From Ignavibacteriales bacterium (GTDB lineage: Bacteria; Bacteroidota; Ignavibacteria; Ignavibacteriales; Melioribacteraceae), in NCBI GenBank assembly GCA_016177735.1, contig JACOUS010000027.1:1-64000 (forward strand): a DNA stretch of 64,000 nucleotides. The letters are read 5' to 3'. The position numbers and the translations under genes were made by a program. The notes beneath the pieces were generated by a model that did not search any database, was not told where the DNA came from, and saw only the letters and a program-made list of their open reading frames with translations. Position 1 is the first letter of the stretch; the number at the start of each line of letters is the position of its first letter. This document shows positions 1-64,000 of the stretch, in pieces.

Positions 1-117
1 CATTTCCAAACTGCAACAAAGTGTAATTATCATTTTTAAAATTTCTATATATTATTATTTTAGAATAGTCATTTGTAATATTTAGTACAAACATCAAAAT
101 TAAAGAGCGGGGTTAAA

Positions 118-2055
118 ATGAGAACACTGTTTTTCATAACTGTCCTCTTCCTTCTATTTACAATCGATTTATCCGCACAAGACTTCGGAGACATCGGCAA
201 AGAAGAACTCGAAATGCTGCCGAAGAAAGAATACGCAGATGCCGATGCAGTAATTCTATTTGATAAAGGTACCATTACTATTCAAACAGATTTTACATTA
301 AAGATAACCCGCCACATAAGATTCAAAATATTTACTGAACAAGGGAAGCAATATACCAACATTAAAATTCCATACTGGCACGAAGATGAATTAGGAAAAC
401 TTGAAGCCGTTTCATATTCACCCGACGGAGAAGAATATGAATTAGATGACGACAATATTTTTGAAGAAGAAGGAAGTAAGTTCAACAAAGTATCTTTCTC
501 TATCCCCGGAGTTGAGAAAGGTTCTGTTGTTGAATATAAGTACCGGTTGATTTCGGAATATATCCGGGATTTGGAACCATGGTTTTTCCAAAGCCAGATA
601 TTCACGGAATTGAGCGAACTAGCCGTCTCGCTTCCGGTAGGATTTAGTTACAACAGATTAAATGTTAATCTGGAGAACTACAATCTGGAAGAGAAAGAAG
701 AAAAATTTGAAGATCATTTTAACAATAATAAGCAATACACAAAATTTACTTTCGCGTGCAGAAATCTACCCGGCATTAAAGATGAACCGTTTACAGATAA
801 CATTTACGACAAGTATGCTAAAATGTTTTTCGAATTAAGATCCTACGAGAACCAATTTGTTCATATGGATTTTTCAAAAACATGGGACCAGGCTGTAAAA
901 TATTTCAAGGACGAATACGAAAACTGTGTGGAAGAAGATGATAACGTATTAAGGAACATTCTGGAGGTTTATAAAAATTCCGCCGGTCTGGAAAAAGCAA
1001 AACAAATCTACAAATACGTTTGTACCGAAATTAAAACTACCGAACACAAAACACTTGCCGGGGATAAATTTAAGAAACCCGAAGCAGCGGCAAAAGATAA
1101 AGCCGGGAGTTCATCAGAAAAAAATATGCTGCTAATTAATTTACTGCATCATGCCGGTTTTACTGCAGATGTTGTTTTAGTGAGTACAAAATCTCACGGT
1201 GCCGTAATACCAAATTATATCGATATCGATCAGTTCAACAGAATTATCTGCCGGTTAACAATTAACAGCAAATCATATTTCCTCGATACTGGAATAAAAG
1301 CTTTGCCGTTCGGTTATCTCCCTTCGGAAAAAGATATTGAAACCGGGTTGTTAATAAAAGAAGAAAAATCCGGCTTGATCAAAATAGAACCTCTAAAAAT
1401 GCTCAATAGAACCGACATTAAAACTACAGCCGATTTGGGCGGTGACGGAATTATAAAAGTTACAACACAGATAACGCACAGCGGATATGAAGCTTTAACA
1501 GAACGCACGGCGATGGAAGAATTGGAAGCAAATAAACGCATCGAAGAGTTTGTAAAAAATATTTACAGCCAGGCTGTTGTTGATACTTTTTATTACACCG
1601 ATGCAGACTCGATTAACAAACCTATTACATTAACAATCAAATACAGTATGCCGGATTATCTAAACGAAACCGATCAATATGTTTATTTGACTCTGCCGTT
1701 AATAACAAGTACAAAAACAAATCCTTTTGTAAAACCAATGCGTTACTCATCTATAGATTTTCCTTATCCTTTAATTACAAACGAAGAATTCAAACTTAAC
1801 TTGCCGAAAAATTTAGATGCTGTTCAACTGCCGGAATCCAAAAGGAGCGGCATAGATAATCTTTACGTTTACAACATCGGTTATTCGCGGAGTGATAATT
1901 TTATTCTTTGCCAGAGAAGAACAAATCTGTACAACAGAAAAATTCCGGGTAAAAATTATCCGGCAATAAAAACTATTTACGAAGAGATGGTTGCCGGCGA
2001 CCAGCGGCAAATTGTACTCACTAAAACAGCAGAGAATACTACTACCAACAAATAA
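118..2055 (+). CDS. DUF3857/transglutaminase-like exported protein, probably inactive
   Basis: An exported protein of 645 residues. Residues 1-20 are a signal peptide ending in LSAQ. A DUF3857-like beta domain follows (about 50-220), then a transglutaminase-like core (about 285-400) and a C-terminal beta region. Aligned by eye with the next gene, the core has lost two catalytic residues: the usual G-D-C is G-S-S (Ser332 at the Cys position), and the His of F-N-H is Arg (QFNRII). Only the Asp (FLDTG) remains. It is therefore probably a non-catalytic paralogue. The two genes are 13 bp apart and likely cotranscribed. The physiological role of this family is unknown; a cell-envelope or binding role is my inference. 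Confidence 0.8.
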   Translation: MRTLFFITVLFLLFTIDLSAQDFGDIGKEELEMLPKKEYADADAVILFDKGTITIQTDFTLKITRHIRFKIFTEQGKQYTNIKIPYWHEDELGKLEAVSYSPDGEEYELDDDNIFEEEGSKFNKVSFSIPGVEKGSVVEYKYRLISEYIRDLEPWFFQSQIFTELSELAVSLPVGFSYNRLNVNLENYNLEEKEEKFEDHFNNNKQYTKFTFACRNLPGIKDEPFTDNIYDKYAKMFFELRSYENQFVHMDFSKTWDQAVKYFKDEYENCVEEDDNVLRNILEVYKNSAGLEKAKQIYKYVCTEIKTTEHKTLAGDKFKKPEAAAKDKAGSSSEKNMLLINLLHHAGFTADVVLVSTKSHGAVIPNYIDIDQFNRIICRLTINSKSYFLDTGIKALPFGYLPSEKDIETGLLIKEEKSGLIKIEPLKMLNRTDIKTTADLGGDGIIKVTTQITHSGYEALTERTAMEELEANKRIEEFVKNIYSQAVVDTFYYTDADSINKPITLTIKYSMPDYLNETDQYVYLTLPLITSTKTNPFVKPMRYSSIDFPYPLITNEEFKLNLPKNLDAVQLPESKRSGIDNLYVYNIGYSRSDNFILCQRRTNLYNRKIPGKNYPAIKTIYEEMVAGDQRQIVLTKTAENTTTNK

Positions 2056-2068
2056 AAGAATTCGAAAA

Positions 2069-3982
2069 ATGAAAAATCTTTTTTCCTTCTTAATATATTT
2101 TGCATTATTTGCCCCCGCTCTTTACGGGCAAAAGGATTTTGCCAATCATAAAGTTAATATGGATTCACTGGTGAGAGTCTCTCAAGCCGTAATTCTATCG
2201 GACGATCATACGTTCGAAATCAACAGCCACAAAGACTCCGAATATTCTGTTCATCTGAGAATACTTATCAAGAATAAAGGCGGTGAAAAATATGGCAAGG
2301 TTCGTCTGCTGGAAAATGAATACCGGGAAGTAAATGATATTGAAGCAGCCATACTCGATACTAATCAACGAACAATTAAAACACTCGACACCGATGATAT
2401 CGAAGAAAATGAAATATCGAGCGGATATGTTTTATATGCCGGCAATTCATATAAATCATTTTCGTTAACACACAACACTTACCCGTATATATTTGAGTGC
2501 AGTTATAGAGTTGACATAAAAAGTTTATTCTTCTGGCACGATTGGTACCCTCAGGATGAAGTGCCGGTACTTTCGTCTTCGTATAAATTGATATTGCACA
2601 CTCCAATTAGTTTCAACTACTATTCTGTTGGTATCGATACAAAGCCGGAGAAAAATTTAATCGGTGAAGATTCTGTTTACACTTGGAAGCTGGAAAACAT
2701 TCCTCCGCGGCTGCATGAAGATTATATGCCGCCTGAAAGCGAAGAACAAATGGCGCTCTATTTCAAGTCGGCTAATTTTATTTTAGATGAATACGAAGGC
2801 AATTCAATCAGTTGGAATTCGTTTGCCCAATGGTACCGGGATTTAACAAAAGAAAGATATGAACTGCCTCCGGCGGCAAAAGATGAAATTTCCAACAGAA
2901 TAAAAAACATCACCGACCCGAAAGAAAAAATTAAATCCATATACAAACTTCACCAGGAAAAAAATAAATATACTGCCATCGAAATGGGAATAAGAGGCTG
3001 GCAGCCGCAGCCGGCGGCAGATGTTTATAAAAACCGTTACGGCGATTGCAAAGATCTAACTACTTACATGGTCGCCGCATTAAAAACAATCGGCATCGAA
3101 AGTTACCCGGCTTTGGCGCTTACGCGCGATAACGGCAGAGTAAATAAAGATTTTCCGAGTCCTCAATTTAATCACTGCATTTTATGTGTTCCTTTATCAG
3201 GTGATACTTTATGGATAGAAACAACAAACCCGTATCTCGAGTTGGGTGATGTTCCCTATTCAATTGAAGATATCGATGTGCTTGTAGTAAAAGAAAATTC
3301 CGGGAAGCTGGAAAGAACATCCGTAAAGAAATCTTCTGAAAATGTTTTTGCTTCAACTTTGGAAGGTACTATTGATTTGACGGGCAATCTCAATTTCAAA
3401 ACAGAGATTAACACTACAGGCAATCGTAAAAATTATTTTAAAGAATACTTAATCAGTTATGATGATCAGGATGATTTAGAATTTCTGCACGATCAGCTTA
3501 CCGATAATTATAGATACCTCAGCTTACAAAATTTTTCGACACAAGAAATATTCGATAAGATTCATAAATATGTTATTACGCTGAACGGGGTTTACAACAA
3601 ATTTTTGCCGATGGTCGATAAAAGAGTTTTTGTTAATCCCGCAATAATAAATAGGAAGAACAGTAAAAGTTTGCCCGGAGAAAGTGTTTCCGAAAGAAAA
3701 TTTCCGGTGTTTTTTAGTTATCCGTATCAAATAATTGATTCGGTCGCTATCGAGCTGCCGCTAGGCTACACTTTAGAATCAAAGCCAAAAGGAAGTTCTT
3801 TTGAAAATTCTTTCGGCAAATATTTTTCTTCCTTTGAGTTTAACAACGGCAAATTATTTTACAAAAGGTTTTACGAAATAAAAATGAATTTGATTTCGCT
3901 CGAACAGTATAAAGATTTTATAGAATTCTTGAAACAGGTTATTGCCGCCGATAAAACAAGTTTTGTACTATTAAAAGAATAG
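2069..3982 (+). CDS. DUF3857/transglutaminase-like exported protein, likely active
   Basis: The start at 2069 is chosen because it begins a clean signal peptide (MKNLFSFLIYFALFAPALYG). Upstream Met codons lie inside the previous gene. The product has 638 residues: a DUF3857 domain (about 45-220), then a transglutaminase core with Cys327 in GDCKD and His369 in FNHC. The third residue appears to be Glu384 (LWIETT), where the family usually has Asp. This is the catalytically plausible member of the tandem pair and probably works in the periplasm or at the outer membrane. Its substrate cannot be told from sequence. Confidence 0.82.
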   Translation: MKNLFSFLIYFALFAPALYGQKDFANHKVNMDSLVRVSQAVILSDDHTFEINSHKDSEYSVHLRILIKNKGGEKYGKVRLLENEYREVNDIEAAILDTNQRTIKTLDTDDIEENEISSGYVLYAGNSYKSFSLTHNTYPYIFECSYRVDIKSLFFWHDWYPQDEVPVLSSSYKLILHTPISFNYYSVGIDTKPEKNLIGEDSVYTWKLENIPPRLHEDYMPPESEEQMALYFKSANFILDEYEGNSISWNSFAQWYRDLTKERYELPPAAKDEISNRIKNITDPKEKIKSIYKLHQEKNKYTAIEMGIRGWQPQPAADVYKNRYGDCKDLTTYMVAALKTIGIESYPALALTRDNGRVNKDFPSPQFNHCILCVPLSGDTLWIETTNPYLELGDVPYSIEDIDVLVVKENSGKLERTSVKKSSENVFASTLEGTIDLTGNLNFKTEINTTGNRKNYFKEYLISYDDQDDLEFLHDQLTDNYRYLSLQNFSTQEIFDKIHKYVITLNGVYNKFLPMVDKRVFVNPAIINRKNSKSLPGESVSERKFPVFFSYPYQIIDSVAIELPLGYTLESKPKGSSFENSFGKYFSSFEFNNGKLFYKRFYEIKMNLISLEQYKDFIEFLKQVIAADKTSFVLLKE

Positions 3983-4016
3983 TTTTTGCCTTTACTAATT
4001 GTCATAAACAATATTG

Positions 4017-4050
4017 CCGGCTTGGGGACTAGTCGTCCCTACCCAAAAAA
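4017..4050. repeat. Small intergenic palindrome
   Basis: TTGGGGAC, TAGTC, GTCCC and CCCAA form a compact hairpin-like element between the two genes, centred on the palindrome GACTAGTC. It is one of several short palindromes in the window and could act as a weak terminator, although no T-run follows. Confidence 0.4.
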
Positions 4051-4130
4051 TTGCATTTGAAAAATTCAGGCTAAAAATTATTTTTCATTAACAAGTTCTA
4101 TTAAAATAGCAGTCAGTATGAGGGTTAATC

Positions 4131-6794
4131 ATGTACAAAATTCTGTTCTTTTTAGTATTTGTTTTTACAGTATCCACAAATTTTTCGCAGTCCGCAGATT
4201 CAATCCTTTCATTAAACAACACCCAAATTTTTTCTGGAGAAAGTTATGTGTTCAAAACAGACTTGATAAGTAAGTTACCCGAAAAAGGAATTGACAACAT
4301 TATCAGATTTTTTCCCGGAATTATTTCGTACCATAATAATTATTATTTACGCGGAAGCAGAAGTAATGAAATTGGTTTTTTTGTTGACGGCGTTCAAATC
4401 AATGATTTGTTCACATGGCAAAATCCTTTTCGTTTGTCACCGCAATCGTTGGATGAGATCAACTTATATCCCGGCTATGTTCCGGTAGAATACGGAAATA
4501 TTTCTTCGGGCATGTTTGGTTTCAAATTAAAAACCGGCGGAGAACAGCTTCGTTTTAATATCGAGAACACAAGCGATAATATTTCTTTCAGCGGTGATCC
4601 GTTCGGTGAAAAGGAACGGCTCGGCACTTTTTGGTACGGCTACAATGAAATTAATGCAAACATTGGCGGACCTTTATTCACAAATAATATTAGATTTTTT
4701 GTTGATGCAAATTATCTTTTTAAGCGCGATCGTAATCCTCAAAAATATTCCGGCGTAAATAATTTTTTTGCTTTTGATAAAGTTACCAATGATTCGATAC
4801 GAATAAATCTTCCCAATGGAATAGTACCGGGCAACGGTCTTGATAATTACAATTTTACCTCAACACTGCTGTTCGATTTTGGTGAGTTGAAAATAAAAAC
4901 TTCCGGCATTTACTCTTTTCAAAGACAAGATGCTGAGCGGCTTCATATTCAAGAATATCTAAATCACCGTTACGGACAAATAGAAAACAAAGCCGGACTT
5001 TTTTCCGCTAACATTACTCATAACATCAGCGAAAATATTTCATACGAGTTAACCGGCAGTTATTTTTTCAGAAACGAAGAGACATTCGATCCTTATCTGA
5101 AAGATAATTATTGGGGTTATGGCGACAGCGTGGCAAATGCAGATGCCGGCATTGTTTGGAACCGCACAGCAAGGGATTTTCAGCGCAACTATTACGGGAG
5201 ATATGTTATTCCTAGAAGTTATCATGTATTTGATTTTAGTTTTATACGTGACGGTGCCCCGCCGGTTAACTATGCAAAATCAGAACAACAGAAAATATCT
5301 TTAAAAGGTTTGGCAAAACTAAACTTTTTTGATTCTCACAATATTTATTTGGGAGGGGAATATACAAGCGAACTTATTCGACTTTGGAAAGTAGGCTATC
5401 AACTTTCTTTTGCAAGAATCTTTCGTAACCTAAGTGCAGATCCTCGCAATAGTTCTGAAGAATCTATAAAAGAAATGATATTGAAAACTTATGGAGTGAA
5501 TAATTTTGGTTATGATCTTCTCGGCAACGCAGCCAATTCAGGTTTGTTTGCACCGCCGGAACCGACAACTTTTGCTCTCTTTGTAAATGATAATTTTACT
5601 TTAGCTGATTCACTGCAACTGAATATTGGATTGCGTTACGAATACAGAGATTACAATTACAGAAAGATTATCGACCCGTTATTTCCCGATAAAACTTTTA
5701 TTCGCTCTTTTAATAATGAAATAAAAGAAGACGGTCTCACTGATACAAAAAGTTATTCGTTTATTCTGCCGAAACTTAATATCAATTACCGGCTCTTCAA
5801 CAATCTCTCTTTTTCGTTAAGATATTCCGGTAATGTTCAATCGCATAATTACAATGAATTGTTCCAGGGGTTTTTTCATCAAGGATATTTGCTGACATAT
5901 GGCAGATGGAACGGGAATGATCCGTTTTTAAACGGTGATTTAAAACCGATCGAGACTTCCCTCGTAGAATTTTCTTCAGATTACAACCCGGCTGATAATA
6001 TCAGCCTACGTTTCAATTACTTTTATAAGCAGATCAAAAATCAATCGTCGTTAGATTACCAAAAAGTTGATCGGAATTCGGCATTTTACAAATATGTAAT
6101 ACAAACCGGGGAATCAAACTCTTTCGTCAACGGTACCGATTTAATGTTGGAGTTTTTAGATAAGCGTTTTGAAATATTTTCTTCGCTCTCTTATCAAAAT
6201 GCACGCGGTTCTTTTTTAACTTCTCACGATAACTCTTACGGAGATTTCATTTACACTTCTGCACCTACTACAAGTAACAATGAAATTAATCTAAAAGCTT
6301 TCGTCAGCTATAATTTTTTTGACCTAAAAAAGTTTTCATCTCTTTTTGAAAACATGAACACATCATTAATGATTACTTTCAATAACGGTCATCCTTATAC
6401 CTTAATCAAAAATTACAGTAGAACCGAGTCGGATATCAGGGATATGAAACCGATTGGAGAAATTAACGGACTTACAACGCCGTCAATTACTCAAATAGAT
6501 TTCAAACTGGAAAAGAATATTTCTTTGTTTGATAAAGTAAACGTTGGAGTCTATCTGATGATTATCAATCTTTTTGACAGCAGAAATGTTTATGATGTTT
6601 TTCGATCAAGCGGGTCACCCGATTATGATGCACATGTTTCAGATCCTGAATTGTACCATATTTACGTTCAGTCGTATGGCGAAAAATATCTCGATCTTTA
6701 CAAAATGAATCTGGAATACAACCCGCGGGATGGGCAGCAATATTTTTACGGACCGCCGAGACAAATTTATCTCGGTATAAAATTGAATTACTAA
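4131..6794 (+). CDS. TonB-dependent receptor
   Basis: An outer-membrane protein of 887 residues. A signal peptide (1-20) leads directly into a plug domain (about 45-140; motifs DNIIRFFPGI, YLRGSRSNEI and FVDGVQIND). A long beta-barrel region rich in aromatic/polar alternation follows and ends in the aromatic residue Tyr. It lacks the N-terminal carboxypeptidase-like domain that the receptor at the right edge has. The family takes up siderophores, cobalamin, metal chelates or glycans, driven by TonB-ExbBD. No neighbouring lipoprotein or hydrolase fixes the substrate, so it is left open. Confidence 0.85.
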   Translation: MYKILFFLVFVFTVSTNFSQSADSILSLNNTQIFSGESYVFKTDLISKLPEKGIDNIIRFFPGIISYHNNYYLRGSRSNEIGFFVDGVQINDLFTWQNPFRLSPQSLDEINLYPGYVPVEYGNISSGMFGFKLKTGGEQLRFNIENTSDNISFSGDPFGEKERLGTFWYGYNEINANIGGPLFTNNIRFFVDANYLFKRDRNPQKYSGVNNFFAFDKVTNDSIRINLPNGIVPGNGLDNYNFTSTLLFDFGELKIKTSGIYSFQRQDAERLHIQEYLNHRYGQIENKAGLFSANITHNISENISYELTGSYFFRNEETFDPYLKDNYWGYGDSVANADAGIVWNRTARDFQRNYYGRYVIPRSYHVFDFSFIRDGAPPVNYAKSEQQKISLKGLAKLNFFDSHNIYLGGEYTSELIRLWKVGYQLSFARIFRNLSADPRNSSEESIKEMILKTYGVNNFGYDLLGNAANSGLFAPPEPTTFALFVNDNFTLADSLQLNIGLRYEYRDYNYRKIIDPLFPDKTFIRSFNNEIKEDGLTDTKSYSFILPKLNINYRLFNNLSFSLRYSGNVQSHNYNELFQGFFHQGYLLTYGRWNGNDPFLNGDLKPIETSLVEFSSDYNPADNISLRFNYFYKQIKNQSSLDYQKVDRNSAFYKYVIQTGESNSFVNGTDLMLEFLDKRFEIFSSLSYQNARGSFLTSHDNSYGDFIYTSAPTTSNNEINLKAFVSYNFFDLKKFSSLFENMNTSLMITFNNGHPYTLIKNYSRTESDIRDMKPIGEINGLTTPSITQIDFKLEKNISLFDKVNVGVYLMIINLFDSRNVYDVFRSSGSPDYDAHVSDPELYHIYVQSYGEKYLDLYKMNLEYNPRDGQQYFYGPPRQIYLGIKLNY

Positions 6795-6806
6795 AAAGAT
6801 TTTTAA

Positions 6807-6956
6807 GGGGCTGCCTCAAAAGTATTTCTTTTTATAGAATTGCACACGGAATAAAATCTGATTGAAACAGCTTGCTTCGCTATGCGGGGGATTTACACAG
6901 ATTTTTTATTTGTCCCTTGGACTCCTACGTAGAACAATTACTTTTGAGACAGCCCC
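6807..6956. mobile_element. MITE with 18-bp terminal inverted repeats
   Basis: A 150-bp non-coding element. The left end is GGGGCTGCCTCAAAAGTA and the right end, reverse-complemented, is GGGGCTGTCTCAAAAGTA (17 of 18 identical). It fills most of the gap between convergent genes and has no ORF. I saw no convincing target-site duplication (left flank TTTTTAA, right flank ATTAATA). Ends of this kind resemble those of DDE-type insertion sequences, so a transposase elsewhere in the genome could mobilise it. Confidence 0.75.
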
Positions 6957-6967
6957 ATTAATACAGA

Positions 6968-8038
6968 TCAATCAAAAAATCCTTCCCAAAATTTTTCCCA
7001 CAAATTTTTGCTGCCGGTAGCGCCGTGCTTGCGCCAAAATTTCGTATAGTTTTCTTGTGCTAATATTGCAAGCGGTCCCTCGTGAATTCCGCCGTTTACA
7101 TATCCGTCGTAAACACGGATTGCAATTATATTTTCTTTTCCGAATTGCAAAACATTTTCCGGTATATCGTAAGTGCGCAATTCTTGCCACTCTTTTCTGT
7201 TATCCATACGGTAGGGAATATTATTTATCGGTCCGGTTGAACCGACAAACTTTCCATTGATAAATGTTTCGTCAAAGTCGTCTATTTTGCCGGCAAGCAA
7301 AACAAATTTTTTCCCTTTTAATTTTTCGGGCACATAAAATGTGTAACGGTACCACGCATATCCGTCGTAGCTTTTATAACCTTGATTTTCCCAATAACCG
7401 GGAACGTAAATGTCTTCCCAATCTTTATCGTTATGATTTTTTTCTTTGAACGAATCTTTATCGGAGAAATTAATTTTCCAGATGCCGGTTAAATCGATAT
7501 CCCAATTTTTCATTTCATATAAACCAACGGCGCCTTCCAAAATTCCGCCGTCCAGTTCGGAATCGTAAACTCTCACTGCAATAACATTTTCTTTATCGAA
7601 GTTAATCATATGTTCCTGAACAGGATATTTTCTCCACGCGAAATATGCAGTAGAATAATCGGGTGGAAACGAACCCGAATAACCGACCAACTTGCCGTTG
7701 AGATAAACTTCGTCTGCATCGTCAATTCTTCCCAATAATAATGCTATACTTCTTCCTTTATAAGCCGGCGGAACTTTGAAAGTTTTTCTGTACCACGCAA
7801 AACCGTTGTAACCGTGAAAGCCTTCGTTTTCCCACGAGGAAGGAACGCGAATAATTTCCCAGTCATCGGTATTTACGTTTGTCTCTTTCCAGTTTTCATC
7901 ATCGCCGATTGTAAATCTCCACAAACCGCGCAGATCAACAATCTTATTTAATTCTTGCGATAGAACTTCCTTTCCGTCAACAAAGAGAAAGAAGCATAGC
8001 ATGAAGGGGAGTGCATGAAGAAATTTTGAAGCTTTCAT
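6968..8038 (-). CDS. Exported protein with two GH2-like sugar-binding beta-sandwich domains
   Basis: A 356-residue protein made of two homologous jelly-roll domains (about 30-170 and 180-335). They carry repeated motifs: LRGLWRFTIGDD and LTGIWKINFSDK, VPSSWENEGFHGYNGFAWYR and VPGYWENQGYKSYDGYAWYR, then YLNGKLVG and FINGKFVG. These match the N-terminal sugar-binding domain of glycoside hydrolase family 2, but no catalytic TIM barrel follows. It is best read as a carbohydrate-binding or scaffold protein. The start at 8038 gives a clean signal peptide (MKASKFLHALPFMLCFFLFV). An in-frame ATG at 8092 is possible, and neither has a strong Shine-Dalgarno sequence. Confidence 0.75.
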   Translation of the reverse strand: MKASKFLHALPFMLCFFLFVDGKEVLSQELNKIVDLRGLWRFTIGDDENWKETNVNTDDWEIIRVPSSWENEGFHGYNGFAWYRKTFKVPPAYKGRSIALLLGRIDDADEVYLNGKLVGYSGSFPPDYSTAYFAWRKYPVQEHMINFDKENVIAVRVYDSELDGGILEGAVGLYEMKNWDIDLTGIWKINFSDKDSFKEKNHNDKDWEDIYVPGYWENQGYKSYDGYAWYRYTFYVPEKLKGKKFVLLAGKIDDFDETFINGKFVGSTGPINNIPYRMDNRKEWQELRTYDIPENVLQFGKENIIAIRVYDGYVNGGIHEGPLAILAQENYTKFWRKHGATGSKNLWEKFWEGFFD

Positions 8039-8106
8039 AATCATCTTAAACTTTAATGCCAATATAAAATTAGGTTTTTCTTTTTTAGTCATACCGGTGC
8101 AACAAA

Positions 8107-8123
8107 TTGTAAAAAATTGTCAC
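8107..8123. repeat. 17-bp direct repeat, copy 1
   Basis: TTGTAAAAAATTGTCAC is identical to 8653-8669 and in the same orientation. The two copies flank the HEAT-repeat gene. Confidence 0.6.
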
Positions 8124-8129
8124 GGATTT

Positions 8130-8561
8130 TTATTTGCCAAGCCCAACCGAGTGGCTTGAATTTTTGTATTCGCTGTAAAGAGCGGCACACATTCTTCTGA
8201 CTTGCGCATCATCATCTTTTAATGCCGTGTTATAAACAACTTTTATCCCGTCATCAACGCCAAGCTGGTATAAAGCGAAAGCAATTAAAACTCTGTTGCG
8301 CGGATTTTTTTCTGCCTTCATTTGAGCAGTCAAAGCATCAACTGTTTCTTTGACATAGTACTTTGCGGTAAAATAGATGCAGTCTCTTTTCAATCCTTCG
8401 TTGCTCGATGAAATTCCGGTAATCAAACTTTTTACCGCGTTTGGTTTGAAGCCGGAATTATCTATTGTTTGATTTTGTGAGTTTGCCGATTCTGCTAAAA
8501 CGAATGCCGCTGTTAAAACCAAAACAACTTTCTTAACGAAACTATTTTTTGTGCGTGTCAT
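8130..8561 (-). CDS. Small exported HEAT-repeat protein
   Basis: 144 residues with a signal peptide (about 1-30, ending ESANSQ) followed by helical repeats of HEAT type, such as SNEGLKRDCIYFTAKYYV, NPRNRVLIAFALYQLGV and DAQVRRMCAALYSEY. The start at 8561 is supported by GAGGAG about 9 nt upstream; an ATG 7 codons earlier lacks this. HEAT proteins act as protein-interaction scaffolds and no enzyme motif is visible. The gene is bracketed by two 17-bp direct repeats (8107-8123 and 8653-8669). Confidence 0.7.
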   Translation of the reverse strand: MTRTKNSFVKKVVLVLTAAFVLAESANSQNQTIDNSGFKPNAVKSLITGISSSNEGLKRDCIYFTAKYYVKETVDALTAQMKAEKNPRNRVLIAFALYQLGVDDGIKVVYNTALKDDDAQVRRMCAALYSEYKNSSHSVGLGK

Positions 8562-8652
8562 TTTTGTATCTCCTCTGTTCAATTATTCTTTTGTTTTTCT
8601 GATACTTTAGACAGAGGAGTTCAAAGGTAAGTTGTCACGCGAGAGTAAGGAG

Positions 8653-8669
8653 TTGTAAAAAATTGTCAC
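8653..8669. repeat. 17-bp direct repeat, copy 2
   Basis: An identical copy of 8107-8123. It lies in the divergent spacer between the HEAT-repeat gene and mazE, so it could also be a regulatory site. Confidence 0.6.
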
Positions 8670-8775
8670 TGTTTTGATAAACAAATCTGCCGCGTAAAAA
8701 TGTATTAAAAGTTTACTTGCTTGTAATTGCTCTTGTAATTACTTTGTAACCACAATTTTTAACGAAAGTGATAAA

Positions 8776-9033
8776 ATGAAAACGAAAGTTGTTAAGATTG
8801 GCAATTCACGAGGCATCAGAATACCGAAATCTTTAATCAACGAGAGCGGTCTTAAAAATGAAGTTGAACTTGAAGTCGGCAACGGACAAATAATCATCAA
8901 ATCAATTTCAAAAAGTAGAGAATCGTGGGAAACTGCATTTAAGAAGATGGCAAAAAATAAAAATGATATTTTATTAGATGCCGATGCAACACTTGCTCAA
9001 ACAAAATGGGATAAAGAAGAATGGGAGTGGTAA
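8776..9033 (+). CDS. mazE: MazE-like antitoxin (AbrB fold)
   Basis: 85 residues. The N-terminal swapped-hairpin DNA-binding domain has the signature KIGNSRGIRIPKSLI (about 6-20). The C-terminal tail is acidic and Trp-rich (TKWDKEEWEW), as expected for the segment that wraps around and inhibits MazF. Its stop abuts the mazF start with no gap, the usual arrangement in a toxin-antitoxin operon. MazE normally represses its own promoter together with MazF; here that is family knowledge. Confidence 0.9.
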   Translation: MKTKVVKIGNSRGIRIPKSLINESGLKNEVELEVGNGQIIIKSISKSRESWETAFKKMAKNKNDILLDADATLAQTKWDKEEWEW

Positions 9034-9354
9034 ATGTTCTCTCGCTTTGATATTTATTATGTTAATTTAGACCCAACAATCGGCAGTGAAATTAAAAAAA
9101 CCCGTCCATGCGTAATCATCTCTCCCAACGAAATGAATTTTAATATCGCAACAGTAATTGTCGCGCCGTTAACTTCAAAGCTGCGTAATTATCCAACACG
9201 CATTGCCTGCAAATTAGAAGGCAAGCAAGGTCAAATCGTTTTAGACCAGATCAGAACTGTTGATAAAATTAGATTAATTAAAAAAATAGATACGCTGAAT
9301 AAGACAACACAAATCAAAGTTCTAAACGTTTTAAAAGAAATGTTTTCTGATTAA
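9034..9354 (+). CDS. mazF: MazF/PemK-family endoribonuclease toxin
   Basis: 106 residues, the normal family length. The N-terminus (RFDIYYVNLDPTIGSEIKKT) followed by RPCVIISPNEMN is the MazF signature, with the catalytic Arg in the KKTRP segment. Later conserved pieces are VIVAPLTSK and QIVLDQIRTVDKIR. Known members cleave single-stranded RNA at short motifs and arrest growth when the antitoxin is degraded. The gene looks intact, so the pair is probably functional. Confidence 0.92.
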   Translation: MFSRFDIYYVNLDPTIGSEIKKTRPCVIISPNEMNFNIATVIVAPLTSKLRNYPTRIACKLEGKQGQIVLDQIRTVDKIRLIKKIDTLNKTTQIKVLNVLKEMFSD

Positions 9355-9415
9355 CAGCGCGGTTAGAAAGGCGCGCAAATGATGCGAAGGCAAACCGAAC
9401 CGGCTTCAAAAAAAA

Positions 9416-10096
9416 TTAGATAAGGCTTATTAGTTTATAACCGATGCCGTGAACGGTGATAATTATTTTCGGGTTGTTCGGATCGGTTTCAATTTTTTGG
9501 CGGAGCTTCACGATGAAGTTATCAATTGTGCGGGTTGTTGTGAACACATCTTGCCCCCAAACATTTTTGAGCAGATCATCGCGGCTTACATTTTTGTTTT
9601 TGTTCTGCCACAAAAATTTTAACAGTTCATATTCTTTGTGGGACATCTGCACTTGCACGCCGTTTTCGAATGCGTTGTACGATGTAAAATGAACTTCAAG
9701 TTTTCCGATCTTCACAACATCGTCTGTTGAAGTGTTATCCGACCTTCGCAGCACCGCTTTCACACGCGCAAGTAATTCGCGCAAGCTGAACGGTTTTGTA
9801 ATGTAATCATCCGCGCCGAGTTCGAGTCCGACAACTTTATCAACTTCTTCCCCTTTTGCAGTAAGTAAAATGATCGGCGTTTTTATTCCGTTCTCACGAG
9901 CTTTTTTGCAGATATCAAAACCGGAAAATTTCGGAAGCATCACATCGAGCAGAACGAGATTATGTTTATTCTCCAGAATTTTTTTCAATCCGGATTCACC
10001 GTCTTCGGCAATGTCAACTTCGTATCCTTCGAACTCGAGATTATCTTTCAAGCCGAGCCGCATGTTTTGTTCATCTTCCACAATTAATATTTTCAT
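9416..10096 (-). CDS. OmpR/PhoB-family response regulator
   Basis: 227 residues from the start at 10096, where MKILIVEDEQ begins a receiver domain and GGAG lies upstream. Phospho-acceptor Asp51 is in LLDVMLP, and the conserved Lys is in DYITKPF. The C-terminal winged-helix domain contains LLKFLWQNKNKNVSRDDLL and TIDNFIVKLRQKIE. It lies just downstream of the sensor kinase gene on the same strand, so the two form one two-component system. The regulon is unknown. Confidence 0.92.
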   Translation of the reverse strand: MKILIVEDEQNMRLGLKDNLEFEGYEVDIAEDGESGLKKILENKHNLVLLDVMLPKFSGFDICKKARENGIKTPIILLTAKGEEVDKVVGLELGADDYITKPFSLRELLARVKAVLRRSDNTSTDDVVKIGKLEVHFTSYNAFENGVQVQMSHKEYELLKFLWQNKNKNVSRDDLLKNVWGQDVFTTTRTIDNFIVKLRQKIETDPNNPKIIITVHGIGYKLISLI

Positions 10097-10168
10097 TTCG
10101 TTTCTCCAAAAATTTTCTGCAAAAAAAACATGACACGAAATAAACTGCAATAATTACCCTTGCAAAGA

Positions 10169-11719
10169 TTACGAATCAATCAGCGGAAAGAGAAGGCGAA
10201 ACTTACTTCCTTTTCCCACTTCACTTGTCAATTCAATTTTTCCTTTGTGAGCATCAATAATATGCTTTACAAGTGCGAGTCCGAGTCCCGTACCTTTTGT
10301 GTTATGCACCAGTCCTTTTGATGCTCTGTAAAACTTATCAAATATTTTGCGTTGTTCGTCGGGAGGAATTCCGATTCCGTTATCTTCAACTTCCACAACA
10401 GCAAATCCGTTTTCGTTTTTGATTTTCACCGAAACAAATTTTTTATCGCCGCTGTATTTCACGGCATTATCGATCAGATTAATAATTGCTTCCGAAACTG
10501 CTTCGCCGTCGCCGTTAATATTCACCGCTTCTTTTGACGGCTCAAAATGGAAATTGCATCCTTTGTTCGTTAGATGATAATTATATGTTTCAAAAATTTT
10601 TGCTGCGACGTTGTTCAAATCGATTTTGGAAAAACTGTAAGTTTTTTTACCGGCTTCAATCTGCGAGAAACTTAAAATGCGGTTTACAATTTTGCTCAAG
10701 CGGTTCGCTTCATGATTAATGATGCCGTAGTATTCCCGTTTTTTCTCTTCGCTCGTAGCGCGCCCCATTTCAAGCGTTTCGGCAAACATGCTGATCAATG
10801 CAAGCGGCGTGCGAAGCTCATGCGATACATTCGAAACAAAATCATTTTTGATCTGTGCTAGCTCAACTTCTTTTTTAATATTTCCGAATGCATACATCGC
10901 GGTAAAAACCATCAGCACAGTAAAAGCGGCGAGCAAAACTATATTTGTAAGTGAACGTTCTTTCACGAGCTGATCAATTGTTTTCCCTTTCAACAAAATT
11001 CCCAAATTGTAGTAAGGAACAAGCCAAAGATTTTTGCTCTGCTGAATATTTTTTAGATCAACTTCATCGGTTTGATAAATCTTAGTTTCGCTGTTTGATC
11101 TATAAACCGCAACAGAAAATTGGTCTCTGGCAACACTTTGAATTTTTGAAGTGAGATTTTTCTGAACAAAAATTTTCGCATCTATTCCAAGCACACAAAA
11201 TTTATTTTCGTCGAAGACAAACATGAGGAACTGTAATCCATCAGGGCTTGATTTGAGCGGCTCTATTTTAACAAAACCCGATTTGACATAACGATAAAGT
11301 TTTTTCAACAGTGAACTGTTCGCGGCACTAATTTTTTCAATAAAATTATTGCTGCCGGATAACTGCAAACCGGTGCCGGATTTTTCGGCATAAAATTTTT
11401 TGGTAAGCGTGCTGTCTGAAATAAAAATTTCGCGAAGTGATTGTGTTTCAGTAAAGAACTGTTCCAGTTTTGTTTTCAGTCCGCGTTCACCGGGGTTATT
11501 TTCAAAAATAGTTTCGAGGCGGGTGATCCAGCTCCGTACAATATCTTCCGAATATTGATTGACCGAGAAGAGAATTGATTCGAGCTGGTTTTTATAAATT
11601 TCTCCAATCATCTTTTCGTTTTCATCGAGGGAAGAAACTTCGCGGAAAGTAAAAAATGCCAGCGGCAGAAAAAGTATTACTAATAGAATTACAATAATTT
11701 TTTTTATAGGTTTGCCCAT
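10169..11719 (-). CDS. Membrane sensor histidine kinase
   Basis: 516 residues. The first membrane segment is 5-27, followed by a periplasmic sensor region (about 30-250) of no recognised family. The second membrane segment is about 257-280 and leads into a HisKA domain with the phospho-acceptor in SNVSHELRTPL (about residue 300). The HATPase domain has an N-box (IINLIDNAVKYS) and G-boxes (VEDNGIGIPPDE and GTGLGLALVKHI). It is transcribed ahead of its OmpR-type partner. The signal sensed is not visible. Confidence 0.92.
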   Translation of the reverse strand: MGKPIKKIIVILLVILFLPLAFFTFREVSSLDENEKMIGEIYKNQLESILFSVNQYSEDIVRSWITRLETIFENNPGERGLKTKLEQFFTETQSLREIFISDSTLTKKFYAEKSGTGLQLSGSNNFIEKISAANSSLLKKLYRYVKSGFVKIEPLKSSPDGLQFLMFVFDENKFCVLGIDAKIFVQKNLTSKIQSVARDQFSVAVYRSNSETKIYQTDEVDLKNIQQSKNLWLVPYYNLGILLKGKTIDQLVKERSLTNIVLLAAFTVLMVFTAMYAFGNIKKEVELAQIKNDFVSNVSHELRTPLALISMFAETLEMGRATSEEKKREYYGIINHEANRLSKIVNRILSFSQIEAGKKTYSFSKIDLNNVAAKIFETYNYHLTNKGCNFHFEPSKEAVNINGDGEAVSEAIINLIDNAVKYSGDKKFVSVKIKNENGFAVVEVEDNGIGIPPDEQRKIFDKFYRASKGLVHNTKGTGLGLALVKHIIDAHKGKIELTSEVGKGSKFRLLFPLIDS

Positions 11720-11827
11720 AAATCTTACATGGCTGCATTTGGTAAATCAAAATATCAAAAACTCACATCAAAAACTTTTTCGTTTTTTTGCAATTCAACT
11801 TTCATTCACAAAAAAAATGGGGCGGGC

Positions 11828-14800
11828 ATGAAGCACAAACTTCAGTTAATCATTTTCGTGTTGTTATCATTAGGCGTTCTCTCTTTTGCACAAAAAAAGA
11901 GTGATCAAAAAAATGATAAAAAAGAGAAAGACAAATTAACAAGTTCTACTTTCAACGGACTAAAATTCCGCAATATCGGTCCGGCTTGGAATTCCGGACG
12001 CATCGCAGACTTCGCAGTCAATCCAAATAATCACAGCGAATATTACGTCGCCTCTGCAAGCGGACACTTGTGGAAAACTACAAATGCCGGAATTACATGG
12101 ACTGCAATTGCAGATACGCTTCCCTATTCTTTGGGATGTGTTGTTATCGATCCAAACAATCAATTTGTTGTTTGGGTTGGAACCGGAGAAAACAATCATC
12201 AACGCGCACTTGGTTACGGCAACGGTGTTTATAAATCTACCGACGGCGGACAAAGCTGGACGCACATGGGATTAAAAGATTCCCGGCAAACCGGCGGAAT
12301 TGTTATCGATCCGCGTAACTCGAATGTTGTTTATGCTGCAGCCGAAGGATCGGTTTGGGGACCCGGCGGCGAACGCGGTCTTTACAAAACAACCGACGGC
12401 GGTAAAACATGGAATAAAATTTTGAACATCAGCGAGAACACCGGCGTAAATAATATCGTGTTCGATCCGCGCAACCCAGACGTTTTGTACGCGACATCGG
12501 AACAACGAAGAAGACACATCTTCACAAAAATTGGCGGAGGTCCGGAATCTGCAGTTTATAAATCGACCGATGCCGGTGCAACGTGGGAAAAAATTATGAG
12601 CGGACTTCCGACAGTTGATATCGGCGGAACCGGGCTTGCGATCTCGCCGGTTAATCCCGATGTAATTTATTTAAGTGCCGAAGCCGCAGAAGGCAAAGGA
12701 GGATTTTTTAGATCAACAAACCGCGGCGCTTCGTGGGAAAAGATGAGCGATACTTATTCATCGGGGCAATACTTCAACGAAATCTACTGCGACCCGAAGG
12801 ATGCCGATAAAGTTTTTCTGATGGATGTTTATTCAAAATTTACTGAAGACGGCGGCAAAACATGGAACGCTATCGGAACCACAAACAGACATGTTGACGA
12901 CCACGCTTTCTGGATCGATCCGAACGATACAAAACATTTTCTAATCGGCGGAGACGGCGGCGTTTATGAAACTTACGATGCCGGAAAAGTTTGGGAGTTT
13001 AAGTCGAATCTTCCAATCACTCAATTCTACCGCGTGAATACCGACAACAATTTTCCGTTCTATAATGTTTATGGCGGAACGCAAGACAATCAAAGTATGG
13101 GCGGACCTTCGCGCACTTTGAGCGAAGACGGAATTGTAAATAGCGATTGGTATCAAACTGTGGGCGGCGACGGTTTCTTCCAGGCAATCGATCCGAAAGA
13201 TCCAAACATTGTTTACTCCGAATGGCAGTACGGAAATATTATCCGTTACGATAAAAAGAGCGGCGAACTTTTGGAAATTCGTCCCGAGCCGGGCAAAGGA
13301 GAAAAAACTTTTAAATGGTATTGGGATACTCCGTTCTTCATCAGTCCGCATTCAAACACACGTCTTTACATTGCAGCAGAAAAAGTTTTTAGAAGCGATG
13401 ACCGCGGAGAAAGCTGGCAGACAATCAGCGGCGATCTTACAACACAAACCGACCGCAATTCTTTTAAAGTGATGGACAAATATTGGAGCGCCGATGCGGT
13501 TGCAAAAGATGTGAGCACCTCACCATTCGGATTGATTGTTTCGCTCGTTGAATCTCCGTTGAAAGAAAATTTATTGTTTGCCGGAACCGACGACGGATTA
13601 ATTCAAGTTAGCGAAGATGCAAAGACGTGGAGAAAGATTGAAGAACTTCCCGGCGTTCCAAAATTTACACTCGTAAGCGATATACTTTCTTCACGTTTTG
13701 ATGAAAATGTTGTGTACGCATCTTTCAACAATCACAAGCGCGATGATTTCAAACCGTACGTTTTAAAAAGTACCGATAAAGGAAAATCCTGGGAATCAAT
13801 CGCGGCAAATCTTCCGGTTAACGGAGCGGTCAACACAATTGTTGAAGATCCCGTCAACAAAAATTTATTGTTCGTTGGAACTGAATGGGGAGTTTATTTC
13901 ACCATTGACGGCGGCGAAAAATGGATTCAACTCAAATCGGGTCTGCCGAATATTAAAATTCCCGATATCACAATTCAGGAAAGAGAAAAAGATTTGGTCG
14001 TTGCAACATTCGGAAGAGGATTTTATATAATTGATGATTATTCGCCTCTTCGCGAAGTATCGAAAGAGCTTCTTGAAAAAGAATTTCATCTCTTCCCCGT
14101 TAAAGATGCTTTGATGTTCGTAAAAGCCGAAGGAAAATACGGACAAGGCGAAACATATTTTAAAGCACCGAACCCCGATTTTGGCGCTGTCTTCACTTAT
14201 TATTTGAACGAAGTGCCGAAGACATTAAAAGAAATTAGAAAAGAAAAAGAGAAAGAACTTTTCAAAAACGGTGAACCGATACCGCAGCCGGCTTACGATG
14301 AATTGAAAAAAGAAGATGAAGAAAAATCTCCGTACATGATTTTTTCGATAACAGATGAAACCGGCGCCGAAGTAAAAAAGATCACAACTTCTGCTGCATC
14401 GGGAATCAACCGCGTTGTGTGGGATTTGCGTTACGATAATTTCTACCCGGTTGTTCCGAAGGAAAATAAATTCGATCCGGCGGCGAAACCGACAAGCAGT
14501 CTGCTTGCACTGCCCGGCAAATACAAAGTGAGCATATCATTTGTTGTTCGCGGCGAAGAGAAAAAACTTTTGGAACCGGTCGAGTTCAATGTTGTGCCGC
14601 TCAACAATACAACACTTCCGGCACAAAACAGAAACGAATTAGTGGCTTTCCAAAGAAAATCTTTGGAGCTTGTAAAAAAAGTTGTTGGCGCTCGTAAATA
14701 TTTAGATGAACTTCTTAAAGACATCGAATACATAAAACAAACTGTGAACGGAACACCGAATGCATCGTTCGAGCTGATGAAAAAAGTAAATGCCATTGCA

Positions 14801-15097
14801 GATGAACTGAACAAAATTAATTTCAAATTCGCGGGGCAAACTCCGAAGGCAAGCAACGAAGAAATTCCTCCGGCAGATGTTCCGCTGAATTGGAGAGTAA
14901 GCGCACTAATGTCGCCGCATAACAGTTCAACATCGAACATTACAAAAAATCAGAAGGCGGCTTACGAAGTATTAAATGAAGAACTGCCGGCAATAATAGA
15001 TGCGTTGAAAAAAATCAGCGAAGTTGATTTGAAAGCAATTGAAGCCGGGCTTGAAAAGATCGGCGCACCTTGGACACCGGGAAGAATTCCGGAATAA
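11828..15097 (+). CDS. Exported BNR/sortilin (VPS10-like) beta-propeller protein
   Basis: 1089 residues from a start at 11828 that begins a signal peptide (MKHKLQLIIFVLLSLGVLSF). Repeated Asp-box/BNR units run through the first 750 residues, for example YKSTDGGQSW, YKTTDGGKTW, YKSTDAGATW, TEDGGKTW, RSDDRGESW and LKSTDKGKSW. These build sortilin-like propellers of the type often annotated as glycosyl hydrolase. The C-terminal 350 residues lack repeats, with a beta domain (SITDETGAEVKKI) and a helical end. No sialidase catalytic residues can be assigned, so enzyme activity is doubtful. An ATG 33 codons upstream is less likely. Confidence 0.8.
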   Translation: MKHKLQLIIFVLLSLGVLSFAQKKSDQKNDKKEKDKLTSSTFNGLKFRNIGPAWNSGRIADFAVNPNNHSEYYVASASGHLWKTTNAGITWTAIADTLPYSLGCVVIDPNNQFVVWVGTGENNHQRALGYGNGVYKSTDGGQSWTHMGLKDSRQTGGIVIDPRNSNVVYAAAEGSVWGPGGERGLYKTTDGGKTWNKILNISENTGVNNIVFDPRNPDVLYATSEQRRRHIFTKIGGGPESAVYKSTDAGATWEKIMSGLPTVDIGGTGLAISPVNPDVIYLSAEAAEGKGGFFRSTNRGASWEKMSDTYSSGQYFNEIYCDPKDADKVFLMDVYSKFTEDGGKTWNAIGTTNRHVDDHAFWIDPNDTKHFLIGGDGGVYETYDAGKVWEFKSNLPITQFYRVNTDNNFPFYNVYGGTQDNQSMGGPSRTLSEDGIVNSDWYQTVGGDGFFQAIDPKDPNIVYSEWQYGNIIRYDKKSGELLEIRPEPGKGEKTFKWYWDTPFFISPHSNTRLYIAAEKVFRSDDRGESWQTISGDLTTQTDRNSFKVMDKYWSADAVAKDVSTSPFGLIVSLVESPLKENLLFAGTDDGLIQVSEDAKTWRKIEELPGVPKFTLVSDILSSRFDENVVYASFNNHKRDDFKPYVLKSTDKGKSWESIAANLPVNGAVNTIVEDPVNKNLLFVGTEWGVYFTIDGGEKWIQLKSGLPNIKIPDITIQEREKDLVVATFGRGFYIIDDYSPLREVSKELLEKEFHLFPVKDALMFVKAEGKYGQGETYFKAPNPDFGAVFTYYLNEVPKTLKEIRKEKEKELFKNGEPIPQPAYDELKKEDEEKSPYMIFSITDETGAEVKKITTSAASGINRVVWDLRYDNFYPVVPKENKFDPAAKPTSSLLALPGKYKVSISFVVRGEEKKLLEPVEFNVVPLNNTTLPAQNRNELVAFQRKSLELVKKVVGARKYLDELLKDIEYIKQTVNGTPNASFELMKKVNAIADELNKINFKFAGQTPKASNEEIPPADVPLNWRVSALMSPHNSSTSNITKNQKAAYEVLNEELPAIIDALKKISEVDLKAIEAGLEKIGAPWTPGRIPE

Positions 15098-15104
15098 AAT
15101 TTTT

Positions 15105-15160
15105 CTCTGCGGACTCTGCGAGAGATTATTTTCTCGCGGAGTCGTGGAGTGCACAGAGGT
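15105..15160. terminator. Intergenic inverted repeat between convergent genes
   Basis: CTCTGCGGACTCTGCGAGA is followed, after a short AT loop, by its imperfect complement (TCTCGCGGAGTCGTGGAG). It lies between the convergent BNR-protein and thioredoxin genes, so a two-way terminator is plausible. A related CTCTG/CAGAG inverted repeat lies at 16091-16175. Confidence 0.5.
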
Positions 15161-15168
15161 TTTGTCGT

Positions 15169-15498
15169 TCAGAACAAATAAGAGTAAACTCTTCTCAGTT
15201 CTCCTTCCAGCTCATCAAAATTTACAAAGCGGGCTTTGCGTATGTATTCTTTCCCTTCGATGAAAAAAAGAATTGTAGGAACAGTGAAGACGCTTTTCTG
15301 TGCGGCGGTTTCTTTTAACCCATCAATATTAACATAGCCGAACTTTATGAGTGGAAAATTTTCGGAGAGAAATTCAATCAGCTTCGGTTTGAGAACTTTG
15401 CAAACATTGCAGTCCGGTGTGCTGAAATAAACAACCGCTGCTTTGTTCGATTGAATGAAACTGCTAAAATCTTCGATAGAAATGATGTCAGTTTGCAT
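15169..15498 (-). CDS. Thioredoxin-fold protein
   Basis: 109 residues (start at 15498, MQTDIISIEDF). The thioredoxin fold has the redox motif C30-N-V-C33 in VVYFSTPDCNVC and the cis-Pro element TVPTILFF. The dipeptide inside the motif is Asn-Val rather than Gly-Pro, which would change its redox potential. There is no signal peptide, so it is probably cytoplasmic. Its start overlaps the end of the lipoprotein gene by 11 bp, suggesting translational coupling. Confidence 0.85.
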   Translation of the reverse strand: MQTDIISIEDFSSFIQSNKAAVVYFSTPDCNVCKVLKPKLIEFLSENFPLIKFGYVNIDGLKETAAQKSVFTVPTILFFIEGKEYIRKARFVNFDELEGELRRVYSYLF

Positions 15499-16024
15499 TG
15501 GCGTAAAAAGTGTTTTCAACAAGTGCGAGGCACTCGCCGGTTAACAAAAAAGTTTTGCCGAGATTTATTTGCGCGCTTCCTTTTGTAAGTGTGTCAACTT
15601 CGGCTCTCAATTCCGTTTCATTAACAGAATTTATATGCGCCGCAATGAATAAATGATTTGTTTTCGTACGGCAGAATTTTTTGTAAACATCGCCGGTACA
15701 TTTTAATTCGGCAAAAATTTCTTTCGTGCAATCTGAATTTATTTTTGCTTTGATAGCATAAACTCCGTCATTCTTTTGAATCTGTACAACAGTCGTATCC
15801 AGAATCGTATTCTTGTTGAGAATTTTATTTAGTGTACTGCAGTCGAACAACTCTGCGCCGTATTTTTCGGCAAGCAGTTGTAATTTGATTCTGCTGCTGT
15901 TGTTAATATCATCAAGTGCGGAAGATTCGTTCTTGTCCTTCGTGCAGTTTGATAATGTGATTATCGAAAACACGGAATAAATCAGCAGTAAAATTTTGGA
16001 AAGATATTTGGAATATTTTTTCAT
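15488..16024 (-). CDS. Lipoprotein of unknown function
   Basis: 178 residues. The N-terminus is a lipoprotein signal with lipobox LSNC (Cys27), and the rest shows no family I recognise. Several Cys residues (in FDCSTL, NSDCTKE, LKCTG, KFCRTK) could form disulfides. The C-terminal half (TKTNHLFIAAHINSVNETEL) has a mixed alpha/beta look. The gene overlaps the downstream thioredoxin-like gene, so the two are probably expressed together. Confidence 0.65.
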   Translation of the reverse strand: MKKYSKYLSKILLLIYSVFSIITLSNCTKDKNESSALDDINNSSRIKLQLLAEKYGAELFDCSTLNKILNKNTILDTTVVQIQKNDGVYAIKAKINSDCTKEIFAELKCTGDVYKKFCRTKTNHLFIAAHINSVNETELRAEVDTLTKGSAQINLGKTFLLTGECLALVENTFYANAN

Positions 16025-16126
16025 GGCTCAATTTTAATTATATGACTGATGTTACACAAGATTTGTTTTTGATAACCCGCACAATTTCATCTCTGCGGCT
16101 CCGTGAACTCTGTGTTAAAGGGACGC

Positions 16127-16213
16127 GGTTCTAAAAAATATTTTTTATATTCTTCAACACAGAGGACACAGAGAATGCGCTGGGTTCGAAAGAAAGTTGA
16201 TTTTTTTAGAACC
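16127..16213. repeat. Inverted repeats in the 220-bp gap
   Basis: GGTTCTAAAAAA (16127-16138) and TTTTTTAGAACC (16202-16213) are perfect complements. They overlap a second inverted repeat in which CTCTGTGTT is complementary to AACACAGAG. No gene is visible here. Confidence 0.5.
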
Positions 16214-16243
16214 ACTTTTCTTTCCAAAAAAATCTCAAAAAAA

Positions 16244-16696
16244 TTAATTTACTTTGAAGCGAACGCGTAGTACTTCGTTTTCAAAACTTGTCGAAATTAT
16301 TTTAAATGTTCCGTTAATTTCTTTTGTTGAATGCACGTGCGTACCGCTGCACGGACATGCATCGTAATCGCCAATTTTAATAATTCGTATTGCTTCGCCG
16401 GCTTCTTCCGGCAGACGCGAAAGATTGAACGCCGCCTCTGCATCCGCGCGGCTTATAAATTCTTCCGTAACCGGCGCATCGGAATTGATAACCGTGTTCA
16501 CGCGTTTTTCTATATCCTGAATTTCTTCGGACGTTAAATTGCGGTCGAAGCGGTAATCGCATTTTGATTTTTTCTTTTCGATATGTGCACTGAATGCTCT
16601 TCCGCATTTAAAAACTTTATTCATTGTTCCGTTTAAAATATGTTCCGTAGTGTGCATCCGCGGATCATATTCTTTCGGGTTTTCGTTGTAATCCAT
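16244..16696 (-). CDS. Free-standing alanyl-tRNA editing protein (AlaX-like)
   Basis: 150 residues forming only the editing core. The zinc-binding residues of the AlaRS/ThrRS second additional domain are present: H15-x-x-x-H19 (HTTEH) and C116-x-x-x-H120 (CSGTH). AlaX proteins hydrolyse mischarged Ser- or Gly-tRNA(Ala). The glycine motif and N-terminal domain of longer AlaX forms are missing, so this is the short form. The gene stands alone on the minus strand. Confidence 0.85.
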   Translation of the reverse strand: MDYNENPKEYDPRMHTTEHILNGTMNKVFKCGRAFSAHIEKKKSKCDYRFDRNLTSEEIQDIEKRVNTVINSDAPVTEEFISRADAEAAFNLSRLPEEAGEAIRIIKIGDYDACPCSGTHVHSTKEINGTFKIISTSFENEVLRVRFKVN

Positions 16697-16784
16697 TCGG
16701 CTCCTTCAATTCTGAATCCCTATGAAATCGGGACGTAGAATCTCCTAACAATATGAGTTAAGTGGCTCTTTACTTTGTTCAGAG

Positions 16785-18974
16785 TTAATTAAGTTCTTTC
16801 CCTAAAAAATTTTTAATCCAAAATTGTACTCCTTCGCGCACAGCATGCATTCCATTCGGCATTCCGTAACCGTGCCGGGAGTTCGGGTAAATCATCATTT
16901 CAAAATCTTTATCGTTACGAATAAATTCCGTAATCAATTGAATTGTATTCTGCATGTGAACATTATCATCCATCGTACCGTGACGAATAAATAGTTTGCC
17001 ATTGTATTTGTTTGCATAAGTTAACACAGAACTGTTTTTATAACCCTCCGGATTTTCCGAAGGCAGATCCATGTAACGTTCAGTGTAATGCGAATCATAA
17101 AGTTTCCAATCGGTAACTGAAAAATCCGCAATACCGTGTGTGAAATAATCCGCGCCGTAAGTTAGAGCGAGTGCCGTAATATATCCGCCGTAACTTCCTC
17201 CTTCAATTCCGATTTTTGTTGAATCGACAAACGATTTTTGTTTGAGCCATTTGACTGCAGCAATGTAATCGTTCATCTCCCATTTGCCCAGATTGCGGTG
17301 CATCAGGTCAACTCCTTTTTTACCGAAATGACCGGCGCCTCTGTGATCAACGGAGAAATAAATAATTCCGTTTTGTGCGAGATAAAATCCACCGAGCCAG
17401 TACGGAAAAGAATTTCTAACAGAGAGTGAACCGGGTCCGCCGTACTCTGAAAAAACAACGGGATATTTTTTTGTTGGTTCAAAATCAGGCGGCAAATACC
17501 AAACCGCCGGTAAATTATATCCGTCACCGGAAGGAATCGTAAACAACTCAACTTTGGCGAGATCGTATTCATCCATAATATTCGTTTTCGTATCGGCAAT
17601 TGTGCGGATAAATTTTCCGTCACTCTCGTACAAATCAAGTTTTGCCGGTTGTGTAATACTGCTGAAGCGGTCGTAAAAATATTTTCCGCTTGGCGAAATT
17701 GCACAAGTGTGTGTTCCGGCTGAAGAGGTTAATTGTTTTACGCCGCCGTCATCGAAACCAACAACAAACAAATGTTTCTCCGTGGAATTATCTTTCCATC
17801 CGTGGAAATAAATTTTGTTATTCTCTTCATCAACAAGAACAATGTCGAGCACGGTCATCTTCCCATCGGTCAATTTCTTTTTCAGATTTCCCTTCATATC
17901 GTAATAATACAAATGATACCACCCGTCAACGCCGGTGCGTAATAAAAATCCGTTGTTGTTTTTGAAAAAGTACAAATCTTCATACCATTCAACCCACGCA
18001 GATTGTTTTTCATTGTGAAGCCCGGTCTTCATTCCCGTTTCAGTATCAACAAAATAAATGATGATGTTATCTTGCGCGCGGTTCATCCACTGAACGGTAA
18101 GTTTGTTATCGTTTGTCCAAAAGGACCACGCAATGTATTGATCAGCTTTCCCATCAAAATCAGCCCAAACAATTTTTCCGTCTGCAAGATTTACAATACC
18201 GAGTTTTACAAACGGATTCGGATCGCCGGCTTTCGGGTAACGTTGTTTTTCAAGTTCGCCGTGCTGGTCGTCCGCACGGTAAATCGGAAATTCCGGGACC
18301 GGGTTATCATCGAAACGTAAGAATGAAATCATCTCGCTGTTCGGCGACCACCAGAATGCGGCATACTGCGATGCGCGCCCCAATATTTCTTCGTAGTAAA
18401 TCCATGATGCTCTCCCATTATAAACAAGATCGCCGCCGTCGTTTGTTAATTGTTTCTCTTCATCGGCGTCAATATCGTAAACGTAAAGGTTATTCTTTTT
18501 TGTATATGCGATTTTTTTTCCGTCCGGCGAGAAACGTGGATTTTTTTCTTCGGCATCATCGTTTGTTAATCTTTTGAATGTATTTTCATCAACTGAGAAA
18601 TGGTACAAATCATTTTTTTGGTTGAACAAAAATCCTTTGAAGTCATTTGTTGGAATCGCTTTATCAAGTGAAAATCCTTCGAGAAGATCGACGCCGAGTT
18701 TTTCGTAATCGAGAAAAACTTCTGCGGCGCCGTCGGAAGCTTTCACTTTTATAAGTGCCGGCTTCGAGCCGGACTTTGCCGGGTCGGGTTTTAATTCGAG
18801 ATAATATTCATTATCGAGCCAGCCTTGTATTTTAGGAAGCTGTTGTGTTAAACGCGGCTCGGCGTATTGATAAACTTGTTTGTATGTTAATTTTTTCTTT
18901 TGCGCAAATGATTGGTTACTTACGAAGAGTAGCAGTGCAATAAAAATTATCAGCCGCGACTTTGTAATCTTCAT
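16785..18974 (-). CDS. S9 family dipeptidyl peptidase (DPP IV-like)
   Basis: 729 residues with a signal peptide (1-24, ending QSFAQ). The N-terminal beta-propeller (about 40-470) contains the DPP IV-type glutamate segment WIYYEEILGRA. The alpha/beta-hydrolase domain carries the triad Ser594 (GGSYGG), Asp669 (GTMDDNVH) and His701 (SRHGYG). Such periplasmic enzymes remove N-terminal dipeptides, usually X-Pro. All key residues are intact, which points to peptide scavenging. Confidence 0.92.
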   Translation of the reverse strand: MKITKSRLIIFIALLLFVSNQSFAQKKKLTYKQVYQYAEPRLTQQLPKIQGWLDNEYYLELKPDPAKSGSKPALIKVKASDGAAEVFLDYEKLGVDLLEGFSLDKAIPTNDFKGFLFNQKNDLYHFSVDENTFKRLTNDDAEEKNPRFSPDGKKIAYTKKNNLYVYDIDADEEKQLTNDGGDLVYNGRASWIYYEEILGRASQYAAFWWSPNSEMISFLRFDDNPVPEFPIYRADDQHGELEKQRYPKAGDPNPFVKLGIVNLADGKIVWADFDGKADQYIAWSFWTNDNKLTVQWMNRAQDNIIIYFVDTETGMKTGLHNEKQSAWVEWYEDLYFFKNNNGFLLRTGVDGWYHLYYYDMKGNLKKKLTDGKMTVLDIVLVDEENNKIYFHGWKDNSTEKHLFVVGFDDGGVKQLTSSAGTHTCAISPSGKYFYDRFSSITQPAKLDLYESDGKFIRTIADTKTNIMDEYDLAKVELFTIPSGDGYNLPAVWYLPPDFEPTKKYPVVFSEYGGPGSLSVRNSFPYWLGGFYLAQNGIIYFSVDHRGAGHFGKKGVDLMHRNLGKWEMNDYIAAVKWLKQKSFVDSTKIGIEGGSYGGYITALALTYGADYFTHGIADFSVTDWKLYDSHYTERYMDLPSENPEGYKNSSVLTYANKYNGKLFIRHGTMDDNVHMQNTIQLITEFIRNDKDFEMMIYPNSRHGYGMPNGMHAVREGVQFWIKNFLGKELN

Positions 18975-19042
18975 TTGTACTCCCTACTAATTTGTGTTTG
19001 CTAAAATACAAAAGTTGTTTCAGTTTGAGGAAAAGTCATTCA

Positions 19043-19309
19043 CTATAATTCTAAGTTTTCGCTTCTATCTTTTTCCAATTCCCATTTCAAAGGATTTTGC
19101 TCTATGTATTTTTTGATGTTGTACAATTCTTTTTTATTTCTGATGATCCTATCATAAAAACGTGATTGCCCTGAAAAAGAAGAATAGCCATTTTCGTTTG
19201 CCCAGCGTTTAACGGCGGCTTTGTATTTCCCAATTATGTCACCAAGCGGTCGTAGAGACGCGATATATCGCGTCTCTACATTTTTAAAATCATTCCACCA
19301 GTTACAATT
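19043..19309 (-). pseudogene. C-terminal remnant of a RAYT-like (Y1) transposase
   Basis: Reading the minus strand gives an open segment of about 88 codons with the pieces NWWNDFKNVETRYIASLRP, LGDIIGKYKAAVKRWANENG, SGQSRFYDRIIRNK and YIEQNPLKWELEKD, then a stop at 19043. This matches the C-terminus of IS200-related REP-associated tyrosine transposases. The N-terminal catalytic HUH domain and the active Tyr region are missing; the aldo/keto reductase gene begins where it should be. A 28-bp palindrome lies within it in frame. Confidence 0.75.
19252..19279. repeat. 28-bp perfect palindrome inside the transposase remnant
   Basis: Each arm is GTAGAGACGCGATA followed by its exact complement, with no loop. 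It is translated in frame as VETRYIASL. It resembles REP-type palindromes that RAYT enzymes act on, here placed inside the coding remnant itself. Confidence 0.85.
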
Positions 19310-20281
19310 TCACCACGCATATGCTTCCGGCGCTTGATTACCGGGACCGGGCCAAATCTCATCGAGTCTTTTTAAAATTTCTTCGCTCAATTTTAATTCG
19401 AGTGCATTTACATTTTCTTCGAGTTGCTGCACGGTTCGCGGACCGATAATCGGCGCCGTAACAGCCGGGTTGCTTAAAACCCATGCAAGTGCAACGTCAG
19501 CCGGTTTCTGATTTATCTCTTTGCAAAAATTTTCATACGCATCAATCTGCGGTTTTAACTTCTCGATTGATTTAACCAATTGTTCGCGTGTTCTTCTTCC
19601 CTCTTTTGCCTTTTCAAGTATGCCGCACAAAATTCCTCCGCCAAGCGGACTCCACGGTATCAATCCGATTCCAAAATTTTTACATGCCGGTATTACCTCC
19701 AATTCTATTTGCCTGTTACGTAAACTATAAATGCTCTGCTCGGAAACAATTCCTAAAAAATTTCTTTCCTTTGCTTTGTAATAAGCTTCGGCAATATTCC
19801 ACGCGGCAAAGTTGCTGCTGCCCGCATAAATAATTTTCCCTTCGCGCACCAACTGTTCCAATGCCTGATAAATTTCTTCCCACGGTGTATCGCGGTCTAT
19901 GTGATGCATCTGATACAAATCGATATGGTCGGTCTGCAAACGTTTCAAACTATCCTCGCACGCTTTCTTAATATGATATGCGGAAAGTTTTGATTCGTTC
20001 GATGCGTCTCCCATTTTACCATAAACTTTTGTTGCAAGAACTATTTTATCGCGGCGCGATTTATCTTCTGCAAGCCATCGCCCTATAATTTGTTCGGTTG
20101 CTCCAACACCTTTATCCCACCCGTAAACATTTGCAGTATCAAAAAAATTAATTCCGAGTTCGAGTGCACGGTTCATAATTTTGCCGCTCTCTTCCTCGCT
20201 TGTGTAGGGACCGAAATTCATTGTGCCGAGACAAAGCCGGCTTACTTTAAGTCCCGTTCTGCCGAGAAATGTGTATTCCAT
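19310..20281 (-). CDS. Aldo/keto reductase
   Basis: 323 residues, a complete TIM-barrel NAD(P)H-dependent oxidoreductase. The catalytic tetrad is visible: Asp and Tyr in FFDTANVYGWDKG, Lys in VLATKVYG and His in YQMHHID. The C-terminal cofactor region (APIIGPRTVQQLEENV) is intact. The closest type is the YhdN/Tas-like general AKR family. The substrate is unknown. Its stop codon lies against the RAYT remnant. Confidence 0.88.
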   Translation of the reverse strand: MEYTFLGRTGLKVSRLCLGTMNFGPYTSEEESGKIMNRALELGINFFDTANVYGWDKGVGATEQIIGRWLAEDKSRRDKIVLATKVYGKMGDASNESKLSAYHIKKACEDSLKRLQTDHIDLYQMHHIDRDTPWEEIYQALEQLVREGKIIYAGSSNFAAWNIAEAYYKAKERNFLGIVSEQSIYSLRNRQIELEVIPACKNFGIGLIPWSPLGGGILCGILEKAKEGRRTREQLVKSIEKLKPQIDAYENFCKEINQKPADVALAWVLSNPAVTAPIIGPRTVQQLEENVNALELKLSEEILKRLDEIWPGPGNQAPEAYAW

Positions 20282-20571
20282 GTTTACCCCTTTTTAAATT
20301 CATGAAAATGTATAAAAAATTTTTTAGTACCCGTACAATGAAAGTATAACAACAACTGCAAAACTTGCAGTTCAATCTTTACAAAAAAGATTACTTATAA
20401 ATCATACGTAAAATGGTAAATGGAACTAACTGATGTTACCTCTAAAAATTACATTTCACATTTTCCATCTTCCATTTAACATTCCCTTAATAATTTTTCC
20501 ACAATAGGATAATTAGTACAAAGTTTAACACCGGCGTATTTTGACACAGAATAAATTACAAGGATAAAATA

Positions 20572-20914
20572 ATGCCAAGCATAAATTACGACATTGCGCT
20601 TTATCGTTCCCCTTATTACGAAAATCTTATCGAAGAACTTCACAGAATCAGCTCGCAGAAAAGAAACATCTACAAAAAAAAATAAAACGGAAGCTGACTA
20701 CCGCACAAAATTAAGTTTCGAAGAAAGAGGAATCCTCTCCCATCTTTCCGAATGCGAGAACAAAATTCTTTTTGAAATTCTAACACACAAAGATTGGTTC
20801 GCTCAAAATGATCTGTTCATCAACACGTTGAAACAGAAACTCGGCATCAAACAAAATACTAATGAGAAAAACGATAAAGAAGAACTAAGCCATTTTAGTG
20901 TTAACATGTTTTAA
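20572..20914 (+). pseudogene. Small hypothetical gene with a frame break at an A9 run
   Basis: A good start (AAGGATAAAATA then ATG at 20572) opens MPSINYDIALYRSPYYENLI and stops after 37 codons, at a TAA directly after nine A residues (20674-20682). The next frame continues without a break as NKTEADYRTKLSFEERGILS to a stop at 20914. With eight A residues the two parts would join into one protein of about 114 residues. It could be a pseudogene, a sequencing indel, or a gene expressed through slippage. The family is not recognised. Confidence 0.55.
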
Positions 20915-20988
20915 AAAGCAACGATGATTTTTTAAACAAGCAGAACAAAACAACAACTTGCTCACAGATTATAATTTTTTTCAGTAGC

Positions 20989-21289
20989 AACACACCCCTT
21001 TCGTTCCTCTCTGTTAGAGGGGAAACTCCTTCGCTTTTTTTTATAATTGAATTTGCTAAACAACAACTAAGTTTTTTTACAAATTATTTTCCCGTACAAA
21101 ATTTAATAACAAGGCTATTTCCCCTCTCGAGAGGGGAAATAGCCACGCTATCAAAAAATATTTAGTAAAAAAGTTGCATATGGACTTGCTCTGCTCAGCT
21201 AATTCAATCATTTAAAAAATAAAAGCGAAAGAGCTTTCCTCTACAGAGTTGAACGTTCCAAGGAATGCCTTCGGCAGAAGGGGTGTGTT
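20989..21289. repeat. Palindromic composite element, about 300 bp
   Basis: The ends are perfect 12-bp inverted repeats, AACACACCCCTT (20989-21000) and AAGGGGTGTGTT (21278-21289). Further inward the arms keep matching in blocks (TCTGT-AGAGG and TTCGCTTTT on both arms). The right arm carries an extra hairpin segment, TGCCTTCGGCAGA. No ORF is present. It fills most of the gap between 20914 and the tRNA, and a MITE-like or REP-like origin is likely. Confidence 0.55.
21113..21144. repeat. 32-bp perfect palindrome
   Basis: Arms GGCTATTTCCCCTCTC and GAGAGGGGAAATAGCC meet with no loop, in the middle of the 300-bp palindromic element. It would form a cruciform or a very stable RNA hairpin. Confidence 0.85.
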
Positions 21290-21501
21290 ATTTACTTTAT
21301 CTTTTGTAACAAAATCTATGTGCCTATAAATAAAGTTGTTCAAACAAATGCCAAATCAAAACTCGCTTAAAATATTCTAACTATCTATTAGCTGCTTTTG
21401 TCGATTAATTTTCTGACGAACCATTTTATAATTTCCCGGCTACCAAAAATTGATTATTGATTTTATTCCGGTTCTCTCGTACTTTTTTGACGTTGTTTTT
21501 T

Positions 21502-21574
21502 GGGGTTATAGCTCAGTTGGGAGAGCGATTCGTTCGCAACGAATAGGCCGGGGGTTCGAATCCCCCTAACTCCA
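21502..21574 (+). tRNA. tRNA-Ala (anticodon CGC)
   Basis: A full cloverleaf: acceptor GGGGTTA with TAACTCC, D-stem GCTC/GAGC, anticodon stem ATTCG/CGAAT with loop TTCGCAA (anticodon CGC, reading GCG), and T-arm GGGGG-TTCGAAT-CCCCC. The third acceptor pair is G3-U70, the alanine identity element. The discriminator base is A, and CCA is not encoded (ACAC follows). Confidence 0.95.
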
Positions 21575-21607
21575 CACTAACCATCAAATTATCAACGTGG
21601 AGGATTT

Positions 21608-22027
21608 ATGCAGCAGTTCGACGACATCAACAATATTAATGTTGATTCTTCCTCAACATACAAACCACCTTCTCTCTTCCAAATGAATTTCGAAAAAATG
21701 ATTAAAGACATGAGATTTGTAGGAATGTTTTCAATTATTTACGGTGCGATTACTTGCTTAACAATTATTGGTGCTTTACTCGGTGTACCAACAATAATTG
21801 TTGGGCTGAAAATGAGAGAAGCCGCAGATCAATTTGCAATATTCAAAGCCACTAATGATGCCGCTTCGATGCGAATAGGTTTCGAACTGCAAGGACAATA
21901 TTTTAAGATCGTGAAGATTCTGCTCATCATCGGGTTAGTACTTACCGTAATATATTTTATTGCAATTATTTTACTCTTTGCATCAGGTTTCGGTGCTTTG
22001 ATGGAGATGGAGAATTACTCAAGTTAA
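21608..22027 (+). CDS. Small membrane protein, DUF5362-like
   Basis: 139 residues. After a polar N-terminus there are two or three membrane segments (about 42-65 and 100-128) around a short polar loop (KMREAADQFAIFKATND). The shape and motifs resemble the DUF5362 family of small membrane proteins of unknown function; that assignment is from memory of the family. It starts 34 bp after the tRNA and is followed 16 bp later by the cation transporter gene, so the two may be cotranscribed. Confidence 0.65.
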   Translation: MQQFDDINNINVDSSSTYKPPSLFQMNFEKMIKDMRFVGMFSIIYGAITCLTIIGALLGVPTIIVGLKMREAADQFAIFKATNDAASMRIGFELQGQYFKIVKILLIIGLVLTVIYFIAIILLFASGFGALMEMENYSS

Positions 22028-22042
22028 CAAGAAAGATCTGTT

Positions 22043-22711
22043 ATGATTGCCGATATTACTTTGGATAAATCAAAAACCACTTTATTTAAGTGGGCGCTTA
22101 TTCTTGCCTACGTTACAATTTTCTATAATCTGCTCGAAGGAGTTGTCTCGGTATTCTTCGGTTTGGAAGATGAAACATTGTCGCTCTTCGGCTTTGGTGT
22201 CGATTCATTTGTAGAAGTTATTTCCGGAATCGGAATCTGGCACATGCTGAAAACAATAAACGAAAAAGGAGAAGACGACAGAGACCAATTTGAAAAGACC
22301 GCACTGAAAATTACCGGAAGCGCATTCTACTTTTTAGTTGCCGGACTTGCAGCAACTTCTGTTTACAACATTGCAACCGGGCACAAACCCGAAACAACTT
22401 TTTGGGGAGTCGTAATTTCCCTCATCTCGATAATTACAATGTCCGTTCTGATCAATTACAAACTGCAAGTTGGAAGAGCGCTCAATTCAAAAGCATTAAT
22501 TGCAGATGCAAACTGCACAAAGACCTGTCTCTACTTATCAATTGCACTGCTTGCCGCAAGCATTGGTTATGAAATTACAGGCATCGGCGGAATTGATTCT
22601 GCCGGTGCACTTGCAATTGCATGGTTTTCATTCAAAGAAGGAAAAGAAGCTTTTGAAAAAGCAAAGAGTGGAAAACATTGCGGATGTGAAGACGATGACT
22701 GCCATTCTTAA
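22043..22711 (+). CDS. Cation-efflux (CDF-like) membrane transporter
   Basis: 222 residues with about six membrane segments. CDF-type metal-site motifs are recognisable in modified form: FGVDSFVEVISG in the second segment, and IADANCTKTC where the fifth segment normally has HxxxD. The C-terminus is short and Cys/His rich (KHCGCEDDDCHS) instead of the usual cytoplasmic domain, suggesting metal binding. Probable export of divalent or thiophilic metal ions, with specificity unknown. Confidence 0.75.
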   Translation: MIADITLDKSKTTLFKWALILAYVTIFYNLLEGVVSVFFGLEDETLSLFGFGVDSFVEVISGIGIWHMLKTINEKGEDDRDQFEKTALKITGSAFYFLVAGLAATSVYNIATGHKPETTFWGVVISLISIITMSVLINYKLQVGRALNSKALIADANCTKTCLYLSIALLAASIGYEITGIGGIDSAGALAIAWFSFKEGKEAFEKAKSGKHCGCEDDDCHS

Positions 22712-22807
22712 AATCTGCCGGAACTTTGTTTAGCGGAGAACAAAATTTTATTTTTCGATGACCTTCGAACGGCTTACAGAAGAAAATTTATACACACTAT
22801 TTATAAT

Positions 22808-22840
22808 GACGGCGCTGTTAATTATAAATACAGCGCCGTC
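22808..22840. terminator. Bidirectional terminator hairpin
   Basis: GACGGCGCTG (22808-22817) and CAGCGCCGTC (22831-22840) form a perfect 10-bp stem around an AT loop, between the convergent transporter and pyrophosphatase genes. Confidence 0.8.
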
Positions 22841-22856
22841 CAAATCATTTCACTTT

Positions 22857-25049
22857 TTATAGGATGCTGAACGCAACGGTGAGACCAGATAACACAATTG
22901 CAACCATGCTCATTAATTTGATAAGAATATTAAGGCTTGGTCCGGAAGTATCTTTAAATGGATCACCGACAGTATCTCCAATAACCGTTGCTTTATGAGC
23001 ATCCGATCCTTTACCGCCGAGATTACCTTCTTCAATATATTTTTTGGCATTATCCCACGCACCGCCGGCATTAGCCATAAATATTGCGAGTACAAAACCG
23101 GTTGCTAATCCGCCAACAAGCAGTCCGGCAACACCGGCAACACCAAGTACAAGCCCCATTACCAGCGGAATCAAGATAGCCAGCAAAGAAGGAAGTATCA
23201 TTTCTCTCTGTGCACCTTTGGTAGAAATTTCAACACACTTTGCATAATCGGGCTCAGCTTTTCCTTCGAGTATTCCTTTAATCTCTCTAAATTGTCTTCT
23301 AACTTCATCAACCATTTTAGATGCAGCCCTACCGACTGCATTCATTGTCAAACCGCAAAATATAAACGCCATCATTGAACCGATAAACATTCCTACTAAA
23401 ACTTTCGGGTTCATTAAGTTGACTTCATAATATTTCATAATATCCATCAATGTCGCTTTCTGAGTAGCAACAATAACGCCATTGCCCAAATCAATAACTT
23501 CAGTTCCAATTCTTGCCAAACCAATTTTAATTTCTTCGATATATGAAGCAAGCAAAGCAAGAGCTGTAAGAGCAGCCGAACCGATTGCAAATCCTTTTCC
23601 GGTTGCCGCTGTAGTATTTCCCAATGAATCGAGTGCATCTGTGCGTTTGCGTATTTCCTTTCCGAGACCGCTCATTTCAGCGTTGCCGCCGGCGTTATCT
23701 GCAATTGGACCGTAAGCATCAGTTGCCAGTGTTATTCCCAAAGTAGAAAGCATACCGACCGCCGCAATACCAATTCCGTAAAGACCCATGTTGATGTTTG
23801 CCAAATCAAACTCTGCCGCAAATAAGAAAGCAAATACAATTCCGATTGTTGTTGCCAACACGGGAATTGCCGTGGAAATCATACCCAAACCAAGTCCCGA
23901 AATAATTACGGTAGCCGGACCGGTTAGAGCATTTTGAGCAACGTTCTGAGTTGGTTTGTATGATTGCGATGTATAATACTCAGTTGATTTACCGATAATA
24001 ATTCCGGTGATCAAGCCGGTAACAATTGCACCCCAAATTCCCCAAGTGTTATCGAACCCTAGCAAGTAAATGATCACATAAGAAAAAATAATTATTAACA
24101 CGGAACTAAAATTTATTCCCCGTGAAAGAGATGCAAGAAGATCTTTTTGAGTTGCATCCTCTTTTGTTTTTACTACAAATATTCCAACGATCGAAAGAAC
24201 AATACCTACTGCGGCAATTAACATTGGAGCAATTACAGCTTTAAATTGCAGAGCACCGTCGTCCATAAAAGCGGCAGCACCAAGAGCAGCAGTAGCCAAA
24301 ATAGAACCGCAGTAAGATTCATATAAGTCGGCGCCCATGCCGGCAACATCTCCAACATTATCACCAACGTTATCTGCAATTGTAGCCGGGTTACGCGGAT
24401 CGTCTTCAGGAATTCCGGCTTCAACTTTACCAACAAGATCGGCGCCAACATCTGCGGCTTTGGTAAATATTCCGCCGCCTACTCTTGCAAATAATGCTTG
24501 GGTTGATGCACCCATGCCGAAAGTTAACATTGTTGTTGTTATTACAACCAAGTTATGTGTACTTGAAGCCGCCGGGTAAACAGAATTTAGAATAATAAAC
24601 CACAACGAGATATCGAGAAGACCTAATCCAACTACAACCAAACCCATAACTGCACCGCTTCTGAATGCCACTTTTAATCCTTTGTTCAAAGATTCTCTTG
24701 CGGCATTTGCTGTTCTTGCAGATGCGTATGTTGCAGTTTTCATTCCAAAGAAACCTGAAAGACCCGAAAAGAACCCGCCGGTTATAAATGCAAACGGCAC
24801 CCACGGATTTTGTACTTTCAATCCGTAAGCAAGGAAAGAAAAAATGAGAGTAATTAGAAGGAAGAAACCACCAACAATTTTATATTGTTGTTTTAGATAT
24901 GCCATCGCACCGTTTCTTACATGTGATGCAATGCTTGCCATCTTTTCCGTACCTTCGCTCTCTTTCATCATTTGTTTGAAAAATATCCATGCAAACAATA
25001 AAGCAAGCAGCGAAGATACCGGAACAAGCCAGAATAAACCACTTACCAT
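22857..25049 (-). CDS. hppA: Membrane ion-translocating pyrophosphatase, K+-dependent type
   Basis: 730 residues with about 16 membrane segments. The substrate-binding core [32 protein letters not shown] and the C-terminal [18 protein letters not shown] are complete. It hydrolyses pyrophosphate and pumps H+ or Na+ outward. In [20 protein letters not shown] the Ala after GNTTA marks the K+-dependent class (K+-independent enzymes have Lys there), and many of that class pump Na+. It is monocistronic, with a long upstream gap. Confidence 0.95.
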
Positions 25050-25435
25050 GTTATCTCCGTATTCAGTTAATGTAATGAATTAATTATGTCTATATCTTAT
25101 TCTATTTTATTTTCTCTTGCAACAAAAATTTTCACTACAGTACTAAATGGACTGCAAAGTTATAAAATAAAGAGAAAATTATCTTGTTAAATAATTAGGT
25201 TCTATAAATTTGTTAAGTAAATGTTGGGTGTGAACAAAATAAAAAGCCGGAGCCAAACTATTATTTTGTCCCCGGTGAATTATTAAGAGGAGTAAAATTT
25301 AGAAACTTCTGAAAAATAAATTAAGCTATAGCAGCCGCAGTCTTCAGACTGAGAAAAGTTTTTTGGAAACACAATCTAGTTCGCCGCGGCGAATTGCGAC
25401 TATCGGCTTCGTAATCAAATTTTCAGAAGTCTTAC
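25050..25435. other. 386-bp gap with a short palindrome
   Basis: There is no convincing ORF. It contains the perfect 14-bp palindrome TTCGCCGCGGCGAA at 25380-25393, which recurs just after cas1 at 31975-31988, and a smaller hairpin (AGTCTTCAGACT). The left part should hold the pyrophosphatase promoter, but I cannot pick it out with confidence. Confidence 0.5.
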
Positions 25436-25687
25436 TTAATTAGTAGTATTATAAACTATCTTACGGATAGTATCGAATTCCAAATACGGGAATTCCTTTC
25501 TAACGGCTTCAATAGAATTACCCGCGCTCAGTTTTTGTGCTCTGTAGTCTTTGAATTTTTTCCTGATTGTGTAGTCCCTCACGGACTTTTGATCAATTAA
25601 TCTTTTGCTGAGCAATAGGTCGTAAACTTCATCACTAATAAGATCAGCAAGAGGATTAATTGTTTGATTTAATTTAAGTTCTCCCAC
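25436..25687 (-). CDS. Small hypothetical protein
   Basis: 83 residues with an acidic start and a basic, helical middle (RDYTIRKKFKDYRAQKL) followed by SIEAVRKEFPYLEFDTIRKIV, which looks like a helix-turn-helix. I do not recognise the family; a small DNA-binding protein is one possibility. The start at 25687 is preceded by a GGAGG-like stretch on the minus strand. Nothing links it to the CRISPR locus. Confidence 0.55.
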   Translation of the reverse strand: MGELKLNQTINPLADLISDEVYDLLLSKRLIDQKSVRDYTIRKKFKDYRAQKLSAGNSIEAVRKEFPYLEFDTIRKIVYNTTN

Positions 25688-25717
25688 GGCGTCCTCCGTT
25701 TGTTGTGATAGTTAACA

Positions 25718-25855
25718 ACTGATGTTACGCAAACGTAGATTGCTCTTTGGCACGATTGATTCCATAACAGAATTATTCAATACCCATTCCCCCTTCCGAG
25801 ATTTCAATTCCTATGAAGCCGGATTTGCCTCGGACTGCGTTTGCGTAACATGAGT
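25718..25855. mobile_element. Small MITE-like element with 18-bp inverted ends
   Basis: The left end is ACTGATGTTACGCAAACG and the right end, reverse-complemented, is ACTCATGTTACGCAAACG (17 of 18). Its length is 138 bp and it has no ORF. ACTGATGTTAC also occurs near 16044 and 20430, so end fragments of the family are scattered around. Confidence 0.65.
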
Positions 25856-25996
25856 AATTATTTTTCTCCCGGCTTTCTCCCCTTAAGCCGGAAACAAAGA
25901 ATGGAAGTTTCTGAGGTCTAATTACTTATTTCATAAAAGGTTAACAACCGCACGGATGTGCTGTTTTTTAAATGTTGGGGAAAAAATAATACCCTA

Positions 25997-26016
25997 ACCT
26001 ACATGAATATGTAGGT
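25997..26016. repeat. Short hairpin
   Basis: ACCTACAT-GAAT-ATGTAGGT, an 8-bp perfect stem in the gap before the tracrRNA region. Function unknown. Confidence 0.5.
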
Positions 26017-26174
26017 AATGATAAAGGATGAGATTTATAAAATTTGCTTGAATCTTTTTGCGGAAAGATTGAGATTGCAGTTAATTAATTCAAATGCTGA
26101 TAAAAGTAAATACAAAATGTAAAAATTATTCTGCGAGAGGGTAATGAATGAAAGAAAACATTAGTGAACATTTT

Positions 26175-26208
26175 AAAACAGCAATCCCGCTGTTAGGCGG
26201 GACTACTG
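26175..26208 (-). terminator. tracrRNA distal terminator
   Basis: On the minus strand, CAGTAGTCCCGC-CTAACA-GCGGGATTGCTG forms a stem with two mismatches, followed by TTTT. It closes the second scaffold module. Confidence 0.65.
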
Positions 26209-26249
26209 TAAATGTTTTCACAACGGAATAATCCTTATTGTGAAAGAAT

Positions 26250-26273
26250 AAAAAGCCCTACCGAAGTAGGGCT
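26250..26273 (-). terminator. tracrRNA proximal terminator
   Basis: On the minus strand, AGCCCTAC-TTCG-GTAGGGCT is a perfect 8-bp stem with a UUCG tetraloop, followed by T5. It would end a tracrRNA of about 80 nt. Confidence 0.8.
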
Positions 26274-26367
26274 AAATTTCCTACGGTATCCCTTTCGGGA
26301 ACCTTATTGTGAAAAGCTTTCATGTGAAAATAATAAATTGTTTTTCAAAACAAAAGGATAAAGAATA

Positions 26368-29300
26368 ATGGCAAAAATTCTTGGATTAGACTTAGGAACT
26401 AACTCAATTGGCTGGGCGCTGATTGATGATTCCAAAAAAGAAATTATTAAAACAAATGTGAGAATTTTTCCAGAAGGTGTTAATGATATTAATCAATCAA
26501 AGGAAAAATCTAAAAATGCTGACAGACGAATTGCACGCGGTATTAGAAGAAACAACTTCCGCTTTAAAAAGCGAAGAGAACGATTAAAAAAAGTTCTGAA
26601 AGAATTGGGCATGATGCCTGATGAGAAATATTACACATTCATGAAGAAAAAGAAAGATGAAAAAAATTATCTCACTATTGAACTTTACAAACTAAGAAAA
26701 GATGCCTTGGAAAAACCATTGCGTTTGGAAGATTTAGGAAGAATATTCCTTCAGCTAAATAACCATAGAGGCTTTAAGAGCAATAAAAAAGAAGAAGCAA
26801 ATAAGGAGTTTAAGCCAAACATAAAAGATGCAGGCAAAATTAACACACTTGTACAAAAGCAAAGTACTCTCTTTACTCTTAATAAGAGGAAGGAAAAATT
26901 ATTGAAAGAAATTGAGGAGTTAAAAATCTCTCAGAGAAAAGACGCTGCAAAAAGAATTAATACACGAGAGAAAAAAATAAAGGGAATAAAAAATAAAATT
27001 AAAGAGATTGAAGAAGTAAAAACATTGCAAGAAAAAATTGATGAGGCAAAAAATAATGGGTTAATTAAATATGGCACCTTAGGAGAATATTTTTATCATA
27101 GAATTGAATTAAATAAGAATTCTCACAATCCCAATCACCCATTTGTTGAGCAAAATGGCACGGGAAGGTTGCGTAACAACGATGAGGGAAAGGGAGAATA
27201 CACAACAAGGGAGATTTTCGAATTTGAATTTGACACAATTTGGGAAATACAAAAAGGGCTGAATAAAAATAATCCAACTGTTTTAAGCGCTTTTTCAGAT
27301 GAGAACAAACGAAAAATAAAAGACGAATGTATTTTTTATCAGCGCGATTTGCGATCACAAAAGCATTTGGTTGACAGATGCAAATATGAATTCACAGAAT
27401 ATTTTGTTTACTGTTTTGATGAAAAAAAATTACAGCAGCAAGTTGATACTATTACATTCTCTAATTCAAAACCGCCCGAGACATTTTTAACAGCTACACA
27501 AAAGAAAAAACTTTTAGAATTTTTAAGTAAGCAGAATAAGATCAATGTTGCTGATTTAAAGAACCTTGTTGGGATAAAAGACGACTTCCAAAAAGTTAAT
27601 AAAACTTTCAAGAATCATACTCTCATTCATCATTTACCACAAGAAAGAATTTGGGAGAGAGATTATTTGCCATGCTGTCATATAAGTTCACTCGAATTTC
27701 AGGAATTCAGAATATGGGATAAGGTGAATAATCTCCGCTATGTTGATGATGAAGAGAGTGAGTATTCTTTAACATTGGAACAAAGAAAGATTCTGGTTGA
27801 AAAGCTGCAGAGCGTAACTTCACTTACAATTGAAACCGGAAATAAAGCCAGCGATGAGGAAAAAGAAGAAGCTGCTGAAATTAAGGAAGCCTTAGGACTA
27901 ACTAACAAGCATAAGTTCAAAGAACAAAAACTAAAAGGCAATGTTACCGTAGAAAAGTTAAAAGAAGCACTAGGAGAGGATTATTGGAATTCACTAAGCC
28001 CAATCACTACTGAATTAGAGATAGAAGATATTGATAAAACGACTGGTGAAATTGTAAAACTTAAAAGCCCCTTTCAATATTCAGATAAGCAAAGACAATT
28101 TTACAACAACATTGTCTTTGCTATGAATTTTACAAAAAGCATTGACTGGCTCCTAGGGAAAGGCAAAGCCAAAAAATGGAAAGAAAGCTTAAGCAAACTT
28201 AAAGAGGAAGCAACGAAGACTGATCATGAATTAACTGATTCGCAGATTGAAGCATATTCAAGAATTTCTTTTGAACCAGATTATTGCAATTATAGTCTAA
28301 AAGCAATTAAAAAACTTTTGCCTTGGATGAAACAAGGTTTAAACTCATCACAAGCAGCAGAAAAAGTCGGTTATGAATCCGCCTCTGATGAAAGAAGGAA
28401 TGATAATTTTCTTCAGGATAAACTGCCTGACTTAAAAAATAACAGCTTACGAAACCCTATTGTGCAAAAAGGAATTACAGAGACAATCAAACTCGTTAAT
28501 GAAATTATTGAAAAAGAATTGGGTGGAATTAAACCCGACAAGATACATCTGGAAATGGCTCGCGAATTAAAGAAACCTAAAAAAGCACGACTCGAAATGA
28601 AAAAGAAAAATGATGAGAAAGAAAAAGAGAGAAATCACTGGAAAGAATTTTTGAAACAGACGTTGGGTGTTTATCCCTCTGGCAGCACTCTATCAAAATT
28701 TGAGCTGTTTCTTGAGCTGGAACATCAGAAAGAGAATTTTGAAGAAAAAAAGAACCAAATCAGCGTAGAGGAGTTTATAACTTTTTGTAAAGAAGTAATG
28801 GGAGAAAGTATTTCTATATCAAGAAAAAAGTTCATTGAACTCAAAATGGAGCTAAATAAAAAAAACGATAATAAAAATACAGATGAAAAAGGATATGAAA
28901 CTATTTCAGCCAGCGAAGGTGAGCTAGAAGAGAAAAAAAAATCTGATAAAAATCATCTAAAATTGCTTAAGTACAGATTATATTTAGAGTGTAATAGAAT
29001 TCTTCCTTATACCGGACAACCAATTGGGTTGAAAAGGTTACTTTCCGATAATTCAGATATTGAAATAGAACATATCATCCCCTACAGTCGTTGCATGGAC
29101 GATTCTTTTTTGAATAAAACACTGTCTGACAGAACATTTAATACTTTAAAGGGTAAGCAAACTCCGATAGAATTTTTTGCGTCGAATCTTGTAGAAAAGA
29201 AGAAATTCTTCATCCGTGTTAACAAAATTGCAAATGATGAAAAGAAAAAAAGATTTCTTTTGGAAGGCGATAAAGCACTAGAAGATTTTCGAAACAGCCA

Positions 29301-30858
29301 ACTTGTGAATACTGCTTACATCGGATCTGAAGTTAAGAAACATTTACTCAACACTTTTAAAAGAGATGATATCATTCTAACCAATGGACAAATCACAGCA
29401 ATGCTGAGATCATTCTTGGGATTTACCAAAGTTCTGAATACACCTATGAAATTTGAAGGCGAATATAACAAAGGTCTTTATTGGGCTTATGTAAATCAAG
29501 AAGGAAAAATTGAAAGATTAATTGAAAGGAATAAAGAAGATGATAAAAAACCGGAACCTGAAAATCATTCACGGAGAGTTATTAAGGGTTTTGTATATGA
29601 AGGACAGGACGGCAAGAGATTTCAGCCGCAAAAGCAACGCAACGACCATCGTCATCATTCTATTGATGCAGTAACAATTGCATTGTCTTCAAACAAAATT
29701 GCTAATATTATCCAGAAGAACACCGAAGGTTATTATGTAAAAAATGGGAAACCAATTCAAAAATATGAAGATGGAGCTATTTGGGTGAAAAAATTTGATG
29801 AGAATGGAGAACTCGCAAACGAAACAAGGAAAAAAATAATAGATGAGATAAATGCCGAATTAAATTTCCCAAACTTATGGATAAAAACAAAAAATGCAGT
29901 TGAACATATTCCAGTATCCTATAGTAATAAAAATAGGATTCTCTCTGCAGCAAAAAGAAAAATTCATAAAAACAATCTTACTTTTTATAGTGGAGGAGAT
30001 ATTGCAAGAGGTGCTTTACATGAGGAGTCATTATATGGAAATATCCAATATCCGTATAATGATAAATCAGATTGGAATGAAAAAGAGAATGGTATTTATG
30101 TAATAAGAAAAGCTCTAAAGTATAATAAGAAAGGGTATTTTGGAAAGATAGAACAATTAGAAAAAATCATCGATCCTAAAATTCGGGAAATCGTAATAGA
30201 AGAAGTTAATTCCGTAGGCATGAAAAAGGCATTGGATACTGGAGTATTTCTTCCCAATAAAAATGGTAATCCTACCCCCATAAAAAAAGTACGAATTGCC
30301 AGTGACACACAAGAATTAACATGGATAAGGAAACACAAACAAGGCACTAAAGAAAACAAGAAAAAAGTGTGGGTTGAAACTGGAGATAATTACTGCATTG
30401 CTCTATATGGTAACGAAGTGGTAGAAAAAAAAGAAAAACGTGAATTTAGATCGATTTCCTTTCTTGAAGCTGTAAGGAAAACAAAAAGAGGAGAACAATT
30501 ATTTCCCGAACAATTAAATGGTAAAAAACTTCTTACTTCTCTTTCGAAGAAAGATATGGTACTGGTTTACAAAGAACATCCGGATGAAATTACACATTTA
30601 ATCGGTAAAAAAAATGATGACTATACCAAAGAAGATAAAGAATTATTGTTTAAACGTCTTTTTGTAGTTAGGAAATCTGATAAGAACGGAATAATAGTTT
30701 TGAGTAGGCATAATTTATCGGGTGCTAGACAAGAAGATGATATCACCGTAAAAGATTTAGATTCAACTGAAGGAAAAGTAATTCGATGCAATCAAAGTAC
30801 TTTTAAAGGAATAAAAATAAGCATCGACCGACTAGGTAACATAAAACCAGCTTTGTAA
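26368..30858 (+). CDS. cas9: Cas9, type II-C, large form
   Basis: A 1496-residue RNA-guided endonuclease. RuvC-I has Asp8 (LGLDLGTNSIGWALI). An Arg-rich bridge helix follows (DRRIARGIRRNNFRFKKRR). The REC region runs to about 700 and contains a Lys/Glu-rich coiled-coil stretch at about 170-235. RuvC-II has Glu729 (IHLEMAREL). The HNH domain has His902 (IEIEHIIPYSR) and the Asn in FNTLKGK. RuvC-III has His1097 and Asp1100 (HHSIDAV). A C-terminal region of about 395 residues should hold the WED and PAM-interacting domains. About 95 residues (770-865) separate RuvC-II from HNH, more than I expect. All nuclease residues are present. The start has AAGGAT upstream. Confidence 0.95.
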   Translation: MAKILGLDLGTNSIGWALIDDSKKEIIKTNVRIFPEGVNDINQSKEKSKNADRRIARGIRRNNFRFKKRRERLKKVLKELGMMPDEKYYTFMKKKKDEKNYLTIELYKLRKDALEKPLRLEDLGRIFLQLNNHRGFKSNKKEEANKEFKPNIKDAGKINTLVQKQSTLFTLNKRKEKLLKEIEELKISQRKDAAKRINTREKKIKGIKNKIKEIEEVKTLQEKIDEAKNNGLIKYGTLGEYFYHRIELNKNSHNPNHPFVEQNGTGRLRNNDEGKGEYTTREIFEFEFDTIWEIQKGLNKNNPTVLSAFSDENKRKIKDECIFYQRDLRSQKHLVDRCKYEFTEYFVYCFDEKKLQQQVDTITFSNSKPPETFLTATQKKKLLEFLSKQNKINVADLKNLVGIKDDFQKVNKTFKNHTLIHHLPQERIWERDYLPCCHISSLEFQEFRIWDKVNNLRYVDDEESEYSLTLEQRKILVEKLQSVTSLTIETGNKASDEEKEEAAEIKEALGLTNKHKFKEQKLKGNVTVEKLKEALGEDYWNSLSPITTELEIEDIDKTTGEIVKLKSPFQYSDKQRQFYNNIVFAMNFTKSIDWLLGKGKAKKWKESLSKLKEEATKTDHELTDSQIEAYSRISFEPDYCNYSLKAIKKLLPWMKQGLNSSQAAEKVGYESASDERRNDNFLQDKLPDLKNNSLRNPIVQKGITETIKLVNEIIEKELGGIKPDKIHLEMARELKKPKKARLEMKKKNDEKEKERNHWKEFLKQTLGVYPSGSTLSKFELFLELEHQKENFEEKKNQISVEEFITFCKEVMGESISISRKKFIELKMELNKKNDNKNTDEKGYETISASEGELEEKKKSDKNHLKLLKYRLYLECNRILPYTGQPIGLKRLLSDNSDIEIEHIIPYSRCMDDSFLNKTLSDRTFNTLKGKQTPIEFFASNLVEKKKFFIRVNKIANDEKKKRFLLEGDKALEDFRNSQLVNTAYIGSEVKKHLLNTFKRDDIILTNGQITAMLRSFLGFTKVLNTPMKFEGEYNKGLYWAYVNQEGKIERLIERNKEDDKKPEPENHSRRVIKGFVYEGQDGKRFQPQKQRNDHRHHSIDAVTIALSSNKIANIIQKNTEGYYVKNGKPIQKYEDGAIWVKKFDENGELANETRKKIIDEINAELNFPNLWIKTKNAVEHIPVSYSNKNRILSAAKRKIHKNNLTFYSGGDIARGALHEESLYGNIQYPYNDKSDWNEKENGIYVIRKALKYNKKGYFGKIEQLEKIIDPKIREIVIEEVNSVGMKKALDTGVFLPNKNGNPTPIKKVRIASDTQELTWIRKHKQGTKENKKKVWVETGDNYCIALYGNEVVEKKEKREFRSISFLEAVRKTKRGEQLFPEQLNGKKLLTSLSKKDMVLVYKEHPDEITHLIGKKNDDYTKEDKELLFKRLFVVRKSDKNGIIVLSRHNLSGARQEDDITVKDLDSTEGKVIRCNQSTFKGIKISIDRLGNIKPAL

Positions 30859-30878
30859 AATCGAACTTGTCCCTTTGT

Positions 30879-30903
30879 CCCCTTCTCTTATTAAGAGAAG
30901 GGG
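30879..30903. repeat. Hairpin between cas9 and cas1
   Basis: CCCCTTCTCTTA and TAAGAGAAGGGG, 12-bp arms around a single T. The same hairpin recurs between cas1 and cas2 with an insertion. It has no clear T-run, so it may attenuate or process the cas transcript rather than end it. Confidence 0.75.
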
Positions 30904-30939
30904 AAGGTGAGGTTGAGTTAACAATTAATTGAGAGCGCT

Positions 30940-31974
30940 ATGATCAAACGAACTTTATACTTCAGTAACCCGGCGTACCTTTCTAAAAAGAACGAGCAGC
31001 TTGTTATTAAAAGCCTTGATTATGATAAAGATTATGCCCGGCAGAATTTTGACGGGCAAGAAAAATATCACAATAGTACAAACGAACTGGAAACTAATGT
31101 TGCGGAAAAAAGCGAAGGATGGCTCTATAAAAGAAAAGAGATTACAAAACAAGTTTTAAACACTGTTCCGATTGAAGATATCGGAATTGTTGTTTTGGAT
31201 AATCATCAAATTACATTAACACACGGACTTCTTGATTCGCTTCTTGAAAATAATTCCGCAATAGTAACGTGCAATAAATCTCATATGCCAAGCGGACTTT
31301 TTATGCCGCTTTCAGCAAACGATGAGCAGTCGCAAAAATTCAGAGCGCAGATCGAATCATCCGAACCGTTGAAAAAACAATTATGGTCGCAGACTATCAC
31401 GGCAAAGATTCTCAATCAAGCGGCAAACATCAATGAAAGAAAAATTCCGATCAACAACATGATAACATGGGCAAAAAAAGTACGCTCCGGCGATCCCGAT
31501 AATTACGAAGGACGTGCCGCTGCTTACTATTGGAAAAATTTCTTTCCGATGATTCCAAATTTTATACGCGACCGTTACGGCGAACCGCCTAATAATTTAT
31601 TCAACTACGGCTATGCAATTCTGCGCGCAATTATTGCAAGAGCACTTGCCGGCTCAGGTTTAATGCCGACTCTCGGCATCCATCATTCTAACAAGTACAA
31701 CGCCTATTGTTTGGCTGATGATATTATGGAACCGTACCGTCCGTATGTTGATAGAGTTGTTTATACAATGGTAAGCAACGGAGAAGATTTTTACGAACTC
31801 AACACTTCTATAAAAAAACAATTATTGGAAATCGCAACTGCAGATGTAATTATCGAGGAGAAAAGAAGTCCGCTGATGGTGGCGGCACAGAGAACAACTG
31901 CATCGCTTGCAAAATGTTTTGAAGGTGAAACAAGAAAAATTATTTATCCGGAAATAAAATTTAACTCTCCCTAA
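30940..31974 (+). CDS. cas1: Cas1 integrase
   Basis: 344 residues. The N-terminal beta domain starts RTLYFSNPAYLSKKNEQLVI. The catalytic helical domain carries the metal ligands Glu190 (NYEGRAAAYYW), His248 (LGIHHSN) and Asp261/Glu264 (ADDIMEPYRPYVD), as in type II Cas1. With Cas2 it integrates new spacers. The loop at about 27-70 (DKDYARQNFDGQEK and on) looks longer than in the type II-C Cas1 proteins I know. Confidence 0.96.
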   Translation: MIKRTLYFSNPAYLSKKNEQLVIKSLDYDKDYARQNFDGQEKYHNSTNELETNVAEKSEGWLYKRKEITKQVLNTVPIEDIGIVVLDNHQITLTHGLLDSLLENNSAIVTCNKSHMPSGLFMPLSANDEQSQKFRAQIESSEPLKKQLWSQTITAKILNQAANINERKIPINNMITWAKKVRSGDPDNYEGRAAAYYWKNFFPMIPNFIRDRYGEPPNNLFNYGYAILRAIIARALAGSGLMPTLGIHHSNKYNAYCLADDIMEPYRPYVDRVVYTMVSNGEDFYELNTSIKKQLLEIATADVIIEEKRSPLMVAAQRTTASLAKCFEGETRKIIYPEIKFNSP

Positions 31975-32009
31975 TTCGCCGCGGCGAATCTCTCTTAAAA
32001 AGAGAGGGA
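31968..32009. repeat. Nested hairpin at the end of cas1
   Basis: The outer arms TCCCT and AGAGAGGGA belong to a hairpin of the TCCCTCTC...GAGAGGGA type seen elsewhere in the window. The perfect palindrome TTCGCCGCGGCGAA (31975-31988) interrupts the left arm directly after the cas1 stop codon. Confidence 0.6.
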
Positions 32010-32019
32010 CTTTTAAATT

Positions 32020-32064
32020 CCCCTTCTCTTATTAAGTCGAAGATCCCGTTTACGGGGAGAAGGG
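32020..32064. repeat. Interrupted hairpin between cas1 and cas2
   Basis: CCCCTTCTCTTATTAAG (32020-32036) and AGAAGGG (32058-32064) are the two parts of the hairpin found intact at 30879-30903. They are separated by 21 bp (32037-32057) that form their own hairpin (TCCCGT-TT-ACGGGG). Confidence 0.7.
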
Positions 32065-32075
32065 ATTGGTAATGA

Positions 32076-32420
<345 letters not shown>

Positions 32421-32637
32421 AATACGAGGGACGAAATGCGATAACAATTTAGAATTTTGGAATTACGATTTAGGAATTAGGAGTTATTGATTTTGATAAA
32501 CTTGTCGGGCGGATCAATAAAAAATCCCTCTCTTATTTTTCGGAGAGGGATTGCAAGCAAGCTAAAAACCAAGTAAGATTTTTTTAATCCTAAAATCCTT
32601 GTAAGTTGTTTGTTTCCAAGGCGTTGTTTTACCCTAC
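32421..32637. promoter_or_regulatory. Putative leader region
   Basis: 217 bp of AT-rich non-coding DNA between cas2 and the first repeat. It contains the minus-strand terminator and a repeat-end fragment in inverted orientation (AAAACCAAG, 32565-32573). Repeats beside it match the consensus and degenerate ones lie at the far end, so this is probably where new spacers are added. Confidence 0.55.
32519..32552 (-). terminator. Minus-strand terminator at the cas-proximal end of the array
   Basis: On the minus strand, AATCCCTCTC and GAGAGGGATT form a perfect 10-bp stem followed by T6. It is oriented to stop transcripts that leave the array leftwards, which fits pre-crRNA synthesis from the minus strand. 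Confidence 0.75.
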
Positions 32638-35600
32638 CTTGGTTTTAAACTTATCAAAGAAACATTTGAAAGCAAGTCACAACAAGATAGATGCTATCAA
32701 ACTATTATTATTCTTGGTTTTAAACTTATCAAAGAAACATTTGAAAGCAAGTCACAACCTTCAGCTTTGATGTTGCAAAGAGATTTAGCTTGGTTTTAAA
32801 CTTATCAAAGAAACATTTGAAAGCAAGTCACAACATGGCTCCGAAACTTTAACAACTGTTCAAGCTTGGTTTTAAACTTATCAAAGAAACATTTGAAAGC
32901 AAGTCACAACTTTAAGAGTTTTATGCCAAAATTTTTTTCTCTTGGTTTTAAACTTATCAAAGAAACATTTGAAAGCAAGTCACAACTAAACATTTTTAAT
33001 TACTGTTTTCTTAGACTTGGTTTTAAACTTATCAAAGAAACATTTGAAAGCAAGTCACAACTCTAAATATTCAGGGTTGATTCTAATTTCACTTGGTTTT
33101 AAACTTATCAAAGACACATTTGAAAGCAAGTCACAACACCACTCTAAATTTGAACATCCAAGCACTTCTTGGTTTTAAACTTATCAAAGAAACATTTGAA
33201 AGCAAGTCACAACTCCATTTGAAGTAGTCGCATTATAAAGAGCTTGGTTTTAAACTTATCAAAGAAACATTTGAAAGCAAGTCACAACTATGGTTCTAAT
33301 CGGCATCATTTCATTAAACTTGGTTTTAAACTTATCAAAGAAACATTTGAAAGCAAGTCACAACTCATAAGCGGAGATATAAAGTTCTGCCTCTCTTGGT
33401 TTTAAACTTATCAAAGAAACATTTGAAAGCAAGTCACAACTTAATGCATATTCGGATTGGTTGCATTTACTTGGTTTTAAACTTATCAAAGAAACATTTG
33501 AAAGCAAGTCACAACTCTGATTGTAAATCATTCCCTCCGGCTTTTCTTGGTTTTAAACTTATCAAAGAAACATTTGAAAGCAAGTCACAACACTAACATT
33601 GTGTTTTTCATTTTAAATATCTTGGTTTTAAACTTATCAAAGAAACATTTGAAAGCAAGTCACAACACTGATATGTTTGCTATAACAAAAATAAACTTGG
33701 TTTTAAACTTATCAAAGAAACATTTGAAAGCAAGTCACAACCTTATGCTGCTGCTAATGCTGCTGATGATCTTGGTTTTAAACTTATCAAAGAAACATTT
33801 GAAAGCAAGTCACAACTTAATCGGCGAGGGTGCTTCTTCTTGCAAACTTGGTTTTAAACTTATCAAAGAAACATTTGAAAGCAAGTCACAACACTAACTC
33901 ATAAGGGAAACTGCAAATTTTCTTGGTTTTAAACTTATCAAAGAAACATTTGAAAGCAAGTCACAACATAGCCACTTGTTTGCCGTGCCGTTATCTCCTT
34001 GGTTTTAAACTTATCAAAGAAACATTTGAAAGCAAGTCACAACTTTATCATCTAATAAAATCGGTAGCTTATTCTTGGTTTTAAACTTATCAAAGAAACA
34101 TTTGAAAGCAAGTCACAACTAACGCCTACAGTGATTGTATTGTTAGTACTTGGTTTTAAACTTATCAAAGAAACATTTGAAAGCAAGTCACAACGTTAGC
34201 GTGAATAAGAAATATCCAAAAAAACTTGGTTTTAAACTTATCAAAGAAACATTTGAAAGCAAGTCACAACTTATGAGATAAGTGGAAGCGGACTGGACGA
34301 CTTGGTTTTAAACTTATCAAAGAAACATTTGAAAGCAAGTCACAACTTGTCAATGGAATCATTGTACATAATTCTGCTTGGTTTTAAACTTATCAAAGAA
34401 ACATTTGAAAGCAAGTCACAACTCACTATAAGACTTAGATTCTAAAACTTTTCTTGGTTTTAAACTTATCAAAGAAACATTTGAAAGCAAGTCACAACAA
34501 GATATTGAACAATTAGAGAAAGAATTAACTTGGTTTTAAACTTATCAAAGAAACATTTGAAAGCAAGTCACAACTCAGTGATTGAAGGATAACGAAATTT
34601 TACACTTGGTTTTAAACTTATCAAAGAAACATTTGAAAGCAAGTCACAACTCCTAATGCTTCGCAACATTCATCAAGTGACTTGGTTTTAAACTTATCAA
34701 AGAAACATTTGAAAGCAAGTCACAACTTAATAGGCAAGGGTGATTCTTCTTGCAAACTTGGTTTTAAACTTATCAAAGAAACATTTGAAAGCAAGTCACA
34801 ACTTTCTTCTTTATCCCTCCCTCTCTTAGTATCTTGGTTTTAAACTTATCAAAGAAACATTTGAAAGCAAGTCACAACATAACAATGAAACGTTAGCTAC
34901 ATCCTATGCTTGGTTTTAAACTTATCAAAGAAACATTTGAAAGCAAGTCACAACCCAAAATTCAATTTGCCTCCACTGTCTTACCTTGGTTTTAAACTTA
35001 TCAAAGAAACATTTGAAAGCAAGTCACAACAATGCAAGTTCAACAGGATTGCCAGCTTTTCTTGGTTTTAAACTTATCAAAGAAACATTTGAAAGCAAGT
35101 CACAACCTTTCATCGTACCTGTCATTTGCTGAATAACTTGGTTTTAAACTTATCAAAGAAACATTTGAAAGCAAGTCACAACAGCAACGCGAGTCCCATA
35201 GCGGAACTAATTCTTGGTTTTAAACTTATCAAAGAAACATTTGAAAGCAAGTCACAACTTAATTTCCCACAACTCCCAACGAATTTTCTTGGTTTTAAAC
35301 TTATCAAAGAAACATTTGAAAGCAAGTCACAACGACTGCACGTGTTGTAATATAAGGGTGCACCTTGGTTTTAAACTTATCAAAGAAACATTTGAAAGCA
35401 AGTCACAACAAGTCCTTTTGGAATTGCTTTCATAAGATTCTTGGTTTTAAACTTATCAAAGAAACATTTGAAAGCAAGTCACAACTGATGTGAAATGATA
35501 AATTCCAATACATTACTTGGTTTTAAACTTATCAAAGAAACATTTGAAAGCAAGTCACAACTCATACAACCCGTAAACACCGCTTCCAATTCTTGGTTTT

Positions 35601-36850
35601 AAACTTATCAAAGAAACATTTGAAAGCAAGTCACAACTTGTGGTACTGATCAATGCAGGAAACACTTCTTGGTTTTAAACTTATCAAAGAAACATTTGAA
35701 AGCAAGTCACAACAAAGAAACCTGTTTCCTTTTTCTGCACGGGCTTGGTTTTAAACTTATCAAAGAAACATTTGAAAGCAAGTCACAACGAATCTTCGTT
35801 GCTACCGAATCGCTTCCGCTTGGTTTTAAACTTATCAAAGAAACATTTGAAAGCAAGTCACAACTAATATACATAAAAGGGCGGCTATTTACACTTGGTT
35901 TTAAACTTATCAAAGAAACATTTGAAAGCAAGTCACAACCAACTGTTCATTTACCTTTCAAATGAAAATCTTGGTTTTAACCTTATCAAAGAAACATTTG
36001 AAAGCAAGTCACAACGTGAATCCGGAAGTTAAATAAACATGATTACTTGGTTTTAAACTTATCAAAGAAACATTTGAAAGCAAGTCACAACGCTGAGATA
36101 CATTCCCGATGTTGACGACATCTTGGTTTTAAACTTATCAAAGAAACATTTGAAAGCAAGTCACAACCACCGGCAGAACTGCCTTCGAGAAATTCACCTT
36201 GGTTTTAAACTTATCAAAGAAACATTTGAAAGCAAGTCACAACAAGTATCCATGCGCTGATCCAGTAAGCATCCTTGGTTTTAAACTTATCAAAGAAACA
36301 TTTGAAAGCAAATCACAACTCAACAAGTAAATATAAATCAAGCGCCCAACTTGGTTTTAAACTTATCAAAGAAACATTTGAAAGCAAGTCACAACTCCGG
36401 GAAAAATCCACCTCGCGGCGCTTCTCTTGGTTTTAAACTTATCAAAGAAACATTTGAAAGCAAGTCACAACAACTGCACCTTGCATCCATTTGGCGCTTC
36501 CCTTGGTTTTAAACTTATCAAAGAAACATTTGAAAGCAAGTCACAACGGGAAAGACGATGCGAATAACGAGGCGTAACTTGGTTTTAAACTTATCAAAGA
36601 AACATTTGAAAGCAAGTCACAACTGATGAAGCGATAAATAAATTATAAAATGCTTGGTTTTAAACTTATCAAAGAAACATTTGAAAGCAAGTCACAACCT
36701 TTGTTAAAAAATGTAGCTCATTGTTGTTCTTGGTTTTAAACTTATCAAAGAAACATTTGAAAGCAAATCACAACTAGGGGACTTAGATTGGAAACTTGAT
36801 ACTCCTTGGTTTTAAACTTATCAAAGAAACATTTGAAAGCAAATCACAAC

Positions 36851-36937
36851 CAAACAAGTCAGGCGCCGCGTTATAGGTTTAATTGGACTGCTGAAATTTA
36901 TATTTATCCTACCGGACCTATCCCAAACGATGGATGG
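36851..36937. other. Over-long terminal spacer, 87 nt
   Basis: The interval between the last intact repeat and the split repeat is 87 nt, about three times the normal spacer. It is open in one frame (RYRFNWTAEIYIYPTGPIPN). It may be two spacers fused by loss of a repeat, or a spacer with an insertion. Confidence 0.7.
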
Positions 36938-37081
36938 CTTGGTTTTAATCGTGCCTTCGGCAGACAAGACTTATCAAACTTGTCCCGTGCTTTTTACGGG
37001 AGAAACATTTGACTTGTCCCGATGTATTTTATGCCGCTTTTCGGCATGCCGTACAGCGGCATCGGGAAAGCAAATCACAAC
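36938..37081. repeat. Terminal CRISPR repeat split by three hairpin insertions
   Basis: Four pieces occur in order: CTTGGTTTTAA (36938-36948), ACTTATCAAA (36969-36978), GAAACATTTGA (37002-37012) and AAGCAAATCACAAC (37068-37081). Joined, they give exactly one 46-nt repeat (the AAATCAC variant). The three inserts are 20, 23 and 55 nt long and each can form a hairpin. Confidence 0.9.
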
Positions 37082-37189
37082 TAAGCAATAATTTTATACC
37101 TTGTTCCTTTGCGTCTCGGATTTCACGTCTCGCAATTATAAAATGATTTTTTCAATAGCATATAGTTGTTCTTTATTCATATATGTCGA

Positions 37190-37714
37190 TTACAAATTCA
37201 GTATCCTCAAATATTCTATCCACGGTCCGACTTCCGCTTTGTATTGTTTAGCCATCACTCGTGAGATTTGTGCCATATGATTTAGATCGTGCACAACCCA
37301 TGTTGAAAGAAGTTGAGACAGTTTAACTTCTCCAAACGCCGGATGAATTCCCCTTTCCTCTAAATCTTTTTCGGTAATATTTTTTGAACGGAGAATTTCG
37401 AGATTCTTTTTACGCAGCATTTTGAATTCAGCCAAAAGCTGTATCAATGATTTCCCTTCACTCTCGTTAAATTGTGCGAAGCGGTCAAACGGCTCGAACC
37501 TTTTATCGGCTTTTTCGGAAAGAATAATTTCTGTTCTTGGAATCCAGTCGGTCTTTTCACCATGAATTAGATGACCGATAATATCATACACACTCCATGT
37601 TTCGCCGCCTTCGTTGTTTGAAGTCCAGTCTGCAGAAATATTTTTCAACATTGTATTGAGCACGTCCGGTGTACGTTCAAGAATTTCAAGTGTTTTTTCG
37701 ATTGTAAAGCTCAT
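37190..37714 (-). CDS. DinB-family protein
   Basis: 174 residues, the four-helix DinB/YfiT-like fold. The expected metal-binding histidines are in YDIIGHLIHGEKTDW and in WVVHDLNHMAQISR. Family members include thiol-dependent metalloenzymes and proteins of unknown role. It is on the minus strand with its stop about 110 bp from the broken end of the CRISPR array, so read-through could reach the array. Confidence 0.82.
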   Translation of the reverse strand: MSFTIEKTLEILERTPDVLNTMLKNISADWTSNNEGGETWSVYDIIGHLIHGEKTDWIPRTEIILSEKADKRFEPFDRFAQFNESEGKSLIQLLAEFKMLRKKNLEILRSKNITEKDLEERGIHPAFGEVKLSQLLSTWVVHDLNHMAQISRVMAKQYKAEVGPWIEYLRILNL

Positions 37715-37878
37715 CGTTCACTCTTTGTTAATTGACAACATGTTAAAAAATTGTGATAAAATATTCCGATAGCTATTATCGGAGAAGCAAATCAAATAAC
37801 TGTTAGACGCAAGACGTTAAACGCGAGACAATAAGAAAACAAATCGTAGTCTTTTACATCTCACGACTCGCATAACAA

Positions 37879-39594
37879 TTAATATCTCCAGCTTTTTAAA
37901 TCTGCATCATGTGGTGCTGATTTTTCTATCCGCTCAACAATTTCGGGAAAATACATTTGCACATATCTTAATCGTGAAATTGCATTTGGCAAATCGTGGT
38001 CTCCGTTCCAGCAGTGTTCGGCACGTGCACCGTAATCTACTTCGCCGTCATAGTAAGGATTTTTCGTGTTCCGCAAAAAATCTTCCATCAAATAGACTGC
38101 ATTATTCAGATAATAATTGTCAGCTTCCCCAACATAAATATGAATTTTCCCTTTCAGCTTCGTGCCAAGTTTATTCCAATCGCGTTCAAGTATATATCTC
38201 AAGTCATAATTTTCTTTCCAGTATTCGGCAACCGAATGATCAATTTCTCCGGTCAATTTATTCCAGATCGGTTTCGGATATCCGTCATCTCCAAGCGGTG
38301 AAAAGACTGCTTGCCAAACATCCCACTGCTCACCCGATCTGCTGCTTGTTCCCAAAGCGAGTTCGTAATGATTTACTTCTTCGAGCGTTGAACTTATCTC
38401 ACCGAGATAATTACGCGTGCCGGGTCGCGTAGTTTTTTTCCATGTATCATCAAGATAGTACGCGTTATTATGTTTGTAAATATCTACTATCGTATATGCA
38501 CGGAAATCAATCGGGTCGGGGCATGCAGCCCAGCAGCCGTTATATTCATCGGGATAAAAAATTTGTGCTGCCAAAGATTCCCAGCCGCCGGTCGACCCGC
38601 CGAAAAGAAATCGTGACCATCCTTTGCCGATACATCTGAATTTATTTTCGATGTACGGAATTAATTCGTATGTGATTGCATCTCCGTACGGACCGAGATT
38701 AGCAGAGTTCACTGCGTATGAATCATCGTAATACGGATTTGGGTGCTGTATTTCAATCAAAACCATTCGCGGAAAGTTCGGGCTTGTCCACTCTTTAAAA
38801 AGTTTGTATGAATATTCTTGAATTATTTTGTTGTAACCTTCCCAATGAAATCTTTCGCTGTAATCCGGTTCAAGATTTGTATCCGGCGGCTCTTCTCTAA
38901 AACCGCTGACTGTATTTGGAAAGTGACCGTGATTAATTACCAGCGGATATCTCGCTTCGGGATGTTCATCAAATCCCGATGGCAAAAGTACAAACGCACC
39001 GATGTACATCGGTCTGCCCCAAAACTCACTTAATAGTTTACTCTGAATTTTGACATACTTAATGTACTTCGTTTCTTTCGGTTCTGGCAGCAGCGGAATA
39101 ATTTTATCGAGTTCTATTTTTATTGTTTTGTTACTCTTCGCATCGATAGAAATTTTTTGAGGTGTGCTATAAAAATTTCCGGGTGCTAAATTCCAATGCT
39201 GTCCTTCTCCCCTGTCCATCGGAAGTTTAACTGTGTGCCCGTTTGCAAGATGAAAAGTTTCATACTTGTGAAGCAATGCCTGAACGTAATATTCACCTTG
39301 AGGAATTTCTGAAATACCTTTTAGCGGAAATCCAAAAACGGATTCATCGATTACAACTTCCTCACCGGGTTTTAATCTGTCAACATCGATACCGAAAACA
39401 AGCTGTGTTGAAGGACCTTCGCTAATTTGGAAACGCGGTTCGGATTTATCGTTGTTGGAAATTAAAAGGAGTATTCTTCCGTCAAACGATTCTTTGCTTA
39501 ATTTATCTGAATAGGAAACAGAAAATTTTAAACCTTGTGCGTAAAATTGAAGTGAGAAAATTAAGATTAGCGGTAATAGAATTTTGCTTTTCAT
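37879..39594 (-). CDS. Exported esterase-like alpha/beta hydrolase
   Basis: 571 residues. The start at 39594 begins a signal peptide (MKSKILLPLILIFSLQFYAQ) and has AAGG upstream; a Met 17 codons earlier is rejected for that reason. An N-terminal beta domain (about 20-170) precedes an enterochelin-esterase-like hydrolase domain with nucleophile elbow GGSTGGWESL, a likely acid in VGEADNYYL and a likely His in HCWNGDHD. The substrate is unknown. Confidence 0.78.
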   Translation of the reverse strand: MKSKILLPLILIFSLQFYAQGLKFSVSYSDKLSKESFDGRILLLISNNDKSEPRFQISEGPSTQLVFGIDVDRLKPGEEVVIDESVFGFPLKGISEIPQGEYYVQALLHKYETFHLANGHTVKLPMDRGEGQHWNLAPGNFYSTPQKISIDAKSNKTIKIELDKIIPLLPEPKETKYIKYVKIQSKLLSEFWGRPMYIGAFVLLPSGFDEHPEARYPLVINHGHFPNTVSGFREEPPDTNLEPDYSERFHWEGYNKIIQEYSYKLFKEWTSPNFPRMVLIEIQHPNPYYDDSYAVNSANLGPYGDAITYELIPYIENKFRCIGKGWSRFLFGGSTGGWESLAAQIFYPDEYNGCWAACPDPIDFRAYTIVDIYKHNNAYYLDDTWKKTTRPGTRNYLGEISSTLEEVNHYELALGTSSRSGEQWDVWQAVFSPLGDDGYPKPIWNKLTGEIDHSVAEYWKENYDLRYILERDWNKLGTKLKGKIHIYVGEADNYYLNNAVYLMEDFLRNTKNPYYDGEVDYGARAEHCWNGDHDLPNAISRLRYVQMYFPEIVERIEKSAPHDADLKSWRY

Positions 39595-39675
39595 TCCTAA
39601 CCTTTCAAAGTAATTACGAAGTACGAATTTCAAAATAACAAACAAAAAATGCTAATCCGCCAACGCGGAACAAGA

Positions 39676-39930
39676 AACTATCTACAAGTACGAAATACGA
39701 AGTACGAGGTACGAATAAAGAATGACAAAAAAAAAAATTACAAATAACAATCAACACGAAACCAACTACGAGTACGAAAGACGAAGTACGAGGAACGAAT
39801 AAAGAATGACCAAAAAAAAATTACAAATAACAATCAACACGAAACCAATTACAAATACGAAATACGAAGTACGAGGTACGAATAAAGAATGACCAAAAAA
39901 AAAAAATTACGATGGAAGAAAATCGAAGTA
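39676..39930. repeat. Tandem repeat of about 84 bp, nearly three copies
   Basis: Units begin with ACGAAGTACGAGG near 39697, 39781 and 39864 (periods 84 and 83). Each contains GAATAAAGAATGAC, an A-run and, in the first two, ACAAATAACAATCAACACGA. Copies differ mainly in the A-run length. It lies upstream of the esterase gene, and the rest of the 459-bp gap shows no gene. Confidence 0.8.
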
Positions 39931-40053
39931 CGAAAAAGGATTACGAAGAGCAATTGATTTTAGCTATGCCTTCAGACATAAAGCTTCTTTAAACATACCC
40001 GGTATTTTTTCACGGAAACATTTTCCGCTTTGCAATTATTTTTGTCCGGGGAA

Positions 40054-40611
40054 TCATATTATTACTTCAAAAATCAATACAACGATAAATATTACAATAG
40101 TAACCGAATGAACCAATATTTTTTTATTCAATGCAAGAAGAATTGTAAATGATAAGATTATTCCGTTTAACAAAATAGCGGTTATGTTTATCGGTACTTC
40201 GTTAATGATATTTCTGATTACTGAAATACTCATCGACATAAGAATTACGGCGCTTACCAGCCCCCAGATATATGTGTGTTTTTGCATATAATAATCTTTC
40301 AAATTGATTCCAACTTCCGGGATAGCATCCGGTAGTAATGCAGAAACCAGCAAAAATAGTATTAGCAGTAAGTGAGCATAAAAAATAAAAACCAAAATAC
40401 TGTTCCAATGTTCGCTGTTTGATGTAGCAGTTAAACCCCACCAGTTTTTGAGAATTACGTGAAGTATATACCATACTGTAGCTACCGGAAGCCAGTGCCA
40501 TTTAACTTTTTTACCGGCTTTAATTAATTTATGAATACTTGCAAACAGATTCGTTATAACCAAGCCGTAAACAATTGTAATTAGTGTGAACACAATTTGA
40601 AATTGGGACAT
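40054..40611 (-). CDS. Integral membrane protein of unknown function
   Basis: 185 residues with about five hydrophobic segments (about 5-25, 42-60, 70-95, 113-132, 140-182) and short polar loops such as HKLIKAGKKVKWHW. No family is recognised and no catalytic motif is visible. It could be a small transporter-like or sensor-like membrane protein. It is followed on the same strand, upstream, by the LysE-type gene. Confidence 0.6.
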   Translation of the reverse strand: MSQFQIVFTLITIVYGLVITNLFASIHKLIKAGKKVKWHWLPVATVWYILHVILKNWWGLTATSNSEHWNSILVFIFYAHLLLILFLLVSALLPDAIPEVGINLKDYYMQKHTYIWGLVSAVILMSMSISVIRNIINEVPINITAILLNGIILSFTILLALNKKILVHSVTIVIFIVVLIFEVII

Positions 40612-40762
40612 AAGCTAACTCAAGATTTTATTTTCGAAAAATAGGTATTCAGTTCAATTTGAAAATTTCGGACAATGTGCCTCAATGTTTCTGTACATTT
40701 TGTATCCTTGCCAATTATATTAGGGTTATCAAAGTATAAACCACAACGAAATTCTGCAATTA

Positions 40763-41398
40763 TTATTTCCTCGATGCAAATGCGAGCCGCAAGCCCAATG
40801 CACATAAAACGCCGCCGGTGATTTTCGATTGCCATTTCCAAAATGCCGGAAAGTTTGTTAACCAGTTTCCCATTTTGCCTAATGTTATTGCAACTAAAAT
40901 ATTTACCATTGTGCCGGAAAAATTGAACCACACTCCAAGTATAGTTAATTGCAGCGGAATGTTTCCCGTTTTAAAATTTACAAATTGCGGAAGGAACGCT
41001 AAAAAGAAAAGCGCAACTTTCGGATTCAAAATGTTCGTAATTATTCCTTGCAGAAGAACTTTTTTATTGTCAACACTAATCGAATCGTTTAACTTGTACT
41101 CGATTGGTTTACCAATTATTGATTTAATGCCAAGATAAAATAAATACAATGCACCGGCATATTTAATTATATCAAACAATAACGTGGATTGTGCAATGAT
41201 TGATGAGAGTCCGAAAATAGATGCCGCCATGTGAACAAAACAACCGAGCGCAATGCCGATTGCCGATACAACTCCAGCTTTCATGCCCTGATTAATACTC
41301 CGCGTTGCTACGTAAATCATATCATTGCCCGGAGTAATGTTCAACATCAAACTTGCAAATGCAAACAAAAGAAAATTATCAAGTTGAATAAAATTCAT
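40763..41398 (-). CDS. LysE/RhtB-family amino-acid exporter
   Basis: 211 residues with about six membrane segments. The family signature is at the N-terminus (LNITPGNDMIYVATRSINQG) with the repeated glycine-rich segment GVVSAIGIALGCFVHM and the motif NPKVALFFLAFLPQF. These proteins export amino acids or their derivatives by proton exchange. The substrate cannot be deduced. Confidence 0.88.
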   Translation of the reverse strand: MNFIQLDNFLLFAFASLMLNITPGNDMIYVATRSINQGMKAGVVSAIGIALGCFVHMAASIFGLSSIIAQSTLLFDIIKYAGALYLFYLGIKSIIGKPIEYKLNDSISVDNKKVLLQGIITNILNPKVALFFLAFLPQFVNFKTGNIPLQLTILGVWFNFSGTMVNILVAITLGKMGNWLTNFPAFWKWQSKITGGVLCALGLRLAFASRK

Positions 41399-41465
41399 AA
41401 ACGCCTTTCTAAAATTTTGGAATTATTTTGTATCAAATCTCACGCGATTTATAAAACAACACAGC

Positions 41466-41912
41466 TCAATTATCAAGAAGTCTTCTGTGGTAATTTATTT
41501 GTCCCAAATGATAATTAAGGTGTGCAGCCAAATGAATGAATAGAAATTCTGTAGTCATTTCTTTTTGGAAAACAACAACGGGATAATTTTTTTTGTAATC
41601 ATCGTCATTTAATTTTGGAATTGTTCGTTTAATTATCTCAAGCACTTTTTCGATCTCAGCAATTAATTTTTCTTTCGGAATATTATTAGTGCTGAATTCT
41701 TTTTCTCTTTCCCTCACATAACCTGTATTGCCGAGAACAGTTCCAACAAAATGATTCAAGTTGCCGAGGAGATGCAGACATAAATTTCCGGCAGAATTAC
41801 TGATTCCTTTATCTATGATCCACAAATTGTTTTCATTTTTATAAGATGAAATTTCCCATTTCAACTTGTTCAAATCTCTTTCGAATATTTCTATTAATGA
41901 ATTATTGAGCAT
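41466..41912 (-). CDS. DinB-superfamily protein
   Basis: 148 residues from the start at 41912, which has AAAGGA upstream. It is a four-helix DinB-like protein resembling DUF1572: LCLHLLGNLNHFVG, then FIHLAAHLNYHLGQINYHRR at the C-terminus holds the histidines. It is divergent from the TetR regulator at 42028, so the operator there could also influence it. Confidence 0.75.
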   Translation of the reverse strand: MLNNSLIEIFERDLNKLKWEISSYKNENNLWIIDKGISNSAGNLCLHLLGNLNHFVGTVLGNTGYVREREKEFSTNNIPKEKLIAEIEKVLEIIKRTIPKLNDDDYKKNYPVVVFQKEMTTEFLFIHLAAHLNYHLGQINYHRRLLDN

Positions 41913-41990
41913 GAGTAATCCTTTCTTTTCGGGTTTTGAGTTTGGCAAACTTATCAAAAATCAGACAAGGCATACAACGAAAAAAATATT

Positions 41991-42019
41991 TTGACAATGA
42001 ATGAACATTCATTTAATTT
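41991..42019 (+). promoter_or_regulatory. Promoter with embedded TetR operator
   Basis: TTGACA (41991-41996) and TAATTT (42014-42019) are 17 bp apart, and the 16-bp near-palindrome ATGAATGAACATTCAT (41997-42012) fills the spacer. The same 16 bp lie before the aldo/keto reductase at 42619-42634. A repressor bound here would block the promoter. Confidence 0.75.
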
Positions 42020-42027
42020 TGCGCGTC

Positions 42028-42600
42028 ATGACACAACAAGTTACAGATAAAAAAGAAGCGATTTACGAAGCCGCTATAAAATTACTGAATGAACGGGGAT
42101 TTCATTCAACGCCGATGTCGTTAATCGCCAAAGAGGCAAACGTTGCAGCCGGGACAATTTATCTTTACTTTAAAAACAAGGAGGAGATGCTGAACAAATT
42201 ATATCTTGAAATAAAAGAAAAGTACAGCAATTCTTTGATGAGGGGCTACTTAGAAACTATGCCGGTGAGAGATGCATTCGAATTGGTATGGCGCAATTCC
42301 CTTGATTTTAAGCTGAAAAGAGGAGCTGAATTCGGTGTAATGGAACAATTCAAAAATTCCCCTTTCATAAAAAAAGCTACTACCGAAGAAGGATTAAAAA
42401 TATTTTCTCCCGTGATCAAACTTGTTGAAAGAGCTAAGCGGGAAAAAATAATTAAGGATTATCCCGATTCGATATTTCATGCGCTCTTCTTTGCGCCGGT
42501 TGGTGAATTAGTAAAAACCCACACTATACAAAGGACTGAATTTACCGAAGAAGAAAAAAAATTAGCATTCCAGGGATGCTGGGATGCAGTAAAGAATTAA
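42028..42600 (+). CDS. TetR/AcrR-family repressor
   Basis: 190 residues from the ATG at 42028; an ATG at 42001 lies inside the operator and is rejected. The N-terminal helix-turn-helix is TPMSLIAKEANVAAGTIYLYFKNKEEML. The C-terminal ligand domain is not assigned. Shared operators suggest it represses itself and the adjacent aldo/keto reductase, with an aldehyde-like or xenobiotic ligand as a guess. Confidence 0.88.
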   Translation: MTQQVTDKKEAIYEAAIKLLNERGFHSTPMSLIAKEANVAAGTIYLYFKNKEEMLNKLYLEIKEKYSNSLMRGYLETMPVRDAFELVWRNSLDFKLKRGAEFGVMEQFKNSPFIKKATTEEGLKIFSPVIKLVERAKREKIIKDYPDSIFHALFFAPVGELVKTHTIQRTEFTEEEKKLAFQGCWDAVKN

Positions 42601-42618
42601 AAATTTTTTAAATAGCTA

Positions 42619-42634
42619 ATGAATGAACATTCAT
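42619..42634. promoter_or_regulatory. Second TetR operator
   Basis: ATGAATGAACATTCAT, identical to 41997-42012. TATATT lies directly after it (42634-42639) as a possible -10 element; the -35 region is poor. Confidence 0.7.
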
Positions 42635-42652
42635 ATATTATTAGAGGAAGTT

Positions 42653-43627
42653 ATGCAAAAAAGAAAACTTGGCAAAAGTAATCTCGAAGTTTTTCCGATT
42701 GGATTGGGCGCAATGGGGATGTCCGAATTCTATGGAGAGACAAACGAAGCACAGTCGATTGCAACAATTCACAAAGCAATTGAATCCGGTGTAAATTTTT
42801 TTGATACTGCCGATATGTACGGTTCGGGTCATAATGAAAAACTTCTCGGCGCTGCACTAAGAAATAAATTTGACAAAGTAGTACTCGCAACAAAATTTGG
42901 AATAGTGCGCGGACCGAACGGAGAATTTTTTGGCGTTAACGGCAAGCCTGAATATGTTAAGCAAGCATGCGAAGCGAGCTTAAAAAGATTGGGCACTAAT
43001 GTAATTGATCTTTATTACTTGCACAGAGTTGATCCTCAAACGCCAATCGAAGAAACTGTCGGCGCGATGGCTGAGCTTGTAAAAGAAGGCAAAGTAAAAT
43101 ATATCGGTCTCTCGGAAGTAAAAGGAAGTACATTAAAGAGAGCGAATGCAGTTCATCCGATTACCGCCGTACAATCGGAATATTCTATTTGGACACGCGA
43201 TATCGAAAAAGCGAACTTAACCGAATGCCGCGAACTCGGGGTTTCGACTGTGGCATATAGTCCGCTCGGCAGAGGAATCCTCACCGGCAAGTTCAATAAT
43301 ATTCAGGATGAAAAAGACTACCGCAAAAATATGCCGCGCATGAGCGGAGAAAATATTCAAACAAACATGAAGGTTGTAAAAAAGATTGAAGAGATTGCCG
43401 GATCGAAAAATATCAAAGCATCACAGCTCGTACTTGCATGGGTTCTTGCAAAAGGAGAAGATATAATTCCGATTCCCGGGACGAAGAGAGAAAAATATTT
43501 GCTCGAAAATATTGAAGCGGTATATGTTAAAATCTCTGACGATGAGATGAGAGAACTTGACGCATTTTCAGATCTTGTTACCGGCGATAGATACCCGGTG
43601 CAAGCAATGGCACTAACTCTGCAATAA
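42653..43627 (+). CDS. Aldo/keto reductase, TetR-controlled
   Basis: 324 residues from the ATG at 42653, with GAGGAAG upstream. An upstream in-frame ATG falls inside the operator. Tetrad residues are in [15 protein letters not shown] (Asp, Tyr), VVLATKFG (Lys) and YYLHRVDP (His). C-terminal cofactor motif: [17 protein letters not shown]. It resembles the YajO/AKR13-like general reductases. Regulation with the neighbouring TetR suggests detoxification of a reactive carbonyl compound. Confidence 0.87.
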
Positions 43628-43643
43628 AAATATTTCAACAACC

Positions 43644-43671
43644 GCTATGCGCAAAGTGCTTTGCGCATAGC
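43644..43671. terminator. Bidirectional terminator
   Basis: Arms GCTATGCGCAAAG and CTTTGCGCATAGC are perfectly complementary around TG, between two convergent genes, with T-rich and A-rich flanks. Confidence 0.85.
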
Positions 43672-43678
43672 ATTTTTA

Positions 43679-45019
43679 TCAATGTCCTCTTGTAGTTGTA
43701 ATCTCAACCAATCCATCAGCATTGGAAAGTTTTGTCCAGAAAAATCCGTACAAAGAAACTATTACGAAGCAGATCATCGGCATTATAAATCCGGCTGACA
43801 TGTTGTAAACATCGCCAAGATAACCCATCAACTTCGGCATAATTGCACCGCCGATAATTGCCATCACAATAAAGCCCGATGCTTTTTTTGCTTGTGTGCC
43901 GAGTCCGTAAATACCGAGTGTAAAAATTGTTGGAAACATTATCGACATAAATAAAAAACTGAGAAAGACTGCGGCAACGGATAACCATCCAAGTTTAAAA
44001 ACAACAACAGCACAAAGAAAAACATTAACGAGTGCATAAGTGCCGAGTACACGGTGTGCTCTCAGCTTTTTCAAAATTGCCGCACCGGTCGCACGTCCGA
44101 TTAGAAAAAGCGGGAACCCGACAGTGCCAAGTAGAAATGTTGCGCCTTTTTCATTCAAGAAAAAACTGCCGTTGCGGATTGTTGTCCGGTCGGTAAAAAT
44201 CCATGTGCTTGCAATGCTTTGCGAGATCGAAGGAATTTCTTCAATCATATAATTAATGAAGAAGCTAAAAATTCCGGCTTGTGCAGCAACGTAAAAAAAT
44301 TGTGCAGCTACCCCGCCGATAAAATGCGGATGAGACCAAATTGAATGTATTGTTCCGGCAGCCGATGTATCATCAAGTTTGTATTCGTCTTCCGTATTTA
44401 AATCAGGCACATTTGCGAAGTAAAAAATTACCGCCATCACCAAAACAATTATTGCAACAACCATGTATGGAATATATAGCTGCTTCTGTGCGGCTTCGGC
44501 TCCTTCATTCGAATAAAAAAATACGCCGCCGATGATCGGTCCGAATATCCAGCCGATGCCGTTAAATGATTGTGCAAGATTGATTCGTGAAGCCGCAAAT
44601 TTTTTTGGACCGAGCACCGTTGTGTATGGATTGGCTACTGTTTCAAGAATTGTCAATCCCATTGCAATTAAACAAACACCGAATAGAAAAGCCCAAAACG
44701 CGGAAATATGCGTTGCCGGAATAAACCAAAATCCGCCGAGCGATACAAGCAGAAGTCCGGCAATGATTCCGCCTTTGTAACCGAGTTTGCGTGCAAGCCA
44801 GCTTGCCGGAAGTGCCATCAAAAGATATCCGAGATAATGCGCAAATTGAACCCATGCGGATTGCGCTTTGGATAAATGAAGGAAGTCCTGGAAATGTTTA
44901 TCCATTACATCAATCATTCCGTTGCAAGTTCCCCAAAGGAGAAACAGTGTGCTGATAAGTGTAAACGTCAGAAAATAATTTTTCCCGTCTTCCGTCTTGA
45001 ACATTCTTGAAAAATCCAT
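43679..45019 (-). CDS. FucP-type sugar:H+ symporter (MFS)
   Basis: 446 residues with 12 membrane segments. The N-terminus LISTLFLLWGTCNGMIDVMD and the motif ILETVANPYTTVLGP are typical of the FucP/GluP branch, which imports fucose, glucose/galactose or related sugars with protons. The loop after segment 6 is acidic (PDLNTEDEYKLDD). There is no catabolic gene nearby to fix the sugar. Confidence 0.88.
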   Translation of the reverse strand: MDFSRMFKTEDGKNYFLTFTLISTLFLLWGTCNGMIDVMDKHFQDFLHLSKAQSAWVQFAHYLGYLLMALPASWLARKLGYKGGIIAGLLLVSLGGFWFIPATHISAFWAFLFGVCLIAMGLTILETVANPYTTVLGPKKFAASRINLAQSFNGIGWIFGPIIGGVFFYSNEGAEAAQKQLYIPYMVVAIIVLVMAVIFYFANVPDLNTEDEYKLDDTSAAGTIHSIWSHPHFIGGVAAQFFYVAAQAGIFSFFINYMIEEIPSISQSIASTWIFTDRTTIRNGSFFLNEKGATFLLGTVGFPLFLIGRATGAAILKKLRAHRVLGTYALVNVFLCAVVVFKLGWLSVAAVFLSFLFMSIMFPTIFTLGIYGLGTQAKKASGFIVMAIIGGAIMPKLMGYLGDVYNMSAGFIMPMICFVIVSLYGFFWTKLSNADGLVEITTTRGH

Positions 45020-45234
45020 CTGCCTCTCCGCAAACTATTGATGATTAAAAAACATGATCGAAAAATTACGGCAAAAATATTCCGATTTACTTCTGCAAAG
45101 CAAGCATGAAATTATAAAATCTTTTTTGGATAGGCTTACGGTTAGGTGAATTAAAAATAAAAGAGTGAATACTGTTATACAAAGGACTCCTTCGGATAAA
45201 CAGTTTTTAAAAAATGGAAACTTTTTTTTATTTG

Positions 45235-45265
45235 AAAGGCATCCCGTCAACATCGGCATGCCTTT
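45235..45265. terminator. Hairpin between two minus-strand genes
   Basis: AAAGGCAT and ATGCCTTT form the outer stem, and the 15-nt loop itself contains a short hairpin (CCCGTCAACATCGGC). A probable terminator for the outer-membrane protein gene; it is another nested palindrome. Confidence 0.55.
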
Positions 45266-45277
45266 TCGCTGCTCAAA

Positions 45278-46456
45278 CTACAACGAATAACCGAGACCAA
45301 TTTTGACAATTGTTTGTTTGCGCCAGTCGCCGGAAAACATATGGCTGTCTGCTAATGATAGATCCAGATCAAAGCCGGAATATTTAACATTAACACCAGC
45401 GGTTAAATAAACGGCACTCTCACTTTCTTCCACATTGAAATATCTTGTAAGCTCCGTATTGTATTTTCTTGTCGAAGAAAAAAGTCCCGCAGACAAAGCA
45501 ATATTTTCAAAGAGCGAGTAAGCCGCACTGCTTGAAAAATTAATCTGATTAAGATAGCCGTTGCCCGAATCGTTCCAAAATACGGATGATATACTGCCGA
45601 GAATTCTTAATTCATCATTTACACCAAAATCAATATCAAACATTAATTTAGCCGGTATTCTGCCGGATAAATAAACCGGAAGATAATTTATAACGTAAGG
45701 TTCCCCCAGCGTTGTATCGGGTCTATTAATAGCTAAATCTTTATATGTGGAATATTTCGAAAATTCCATTGGGCTTTCATAAAATAATCCTACACCCAAT
45801 TTATTACCGCCGGGTAGATTACTATAATAATTTGCACCGACAGCAAAACTGAAACCAAAGACCTTTTCATCAAGAAAGAATTGGTCTAATTGTTCACGTG
45901 CATGCAAAACATTTCTATTAATTCTGAACCCGAGACTTATTTCATCATTCGATTGGAAAATATTTTCAACCGAATAAGAAGTTATTAGAGAATAACTTTG
46001 TATTGTTGTTTCAAAGACCGGCTCAAAAGTTTGACCGATTCCATCAGGATTTTCAGGTGTTGTGAATGAAATAGGACCAACATCAAGTTTCCCGTTATAT
46101 GCTTGCCCAAAACCAAATCCAATTCTGAAATTTTCATACGAATAAACTATACCAAAAGATTCCGGCAATTCCTCTGCCATTCTCGAATATCCGATATGTG
46201 CTATGTATGCTTCGTCGATTTTAGATTCGAACTGATATGAAAAACCTACGGAAAGATTATCAAAGCTATTTAGAGCAGATGGATTGAGATATCCAATATT
46301 CTCTACTTTATTCACCAATGTGGAAGCGCCATAACTGCTGATTGCGCCTTTGCTGAATGCTTGAATTAATGGTGTCGTAATATTCTGCGATGCTACTTGC
46401 GAAGAAACTCGTGTGAATGGAAAAAGGATTAATGACAGAACAAGAATTTTTTTCAT
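45278..46456 (-). CDS. Outer-membrane beta-barrel protein
   Basis: 392 residues. The start at 46456 begins a signal peptide (MKKILVLSLILFPFTRVSSQ) preceded by GAGGG. The remainder is alternating amphipathic strands (YNGKLDVGPISFTTPENPDG and others) ending with an aromatic-rich strand, as in FadL/OmpP1-type or PorV-like barrels. The segment ISSYGASTLVNKVENIGYLN near the start resembles the hatch of FadL-like proteins. Ligand unknown. Confidence 0.7.
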   Translation of the reverse strand: MKKILVLSLILFPFTRVSSQVASQNITTPLIQAFSKGAISSYGASTLVNKVENIGYLNPSALNSFDNLSVGFSYQFESKIDEAYIAHIGYSRMAEELPESFGIVYSYENFRIGFGFGQAYNGKLDVGPISFTTPENPDGIGQTFEPVFETTIQSYSLITSYSVENIFQSNDEISLGFRINRNVLHAREQLDQFFLDEKVFGFSFAVGANYYSNLPGGNKLGVGLFYESPMEFSKYSTYKDLAINRPDTTLGEPYVINYLPVYLSGRIPAKLMFDIDFGVNDELRILGSISSVFWNDSGNGYLNQINFSSSAAYSLFENIALSAGLFSSTRKYNTELTRYFNVEESESAVYLTAGVNVKYSGFDLDLSLADSHMFSGDWRKQTIVKIGLGYSL

Positions 46457-46668
46457 ATCGCCCTCAAGATTTTTGAATGATAACCTTTCCAATTCTGATT
46501 AAGTAAAATATTGATATTAAATTTATTGAATCAGATACAACTATCGCAATGCATTTTATTCGGTACTTTTTGTTGAGTAAACATGTTGTGAACGCCATAC
46601 ATAAAATTTACTGTTGTGTGAAAAAAATTCTTTCCCTACTTGCATTTCAAAATCTGATTCATTATTTA

Positions 46669-46686
46669 TGTAACCAATTGGTTACA
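46669..46686. promoter_or_regulatory. Perfect 18-bp operator palindrome
   Basis: TGTAACCAATTGGTTACA is its own reverse complement and lies 19 bp before the ArsR-type gene. It is the likely binding site of that regulator, controlling itself and the SRPBCC genes downstream. Confidence 0.8.
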
Positions 46687-46704
46687 CATTTATTAAACGG
46701 AATT

Positions 46705-47034
46705 ATGAGAAGAGATGTTTTTCAAGCGATAGCAGATCCCAACAGAAGAGCAATTATTAGTCTGCTTGCCGATAAGCAATTAACACTAAACAGCATTGCA
46801 GAAAATTTTGAGATAAGCAGACCGGCTATTTCAAAACATATTAAAATTCTTTCCGAATGCGGACTTGTTACGGTTAAACAAAAAGGACGTGAACGATACT
46901 GTGAGGTTCAACTCGAAAAATTAAACGTGGTTTCCAACTGGGTTGAGCAGTACAGAAAATTCTGGGAAGAGAAACTTGATGCACTCGAAAATTATTTGAA
47001 CGAACTTCAAGCAAAGGAGAAAAAAGATGAGTAA
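46705..47034 (+). CDS. ArsR-family transcriptional repressor
   Basis: 110 residues from the ATG at 46705; longer in-frame starts would run through the operator. Winged helix: VFQAIADPNRRAIISLL, SIAENFEISRPAISKHIKIL, then GLVTVKQKGRERYCEVQ. No metal-site cysteines are visible, so it belongs to the subtype usually found with AHSA1 proteins. Its stop overlaps the start of the first SRPBCC gene by 8 bp. Confidence 0.9.
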   Translation: MRRDVFQAIADPNRRAIISLLADKQLTLNSIAENFEISRPAISKHIKILSECGLVTVKQKGRERYCEVQLEKLNVVSNWVEQYRKFWEEKLDALENYLNELQAKEKKDE

Positions 47035-47569
47035 CAAAATAAATAGTACAGTTAAAGAAACTGAACAAAAGGAACTTGTCATAACAAGAATCTTTGATGC
47101 GCCGCGCGAACTTGTTTGGAAAGCGTGGACAGAACCCGAACGTTTGGCAAGATGGTGGGGACCTAAAAGTTTTCCGATTGCGGTAAACAAATTAGATCTC
47201 CGTTCCGGTGGAATTTTCCATTACAGTATGCAAGCTTCGCCGGATAATGTTTGGTGGGGGCGGTTCGTTTATCAAGAAGTTATTCCCCCGGAAAAACTTG
47301 TTTTCATTAGTTCCTTTTCGGACGAGCAATGCGGCGTAACGCGTCACCCGCTAAGTTCAACATGGCCTCTCGAAACTTTAACCATACTCACACTTTCCGA
47401 AGAGAACGGCAAAACTTTACTCACGCTTCGCGGATATCCGATTAATGCAAGCGAAGAAGAACGTACAACATTCGAATCCAACTTCACGTCTGTACAACAA
47501 GGCTTCAAAGGTACATTCGAGCAACTTGATGAATATCTTTCAACTATTACGAAAGGATCAATCAAATGA
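47027..47569 (+). CDS. AHSA1/SRPBCC-domain protein 1
   Basis: 180 residues, one START-like helix-grip domain with the family opening ITRIFDAPRELVWKAWTEPE and LARWWGPKSF. These proteins bind hydrophobic ligands in a cavity; a catalytic role is not established. It overlaps the ArsR gene upstream and the next SRPBCC gene downstream (4 bp), so the three are translationally coupled. Confidence 0.88.
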   Translation: MSNKINSTVKETEQKELVITRIFDAPRELVWKAWTEPERLARWWGPKSFPIAVNKLDLRSGGIFHYSMQASPDNVWWGRFVYQEVIPPEKLVFISSFSDEQCGVTRHPLSSTWPLETLTILTLSEENGKTLLTLRGYPINASEEERTTFESNFTSVQQGFKGTFEQLDEYLSTITKGSIK

Positions 47570-48060
47570 GCACAGCACAAATAGATATCGACAAAAAAGA
47601 AAATGTGCTTACCATTACGCGCATTTTCAACGCACAGCGTGAACTTGTTTGGAAAGCATGGACAGACCCAAAACATTTTATGCAATGGTGGGGACCAAAA
47701 AACTATACAACACCTACTTGTAAAATAGATTTACGTGTTGGCGGTAAACTTTTTTATTGCATGCGCTCTCCCGAAGGAGATGACTTATGGGCAATCGGTG
47801 TTTACAAAGAAATAAATCCTCCCGAAAAAATTGTTTTCTCGGATAGTTTTGCCGATGCCGAAGGCAATATAGTTTCTGCTCAATATTACGGCATGAGTTC
47901 CGATATTCCCCTCGAGATGCTGATATCTGTAACATTCGAAGATCTTGGCGGCAAAACAAAAATGACATTGAAACACGAAGGTCTGCCGAAGGTTGAGATA
48001 GATATGGCCGGTACCGGCTGGAGCGAATCGCTCGATAGACTTGAAGAGTTCTTAAAATAA
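47566..48060 (+). CDS. AHSA1/SRPBCC-domain protein 2
   Basis: 164 residues and a full single domain: ITRIFNAQRELVWKAWTDPK, MQWWGPKNYTTP, and the C-terminal helix GWSESLDRLEEFLK. It is close in sequence to its neighbours, indicating tandem duplication. It starts inside the stop region of the previous gene. Confidence 0.88.
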   Translation: MSTAQIDIDKKENVLTITRIFNAQRELVWKAWTDPKHFMQWWGPKNYTTPTCKIDLRVGGKLFYCMRSPEGDDLWAIGVYKEINPPEKIVFSDSFADAEGNIVSAQYYGMSSDIPLEMLISVTFEDLGGKTKMTLKHEGLPKVEIDMAGTGWSESLDRLEEFLK

Positions 48061-48076
48061 TTTACGGGAGAAAATC

Positions 48077-48493
48077 ATGTTCATCTTTGATAAATGGAAA
48101 ACATTCGCACCGTATTTTCAAAGTGCACTTCGAATTATTTCCGCATTAATATTTATTACTGCCGGAACAATGAAGCTCTTTGCTTTTCCGATGGGAATGC
48201 CGCCGGATGGAAGTACTGCGGAATTTATGACACAAGTTTGGATCGGCGGATTTCTCGAAGTGTTCGGCGGCTTATTAATAGTTATTGGTTTTTACACACG
48301 TCCGGCTGCATTTATTTTATCGGGAGAGATGGCAGTTGCATATTTTCAATTCCACGCACAGCAAGGTTTCTGGCCCACAATGAACGGAGGGATACCGGCT
48401 ATTCTTTACTGCTTTATCTTTCTCTATTTCTCTGCCGCCGGAGCCGGACCGTTGAGCGTTGATTCTCTACTAAAGAAAAAAACGCAAACCTAA
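48077..48493 (+). CDS. DoxX-family membrane protein
   Basis: 138 residues with four membrane segments: ISALIFITAGTMKLF, GGFLEVFGGLLIVIGFY, AAFILSGEMAVAYF and IPAILYCFIFLYFSAAG. DoxX-like proteins are often tied to redox or thiol stress, but their chemistry is poorly defined. It lies 16 bp behind SRPBCC protein 2 in the same operon. Confidence 0.85.
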   Translation: MFIFDKWKTFAPYFQSALRIISALIFITAGTMKLFAFPMGMPPDGSTAEFMTQVWIGGFLEVFGGLLIVIGFYTRPAAFILSGEMAVAYFQFHAQQGFWPTMNGGIPAILYCFIFLYFSAAGAGPLSVDSLLKKKTQT

Positions 48494-48545
48494 TTTGATT
48501 GATGCAATTTTTCGAAATCGATCAATGAAATAGAAGGAAGAATCA

Positions 48546-49019
48546 ATGAAAGAAATAATTAATAAACCTGAAACAATCAGCGACCGCGAACTTTCAATCA
48601 CGAGAATACTCAACGCACCGCGCGAACTTGTGTGGAAAGTTTGGACAGAACCCGAACACATAAAACATTGGTGGGGACCAAACGGATTCACAAACACAAT
48701 TCACAAAATGGAAGTACACCCCGGTGGTGTTTGGGATTTTATAATGCATGGTCCCGATGGAGTAGATTATCCAAACAAAATCACATACATCGAAGTGAAA
48801 AAGCCTGAACGGCTAGTTTACAATCACGGAGATGAAGAAAAGCCGGGATTTTTTCATGTGACAGTAACATTTGAAGAACATGACGGAAAAACAAAACTTT
48901 ACATGTGTGGACTATTCAACACAAAAGAAGAACGCGATGAAGTTGTGAAGAAGTTTAAAGCAGATGAAGGAATGAAGCAAACAATATCGCGCCTCGAAGA
49001 ATATCTTACAAAAGTGTGA
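48546..49019 (+). CDS. AHSA1/SRPBCC-domain protein 3
   Basis: 157 residues: SITRILNAPRELVWKVWTEP, IKHWWGPNGFTNT, and helix GMKQTISRLEEYLTKV. It is closest to proteins 1 and 2. GAAGGAAG precedes the start. It is part of the ArsR-led cluster. Confidence 0.88.
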   Translation: MKEIINKPETISDRELSITRILNAPRELVWKVWTEPEHIKHWWGPNGFTNTIHKMEVHPGGVWDFIMHGPDGVDYPNKITYIEVKKPERLVYNHGDEEKPGFFHVTVTFEEHDGKTKLYMCGLFNTKEERDEVVKKFKADEGMKQTISRLEEYLTKV

Positions 49020-49056
49020 GTAAAAAATTCACAATAAAAACTATAAAGGATAAGAG

Positions 49057-49494
49057 ATGAAGAACGAACCATTCATCATCGAACGAACTTTCAACGCAAA
49101 CATTGAAAAAGTTTGGCAAGCCATTACCGACAAGAGCGAAATGAAAAAATGGTATTTCGATCTCGCAGAATTCAAACCGGAAGTCGGTTTCGAATTTCAA
49201 TTTTACGGCGGCACACCGGAAAAACAATGGCTGCATCTTTGCAAGATCACCGAAGTGATCGAGAAACAAAAACTTACTTATAGCTGGAAGTACGACGGCT
49301 ACTCAGGTATTTCGTATGTAACATTTGAATTATTTGCAGAACAAAACATGACAAGATTGAAGTTAACTCATGCCGGCTTGGAAAGTTTCCCGATAGAGCA
49401 AGTTCCGGAATTCAAGAAAGAAAATTTTGTGGAAGGCTGGACGGGTTTGATCGGCAGATCACTCAAAGAATATTTGGAAGCTGCCGGTAAATAA
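49057..49494 (+). CDS. AHSA1/SRPBCC-domain protein 4
   Basis: 145 residues: IERTFNANIEKVWQAITDKS, MKKWYFDLAEFKPEVGFEF, and the final helix GLIGRSLKEYLEA. It is more diverged than proteins 1-3 (KWYF instead of WWGP), so probably an older copy with a different ligand. Confidence 0.87.
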   Translation: MKNEPFIIERTFNANIEKVWQAITDKSEMKKWYFDLAEFKPEVGFEFQFYGGTPEKQWLHLCKITEVIEKQKLTYSWKYDGYSGISYVTFELFAEQNMTRLKLTHAGLESFPIEQVPEFKKENFVEGWTGLIGRSLKEYLEAAGK

Positions 49495-49610
49495 AGTTGT
49501 AAGTAGAGGCAAAGTTTCAACAAAATGGAATAGTGTTTGTCTTTGCACAATTTAAAGCAATTGCCGGTTTCATAATTAACCATTAATTCCAAACAAAAAA
49601 TTTAATAAGC

Positions 49611-50057
49611 ATGAAAACATCGGATTACCAACAAAGCTTGAGCATCAATTCGGCAGATAAAGAAATTTTTGAATCACTAACTTCGCGGATACCTGAATGG
49701 TGGACGGAGAAATTTGAAGGTTCTGCAAAAAAAGTAAGTGAAAAATTTACTGTCCATTTTGGCGGTACATTGAAAACAATGTTGATTGAAGAAGCTGCTC
49801 CAAATAAGAAAGTAGTCTGGCGGTGTATCGATGCTTACATTGATGTAAATGAATTCGAAAACAAAAAAGAATGGATAGGGACAAAAATAATTTGGGAGAT
49901 CGTACCGGACAGCCCGAACACAAAATTAAATTTAACACACGAGGGTCTGACTTCAGATTTTGAGTGCTACTCCGTCTGTATAAAAGGATGGGATTTTTTT
50001 CTGCAAAGTTTATTTGAGCTTCTTGTAAACGGAAAAGGAATGCCAAATAAAAACTGA
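49611..50057 (+). CDS. SRPBCC-domain protein 5
   Basis: 148 residues: YQQSLSINSADKEIFESLTS, IPEWWTEKFEG, and the C-terminal helix CIKGWDFFLQSLFELLVNG. It lacks the WWGP motif and resembles the SRPBCC proteins of the type found alone with ArsR genes. The 117-bp gap upstream may hold a separate promoter. Confidence 0.82.
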   Translation: MKTSDYQQSLSINSADKEIFESLTSRIPEWWTEKFEGSAKKVSEKFTVHFGGTLKTMLIEEAAPNKKVVWRCIDAYIDVNEFENKKEWIGTKIIWEIVPDSPNTKLNLTHEGLTSDFECYSVCIKGWDFFLQSLFELLVNGKGMPNKN

Positions 50058-50150
50058 TTTATGTAACTGTTTGCATGGATTCCAAAATAATGATTCGTCC
50101 TTTTTAGAATTGGAACTCCATGCAATCTGCATTTGTTTGAGAAGTAAATA

Positions 50151-50174
50151 ATATATCGAAATACTTCAATATAT
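50151..50174. promoter_or_regulatory. Operator-like palindrome before the second ArsR gene
   Basis: Half-sites ATATATCGAAAT and, reverse-complemented, ATATATTGAAGT match at 10 of 12 positions. The site ends 1 bp before the start codon, so a bound repressor would also cover the translation start. Confidence 0.65.
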
Positions 50175-50175
50175 C

Positions 50176-50466
50176 ATGAAAGGTACAGAAGATTATATAG
50201 TAAAAATTTCTAAGGCTCTTTCTGATAAGACAAGATTGCTGATATTAAAAGAAGTTGCAAAGAAAGGTGGTATCGGCTTAACTTGTTCCGGGGCTGAAGA
50301 AATAGCCGATCTCTCACAGCCGACTGTTTCGCATCATATAAAAATACTTGTGGAAGCGGAGCTCTTAAAGGCAGAGAAAAACGGCAGATGTGTAATTCTT
50401 TCGGTCAATAAAGAAACTCTGGATGAATTTGGCTCATTGATTTTTGATTCTTTCAAGAATTTGTAA
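50176..50466 (+). CDS. ArsR-family regulator, second copy
   Basis: 96 residues. Winged helix with IVKISKALSDKTRLLILKEV, IADLSQPTVSHHIKILVEAE and LLKAEKNGRCVILSV. There is one Cys (LTCSG) and no obvious metal-site pair. No Shine-Dalgarno sequence is visible and the operator-like palindrome abuts the start, so the message may be nearly leaderless. Confidence 0.87.
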   Translation: MKGTEDYIVKISKALSDKTRLLILKEVAKKGGIGLTCSGAEEIADLSQPTVSHHIKILVEAELLKAEKNGRCVILSVNKETLDEFGSLIFDSFKNL

Positions 50467-50817
50467 AAACATTTTCTCATTTATATAGCAATACGTTTCA
50501 AAAGTAAACGTTCTCAGAGATAAGTTTTGCATTAAATTTTACAATTCTTTAATTAGGTAGAAGATTTTTGCCAAGTCATTTCTCCCCAAAACAAAAACAA
50601 AATTTATTACTCAATTATACACTTAGGTATTTGAAAGGAATATTTTATGTTATTTAAAATAGAATACATACCAGTAATAAAACGAAGCTTTGAACGAACG
50701 GCTTGTGTTAGCTTTTAATCCGTTTCTCGTTCAACAAAATTATTTCCCAATCGGAATCTGAACTATTACATAATCTAATTTTACCGCGGTTAATCCCGGC
50801 AAAAGGAAGGTACTGTT
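50467..50817 (+). promoter_or_regulatory. 351-bp leader of the efflux operon, with hairpin and possible leader peptide
   Basis: TTGAACGA (50690-50697) pairs with TCGTTCAA (50727-50734), and CGG pairs with CCG inside. Before it, GAAAGGAA precedes an ATG at 50647 that opens a 23-codon frame ending inside the hairpin loop (stop 50716-50718). This could be a translation-coupled leader for the RND operon. The remainder shows nothing else. Confidence 0.4.
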
Positions 50818-52389
50818 ATGCAAAAAAATATTCATCGAATAATATTAATTTTTTCAATTCTGTTTTTGGATTCATCATTTGCGATTAAAGCACAAACATC
50901 TGTAAATCCCGATAGTTCGCTTCAATCAATTTTAAACGGACTTGAAGGAACCGAACTTACTTTAGCGCAAGCACAAGAGTATGCTTTAAAAAATTCAACA
51001 TCGATCCGCAGAGCAGAAGCCGGATATCTTGCCGCTGCCGGTTCTCTTCGAAGAGAACGCGGTTTCTTCGATCCGGAATTGTTCTTCAGAATTAATTATG
51101 AAGATATAAAAGAACCAACGGCTTCATTCTTTGCCGGTGCAGATGTTTTGATTACAAAATCGACTACATCTCAAACCGGTTTGAAAATGAATCTTCCGAT
51201 CGGAACTCAATTAGAATTATCATTGAACACACTCAGTTTAAAAACCAATTCGCAGTTTGCATTTTTAAATCCCGAATACGATGCATTTGGAAGCCTGAGT
51301 TTCCGGCAGCCGCTGCTCGGCGGGTTTACCGCATCGGGAAGAAAAACACTTACGAGTGCCGAACTTCAATTTGAAGCCGAACAAAAACGATACGAGCAAG
51401 AAGTTGTTGCAATAAATTCCCAAATAGAAAAAACATATTGGAACTTATATACATCGGTTCGTGATTATGCAGTACAAAAACTTACACGAGACCGTGCTGC
51501 AGCATTTTTAAAAGAAACAGAACTCCGTCAGCAAGCCGGTTTGGTTGGTCCTAATCAAACGGCAAGTGCAAAAACTTTTTTGGCTCAGCAAGAATTATTA
51601 CTTATCGACCGCGAAGAACAACTCGATGCTCAATCCGATCAACTTGCCGTGTTAATCGGTGTGCGTCCCGAAAAAGGATCGGTGCGTTTCAAAGTAATTG
51701 ATAATCCTCCGAACAATTTTTCGGTTGTACCGGTTGAAGAAATAATCGAGAATGCATTCGACAACAATCTTGAATTGCAAGCTGCGCAAAAAGATCTTGA
51801 TGCAATTAATATACTTGCAGATGCCGCAAGCTGGGAAGCACTGCCGCGTGTTGATCTTACCGGTTCGCTTGTCAGCACCGGTATCGGCGGTGATTCGAAA
51901 GATATTATTTTCGGCGGCGATACTCTTCGTACAACATCGGGCGGAAGTTTTGGCGATGTTTTGAACCAGGTATTTAAAAGAAAATTCCCGGGATGGAATA
52001 TCGGTGTGGAAGTAAGCCTGCCGATTGGTTTGCGAAAAGGACTTGGTGAAAAAGATAGATTGGAAGCAACAGCGCTCAATGTTCAGCAAAGATATGTTGA
52101 GCTTTCGCGAATTTTGGAACAGCAGATACGCGCTGCTCATCGTGAATTATCTCACGGCGGCAATCGTCTTAAAGCCGCATCGGAAGGTGTTGAAGCGGCT
52201 CAAGAACAAGTGCGCATCGGTACAATTGAATTTCAAAACGGACGCATTACAGCTTTCGAACTTGTTCGTCTCAACGAAGATTTTGCAATTGCACAGCGCA
52301 GCTATTCGCAAGCACTCGTTCAAACGGTTAATGCAATTGCCACATTGAAACAATTAACTTCAGGAAAATATCCTGTTACAACAAATTAA
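50818..52389 (+). CDS. TolC-family outer-membrane efflux protein
   Basis: 523 residues with a signal peptide (about 1-27). Two structural repeats of long alpha-helices hold the segments LTLAQAQEYALKNSTSIRRA and IIENAFDNNLELQAAQKDL, as in TolC. It would form the trimeric outer-membrane channel for the RND pump encoded downstream. It lies 13 bp before the adaptor gene. Confidence 0.92.
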   Translation: MQKNIHRIILIFSILFLDSSFAIKAQTSVNPDSSLQSILNGLEGTELTLAQAQEYALKNSTSIRRAEAGYLAAAGSLRRERGFFDPELFFRINYEDIKEPTASFFAGADVLITKSTTSQTGLKMNLPIGTQLELSLNTLSLKTNSQFAFLNPEYDAFGSLSFRQPLLGGFTASGRKTLTSAELQFEAEQKRYEQEVVAINSQIEKTYWNLYTSVRDYAVQKLTRDRAAAFLKETELRQQAGLVGPNQTASAKTFLAQQELLLIDREEQLDAQSDQLAVLIGVRPEKGSVRFKVIDNPPNNFSVVPVEEIIENAFDNNLELQAAQKDLDAINILADAASWEALPRVDLTGSLVSTGIGGDSKDIIFGGDTLRTTSGGSFGDVLNQVFKRKFPGWNIGVEVSLPIGLRKGLGEKDRLEATALNVQQRYVELSRILEQQIRAAHRELSHGGNRLKAASEGVEAAQEQVRIGTIEFQNGRITAFELVRLNEDFAIAQRSYSQALVQTVNAIATLKQLTSGKYPVTTN

Positions 52390-52402
52390 GAAGGAGTCGA
52401 TT

Positions 52403-53482
52403 ATGTTTAACCATAAATCTTCATTCCGCCGGGTAATTCTTTTTATTCTTTTGATGCCGGCAATTTTATTTACCGCCGGCTGTTCCGAACAAAAAGCCAA
52501 CGGTGGATTTTCGATGCCGCCGATGCCTGTAGAAGTTGCACAAGTTATTAAACAAAACGTCGCGGATAAATTTGAAGCGGTCGGTACTATCGAAGCAAGC
52601 AAAGCAATCACGGTTGTGTCGGAAATTGATGCGTCGGTTATAAGTCTTCCATTTGAAGAAGGGAATCATATTAAATCAGGGGAATTGATTGCGCAGCTTG
52701 ATGATTCACAATTATCGGCAGAAGTCATACGTGCAGAAGCAATTTACACGCAAAGCCAATCTACTTACACCCGTGTAAAAAAAATAGTTGAACAGAATGC
52801 CGGCACTCCCCAAGATTTGGATGATGCTTTTGCTTCCTTAAAAGTTGCCGAAGCAAATTTGAAATTGGCGAAAGCCCGTCTTGCAAAAACTCACATCACG
52901 GCACCGTTCGATGGAATAATCGGTGCACGCAAAGTAAGCATCGGTACATTTTTGAGAACGGGACTGGCAATTGCAGAGCTTGCAAATCTTGATGAGATAC
53001 GAGTAAGTTTTTCGGCGCCGGAACGTTTTCTTTCACAATTGAAAAGAGGTGCCGAAGTTTTTGTTTCTTCTCCGGCTTTTCCCGGTCATGAAGTAAAAGG
53101 AAGAATTATAGCAATCGAACCGGTGATCGATTCGGAAACACGTTCGGCAAGAATTGTTGCACGCGTTCCAAACCCGGGACAAAAATTCCGCTCCGGCATG
53201 TCAGCAAACATTACAGTTATCCTCAACGAAAGAGCCGCGGCTTTAACTATTCCTACTGAAGCAATATTTGCGAACGGAGATCAATCGTTTGTTTATATCG
53301 TTAACAAAGACAACACGGTAAAACGTAATGCTGTAAAAATCGGACTGCAATTAGCCGATGCAGTAGAAATTTTAGAAGGATTGGAACAAGGAATGCAAGT
53401 TATCCGCGCCGGTCATCAAAAACTTTTTGAAGGCGCTAAAGTTGTTCCGGTTAATTCGCAAGAAAGTGCACAGAAGCAATGA
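52403..53482 (+). CDS. RND efflux periplasmic adaptor (membrane fusion lipoprotein)
   Basis: 359 residues. Lipoprotein signal with Cys27 (FTAGC), then a lipoyl half-motif (VSEIDASVISLPFEEGNHIK), a short alpha-hairpin, the second lipoyl half (ITAPFDGIIGARKVSIGTFL) and a beta-barrel/membrane-proximal part (FRSGMSANITVIL). It joins the RND pump to the TolC channel. SD AGAAGGAG precedes the start. Confidence 0.93.
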   Translation: MFNHKSSFRRVILFILLMPAILFTAGCSEQKANGGFSMPPMPVEVAQVIKQNVADKFEAVGTIEASKAITVVSEIDASVISLPFEEGNHIKSGELIAQLDDSQLSAEVIRAEAIYTQSQSTYTRVKKIVEQNAGTPQDLDDAFASLKVAEANLKLAKARLAKTHITAPFDGIIGARKVSIGTFLRTGLAIAELANLDEIRVSFSAPERFLSQLKRGAEVFVSSPAFPGHEVKGRIIAIEPVIDSETRSARIVARVPNPGQKFRSGMSANITVILNERAAALTIPTEAIFANGDQSFVYIVNKDNTVKRNAVKIGLQLADAVEILEGLEQGMQVIRAGHQKLFEGAKVVPVNSQESAQKQ

Positions 53483-53541
53483 GTGCGTGTTTGCATGGAT
53501 GCATGTTTGTCTTCCTAAATTTTGAATAAAGGAGTTCTAAA

Positions 53542-56500
53542 ATGAAGCTAAGCCATATATCAATACAACGACCGGTGCTTGCTATTGTGATGAGTCTCGC
53601 GATTGTTCTATTCGGAGTAATCTCATTTACACAGCTGCCGGTGCGCGAATATCCCGATATTGATCCGCCTATTATTTCTGTTGTTACTCTTTACAGAGGT
53701 GCAAGTTCAAGTGTTGTCGAAACGGAAATTACCGATCAGCTCGAAGAACAATTTGCGACTTTGGAAGGAGTAAAAACAATAACTTCATCGAGCAGAGAAG
53801 GCGGCTCGGTTATCACAATAGAGTTTGAATTGAATGTTGAGGTGAATGAAGCCGCTAATGATGTACGTGACAGAGTTTCAAGAATCAGGGGAATTCTGCC
53901 GCAAGAAATTGAAGACCCGATTATTTCCAAAGTGGACGCGAACGCTCAAGCAATTGTCTGGCTCGCGCTTTCAAGTACCGATCATTCAACTTTGGAGTTA
54001 TCGGATTTTTCCGACCGCGTTTTAAAAGAAAAAATTCAACGTCTGCCGGGAGTCGGTTCGGTAATTATCGGAGGCGAACGCCGTTATGCAATGAGAGTTT
54101 GGCTCGATCCTCTGCGGATGGCGGCTCATCGATTAACAACTTATGATATTGAATCGGCATTAAGAAATGAAAATGCCGAAATACCCGGCGGAAGAGTTGA
54201 AGGCGAAAGACGCGAGTTTGCGGTTCGAACAAGAGGCGAACTTTCCAAACCGGAAGAGTTCGGTGCAATTATCGTTTCTCAAAAAGGAAATAATATTGTA
54301 CGGCTTCGCGATGTTGCAGATGTTCAAGTAGGTGCAGAAGATGAACGCACTGTTGCGCGATGGAATGGTCAACCGGCAGTGGGGCTTGGAATTGTAAAGC
54401 AGTCAAAAGCAAGTACTGTAGATGTTGCTACAGAAGTGCGCGCTTCTCTGCCCGAACTCTCGAAACTTTTGCCGCAAGGGATGAAACTCGATGTTGCTTA
54501 CGATAGTTCTGAATTTATTGTCGATTCGATTTCCGAAGTCCGGGAAACTTTGATCATCGCGCTCATATTAGTTGTGCTTGTTGTACTTGCATTCTTAAAA
54601 AGTTTCCGCGCAACAATTATTCCTTCGCTTGCAATTCCGATTTCGATTATCGGTGCGCTTGCCGCAGTTTACTTTGCCGGATTCACAATCAACATTTTAA
54701 CACTGCTCGGATTTGTACTTGCAATCGGATTAGTTGTTGATGATGCGATCGTTGTTCTCGAAAATATTTACCGCCACATGGAAATGGGAAAAAGCAGATG
54801 GCAAGCCGCAATTGACGGAAGTAAAGAAATAGGGTTCGCAGTTGTATCAACCACAATTGCACTTGTTGCGGTATTTGTTCCACTCGCATTTTTATCGGGT
54901 AATGTCGGAAGACTTTTTAATGAATTCGGAATTGCAGTTGCTGTTGCTGTATTAATTTCCGGCTTCGTTGCGCTCACATTAACGCCGATGCTTTCTTCAC
55001 AAATATTAAGACCTCTGCACGGAACAAGCAAAGGCTTGGCATCGCGTACATTCGATGCATTCTTTGAAAACTTGAACACGTTTTATGATCGTTTGTTAAG
55101 AGGAGCTTTACGTCATCGTCTTTTAATGATTACCGGCGCGGTTGTAGTTTTACTTTCGGGTTATGTTCTCTTCAAATTTTTGCCCAGCGAACTTGTTCCA
55201 ACAGAAGACCGCGGCGTTGGTTTCGGAATTGTGATTGCGCCCGAAGGTGCTACGCTTGAATACACCGATAACTATGTTAGAGAGATCGAAAAAGTTTTGC
55301 TTGCTCTGCCGGAACGCGAAGGACTTTTCACTGCAACCGGGCTGGGCTTCGGAGGTCCTGGAAGTGTTACCAACAGTTTTATGTTTTTAAATATGAAATC
55401 GCGCGGCGATCGGGAAAAATCCCAGCAGCAAGTTGTTCAAGAACTTTTTCCAAGGCTGCTGGCTATTCCGGGTGTGCTTGCATTTGTAATTAATCCGCCA
55501 AGTCTCGGAGCTGATTTTTCTTCGAATCCGATTGAGTATGTTCTGCAAGGGGAAAGTTACGAGGAATTAAATAATGCCGTCAACACAATGATGGCAGAAG
55601 CTTCGAAGCTTGGTTACTTGTTAAACTTAGATTCCGATCTGAGATTGAACAAACCCCAGCTCGATATTCATATCGACCGCGAACGCTCATCGGGACTCGG
55701 AGTTTCCGTTGCAGATATCGGCTCGACATTGGAAACATTTTTGGGCGGACGCGTAGTTACGGATTTTAAACGCGGCACAAAACAGTACGATGTTATTTTA
55801 CAAGTTAAACCGGAAGCCCGTTCAACACCAGATGCAATTCAAAATTTATATATCCGCAGTAACGGCGGTTTGGTACAGCTCGCAAATGTTGTGAATGTCC
55901 AAAAAACAGTTGCGCCAAAAGAACTGAATCACTATAACCGAATTCGTTCGACAACAATCAGCGCAAGTCTTGTTCCGGGAGTAACTCTCGGTCAAGCACT
56001 TGATGATCTTGATCGAATCGCACAAGAAAAATTGCCGTCGGGTATTAAACGCGAGTATGCCGGTCAATCTCTGGAATATAAAACATCAAGCTCGGCTCTC
56101 TATTTTATGTTCTTACTCGCAATCATTTTTATTTACTTAGTTCTCTCGGCACAATTTGAAAGCTTCATTCATCCGTTTACAATTTTGCTTTCGGTGCCGC
56201 TTGCCGTATTCGGTGCATTGTTAACACTATTTGTTTTCGGAGAAAGTTTGAACATCTACTCGCAAATCGGGCTGATAATGCTTATCGGTTTGGTAACAAA
56301 GAACTCGATCTTGATTGTTGAGTTCGCAAACCAGCAGCAAGAAAAAGGAATGAATCTTATTGAAGCTGTAATTGAAGCGGCAACTATTCGTCTGCGTCCG
56401 ATATTGATGACTTCCTTCGCAACAATTTTTGGAATATTACCGATTGCGATAGGGCTTGGTGCCGGTGCAGAATCGCGCCGTCCGCTTGGGCTGGTTGTTG

Positions 56501-56658
56501 TTGGCGGTATGCTCTTCTCAACATTTTTAACTTTGGTAATGGTGCCGATTGTTTATACACTGTTGGCACGCTTCATACGTAAACGGGAATCAGAAGAAAT
56601 CGCTGAAGAGAATAACGAGAAAGGTGATATTGAATTGGAAGCGCTTCCTTCGAAATGA
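53542..56658 (+). CDS. RND multidrug efflux permease (HAE-1-like)
   Basis: 1038 residues, the normal length. Twelve membrane segments and two large periplasmic loops. The proton-relay aspartates D400/D401 are in GLVVDDAIVVLENIYRHME, and SRP-type N-terminus ISIQRPVLAIVMSLAIVLFG is present. The sequence PVREYPDIDPPIISVVTLYRG is typical of AcrB-type drug pumps. AAAGGAG precedes the start. Substrates are not deducible; the operon is complete with its own channel. Confidence 0.94.
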   Translation: MKLSHISIQRPVLAIVMSLAIVLFGVISFTQLPVREYPDIDPPIISVVTLYRGASSSVVETEITDQLEEQFATLEGVKTITSSSREGGSVITIEFELNVEVNEAANDVRDRVSRIRGILPQEIEDPIISKVDANAQAIVWLALSSTDHSTLELSDFSDRVLKEKIQRLPGVGSVIIGGERRYAMRVWLDPLRMAAHRLTTYDIESALRNENAEIPGGRVEGERREFAVRTRGELSKPEEFGAIIVSQKGNNIVRLRDVADVQVGAEDERTVARWNGQPAVGLGIVKQSKASTVDVATEVRASLPELSKLLPQGMKLDVAYDSSEFIVDSISEVRETLIIALILVVLVVLAFLKSFRATIIPSLAIPISIIGALAAVYFAGFTINILTLLGFVLAIGLVVDDAIVVLENIYRHMEMGKSRWQAAIDGSKEIGFAVVSTTIALVAVFVPLAFLSGNVGRLFNEFGIAVAVAVLISGFVALTLTPMLSSQILRPLHGTSKGLASRTFDAFFENLNTFYDRLLRGALRHRLLMITGAVVVLLSGYVLFKFLPSELVPTEDRGVGFGIVIAPEGATLEYTDNYVREIEKVLLALPEREGLFTATGLGFGGPGSVTNSFMFLNMKSRGDREKSQQQVVQELFPRLLAIPGVLAFVINPPSLGADFSSNPIEYVLQGESYEELNNAVNTMMAEASKLGYLLNLDSDLRLNKPQLDIHIDRERSSGLGVSVADIGSTLETFLGGRVVTDFKRGTKQYDVILQVKPEARSTPDAIQNLYIRSNGGLVQLANVVNVQKTVAPKELNHYNRIRSTTISASLVPGVTLGQALDDLDRIAQEKLPSGIKREYAGQSLEYKTSSSALYFMFLLAIIFIYLVLSAQFESFIHPFTILLSVPLAVFGALLTLFVFGESLNIYSQIGLIMLIGLVTKNSILIVEFANQQQEKGMNLIEAVIEAATIRLRPILMTSFATIFGILPIAIGLGAGAESRRPLGLVVVGGMLFSTFLTLVMVPIVYTLLARFIRKRESEEIAEENNEKGDIELEALPSK

Positions 56659-56749
56659 TTTGTTGAAACAGTTTTGTTGTTTTTTTTCTAATCACGACCT
56701 CGCCCCAGCCAATAAGATGGCGGGCAAGCCCGACCTTCGGCGGGCAAGC

Positions 56750-56786
56750 TTAAAATCCCTCTTCTTAGTAAGGAGAGGGATTTTAA
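56750..56786. terminator. Terminator after the efflux operon
   Basis: TTAAAATCCCTC and GAGGGATTTTAA form a perfect 12-bp stem. Just upstream (56719-56749) lies a nested palindrome built of CGGGCAAGCCCG and GGCGGGCAAGC. It separates the operon from the convergent SRPBCC gene. Confidence 0.8.
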
Positions 56787-56793
56787 AAATTGA

Positions 56794-57291
56794 TCAAGAA
56801 TTGACAACTCTTTTCAAGCGCAAATCTTTATTCCTTAAATCGATTCCTCCTTCGAGAATCGATTTTAAGTTCACGAGATAGAAAGCCCACCCTTCACTGC
56901 AGCCCATGTGAAAATTTACTTTCGATTCTTCATCGGTTGGAATTTCTTCCTGAGTAAGCTCAACAATATTTTCGCCTTCTTCATTTTTGATTGCAACACT
57001 TACAATTCCGGCTTTCCCAAAACTGAATTTTAGAAAATCTCTTCCGTTGGCTTCGAGTATCGTTCCTCGTTCAACAACTTCATCGGGCCAGCCGTGCCAG
57101 TACCATTCGTAAGTATCGCCAACTTGAATAATTTCGTTTGGACCAAGGATTTTTTTATTTGTGTCTTTGAATTCAGCTTTTCTGAGAAACCATTTTTCCA
57201 ATCCGTGCGGCGCTGCCCACGATTTATATATTTCTTTTGTTTCAGCATTGATAGGAATTCTTTTTACGAAGCGGCTCCAATCATGCTTCAT
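56794..57291 (-). CDS. SRPBCC-domain protein 6
   Basis: 165 residues, a START-like single domain: SRFVKRIPINAETKEIYKSW, LEKWFLRKAEFKDTNKKIL, YEWYWHGWPDEVVERGTI and MGCSEGWAFYLVNLKSILEG. It is more diverged than the ArsR-linked set and stands alone on the minus strand. Ligand unknown. Confidence 0.82.
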   Translation of the reverse strand: MKHDWSRFVKRIPINAETKEIYKSWAAPHGLEKWFLRKAEFKDTNKKILGPNEIIQVGDTYEWYWHGWPDEVVERGTILEANGRDFLKFSFGKAGIVSVAIKNEEGENIVELTQEEIPTDEESKVNFHMGCSEGWAFYLVNLKSILEGGIDLRNKDLRLKRVVNS

Positions 57292-57488
57292 ATTTTTCCC
57301 CTTTCTTTTTTGATTTAAGACTACCGACGGTACAATATAGCAAGTGGTGAGAAAAAATTGAAAAGAAAAATTTTATTGTAAGAGGGATAATAATCTTTGC
57401 AGAGCAATGTTACTTTACATACTGTCGATAACGCTCAATAAACGGATAGCAACTTGTGAATCAGTGGTCTATTTATAAATTGTCTTCG

Positions 57489-58127
57489 TTAAATAATTCC
57501 CTTCCTGATTGCCTTTGCAACGGCTTCGGATTGCGAGTGCACGTGCAGTTTGCGGTAAATATTTCTAATGTGATGCCGCACAGTATCGACGCTGATGAAC
57601 AGTCTGTCTGCAATTTCCTGATAATTGTTTCCTTCAGACAGTGATGTTAGCACTTCCTTTTCGCGCTGTGAAAGTTTTGCTTCATCATCTTTCGAATAAG
57701 CGCCTTGGTTCTGCTGGAAAACCGTGATTACCTGACGTGCAATTAGCGAGCTCATCGGTGCGCCGCCTTCGAACGCATCTTTGATTGCTTCAAGCAGCCG
57801 CGTGGGCGGAGTTTTTTTTACGAGGTAGCCGCAAGCACCGGCACACAAAGCTTTAAACACCGAAGTGCTGTCTTCGTAAACAGTGAGCATCAAAATATTC
57901 AACTCGGGTTTAATTTTTTTTGCACGTTCGATTCCATCAATTCCGCTCATGCCGGGCAGACCGATATCCATCAATGCAACGTTTACATCCATTGTAGAAA
58001 GCTTGCTCAAAAAACTTTCGCAATCGGCATAACTGCCAACACAACTGTAACCGGTTGTTCCGTTAATTAATGCCGCGAGTCCTTCTCTAATTGTGTTGTT
58101 ATCTTCGATAATGGCAACTTTGATCAT
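57489..58127 (-). CDS. LuxR/NarL-family response regulator
   Basis: 212 residues from the ATG at 58127. Receiver domain with Asp54 (ALMDIGLPG) and the Lys in YLVKKTPP. Helix-turn-helix: LSQREKEVLTSLSEGNNYQE followed by IADRLFISVDTVRHHI. It lies 197 bp downstream of the propeller kinase gene on the same strand and is its likely partner. A TTG start eight codons upstream is possible. Confidence 0.92.
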   Translation of the reverse strand: MIKVAIIEDNNTIREGLAALINGTTGYSCVGSYADCESFLSKLSTMDVNVALMDIGLPGMSGIDGIERAKKIKPELNILMLTVYEDSTSVFKALCAGACGYLVKKTPPTRLLEAIKDAFEGGAPMSSLIARQVITVFQQNQGAYSKDDEAKLSQREKEVLTSLSEGNNYQEIADRLFISVDTVRHHIRNIYRKLHVHSQSEAVAKAIRKGII

Positions 58128-58324
58128 AACAAGTTCTGAATGTTGGTGCAAAATTATTTTTTTTGGTAACAGAAGTTACTCAAATTTCGGCTAAGCGTTT
58201 TGGATTTCCATCAATCACTCCACAAGATATCACCGCTTTGCGGGATTCCGTTTACACGGAAAATTTCGCGGCAATTTTATCCGAATATTAAAACAATCGC
58301 AATTATTTTGACGCACCGGACAAA

Positions 58325-61300
58325 TTATTTGTTGAAGAAATATAAAAACTTTCTCAAGCCGATTATCTTTCCGGTAAATTTAATTGTTGTTCCTTCATCG
58401 TTGGAAATAATTTCCAGCTCGCCGCCGATTGCCTTTGCTCTGTTCTTCATATTTCGCAAACCGTTGCCGTACTTAATTTTTTCCATATCGATTCCAATTC
58501 CGTCATCTTTCAAAGAGAGTTCGAGCGTATCTTTACTAATGTTTGCTTCGAGCAGAATTTTTTTACACTTGCTGTGCTTGATCGAATTATTAACAGCCTC
58601 TTTGAATATCAAATAAAGGTTCTGTTTGTATTCCATCGGCAGTTTAACATCGGCAAATTTTTCGATATTAACAGTTCCAAAAGAAATATCCATCGAACTC
58701 AGAAAATCGCTGTAGGAATCTTTGAGACGGAGAATTAAATGATAAAGCGAATCCCTATGCGGATTAACCATCCAAACTATATCGCTCATATTGTCAATCA
58801 ACGTGCGCGCTTTATCGCTTATCACTTGTAATCGTTGCGATGAACTTTGCGAAGCAGCACGGATTTCTTGAGCGGTTAACTCACTCAGTATTGAAATTTC
58901 CGTAAGTCCGGCGCCGACATTATCGTGTAGATCGGCTGAAAGCTTGCTCTTCAATTTTTCGATTGCAAAAAGATTTCGATAGCGCATTGTACCGAGATAA
59001 TAAATTACCAACGAGACAATAAGCACAGCCAAAGTTACAAACCACCATGTCATCCAAAATGGCGGCGAAATAATTATGTGAATTGAAGTTCCGACATTAT
59101 TCCAAACGCCGTCGTTATTGGAACCTCTCACACGTAATGTATATTCACCCGGCGAAAGATTTGTGTAGTTTGCAATTCGTCTCCGCGAATCAACATAATG
59201 CCATTCGTTTTCAAACCCTTCGAGCAAGTAAGCGTACTGATTATCGAGAGGGTTTGTGTAATCGAGCGAAGCAAATTCAATCGAAAGAAAATTTTGATCG
59301 TACGAAACATTGATCGAATCTTTTTCCCCTTTAATTTCTTCATTAAAAATTCTTACCGAACTTATAACAACCGGCGGAACAAAATAATTATCTCTAACAC
59401 TGTCGGGATAAAAATAATTAAAGCCGTTGATGCCGCCGAAAAACATCTCTCCGTTTTTTGATTTGTAGTAAGCGCCGCCGCTGAATTCGAGGCTTTGCAG
59501 TCCGTCGTGCAAATCATACTGAGTAAATTGCTCCGTCTTCGTATTGAATTTGAAAAGTCCGTTATCGGTGCTTATCCACAAATTGCCTTTATTATCTTCA
59601 AAGATTCCGTAAACAACGGAACTTCTAAGAAGATTTTTTTCATTGTACCGCGTAAAAATTTCTTTGCGTCTATCAAACTCGAGCATACCGCCGCCGTACG
59701 TTCCGATCCAAAGATTTCCTTTGCTGTCTTCATAGATCGACATGACGCGGTTATCGCTCAAACTTGTTTCATCGCCGGAAATATTTTTATACGAGATAAA
59801 TCTTTCGTTCTTTCTATCGAATTTATTTAGCCCGCCGCCGAATGTGCCGACCCACATTGTGCCTTCTCTGTCCTCGTAAATTGTGTAAATCCTATCGTCA
59901 CCTATGCTGAACGGATCATTTGGATTCTTTTTGTACTTGATAAAATTTATTACGCCGGCTGAAGAATATTTAACCAGATTCAATCCGCCGCCGAACGTTC
60001 CGATCCAATATTTTTTTTCTTTATCAACAAAAACAGATTGCACCTGATTGGCGCCGAGACTTGTTGTATCGAGCGGATCGTGAAGATATCTTTTAAAGAT
60101 GCCGTTTTGTTTATTAAAAATATTCAAGCCATTGTTGTAAGTTCCGATAAGAAGATTTCCTCTGCCGTCATCAGCAGTTGCGCGGATATGATTATCACTA
60201 ATCGAAGAAAAACTTCCCGGGATATTTTTGTAATATGAAAATTTACCGTTCACTCTGTCCCATTTGTTCAATCCGCCTTTGTATGTTCCAATCCAAACAA
60301 TATTGTTATCGTCTTCAATAATTGACCACACTACATCGTCATTCAATCCGGCAAAGTTTGTGCTGCTGCGGTTAATCTGTCTGAATTTTTGTGTACTGCG
60401 TTGAAGTTTATTTAAGCCTTTGCCGAGATGCGTGCCGATCCAAATACTTCCCGAAGCATCTTCCACTATAGAAAGAATATCATTTTTTGAAAGAGAAGAA
60501 GTAATGCCGGGCTCGTTTTTGAAATTCTTAAAAAAATTTTTTTTGAAATCGAACCGGTCAACACCGCCGCCAAACGTGCCAATCCACAAAATACCAGAAC
60601 GGTCTTCGGTTACAGTTGTTACAATATTATTTGAAAGGGTGTTTGAATTTTTCGAATCATGTTTGTAATGAAAAAACTTTCTGTTGATTGGATTTTGTTT
60701 TTGATTTTCTTTCGTCAGCAGATTTAATCCGCCGCCGTAAGTACCGATCCATAAATTATCTTCTCTATCTTTATATAGAGTTACTATTCTATCATCGCTG
60801 AGAGAATTCGGATTACCCGCTTGATGTTTGTAGTTGATAAATGAAATTCTGTTTTGATGCTCTGTTAATTTATAAATCCCTTGCCCGATTGTACCGACCC
60901 AAATATTTCCATCATCGACCAAAATTGATTTAATGCGGTTCGACAGCAAACCGTTCGGATTTTGTGGATCGTATGAAAATTTTGCAGCAACTTTTTTTTT
61001 CCAATCAAACTTGATTAATCCTTTTCCCCACGTTCCGATCCAAAGCGATTTGTCTTTTCCTTCCGCAATTGACGTAATTGTATTATTGCTGTTGCGGGAA
61101 AACGGAAGAGGGAAATCATAATAAGCTTCGTCTTTTTTTGGCGTTACGGTTATCGAACTTGTTATAAAATATCTTTTGAATCGTCCCGTCTTTCTATCAA
61201 AACGATTGAGCACACCTTCAACAGTTCCAAGCCATATATATCCTTCGGAATCTTCCATGATTGAAACAATTCCGTTGTCGGAAATAGAAGTTGAATCGAG

Positions 61301-61549
61301 CGGATCATTCGAAAAAATTTTGAAGTTGTATCCGTCGTATCTGTTTAATCCGTTTGCTGTTCCGAACCAGAGATAACCTTTGCTGTCCTGAAGCATACAG
61401 ATAACAGTGCTTTGCGAAAGTCCGTCTTCAATTTTTAATTGTGTGAACGAGTAATCTTGCTGTGCAGTTGTACTTTTCGAAAGAAGAAAAACAAATGTGA
61501 AGAAAAGATGAATGCAGTATTTAATGCCGCTCTTGTTCAATTTATTCAA
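58325..61549 (-). CDS. Two-component sensor kinase with double beta-propeller
   Basis: 1074 residues. Signal peptide (1-29), then about 14 Reg_prop repeats (for example YLWFGTANGLNRYDGY, NIWVGTIGQGIYKL, MWVGTFGGGLNKFD) forming two seven-bladed propellers, a Y_Y_Y domain (NYTNLSPGEYTLRVRGSN), one membrane segment (MTWWFVTLAVLIVSLVIYYL) and a HisKA_3 domain with His875 (SADLHDNVGAG), then HATPase (GNGLRNMKNRAKAIGG). In Bacteroidota such sensors read periplasmic signals, often glycans. Unlike hybrid forms it has no fused receiver; its partner is the separate LuxR gene. Confidence 0.92.
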   Translation of the reverse strand: MNKLNKSGIKYCIHLFFTFVFLLSKSTTAQQDYSFTQLKIEDGLSQSTVICMLQDSKGYLWFGTANGLNRYDGYNFKIFSNDPLDSTSISDNGIVSIMEDSEGYIWLGTVEGVLNRFDRKTGRFKRYFITSSITVTPKKDEAYYDFPLPFSRNSNNTITSIAEGKDKSLWIGTWGKGLIKFDWKKKVAAKFSYDPQNPNGLLSNRIKSILVDDGNIWVGTIGQGIYKLTEHQNRISFINYKHQAGNPNSLSDDRIVTLYKDREDNLWIGTYGGGLNLLTKENQKQNPINRKFFHYKHDSKNSNTLSNNIVTTVTEDRSGILWIGTFGGGVDRFDFKKNFFKNFKNEPGITSSLSKNDILSIVEDASGSIWIGTHLGKGLNKLQRSTQKFRQINRSSTNFAGLNDDVVWSIIEDDNNIVWIGTYKGGLNKWDRVNGKFSYYKNIPGSFSSISDNHIRATADDGRGNLLIGTYNNGLNIFNKQNGIFKRYLHDPLDTTSLGANQVQSVFVDKEKKYWIGTFGGGLNLVKYSSAGVINFIKYKKNPNDPFSIGDDRIYTIYEDREGTMWVGTFGGGLNKFDRKNERFISYKNISGDETSLSDNRVMSIYEDSKGNLWIGTYGGGMLEFDRRKEIFTRYNEKNLLRSSVVYGIFEDNKGNLWISTDNGLFKFNTKTEQFTQYDLHDGLQSLEFSGGAYYKSKNGEMFFGGINGFNYFYPDSVRDNYFVPPVVISSVRIFNEEIKGEKDSINVSYDQNFLSIEFASLDYTNPLDNQYAYLLEGFENEWHYVDSRRRIANYTNLSPGEYTLRVRGSNNDGVWNNVGTSIHIIISPPFWMTWWFVTLAVLIVSLVIYYLGTMRYRNLFAIEKLKSKLSADLHDNVGAGLTEISILSELTAQEIRAASQSSSQRLQVISDKARTLIDNMSDIVWMVNPHRDSLYHLILRLKDSYSDFLSSMDISFGTVNIEKFADVKLPMEYKQNLYLIFKEAVNNSIKHSKCKKILLEANISKDTLELSLKDDGIGIDMEKIKYGNGLRNMKNRAKAIGGELEIISNDEGTTIKFTGKIIGLRKFLYFFNK

Positions 61550-61754
61550 AATTTTTTAACATCATTAAATTGAGTGGTTCAAAATCTACTCAAACTCATT
61601 TGATGAATCAAATAATAATCTGTTTTGGTTTGATTGAATTTACGCCGGCTTTGAAGGTTGACAAAAACCTTCAAGGTCACTGCGGAATAAATTACCGTTG
61701 GGGATTTTACCGGCAAAGTTCTATATTAATTATGTAAGTAGCGGCGGATTATCA

Positions 61755-62270
61755 ATGTACAAAAAATATTTTTGCTTGCTCTCGCTCTTTCTAATTATAA
61801 TTTCCGGATGTGATAAAGGAATTGAACCCGAACCGGAAACCAAAAGCGGACCAACCGGATTCGGCGGTAAAATAACTTTTCTGGGCAATTGGCCCGATAG
61901 CATAAAGAGAACTCACATCGTTGTATTTAAAAACCAGATTCAAAATAGTCAGGATTTTTTTCCTCCCAATCTCAGTTTTGTTGTTGATTCGATTCCGTAC
62001 AAAAGCGCTGAGTTTACTTACAACTCTTTCGAAGATAATTTCTATCCGATCTTTCAATTGACGCCGGGAGAATATTCATACGTAGTTGTTGCGCAATCCA
62101 AAACACCCGAACTTTCATTGGAAAGAAAAGATTGGTTTGTAGTTGGCGTCTATTCACAAAACGGAGATCAAAGCAAACCGACGGTGTTGAAACTTTCTGC
62201 CGGAGAAATTACCGGCAATGTTAACATCGTTGTTGATTTTAATAATCCTCCGCCGCAGCCGCCGATGTAA
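61755..62270 (+). CDS. Lipoprotein, unknown function
   Basis: 171 residues from the ATG at 61755, which begins a lipoprotein signal with Cys19 (IIISGC). A start 19 codons upstream would spoil the signal. The mature part looks like a beta-sandwich (FGGKITFLGNWPDSIKRTHI and LTPGEYSYVVVAQS) and ends in a Pro-rich tail (PPPQPPM). It lies 15 bp upstream of a TonB receptor gene and is probably its surface partner. Confidence 0.75.
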   Translation: MYKKYFCLLSLFLIIISGCDKGIEPEPETKSGPTGFGGKITFLGNWPDSIKRTHIVVFKNQIQNSQDFFPPNLSFVVDSIPYKSAEFTYNSFEDNFYPIFQLTPGEYSYVVVAQSKTPELSLERKDWFVVGVYSQNGDQSKPTVLKLSAGEITGNVNIVVDFNNPPPQPPM

Positions 62271-62285
62271 AACGGGAGTCCGCCT

Positions 62286-64000
62286 ATGAAAAATTTTTTC
62301 GTACTCATATTTTTAATTTCTCTTTCAGCCGCTTTTGCACAAACCGTCTCAGTAAAAGGGAAAGTAATTGCCGATAATGCACAGCCGATTGCCGGCGCGA
62401 ACATAATTGTTGTGGAAACAAATCAAGGCGATGCTACCGATGAAAACGGATTTTTTGAAATCGAAAATCTTTCTGCCGGAACTTATACTTTGGAAATATC
62501 ATGTATCGGCTACGAAAAAAGAAAAGTTACGTATGCTGTTGGAAGCGGCATGAAGAAAATATTCACAATTGTTTTAAAAGAGACTGCTTTTGAAACCGAA
62601 CAAATTGTTGTCAGTGCCTCAAAGTACGAACAGAAATTGGAAGATTTAACAGTAAGTACAACTGTGATCAAATCGGAATTTATAAACAGAAAAAATTTTC
62701 TTTCGTTCGATGATATGCTGCGCTACGTCCCGGGCGTTCAAATGAATCTCGAACAAGTAAGCATACGCGGTTCAAGCGGATACAGCAAGGGTGTTGGTGC
62801 GCGTGTGCTTGTTGCAATAAACGGTATCCCGCTCTACTCCGGCGATAACGGAGATGTTGTTTGGGAATTGATTCCGCTTGCCGATATTGAACGCGTTGAA
62901 GTTATCAAAGGCCCGGCAAGTTCGCTTTATGGTTCTTCTGCAATCGGCGGAGTTATTAATATCATCACAAAACAAACTTCGAAAAATTCTTTAACTCATT
63001 TTAAATCTTACATCGGTGCGTACGATAAACCTTCTTACGATATCTGGAAATGGGACGACAGCTACAGAACATTTTACGGAACAGAACTTACACATTCAAA
63101 CTCGTTCGGCAGCCTCGGTTACACTCTTGCAATAAAAAAATTCGATAACTTCGGCTACCGGCAAAATGATTACTACAAAAGATATCTCGGCTACGTAAAA
63201 CTTAATTACACATTATCGCCGGGAAGTTATCTCACAATTTTTTCCGATTATCTTTATTCCAACAGAGGAAATTTTTTGTACTGGAAAGACTCGCGCAATG
63301 CGCTTGTTCCGAAAGATGAAGACAACGGTAATTATGTTAAGTCATATCGTTCGTTCAACGGATTAATTTACCACAGCACACTAAGCCCAAAATTATCCGC
63401 CGATTTGAAAGCAACCTACTACCGCACAAAATTTGACGGCTACGGAGTTGAACTTACAACTTCAACCGCAAATCTTTATCGTGCGGAAATTTTAACCAAC
63501 TACACTGCATCTGAAAAATTTATTTTAACTACCGGAGCTGAACTATCATACGCAAAAGTGAGTTCAAATATTTTTTCGAACACAAATTTTTTCGGAACGG
63601 GTCTTTACTCGCAGTTCGATTACAAAGGGATAGACCGGTTAACCGCATCATTCGGATTTCGTTACGATTATTTTAAACTCGATACCATCGGCGGCAAAAA
63701 TGCTTTCACGCCGCGCGCCGGATTAAATTACAAACTTGACGACAACTTTATTTTGAGAGCTTCGGTCGGAACCGGTTTCAGAGCACCAACGCCGGCAGAA
63801 GTTTTTACAACAGCCGGAGTCGGCGGCGGTATTGATGTAAAAGAAAATCCAAACTTAACTTCCGAGACAAGCATCTCTTTCGAACTTGGAATGCTGTTTA
63901 ATTACACAAATAATTTTTCGGTTGATGCTGCATTTTATCGAACCGACTACGATAATTTTATCGAGCCGAATTTGACAAAAGAAGGTGACATTCAATTTGT
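62286..64000 (+). CDS. TonB-dependent receptor, partial (runs off the window)
   Basis: 571 complete codons are visible. Signal peptide (1-18), a carboxypeptidase-regulatory-like domain (about 20-105; VIADNAQPIAGANI and DENGFFEIENLSAGTYTLEI), then the plug (about 115-230; MLRYVPGVQMNLEQVSIRG, RVLVAINGIPLYSG, VEVIKGPASSLYGSSAIGG) and the first barrel strands (FRAPTPAEVF). The 3' end is beyond the window. It pairs with the preceding lipoprotein. The plug resembles cobalamin/siderophore receptors, but the substrate is not certain. Confidence 0.92.
   Translation, partial: MKNFFVLIFLISLSAAFAQTVSVKGKVIADNAQPIAGANIIVVETNQGDATDENGFFEIENLSAGTYTLEISCIGYEKRKVTYAVGSGMKKIFTIVLKETAFETEQIVVSASKYEQKLEDLTVSTTVIKSEFINRKNFLSFDDMLRYVPGVQMNLEQVSIRGSSGYSKGVGARVLVAINGIPLYSGDNGDVVWELIPLADIERVEVIKGPASSLYGSSAIGGVINIITKQTSKNSLTHFKSYIGAYDKPSYDIWKWDDSYRTFYGTELTHSNSFGSLGYTLAIKKFDNFGYRQNDYYKRYLGYVKLNYTLSPGSYLTIFSDYLYSNRGNFLYWKDSRNALVPKDEDNGNYVKSYRSFNGLIYHSTLSPKLSADLKATYYRTKFDGYGVELTTSTANLYRAEILTNYTASEKFILTTGAELSYAKVSSNIFSNTNFFGTGLYSQFDYKGIDRLTASFGFRYDYFKLDTIGGKNAFTPRAGLNYKLDDNFILRASVGTGFRAPTPAEVFTTAGVGGGIDVKENPNLTSETSISFELGMLFNYTNNFSVDAAFYRTDYDNFIEPNLTKEGDIQF

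Follow-up and report, generated by a model that had tools for sequence, protein, structure and literature searches.

Introduction

The way in which REP-like palindromes spread has been an open question for a long time, one reason being that empty sites are seldom visible. Small dispersed repeats (SDRs) of Nostoc were reportedly described by Elhai et al. in 2008 as hairpin-forming units of about 21-27 nt, with nested copies. One of them, SDR5, inserts precisely within HIP1 (PMC4390886). REPs, with the super-families GTAG and CGTC, are dispersed palindromes of 20-40 nt, one end of which bears a short unpaired tag; some REP families sit within other palindromes, and those of the CGTC super-family have been described from Chlorobi and Bacteroidetes and lack a dedicated transposase (PMC3733652). 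In REPINs, which move with RAYT transposases, the mobile unit is a doublet, and a single REP is taken to be a remnant (PMC3116915, PMC8266576). Mitochondrial double-hairpin elements and the mobile GC-rich elements of yeast are reported as very small hairpins inserted in AT-rich DNA (PMC4478555 and others).

Here, we describe a CRISPR repeat that is divided into four pieces by three short inserts. It lies in a window of 64,000 nt, which is the whole stretch of DNA that was analysed. In our judgement, with a probability of about 0.85, each of the three inserts belongs to one family of very small mobile DNA elements, which combine a CTTG tag with a flush hairpin.

The interrupted repeat

The locus has the make-up of a type II CRISPR-Cas system, with cas9, cas1 and cas2 followed by an array (Table 1). 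Among its 56 uninterrupted repeats, which serve as empty sites, 51 are identical and five carry one substitution; the array is presumably on the minus strand, an assumption drawn from what is generally known of GTTGTG-type type II repeats. The 57th repeat is the interrupted one, and the spacer before it (36851-36937) is 87 nt long versus the usual 29-30 nt.

Table 1. Coordinates of the features; positions are those of the window, except for the array of the relative G018.
Feature	Position	Strand	Remarks
cas9	26368..30858	+	1496 aa; TIGR01865, 469 bits
cas1 of type II	30940..31974	+	TIGR03639, 295 bits
cas2	32091..32420	+	TIGR01573, 72 bits
CRISPR array	32638..36850	- (presumed)	56 uninterrupted 46-nt repeats; spacers 29-30 nt
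Interrupted repeat, piece 1	36938..36948		repeat positions 1-11
Insert 1	36949..36968	-	20 nt; minus-strand CTTGTCTGCCGAAGGCACGA; weak, diverged family member
Interrupted repeat, piece 2	36969..36978		repeat positions 12-21
Insert 2	36979..37001	+	23 nt; CTTG + hairpin TCCCGTGCTTTTTACGGGA
Interrupted repeat, piece 3	37002..37012		repeat positions 22-32
Insert 3	37013..37067	+	55 nt; read as 25-nt family member CTTGTCCCGATGTATTTTATCGGGA with nested insert
Nested hairpin block in insert 3	37033..37062		30 nt; GCCGCTTTTCGGCATGCCGTACAGCGGCAT; placement uncertain by ~2 nt
Interrupted repeat, piece 4	37068..37081		repeat positions 33-46
G018 CRISPR array	L089 (G018:C1:2984000-3003000), ~2620-5240	reverse	

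An earlier note on this DNA held that removal of the three inserts rebuilds one 46-nt repeat. The reconstruction is indeed exact to the base: joined together, the four pieces give CTTGGTTTTAAACTTATCAAAGAAACATTTGAAAGCAAATCACAAC, which departs from the repeat only by a G-to-A substitution at position 39, shared by three intact repeats near the same array end. The shared ends described there are also as stated, in that inserts 2 and 3 both start with CTTGTCCCG and end with CGGGA, while insert 1 starts with CTTGTC on its minus strand. The note's view that all three inserts fold stands for inserts 2 and 3, with DNA folding at z -4.7 each, and holds only weakly for insert 1, at z -0.9. The stem of insert 2 has 6 bp, its first pairs being T-A and then C-G. 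Reversed and weakly folding, insert 1 is the least certain member, and its CTTGTC start and short stem suggest membership weakly; CTTG-TC-hairpin variants with other stems do occur elsewhere.

Inserts 2 and 3 have close relatives with other flanks. In the sister species (G001), three copies, none of which is in a CRISPR repeat, are one base away from insert 2; two of the three sit in a common dispersed-repeat context, and the third is placed in a tRNA-Cys remnant, within its T-loop, not far from the intact tRNA-Cys gene. Without its inner 30-nt hairpin block, insert 3 becomes a 25-mer, and G001 and G016 have copies that differ from it by two bases. Since this remainder matches copies in relatives, insert 3 is, judging by its sequence, probably an element inserted in an element.

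A dispersed family with a constant tag

What defines the family is an unpaired 5′ tag, CTTG (sometimes CCTG), in front of a flush hairpin whose stem varies but is usually TCCCG...CGGGA; its elements usually measure 18-25 nt in all. In the window, CTTGTCCCG has two copies, both in the interrupted repeat (chance 0.22). CTTGTC alone, the end by which the earlier note proposed to search for hairpins, shows no enrichment there (24 versus 23 expected), so the case draws on the tag together with its flush, variable-stem hairpin and on counts over the whole genome. In this genome, CTTGTCCCG-N(3-12)-CGGGA occurs 12 times versus 0 in the reversed control, CTTGTCCCG 28 times versus 2 (several of the 28 not being hairpins), and TCCCGN{3,30}CGGGA 136 times per strand versus 5 in the control. 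The pattern CYTGTCCCGN{3,30}CGGGA is found 17 times here and 13, 47, 23 and 15 times in four relatives, with 0-1 in controls.

The combined tag and hairpin pattern is present in 14 of the 29 near-relative genomes (this one included) and, across the phylum, in 85 of 297; single matches in distant genomes lie little above the reversed control and prove little. Clear excess is seen in some genomes of the order, such as this one (G000), G001, G015, G016 and G018, and a few others. Matches to CTTGTCCCG in G196 look protein-coding and were set aside.

As an unbiased test of the tag, we took 400 kb of this genome, picked without regard to the motif, with CTTG fixed beforehand from the window. The sample holds 157 GC-rich flush hairpins with 314 ends, and CTTG is their commonest tag (7 versus 1.2 expected, p = 0.0003). 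Two of these seven hairpins are near-copies of each other; the stems include TTCGCC, CCCGCC and TCCGCC. Given that the stems differ, the constant part is the tag, as in REPs.

Empty and filled sites

Because CRISPR repeats are identical copies, the exact DNA before and after each insertion is visible in them. The single-contig relative G018 has a different CRISPR repeat, CTTTTAATCGAACCATAATGGAATTGAGAC, of which 17 copies are empty and 13 are filled with CTTGTCCCGCCCTGGCGGGA (loop variants) at one insertion position, in two forms differing by one G; a 51-nt double hairpin is additionally present close to the 3′ end of some repeats of this array. Empty repeats are interspersed with filled ones, and some of the spacers or repeat-spacer blocks occur in duplicate, which makes recombination within the array part of the story. 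The G018 repeat was not found in the congener G342 or in 26 other genomes. As for the window's own locus, a Cas9 scan for related loci returned none in the set of genome contigs searched and distant Cas9s only across the order, and no counterpart of the interrupted-repeat locus was found in other genomes.

Duplicated tRNA pieces provide a second kind of site. This genome has two tandem tRNA-Ser remnants with three exact hairpin inserts each, beside the intact gene. A tRNA-Arg remnant (L029 1358-1540, G000 C38), adjoined by an intact tRNA-Arg, carries a D-loop insert, and its anticodon arm is replaced by CCCCGACAAAGTCGGGG; in tRNA-Asp remnants of G290, the anticodon arm is replaced by TCCCGAGC...GCTCGGGA. 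In these two kinds of remnant, the arm is replaced rather than simply inserted into, and hence a second process may exist. It may be added that tRNA-Ser remnants of two genera, L020 1455-1760 (G000 C29) and L050 (G006), have hairpins at the same two places, the first of which differs between them by paired changes in both arms. Also in G290, tandem tRNA-Asp/tRNA-Gly genes are interspersed with remnants (L130, G290:C12:95000-106000, 4200-6400), and one acceptor stem has a CTTG hairpin.

Dispersed repeats are the third kind of site. One is empty at L002 and filled by different family members at L015 and L019, and G016 and G015 have repeats that add further empty/filled pairs; within any one CRISPR or dispersed-repeat group, the members do not count as independent events. 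The earlier note had called for a search of this genome and its relatives for copies with empty-site counterparts, and these were thus found at CRISPR repeats, tRNA remnants and dispersed repeats.

That note also saw neither loss nor duplication of the target. The ends have a slack of 0 nt in insert 1, 1 nt (A) in insert 2 and 2 nt (GA) in insert 3, so that the absence of target duplication here means at most 0, 1 or 2 nt of hidden duplication, respectively; across the empty/filled pairs, no consistent target duplication or loss was seen, and at a few sites (G018 variant B, G016, tRNA-Arg) one base next to the insert is extra or changed. No 5′ tetramer is shared among the left flanks AAGT, CAAA, TTGA, ACCA, TTTA, GTTG and CGGA, and their last base is often A. 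A preference of insertion points for loops (mean percentile 0.68 over 12 non-independent sites) is suggestive only. The terminal CRISPR repeat, probably dispensable for function, and the tRNA remnants are probably tolerated targets; being the sites where insertions are recognisable, they give no measure of target preference.

We conclude that the elements form a family, that they are dispersed and probably nest in one another, and that they are inserted exactly, in both orientations, at several unrelated targets. The mobile hairpin family suspected in the earlier note is borne out by dispersed copies with near-zero reversed controls and by several empty/filled pairs. Very small mobile hairpins as such, a family of which was unfamiliar to that note, are a known kind, with REPs and cyanobacterial SDRs as the closest examples.

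Comparison with described elements

With REPs, the CTTG family shares the layout of a short unpaired tag and a hairpin, about 20-40 nt in length, in many dispersed copies. It differs in its stem, usually 5-8 bp and beginning TC/GA rather than AT, and in occurring mostly as single units, for which CRISPR repeats and tRNA remnants offer exact empty sites. Unlike GTAG REPs, the collected copies are tagged CTTG or CCTG and show no association with the RAYT genes examined, only one of which, in G016, has a copy nearby. CGTC REPs have the tag CGTC (or TGTC, CCTC), A-T first stem pairs, a stem of 8-9 bp and a CCA tail, whereas in the CTTG family the tag is followed by TCCCG and there is no CCA tail. 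REPINs are likewise short, palindromic, non-autonomous DNA with a folded single strand as the presumed substrate, but the unit inserted here is a single hairpin and no RAYT association was found for it.

Nostoc SDRs come closest in size, nesting and precision, a likeness of description; they belong to a different lineage, presumably with different sequence, and the CTTG family has a shared CTTG tag and no fixed target octamer that we could see. The mitochondrial and yeast elements are organellar and resemble the family by description only. The conserved target of 4-5 nt directly 5′ of IS200/IS605 elements is not seen here, nor is the fixed-length target-site duplication of a classical DDE transposon or MITE, given the slack at the three inserts.

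The CTTG tag, the empty sites in tRNA and CRISPR sequences and the lack of a RAYT link look new, and no report of a REP-like element inside a CRISPR repeat was found in the open-licence part of the literature that was searched. Tentatively, and at slightly less than even odds, CTTG palindromes may constitute a third REP-like class, spread as single hairpins of about 20 nt by non-RAYT machinery, among the smallest of mobile DNAs and with a before-and-after record in CRISPR repeats and tRNA remnants. What matters is that CRISPR repeats and duplicated tRNA pieces provide exact empty sites, into which single hairpins of about 20 nt insert without consistent duplication. The array of G018, in which empty repeats lie among filled ones in spacer order, is usable for studying insertion, loss or gene conversion, and the tag with its hairpin is a defined substrate for finding the responsible enzyme.

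Moving agent and alternative explanations

The evidence for movement consists of its products, movement itself not having been observed. We propose that the elements would insert as single hairpins in either orientation, also into one another, without consistent duplication or loss of the target, and that copies would have accumulated in the last repeat of the array. Movement may proceed via a folded single-stranded intermediate, on whose tag and hairpin an enzyme would act in trans, an HUH-type nuclease being the first suspect.

Such an enzyme could be a resident RAYT (TnpA-REP, HUH) that moves the copies as ordinary REPs, a sub-question compatible with our explanation, and one that we consider rather unlikely to be answered in favour of RAYT. 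The tag and palindrome do follow the REP layout (PMC3733652), Y1 transposase genes are present (four in this genome, and in 24 of the 29 genomes searched), and one RAYT gene of G016 has a CTTGTCCCG hairpin about 100 nt away. However, the tag differs from both GTAG and CGTC, the palindromes next to the RAYT genes examined in this genome are different ones that have no CTTG tag, and copy numbers do not track RAYT numbers among genomes (rho -0.08), with G004 and G006 having a family copy and no RAYT match. Reverse transcriptase was considered as well: the copy-rich genomes G001, G016 and G018 have no RVT_1 matches, which leaves an RNA route needing a resident reverse transcriptase unsupported. 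As a separate observation, five CTCCGTCCTAAAGGACGGAG palindromes adjoin a Y1 transposase gene of G018, downstream of it (L079); this is likely a RAYT with its own REPs.

Without any mobile unit, hairpins might be made locally by replication errors, such as fold-back or template switching. GC-rich hairpins of many kinds are indeed in excess in the 400-kb sample (157 versus 105-121 in controls), and arms of tRNA remnants are replaced by hairpins. Yet local fold-back cannot account for one shared tag and for near-identical 23-25-mers at targets that are unrelated and lie in different species, and what was inserted does not copy the flanks, so that we regard this origin as improbable. Still less probable is a role of the terminal repeat in the CRISPR locus, as a functional RNA or a regulatory element in which hairpins were selected. 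Its position at the array end and the folding of the whole 144 nt, repeat and inserts, which is better than that of shuffles (z -3.9), would fit such a role, but the same elements are also present at a great distance from CRISPR loci, both in tRNA remnants and in dispersed repeats, and the interrupted repeat has no Rfam match. An assembly or chimera artefact is the least probable origin: the draft assembly has 44 contigs and repeat arrays are error-prone, but the sites are of several kinds and come from different genomes, and the second CRISPR example is in the single-contig G018.

Other observations

The CTTGTCCCG hairpins in rnpB of several genomes lie at variable stems that may well be native, and their alignment mixed orientations; they were left uncounted as insertions. 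In the order's rnpB genes (L226-L255), peripheral stems are often TCCCG...CGGGA, some of them preceded by CTTG. Upstream of cas9, the window has a candidate tracrRNA region (26130-26330) with a hairpin TCCCGCTGTTAGGCGGGA at 26185-26202. Finally, an 83-nt intergenic repeat is present in three tandem copies at 39645-39894.
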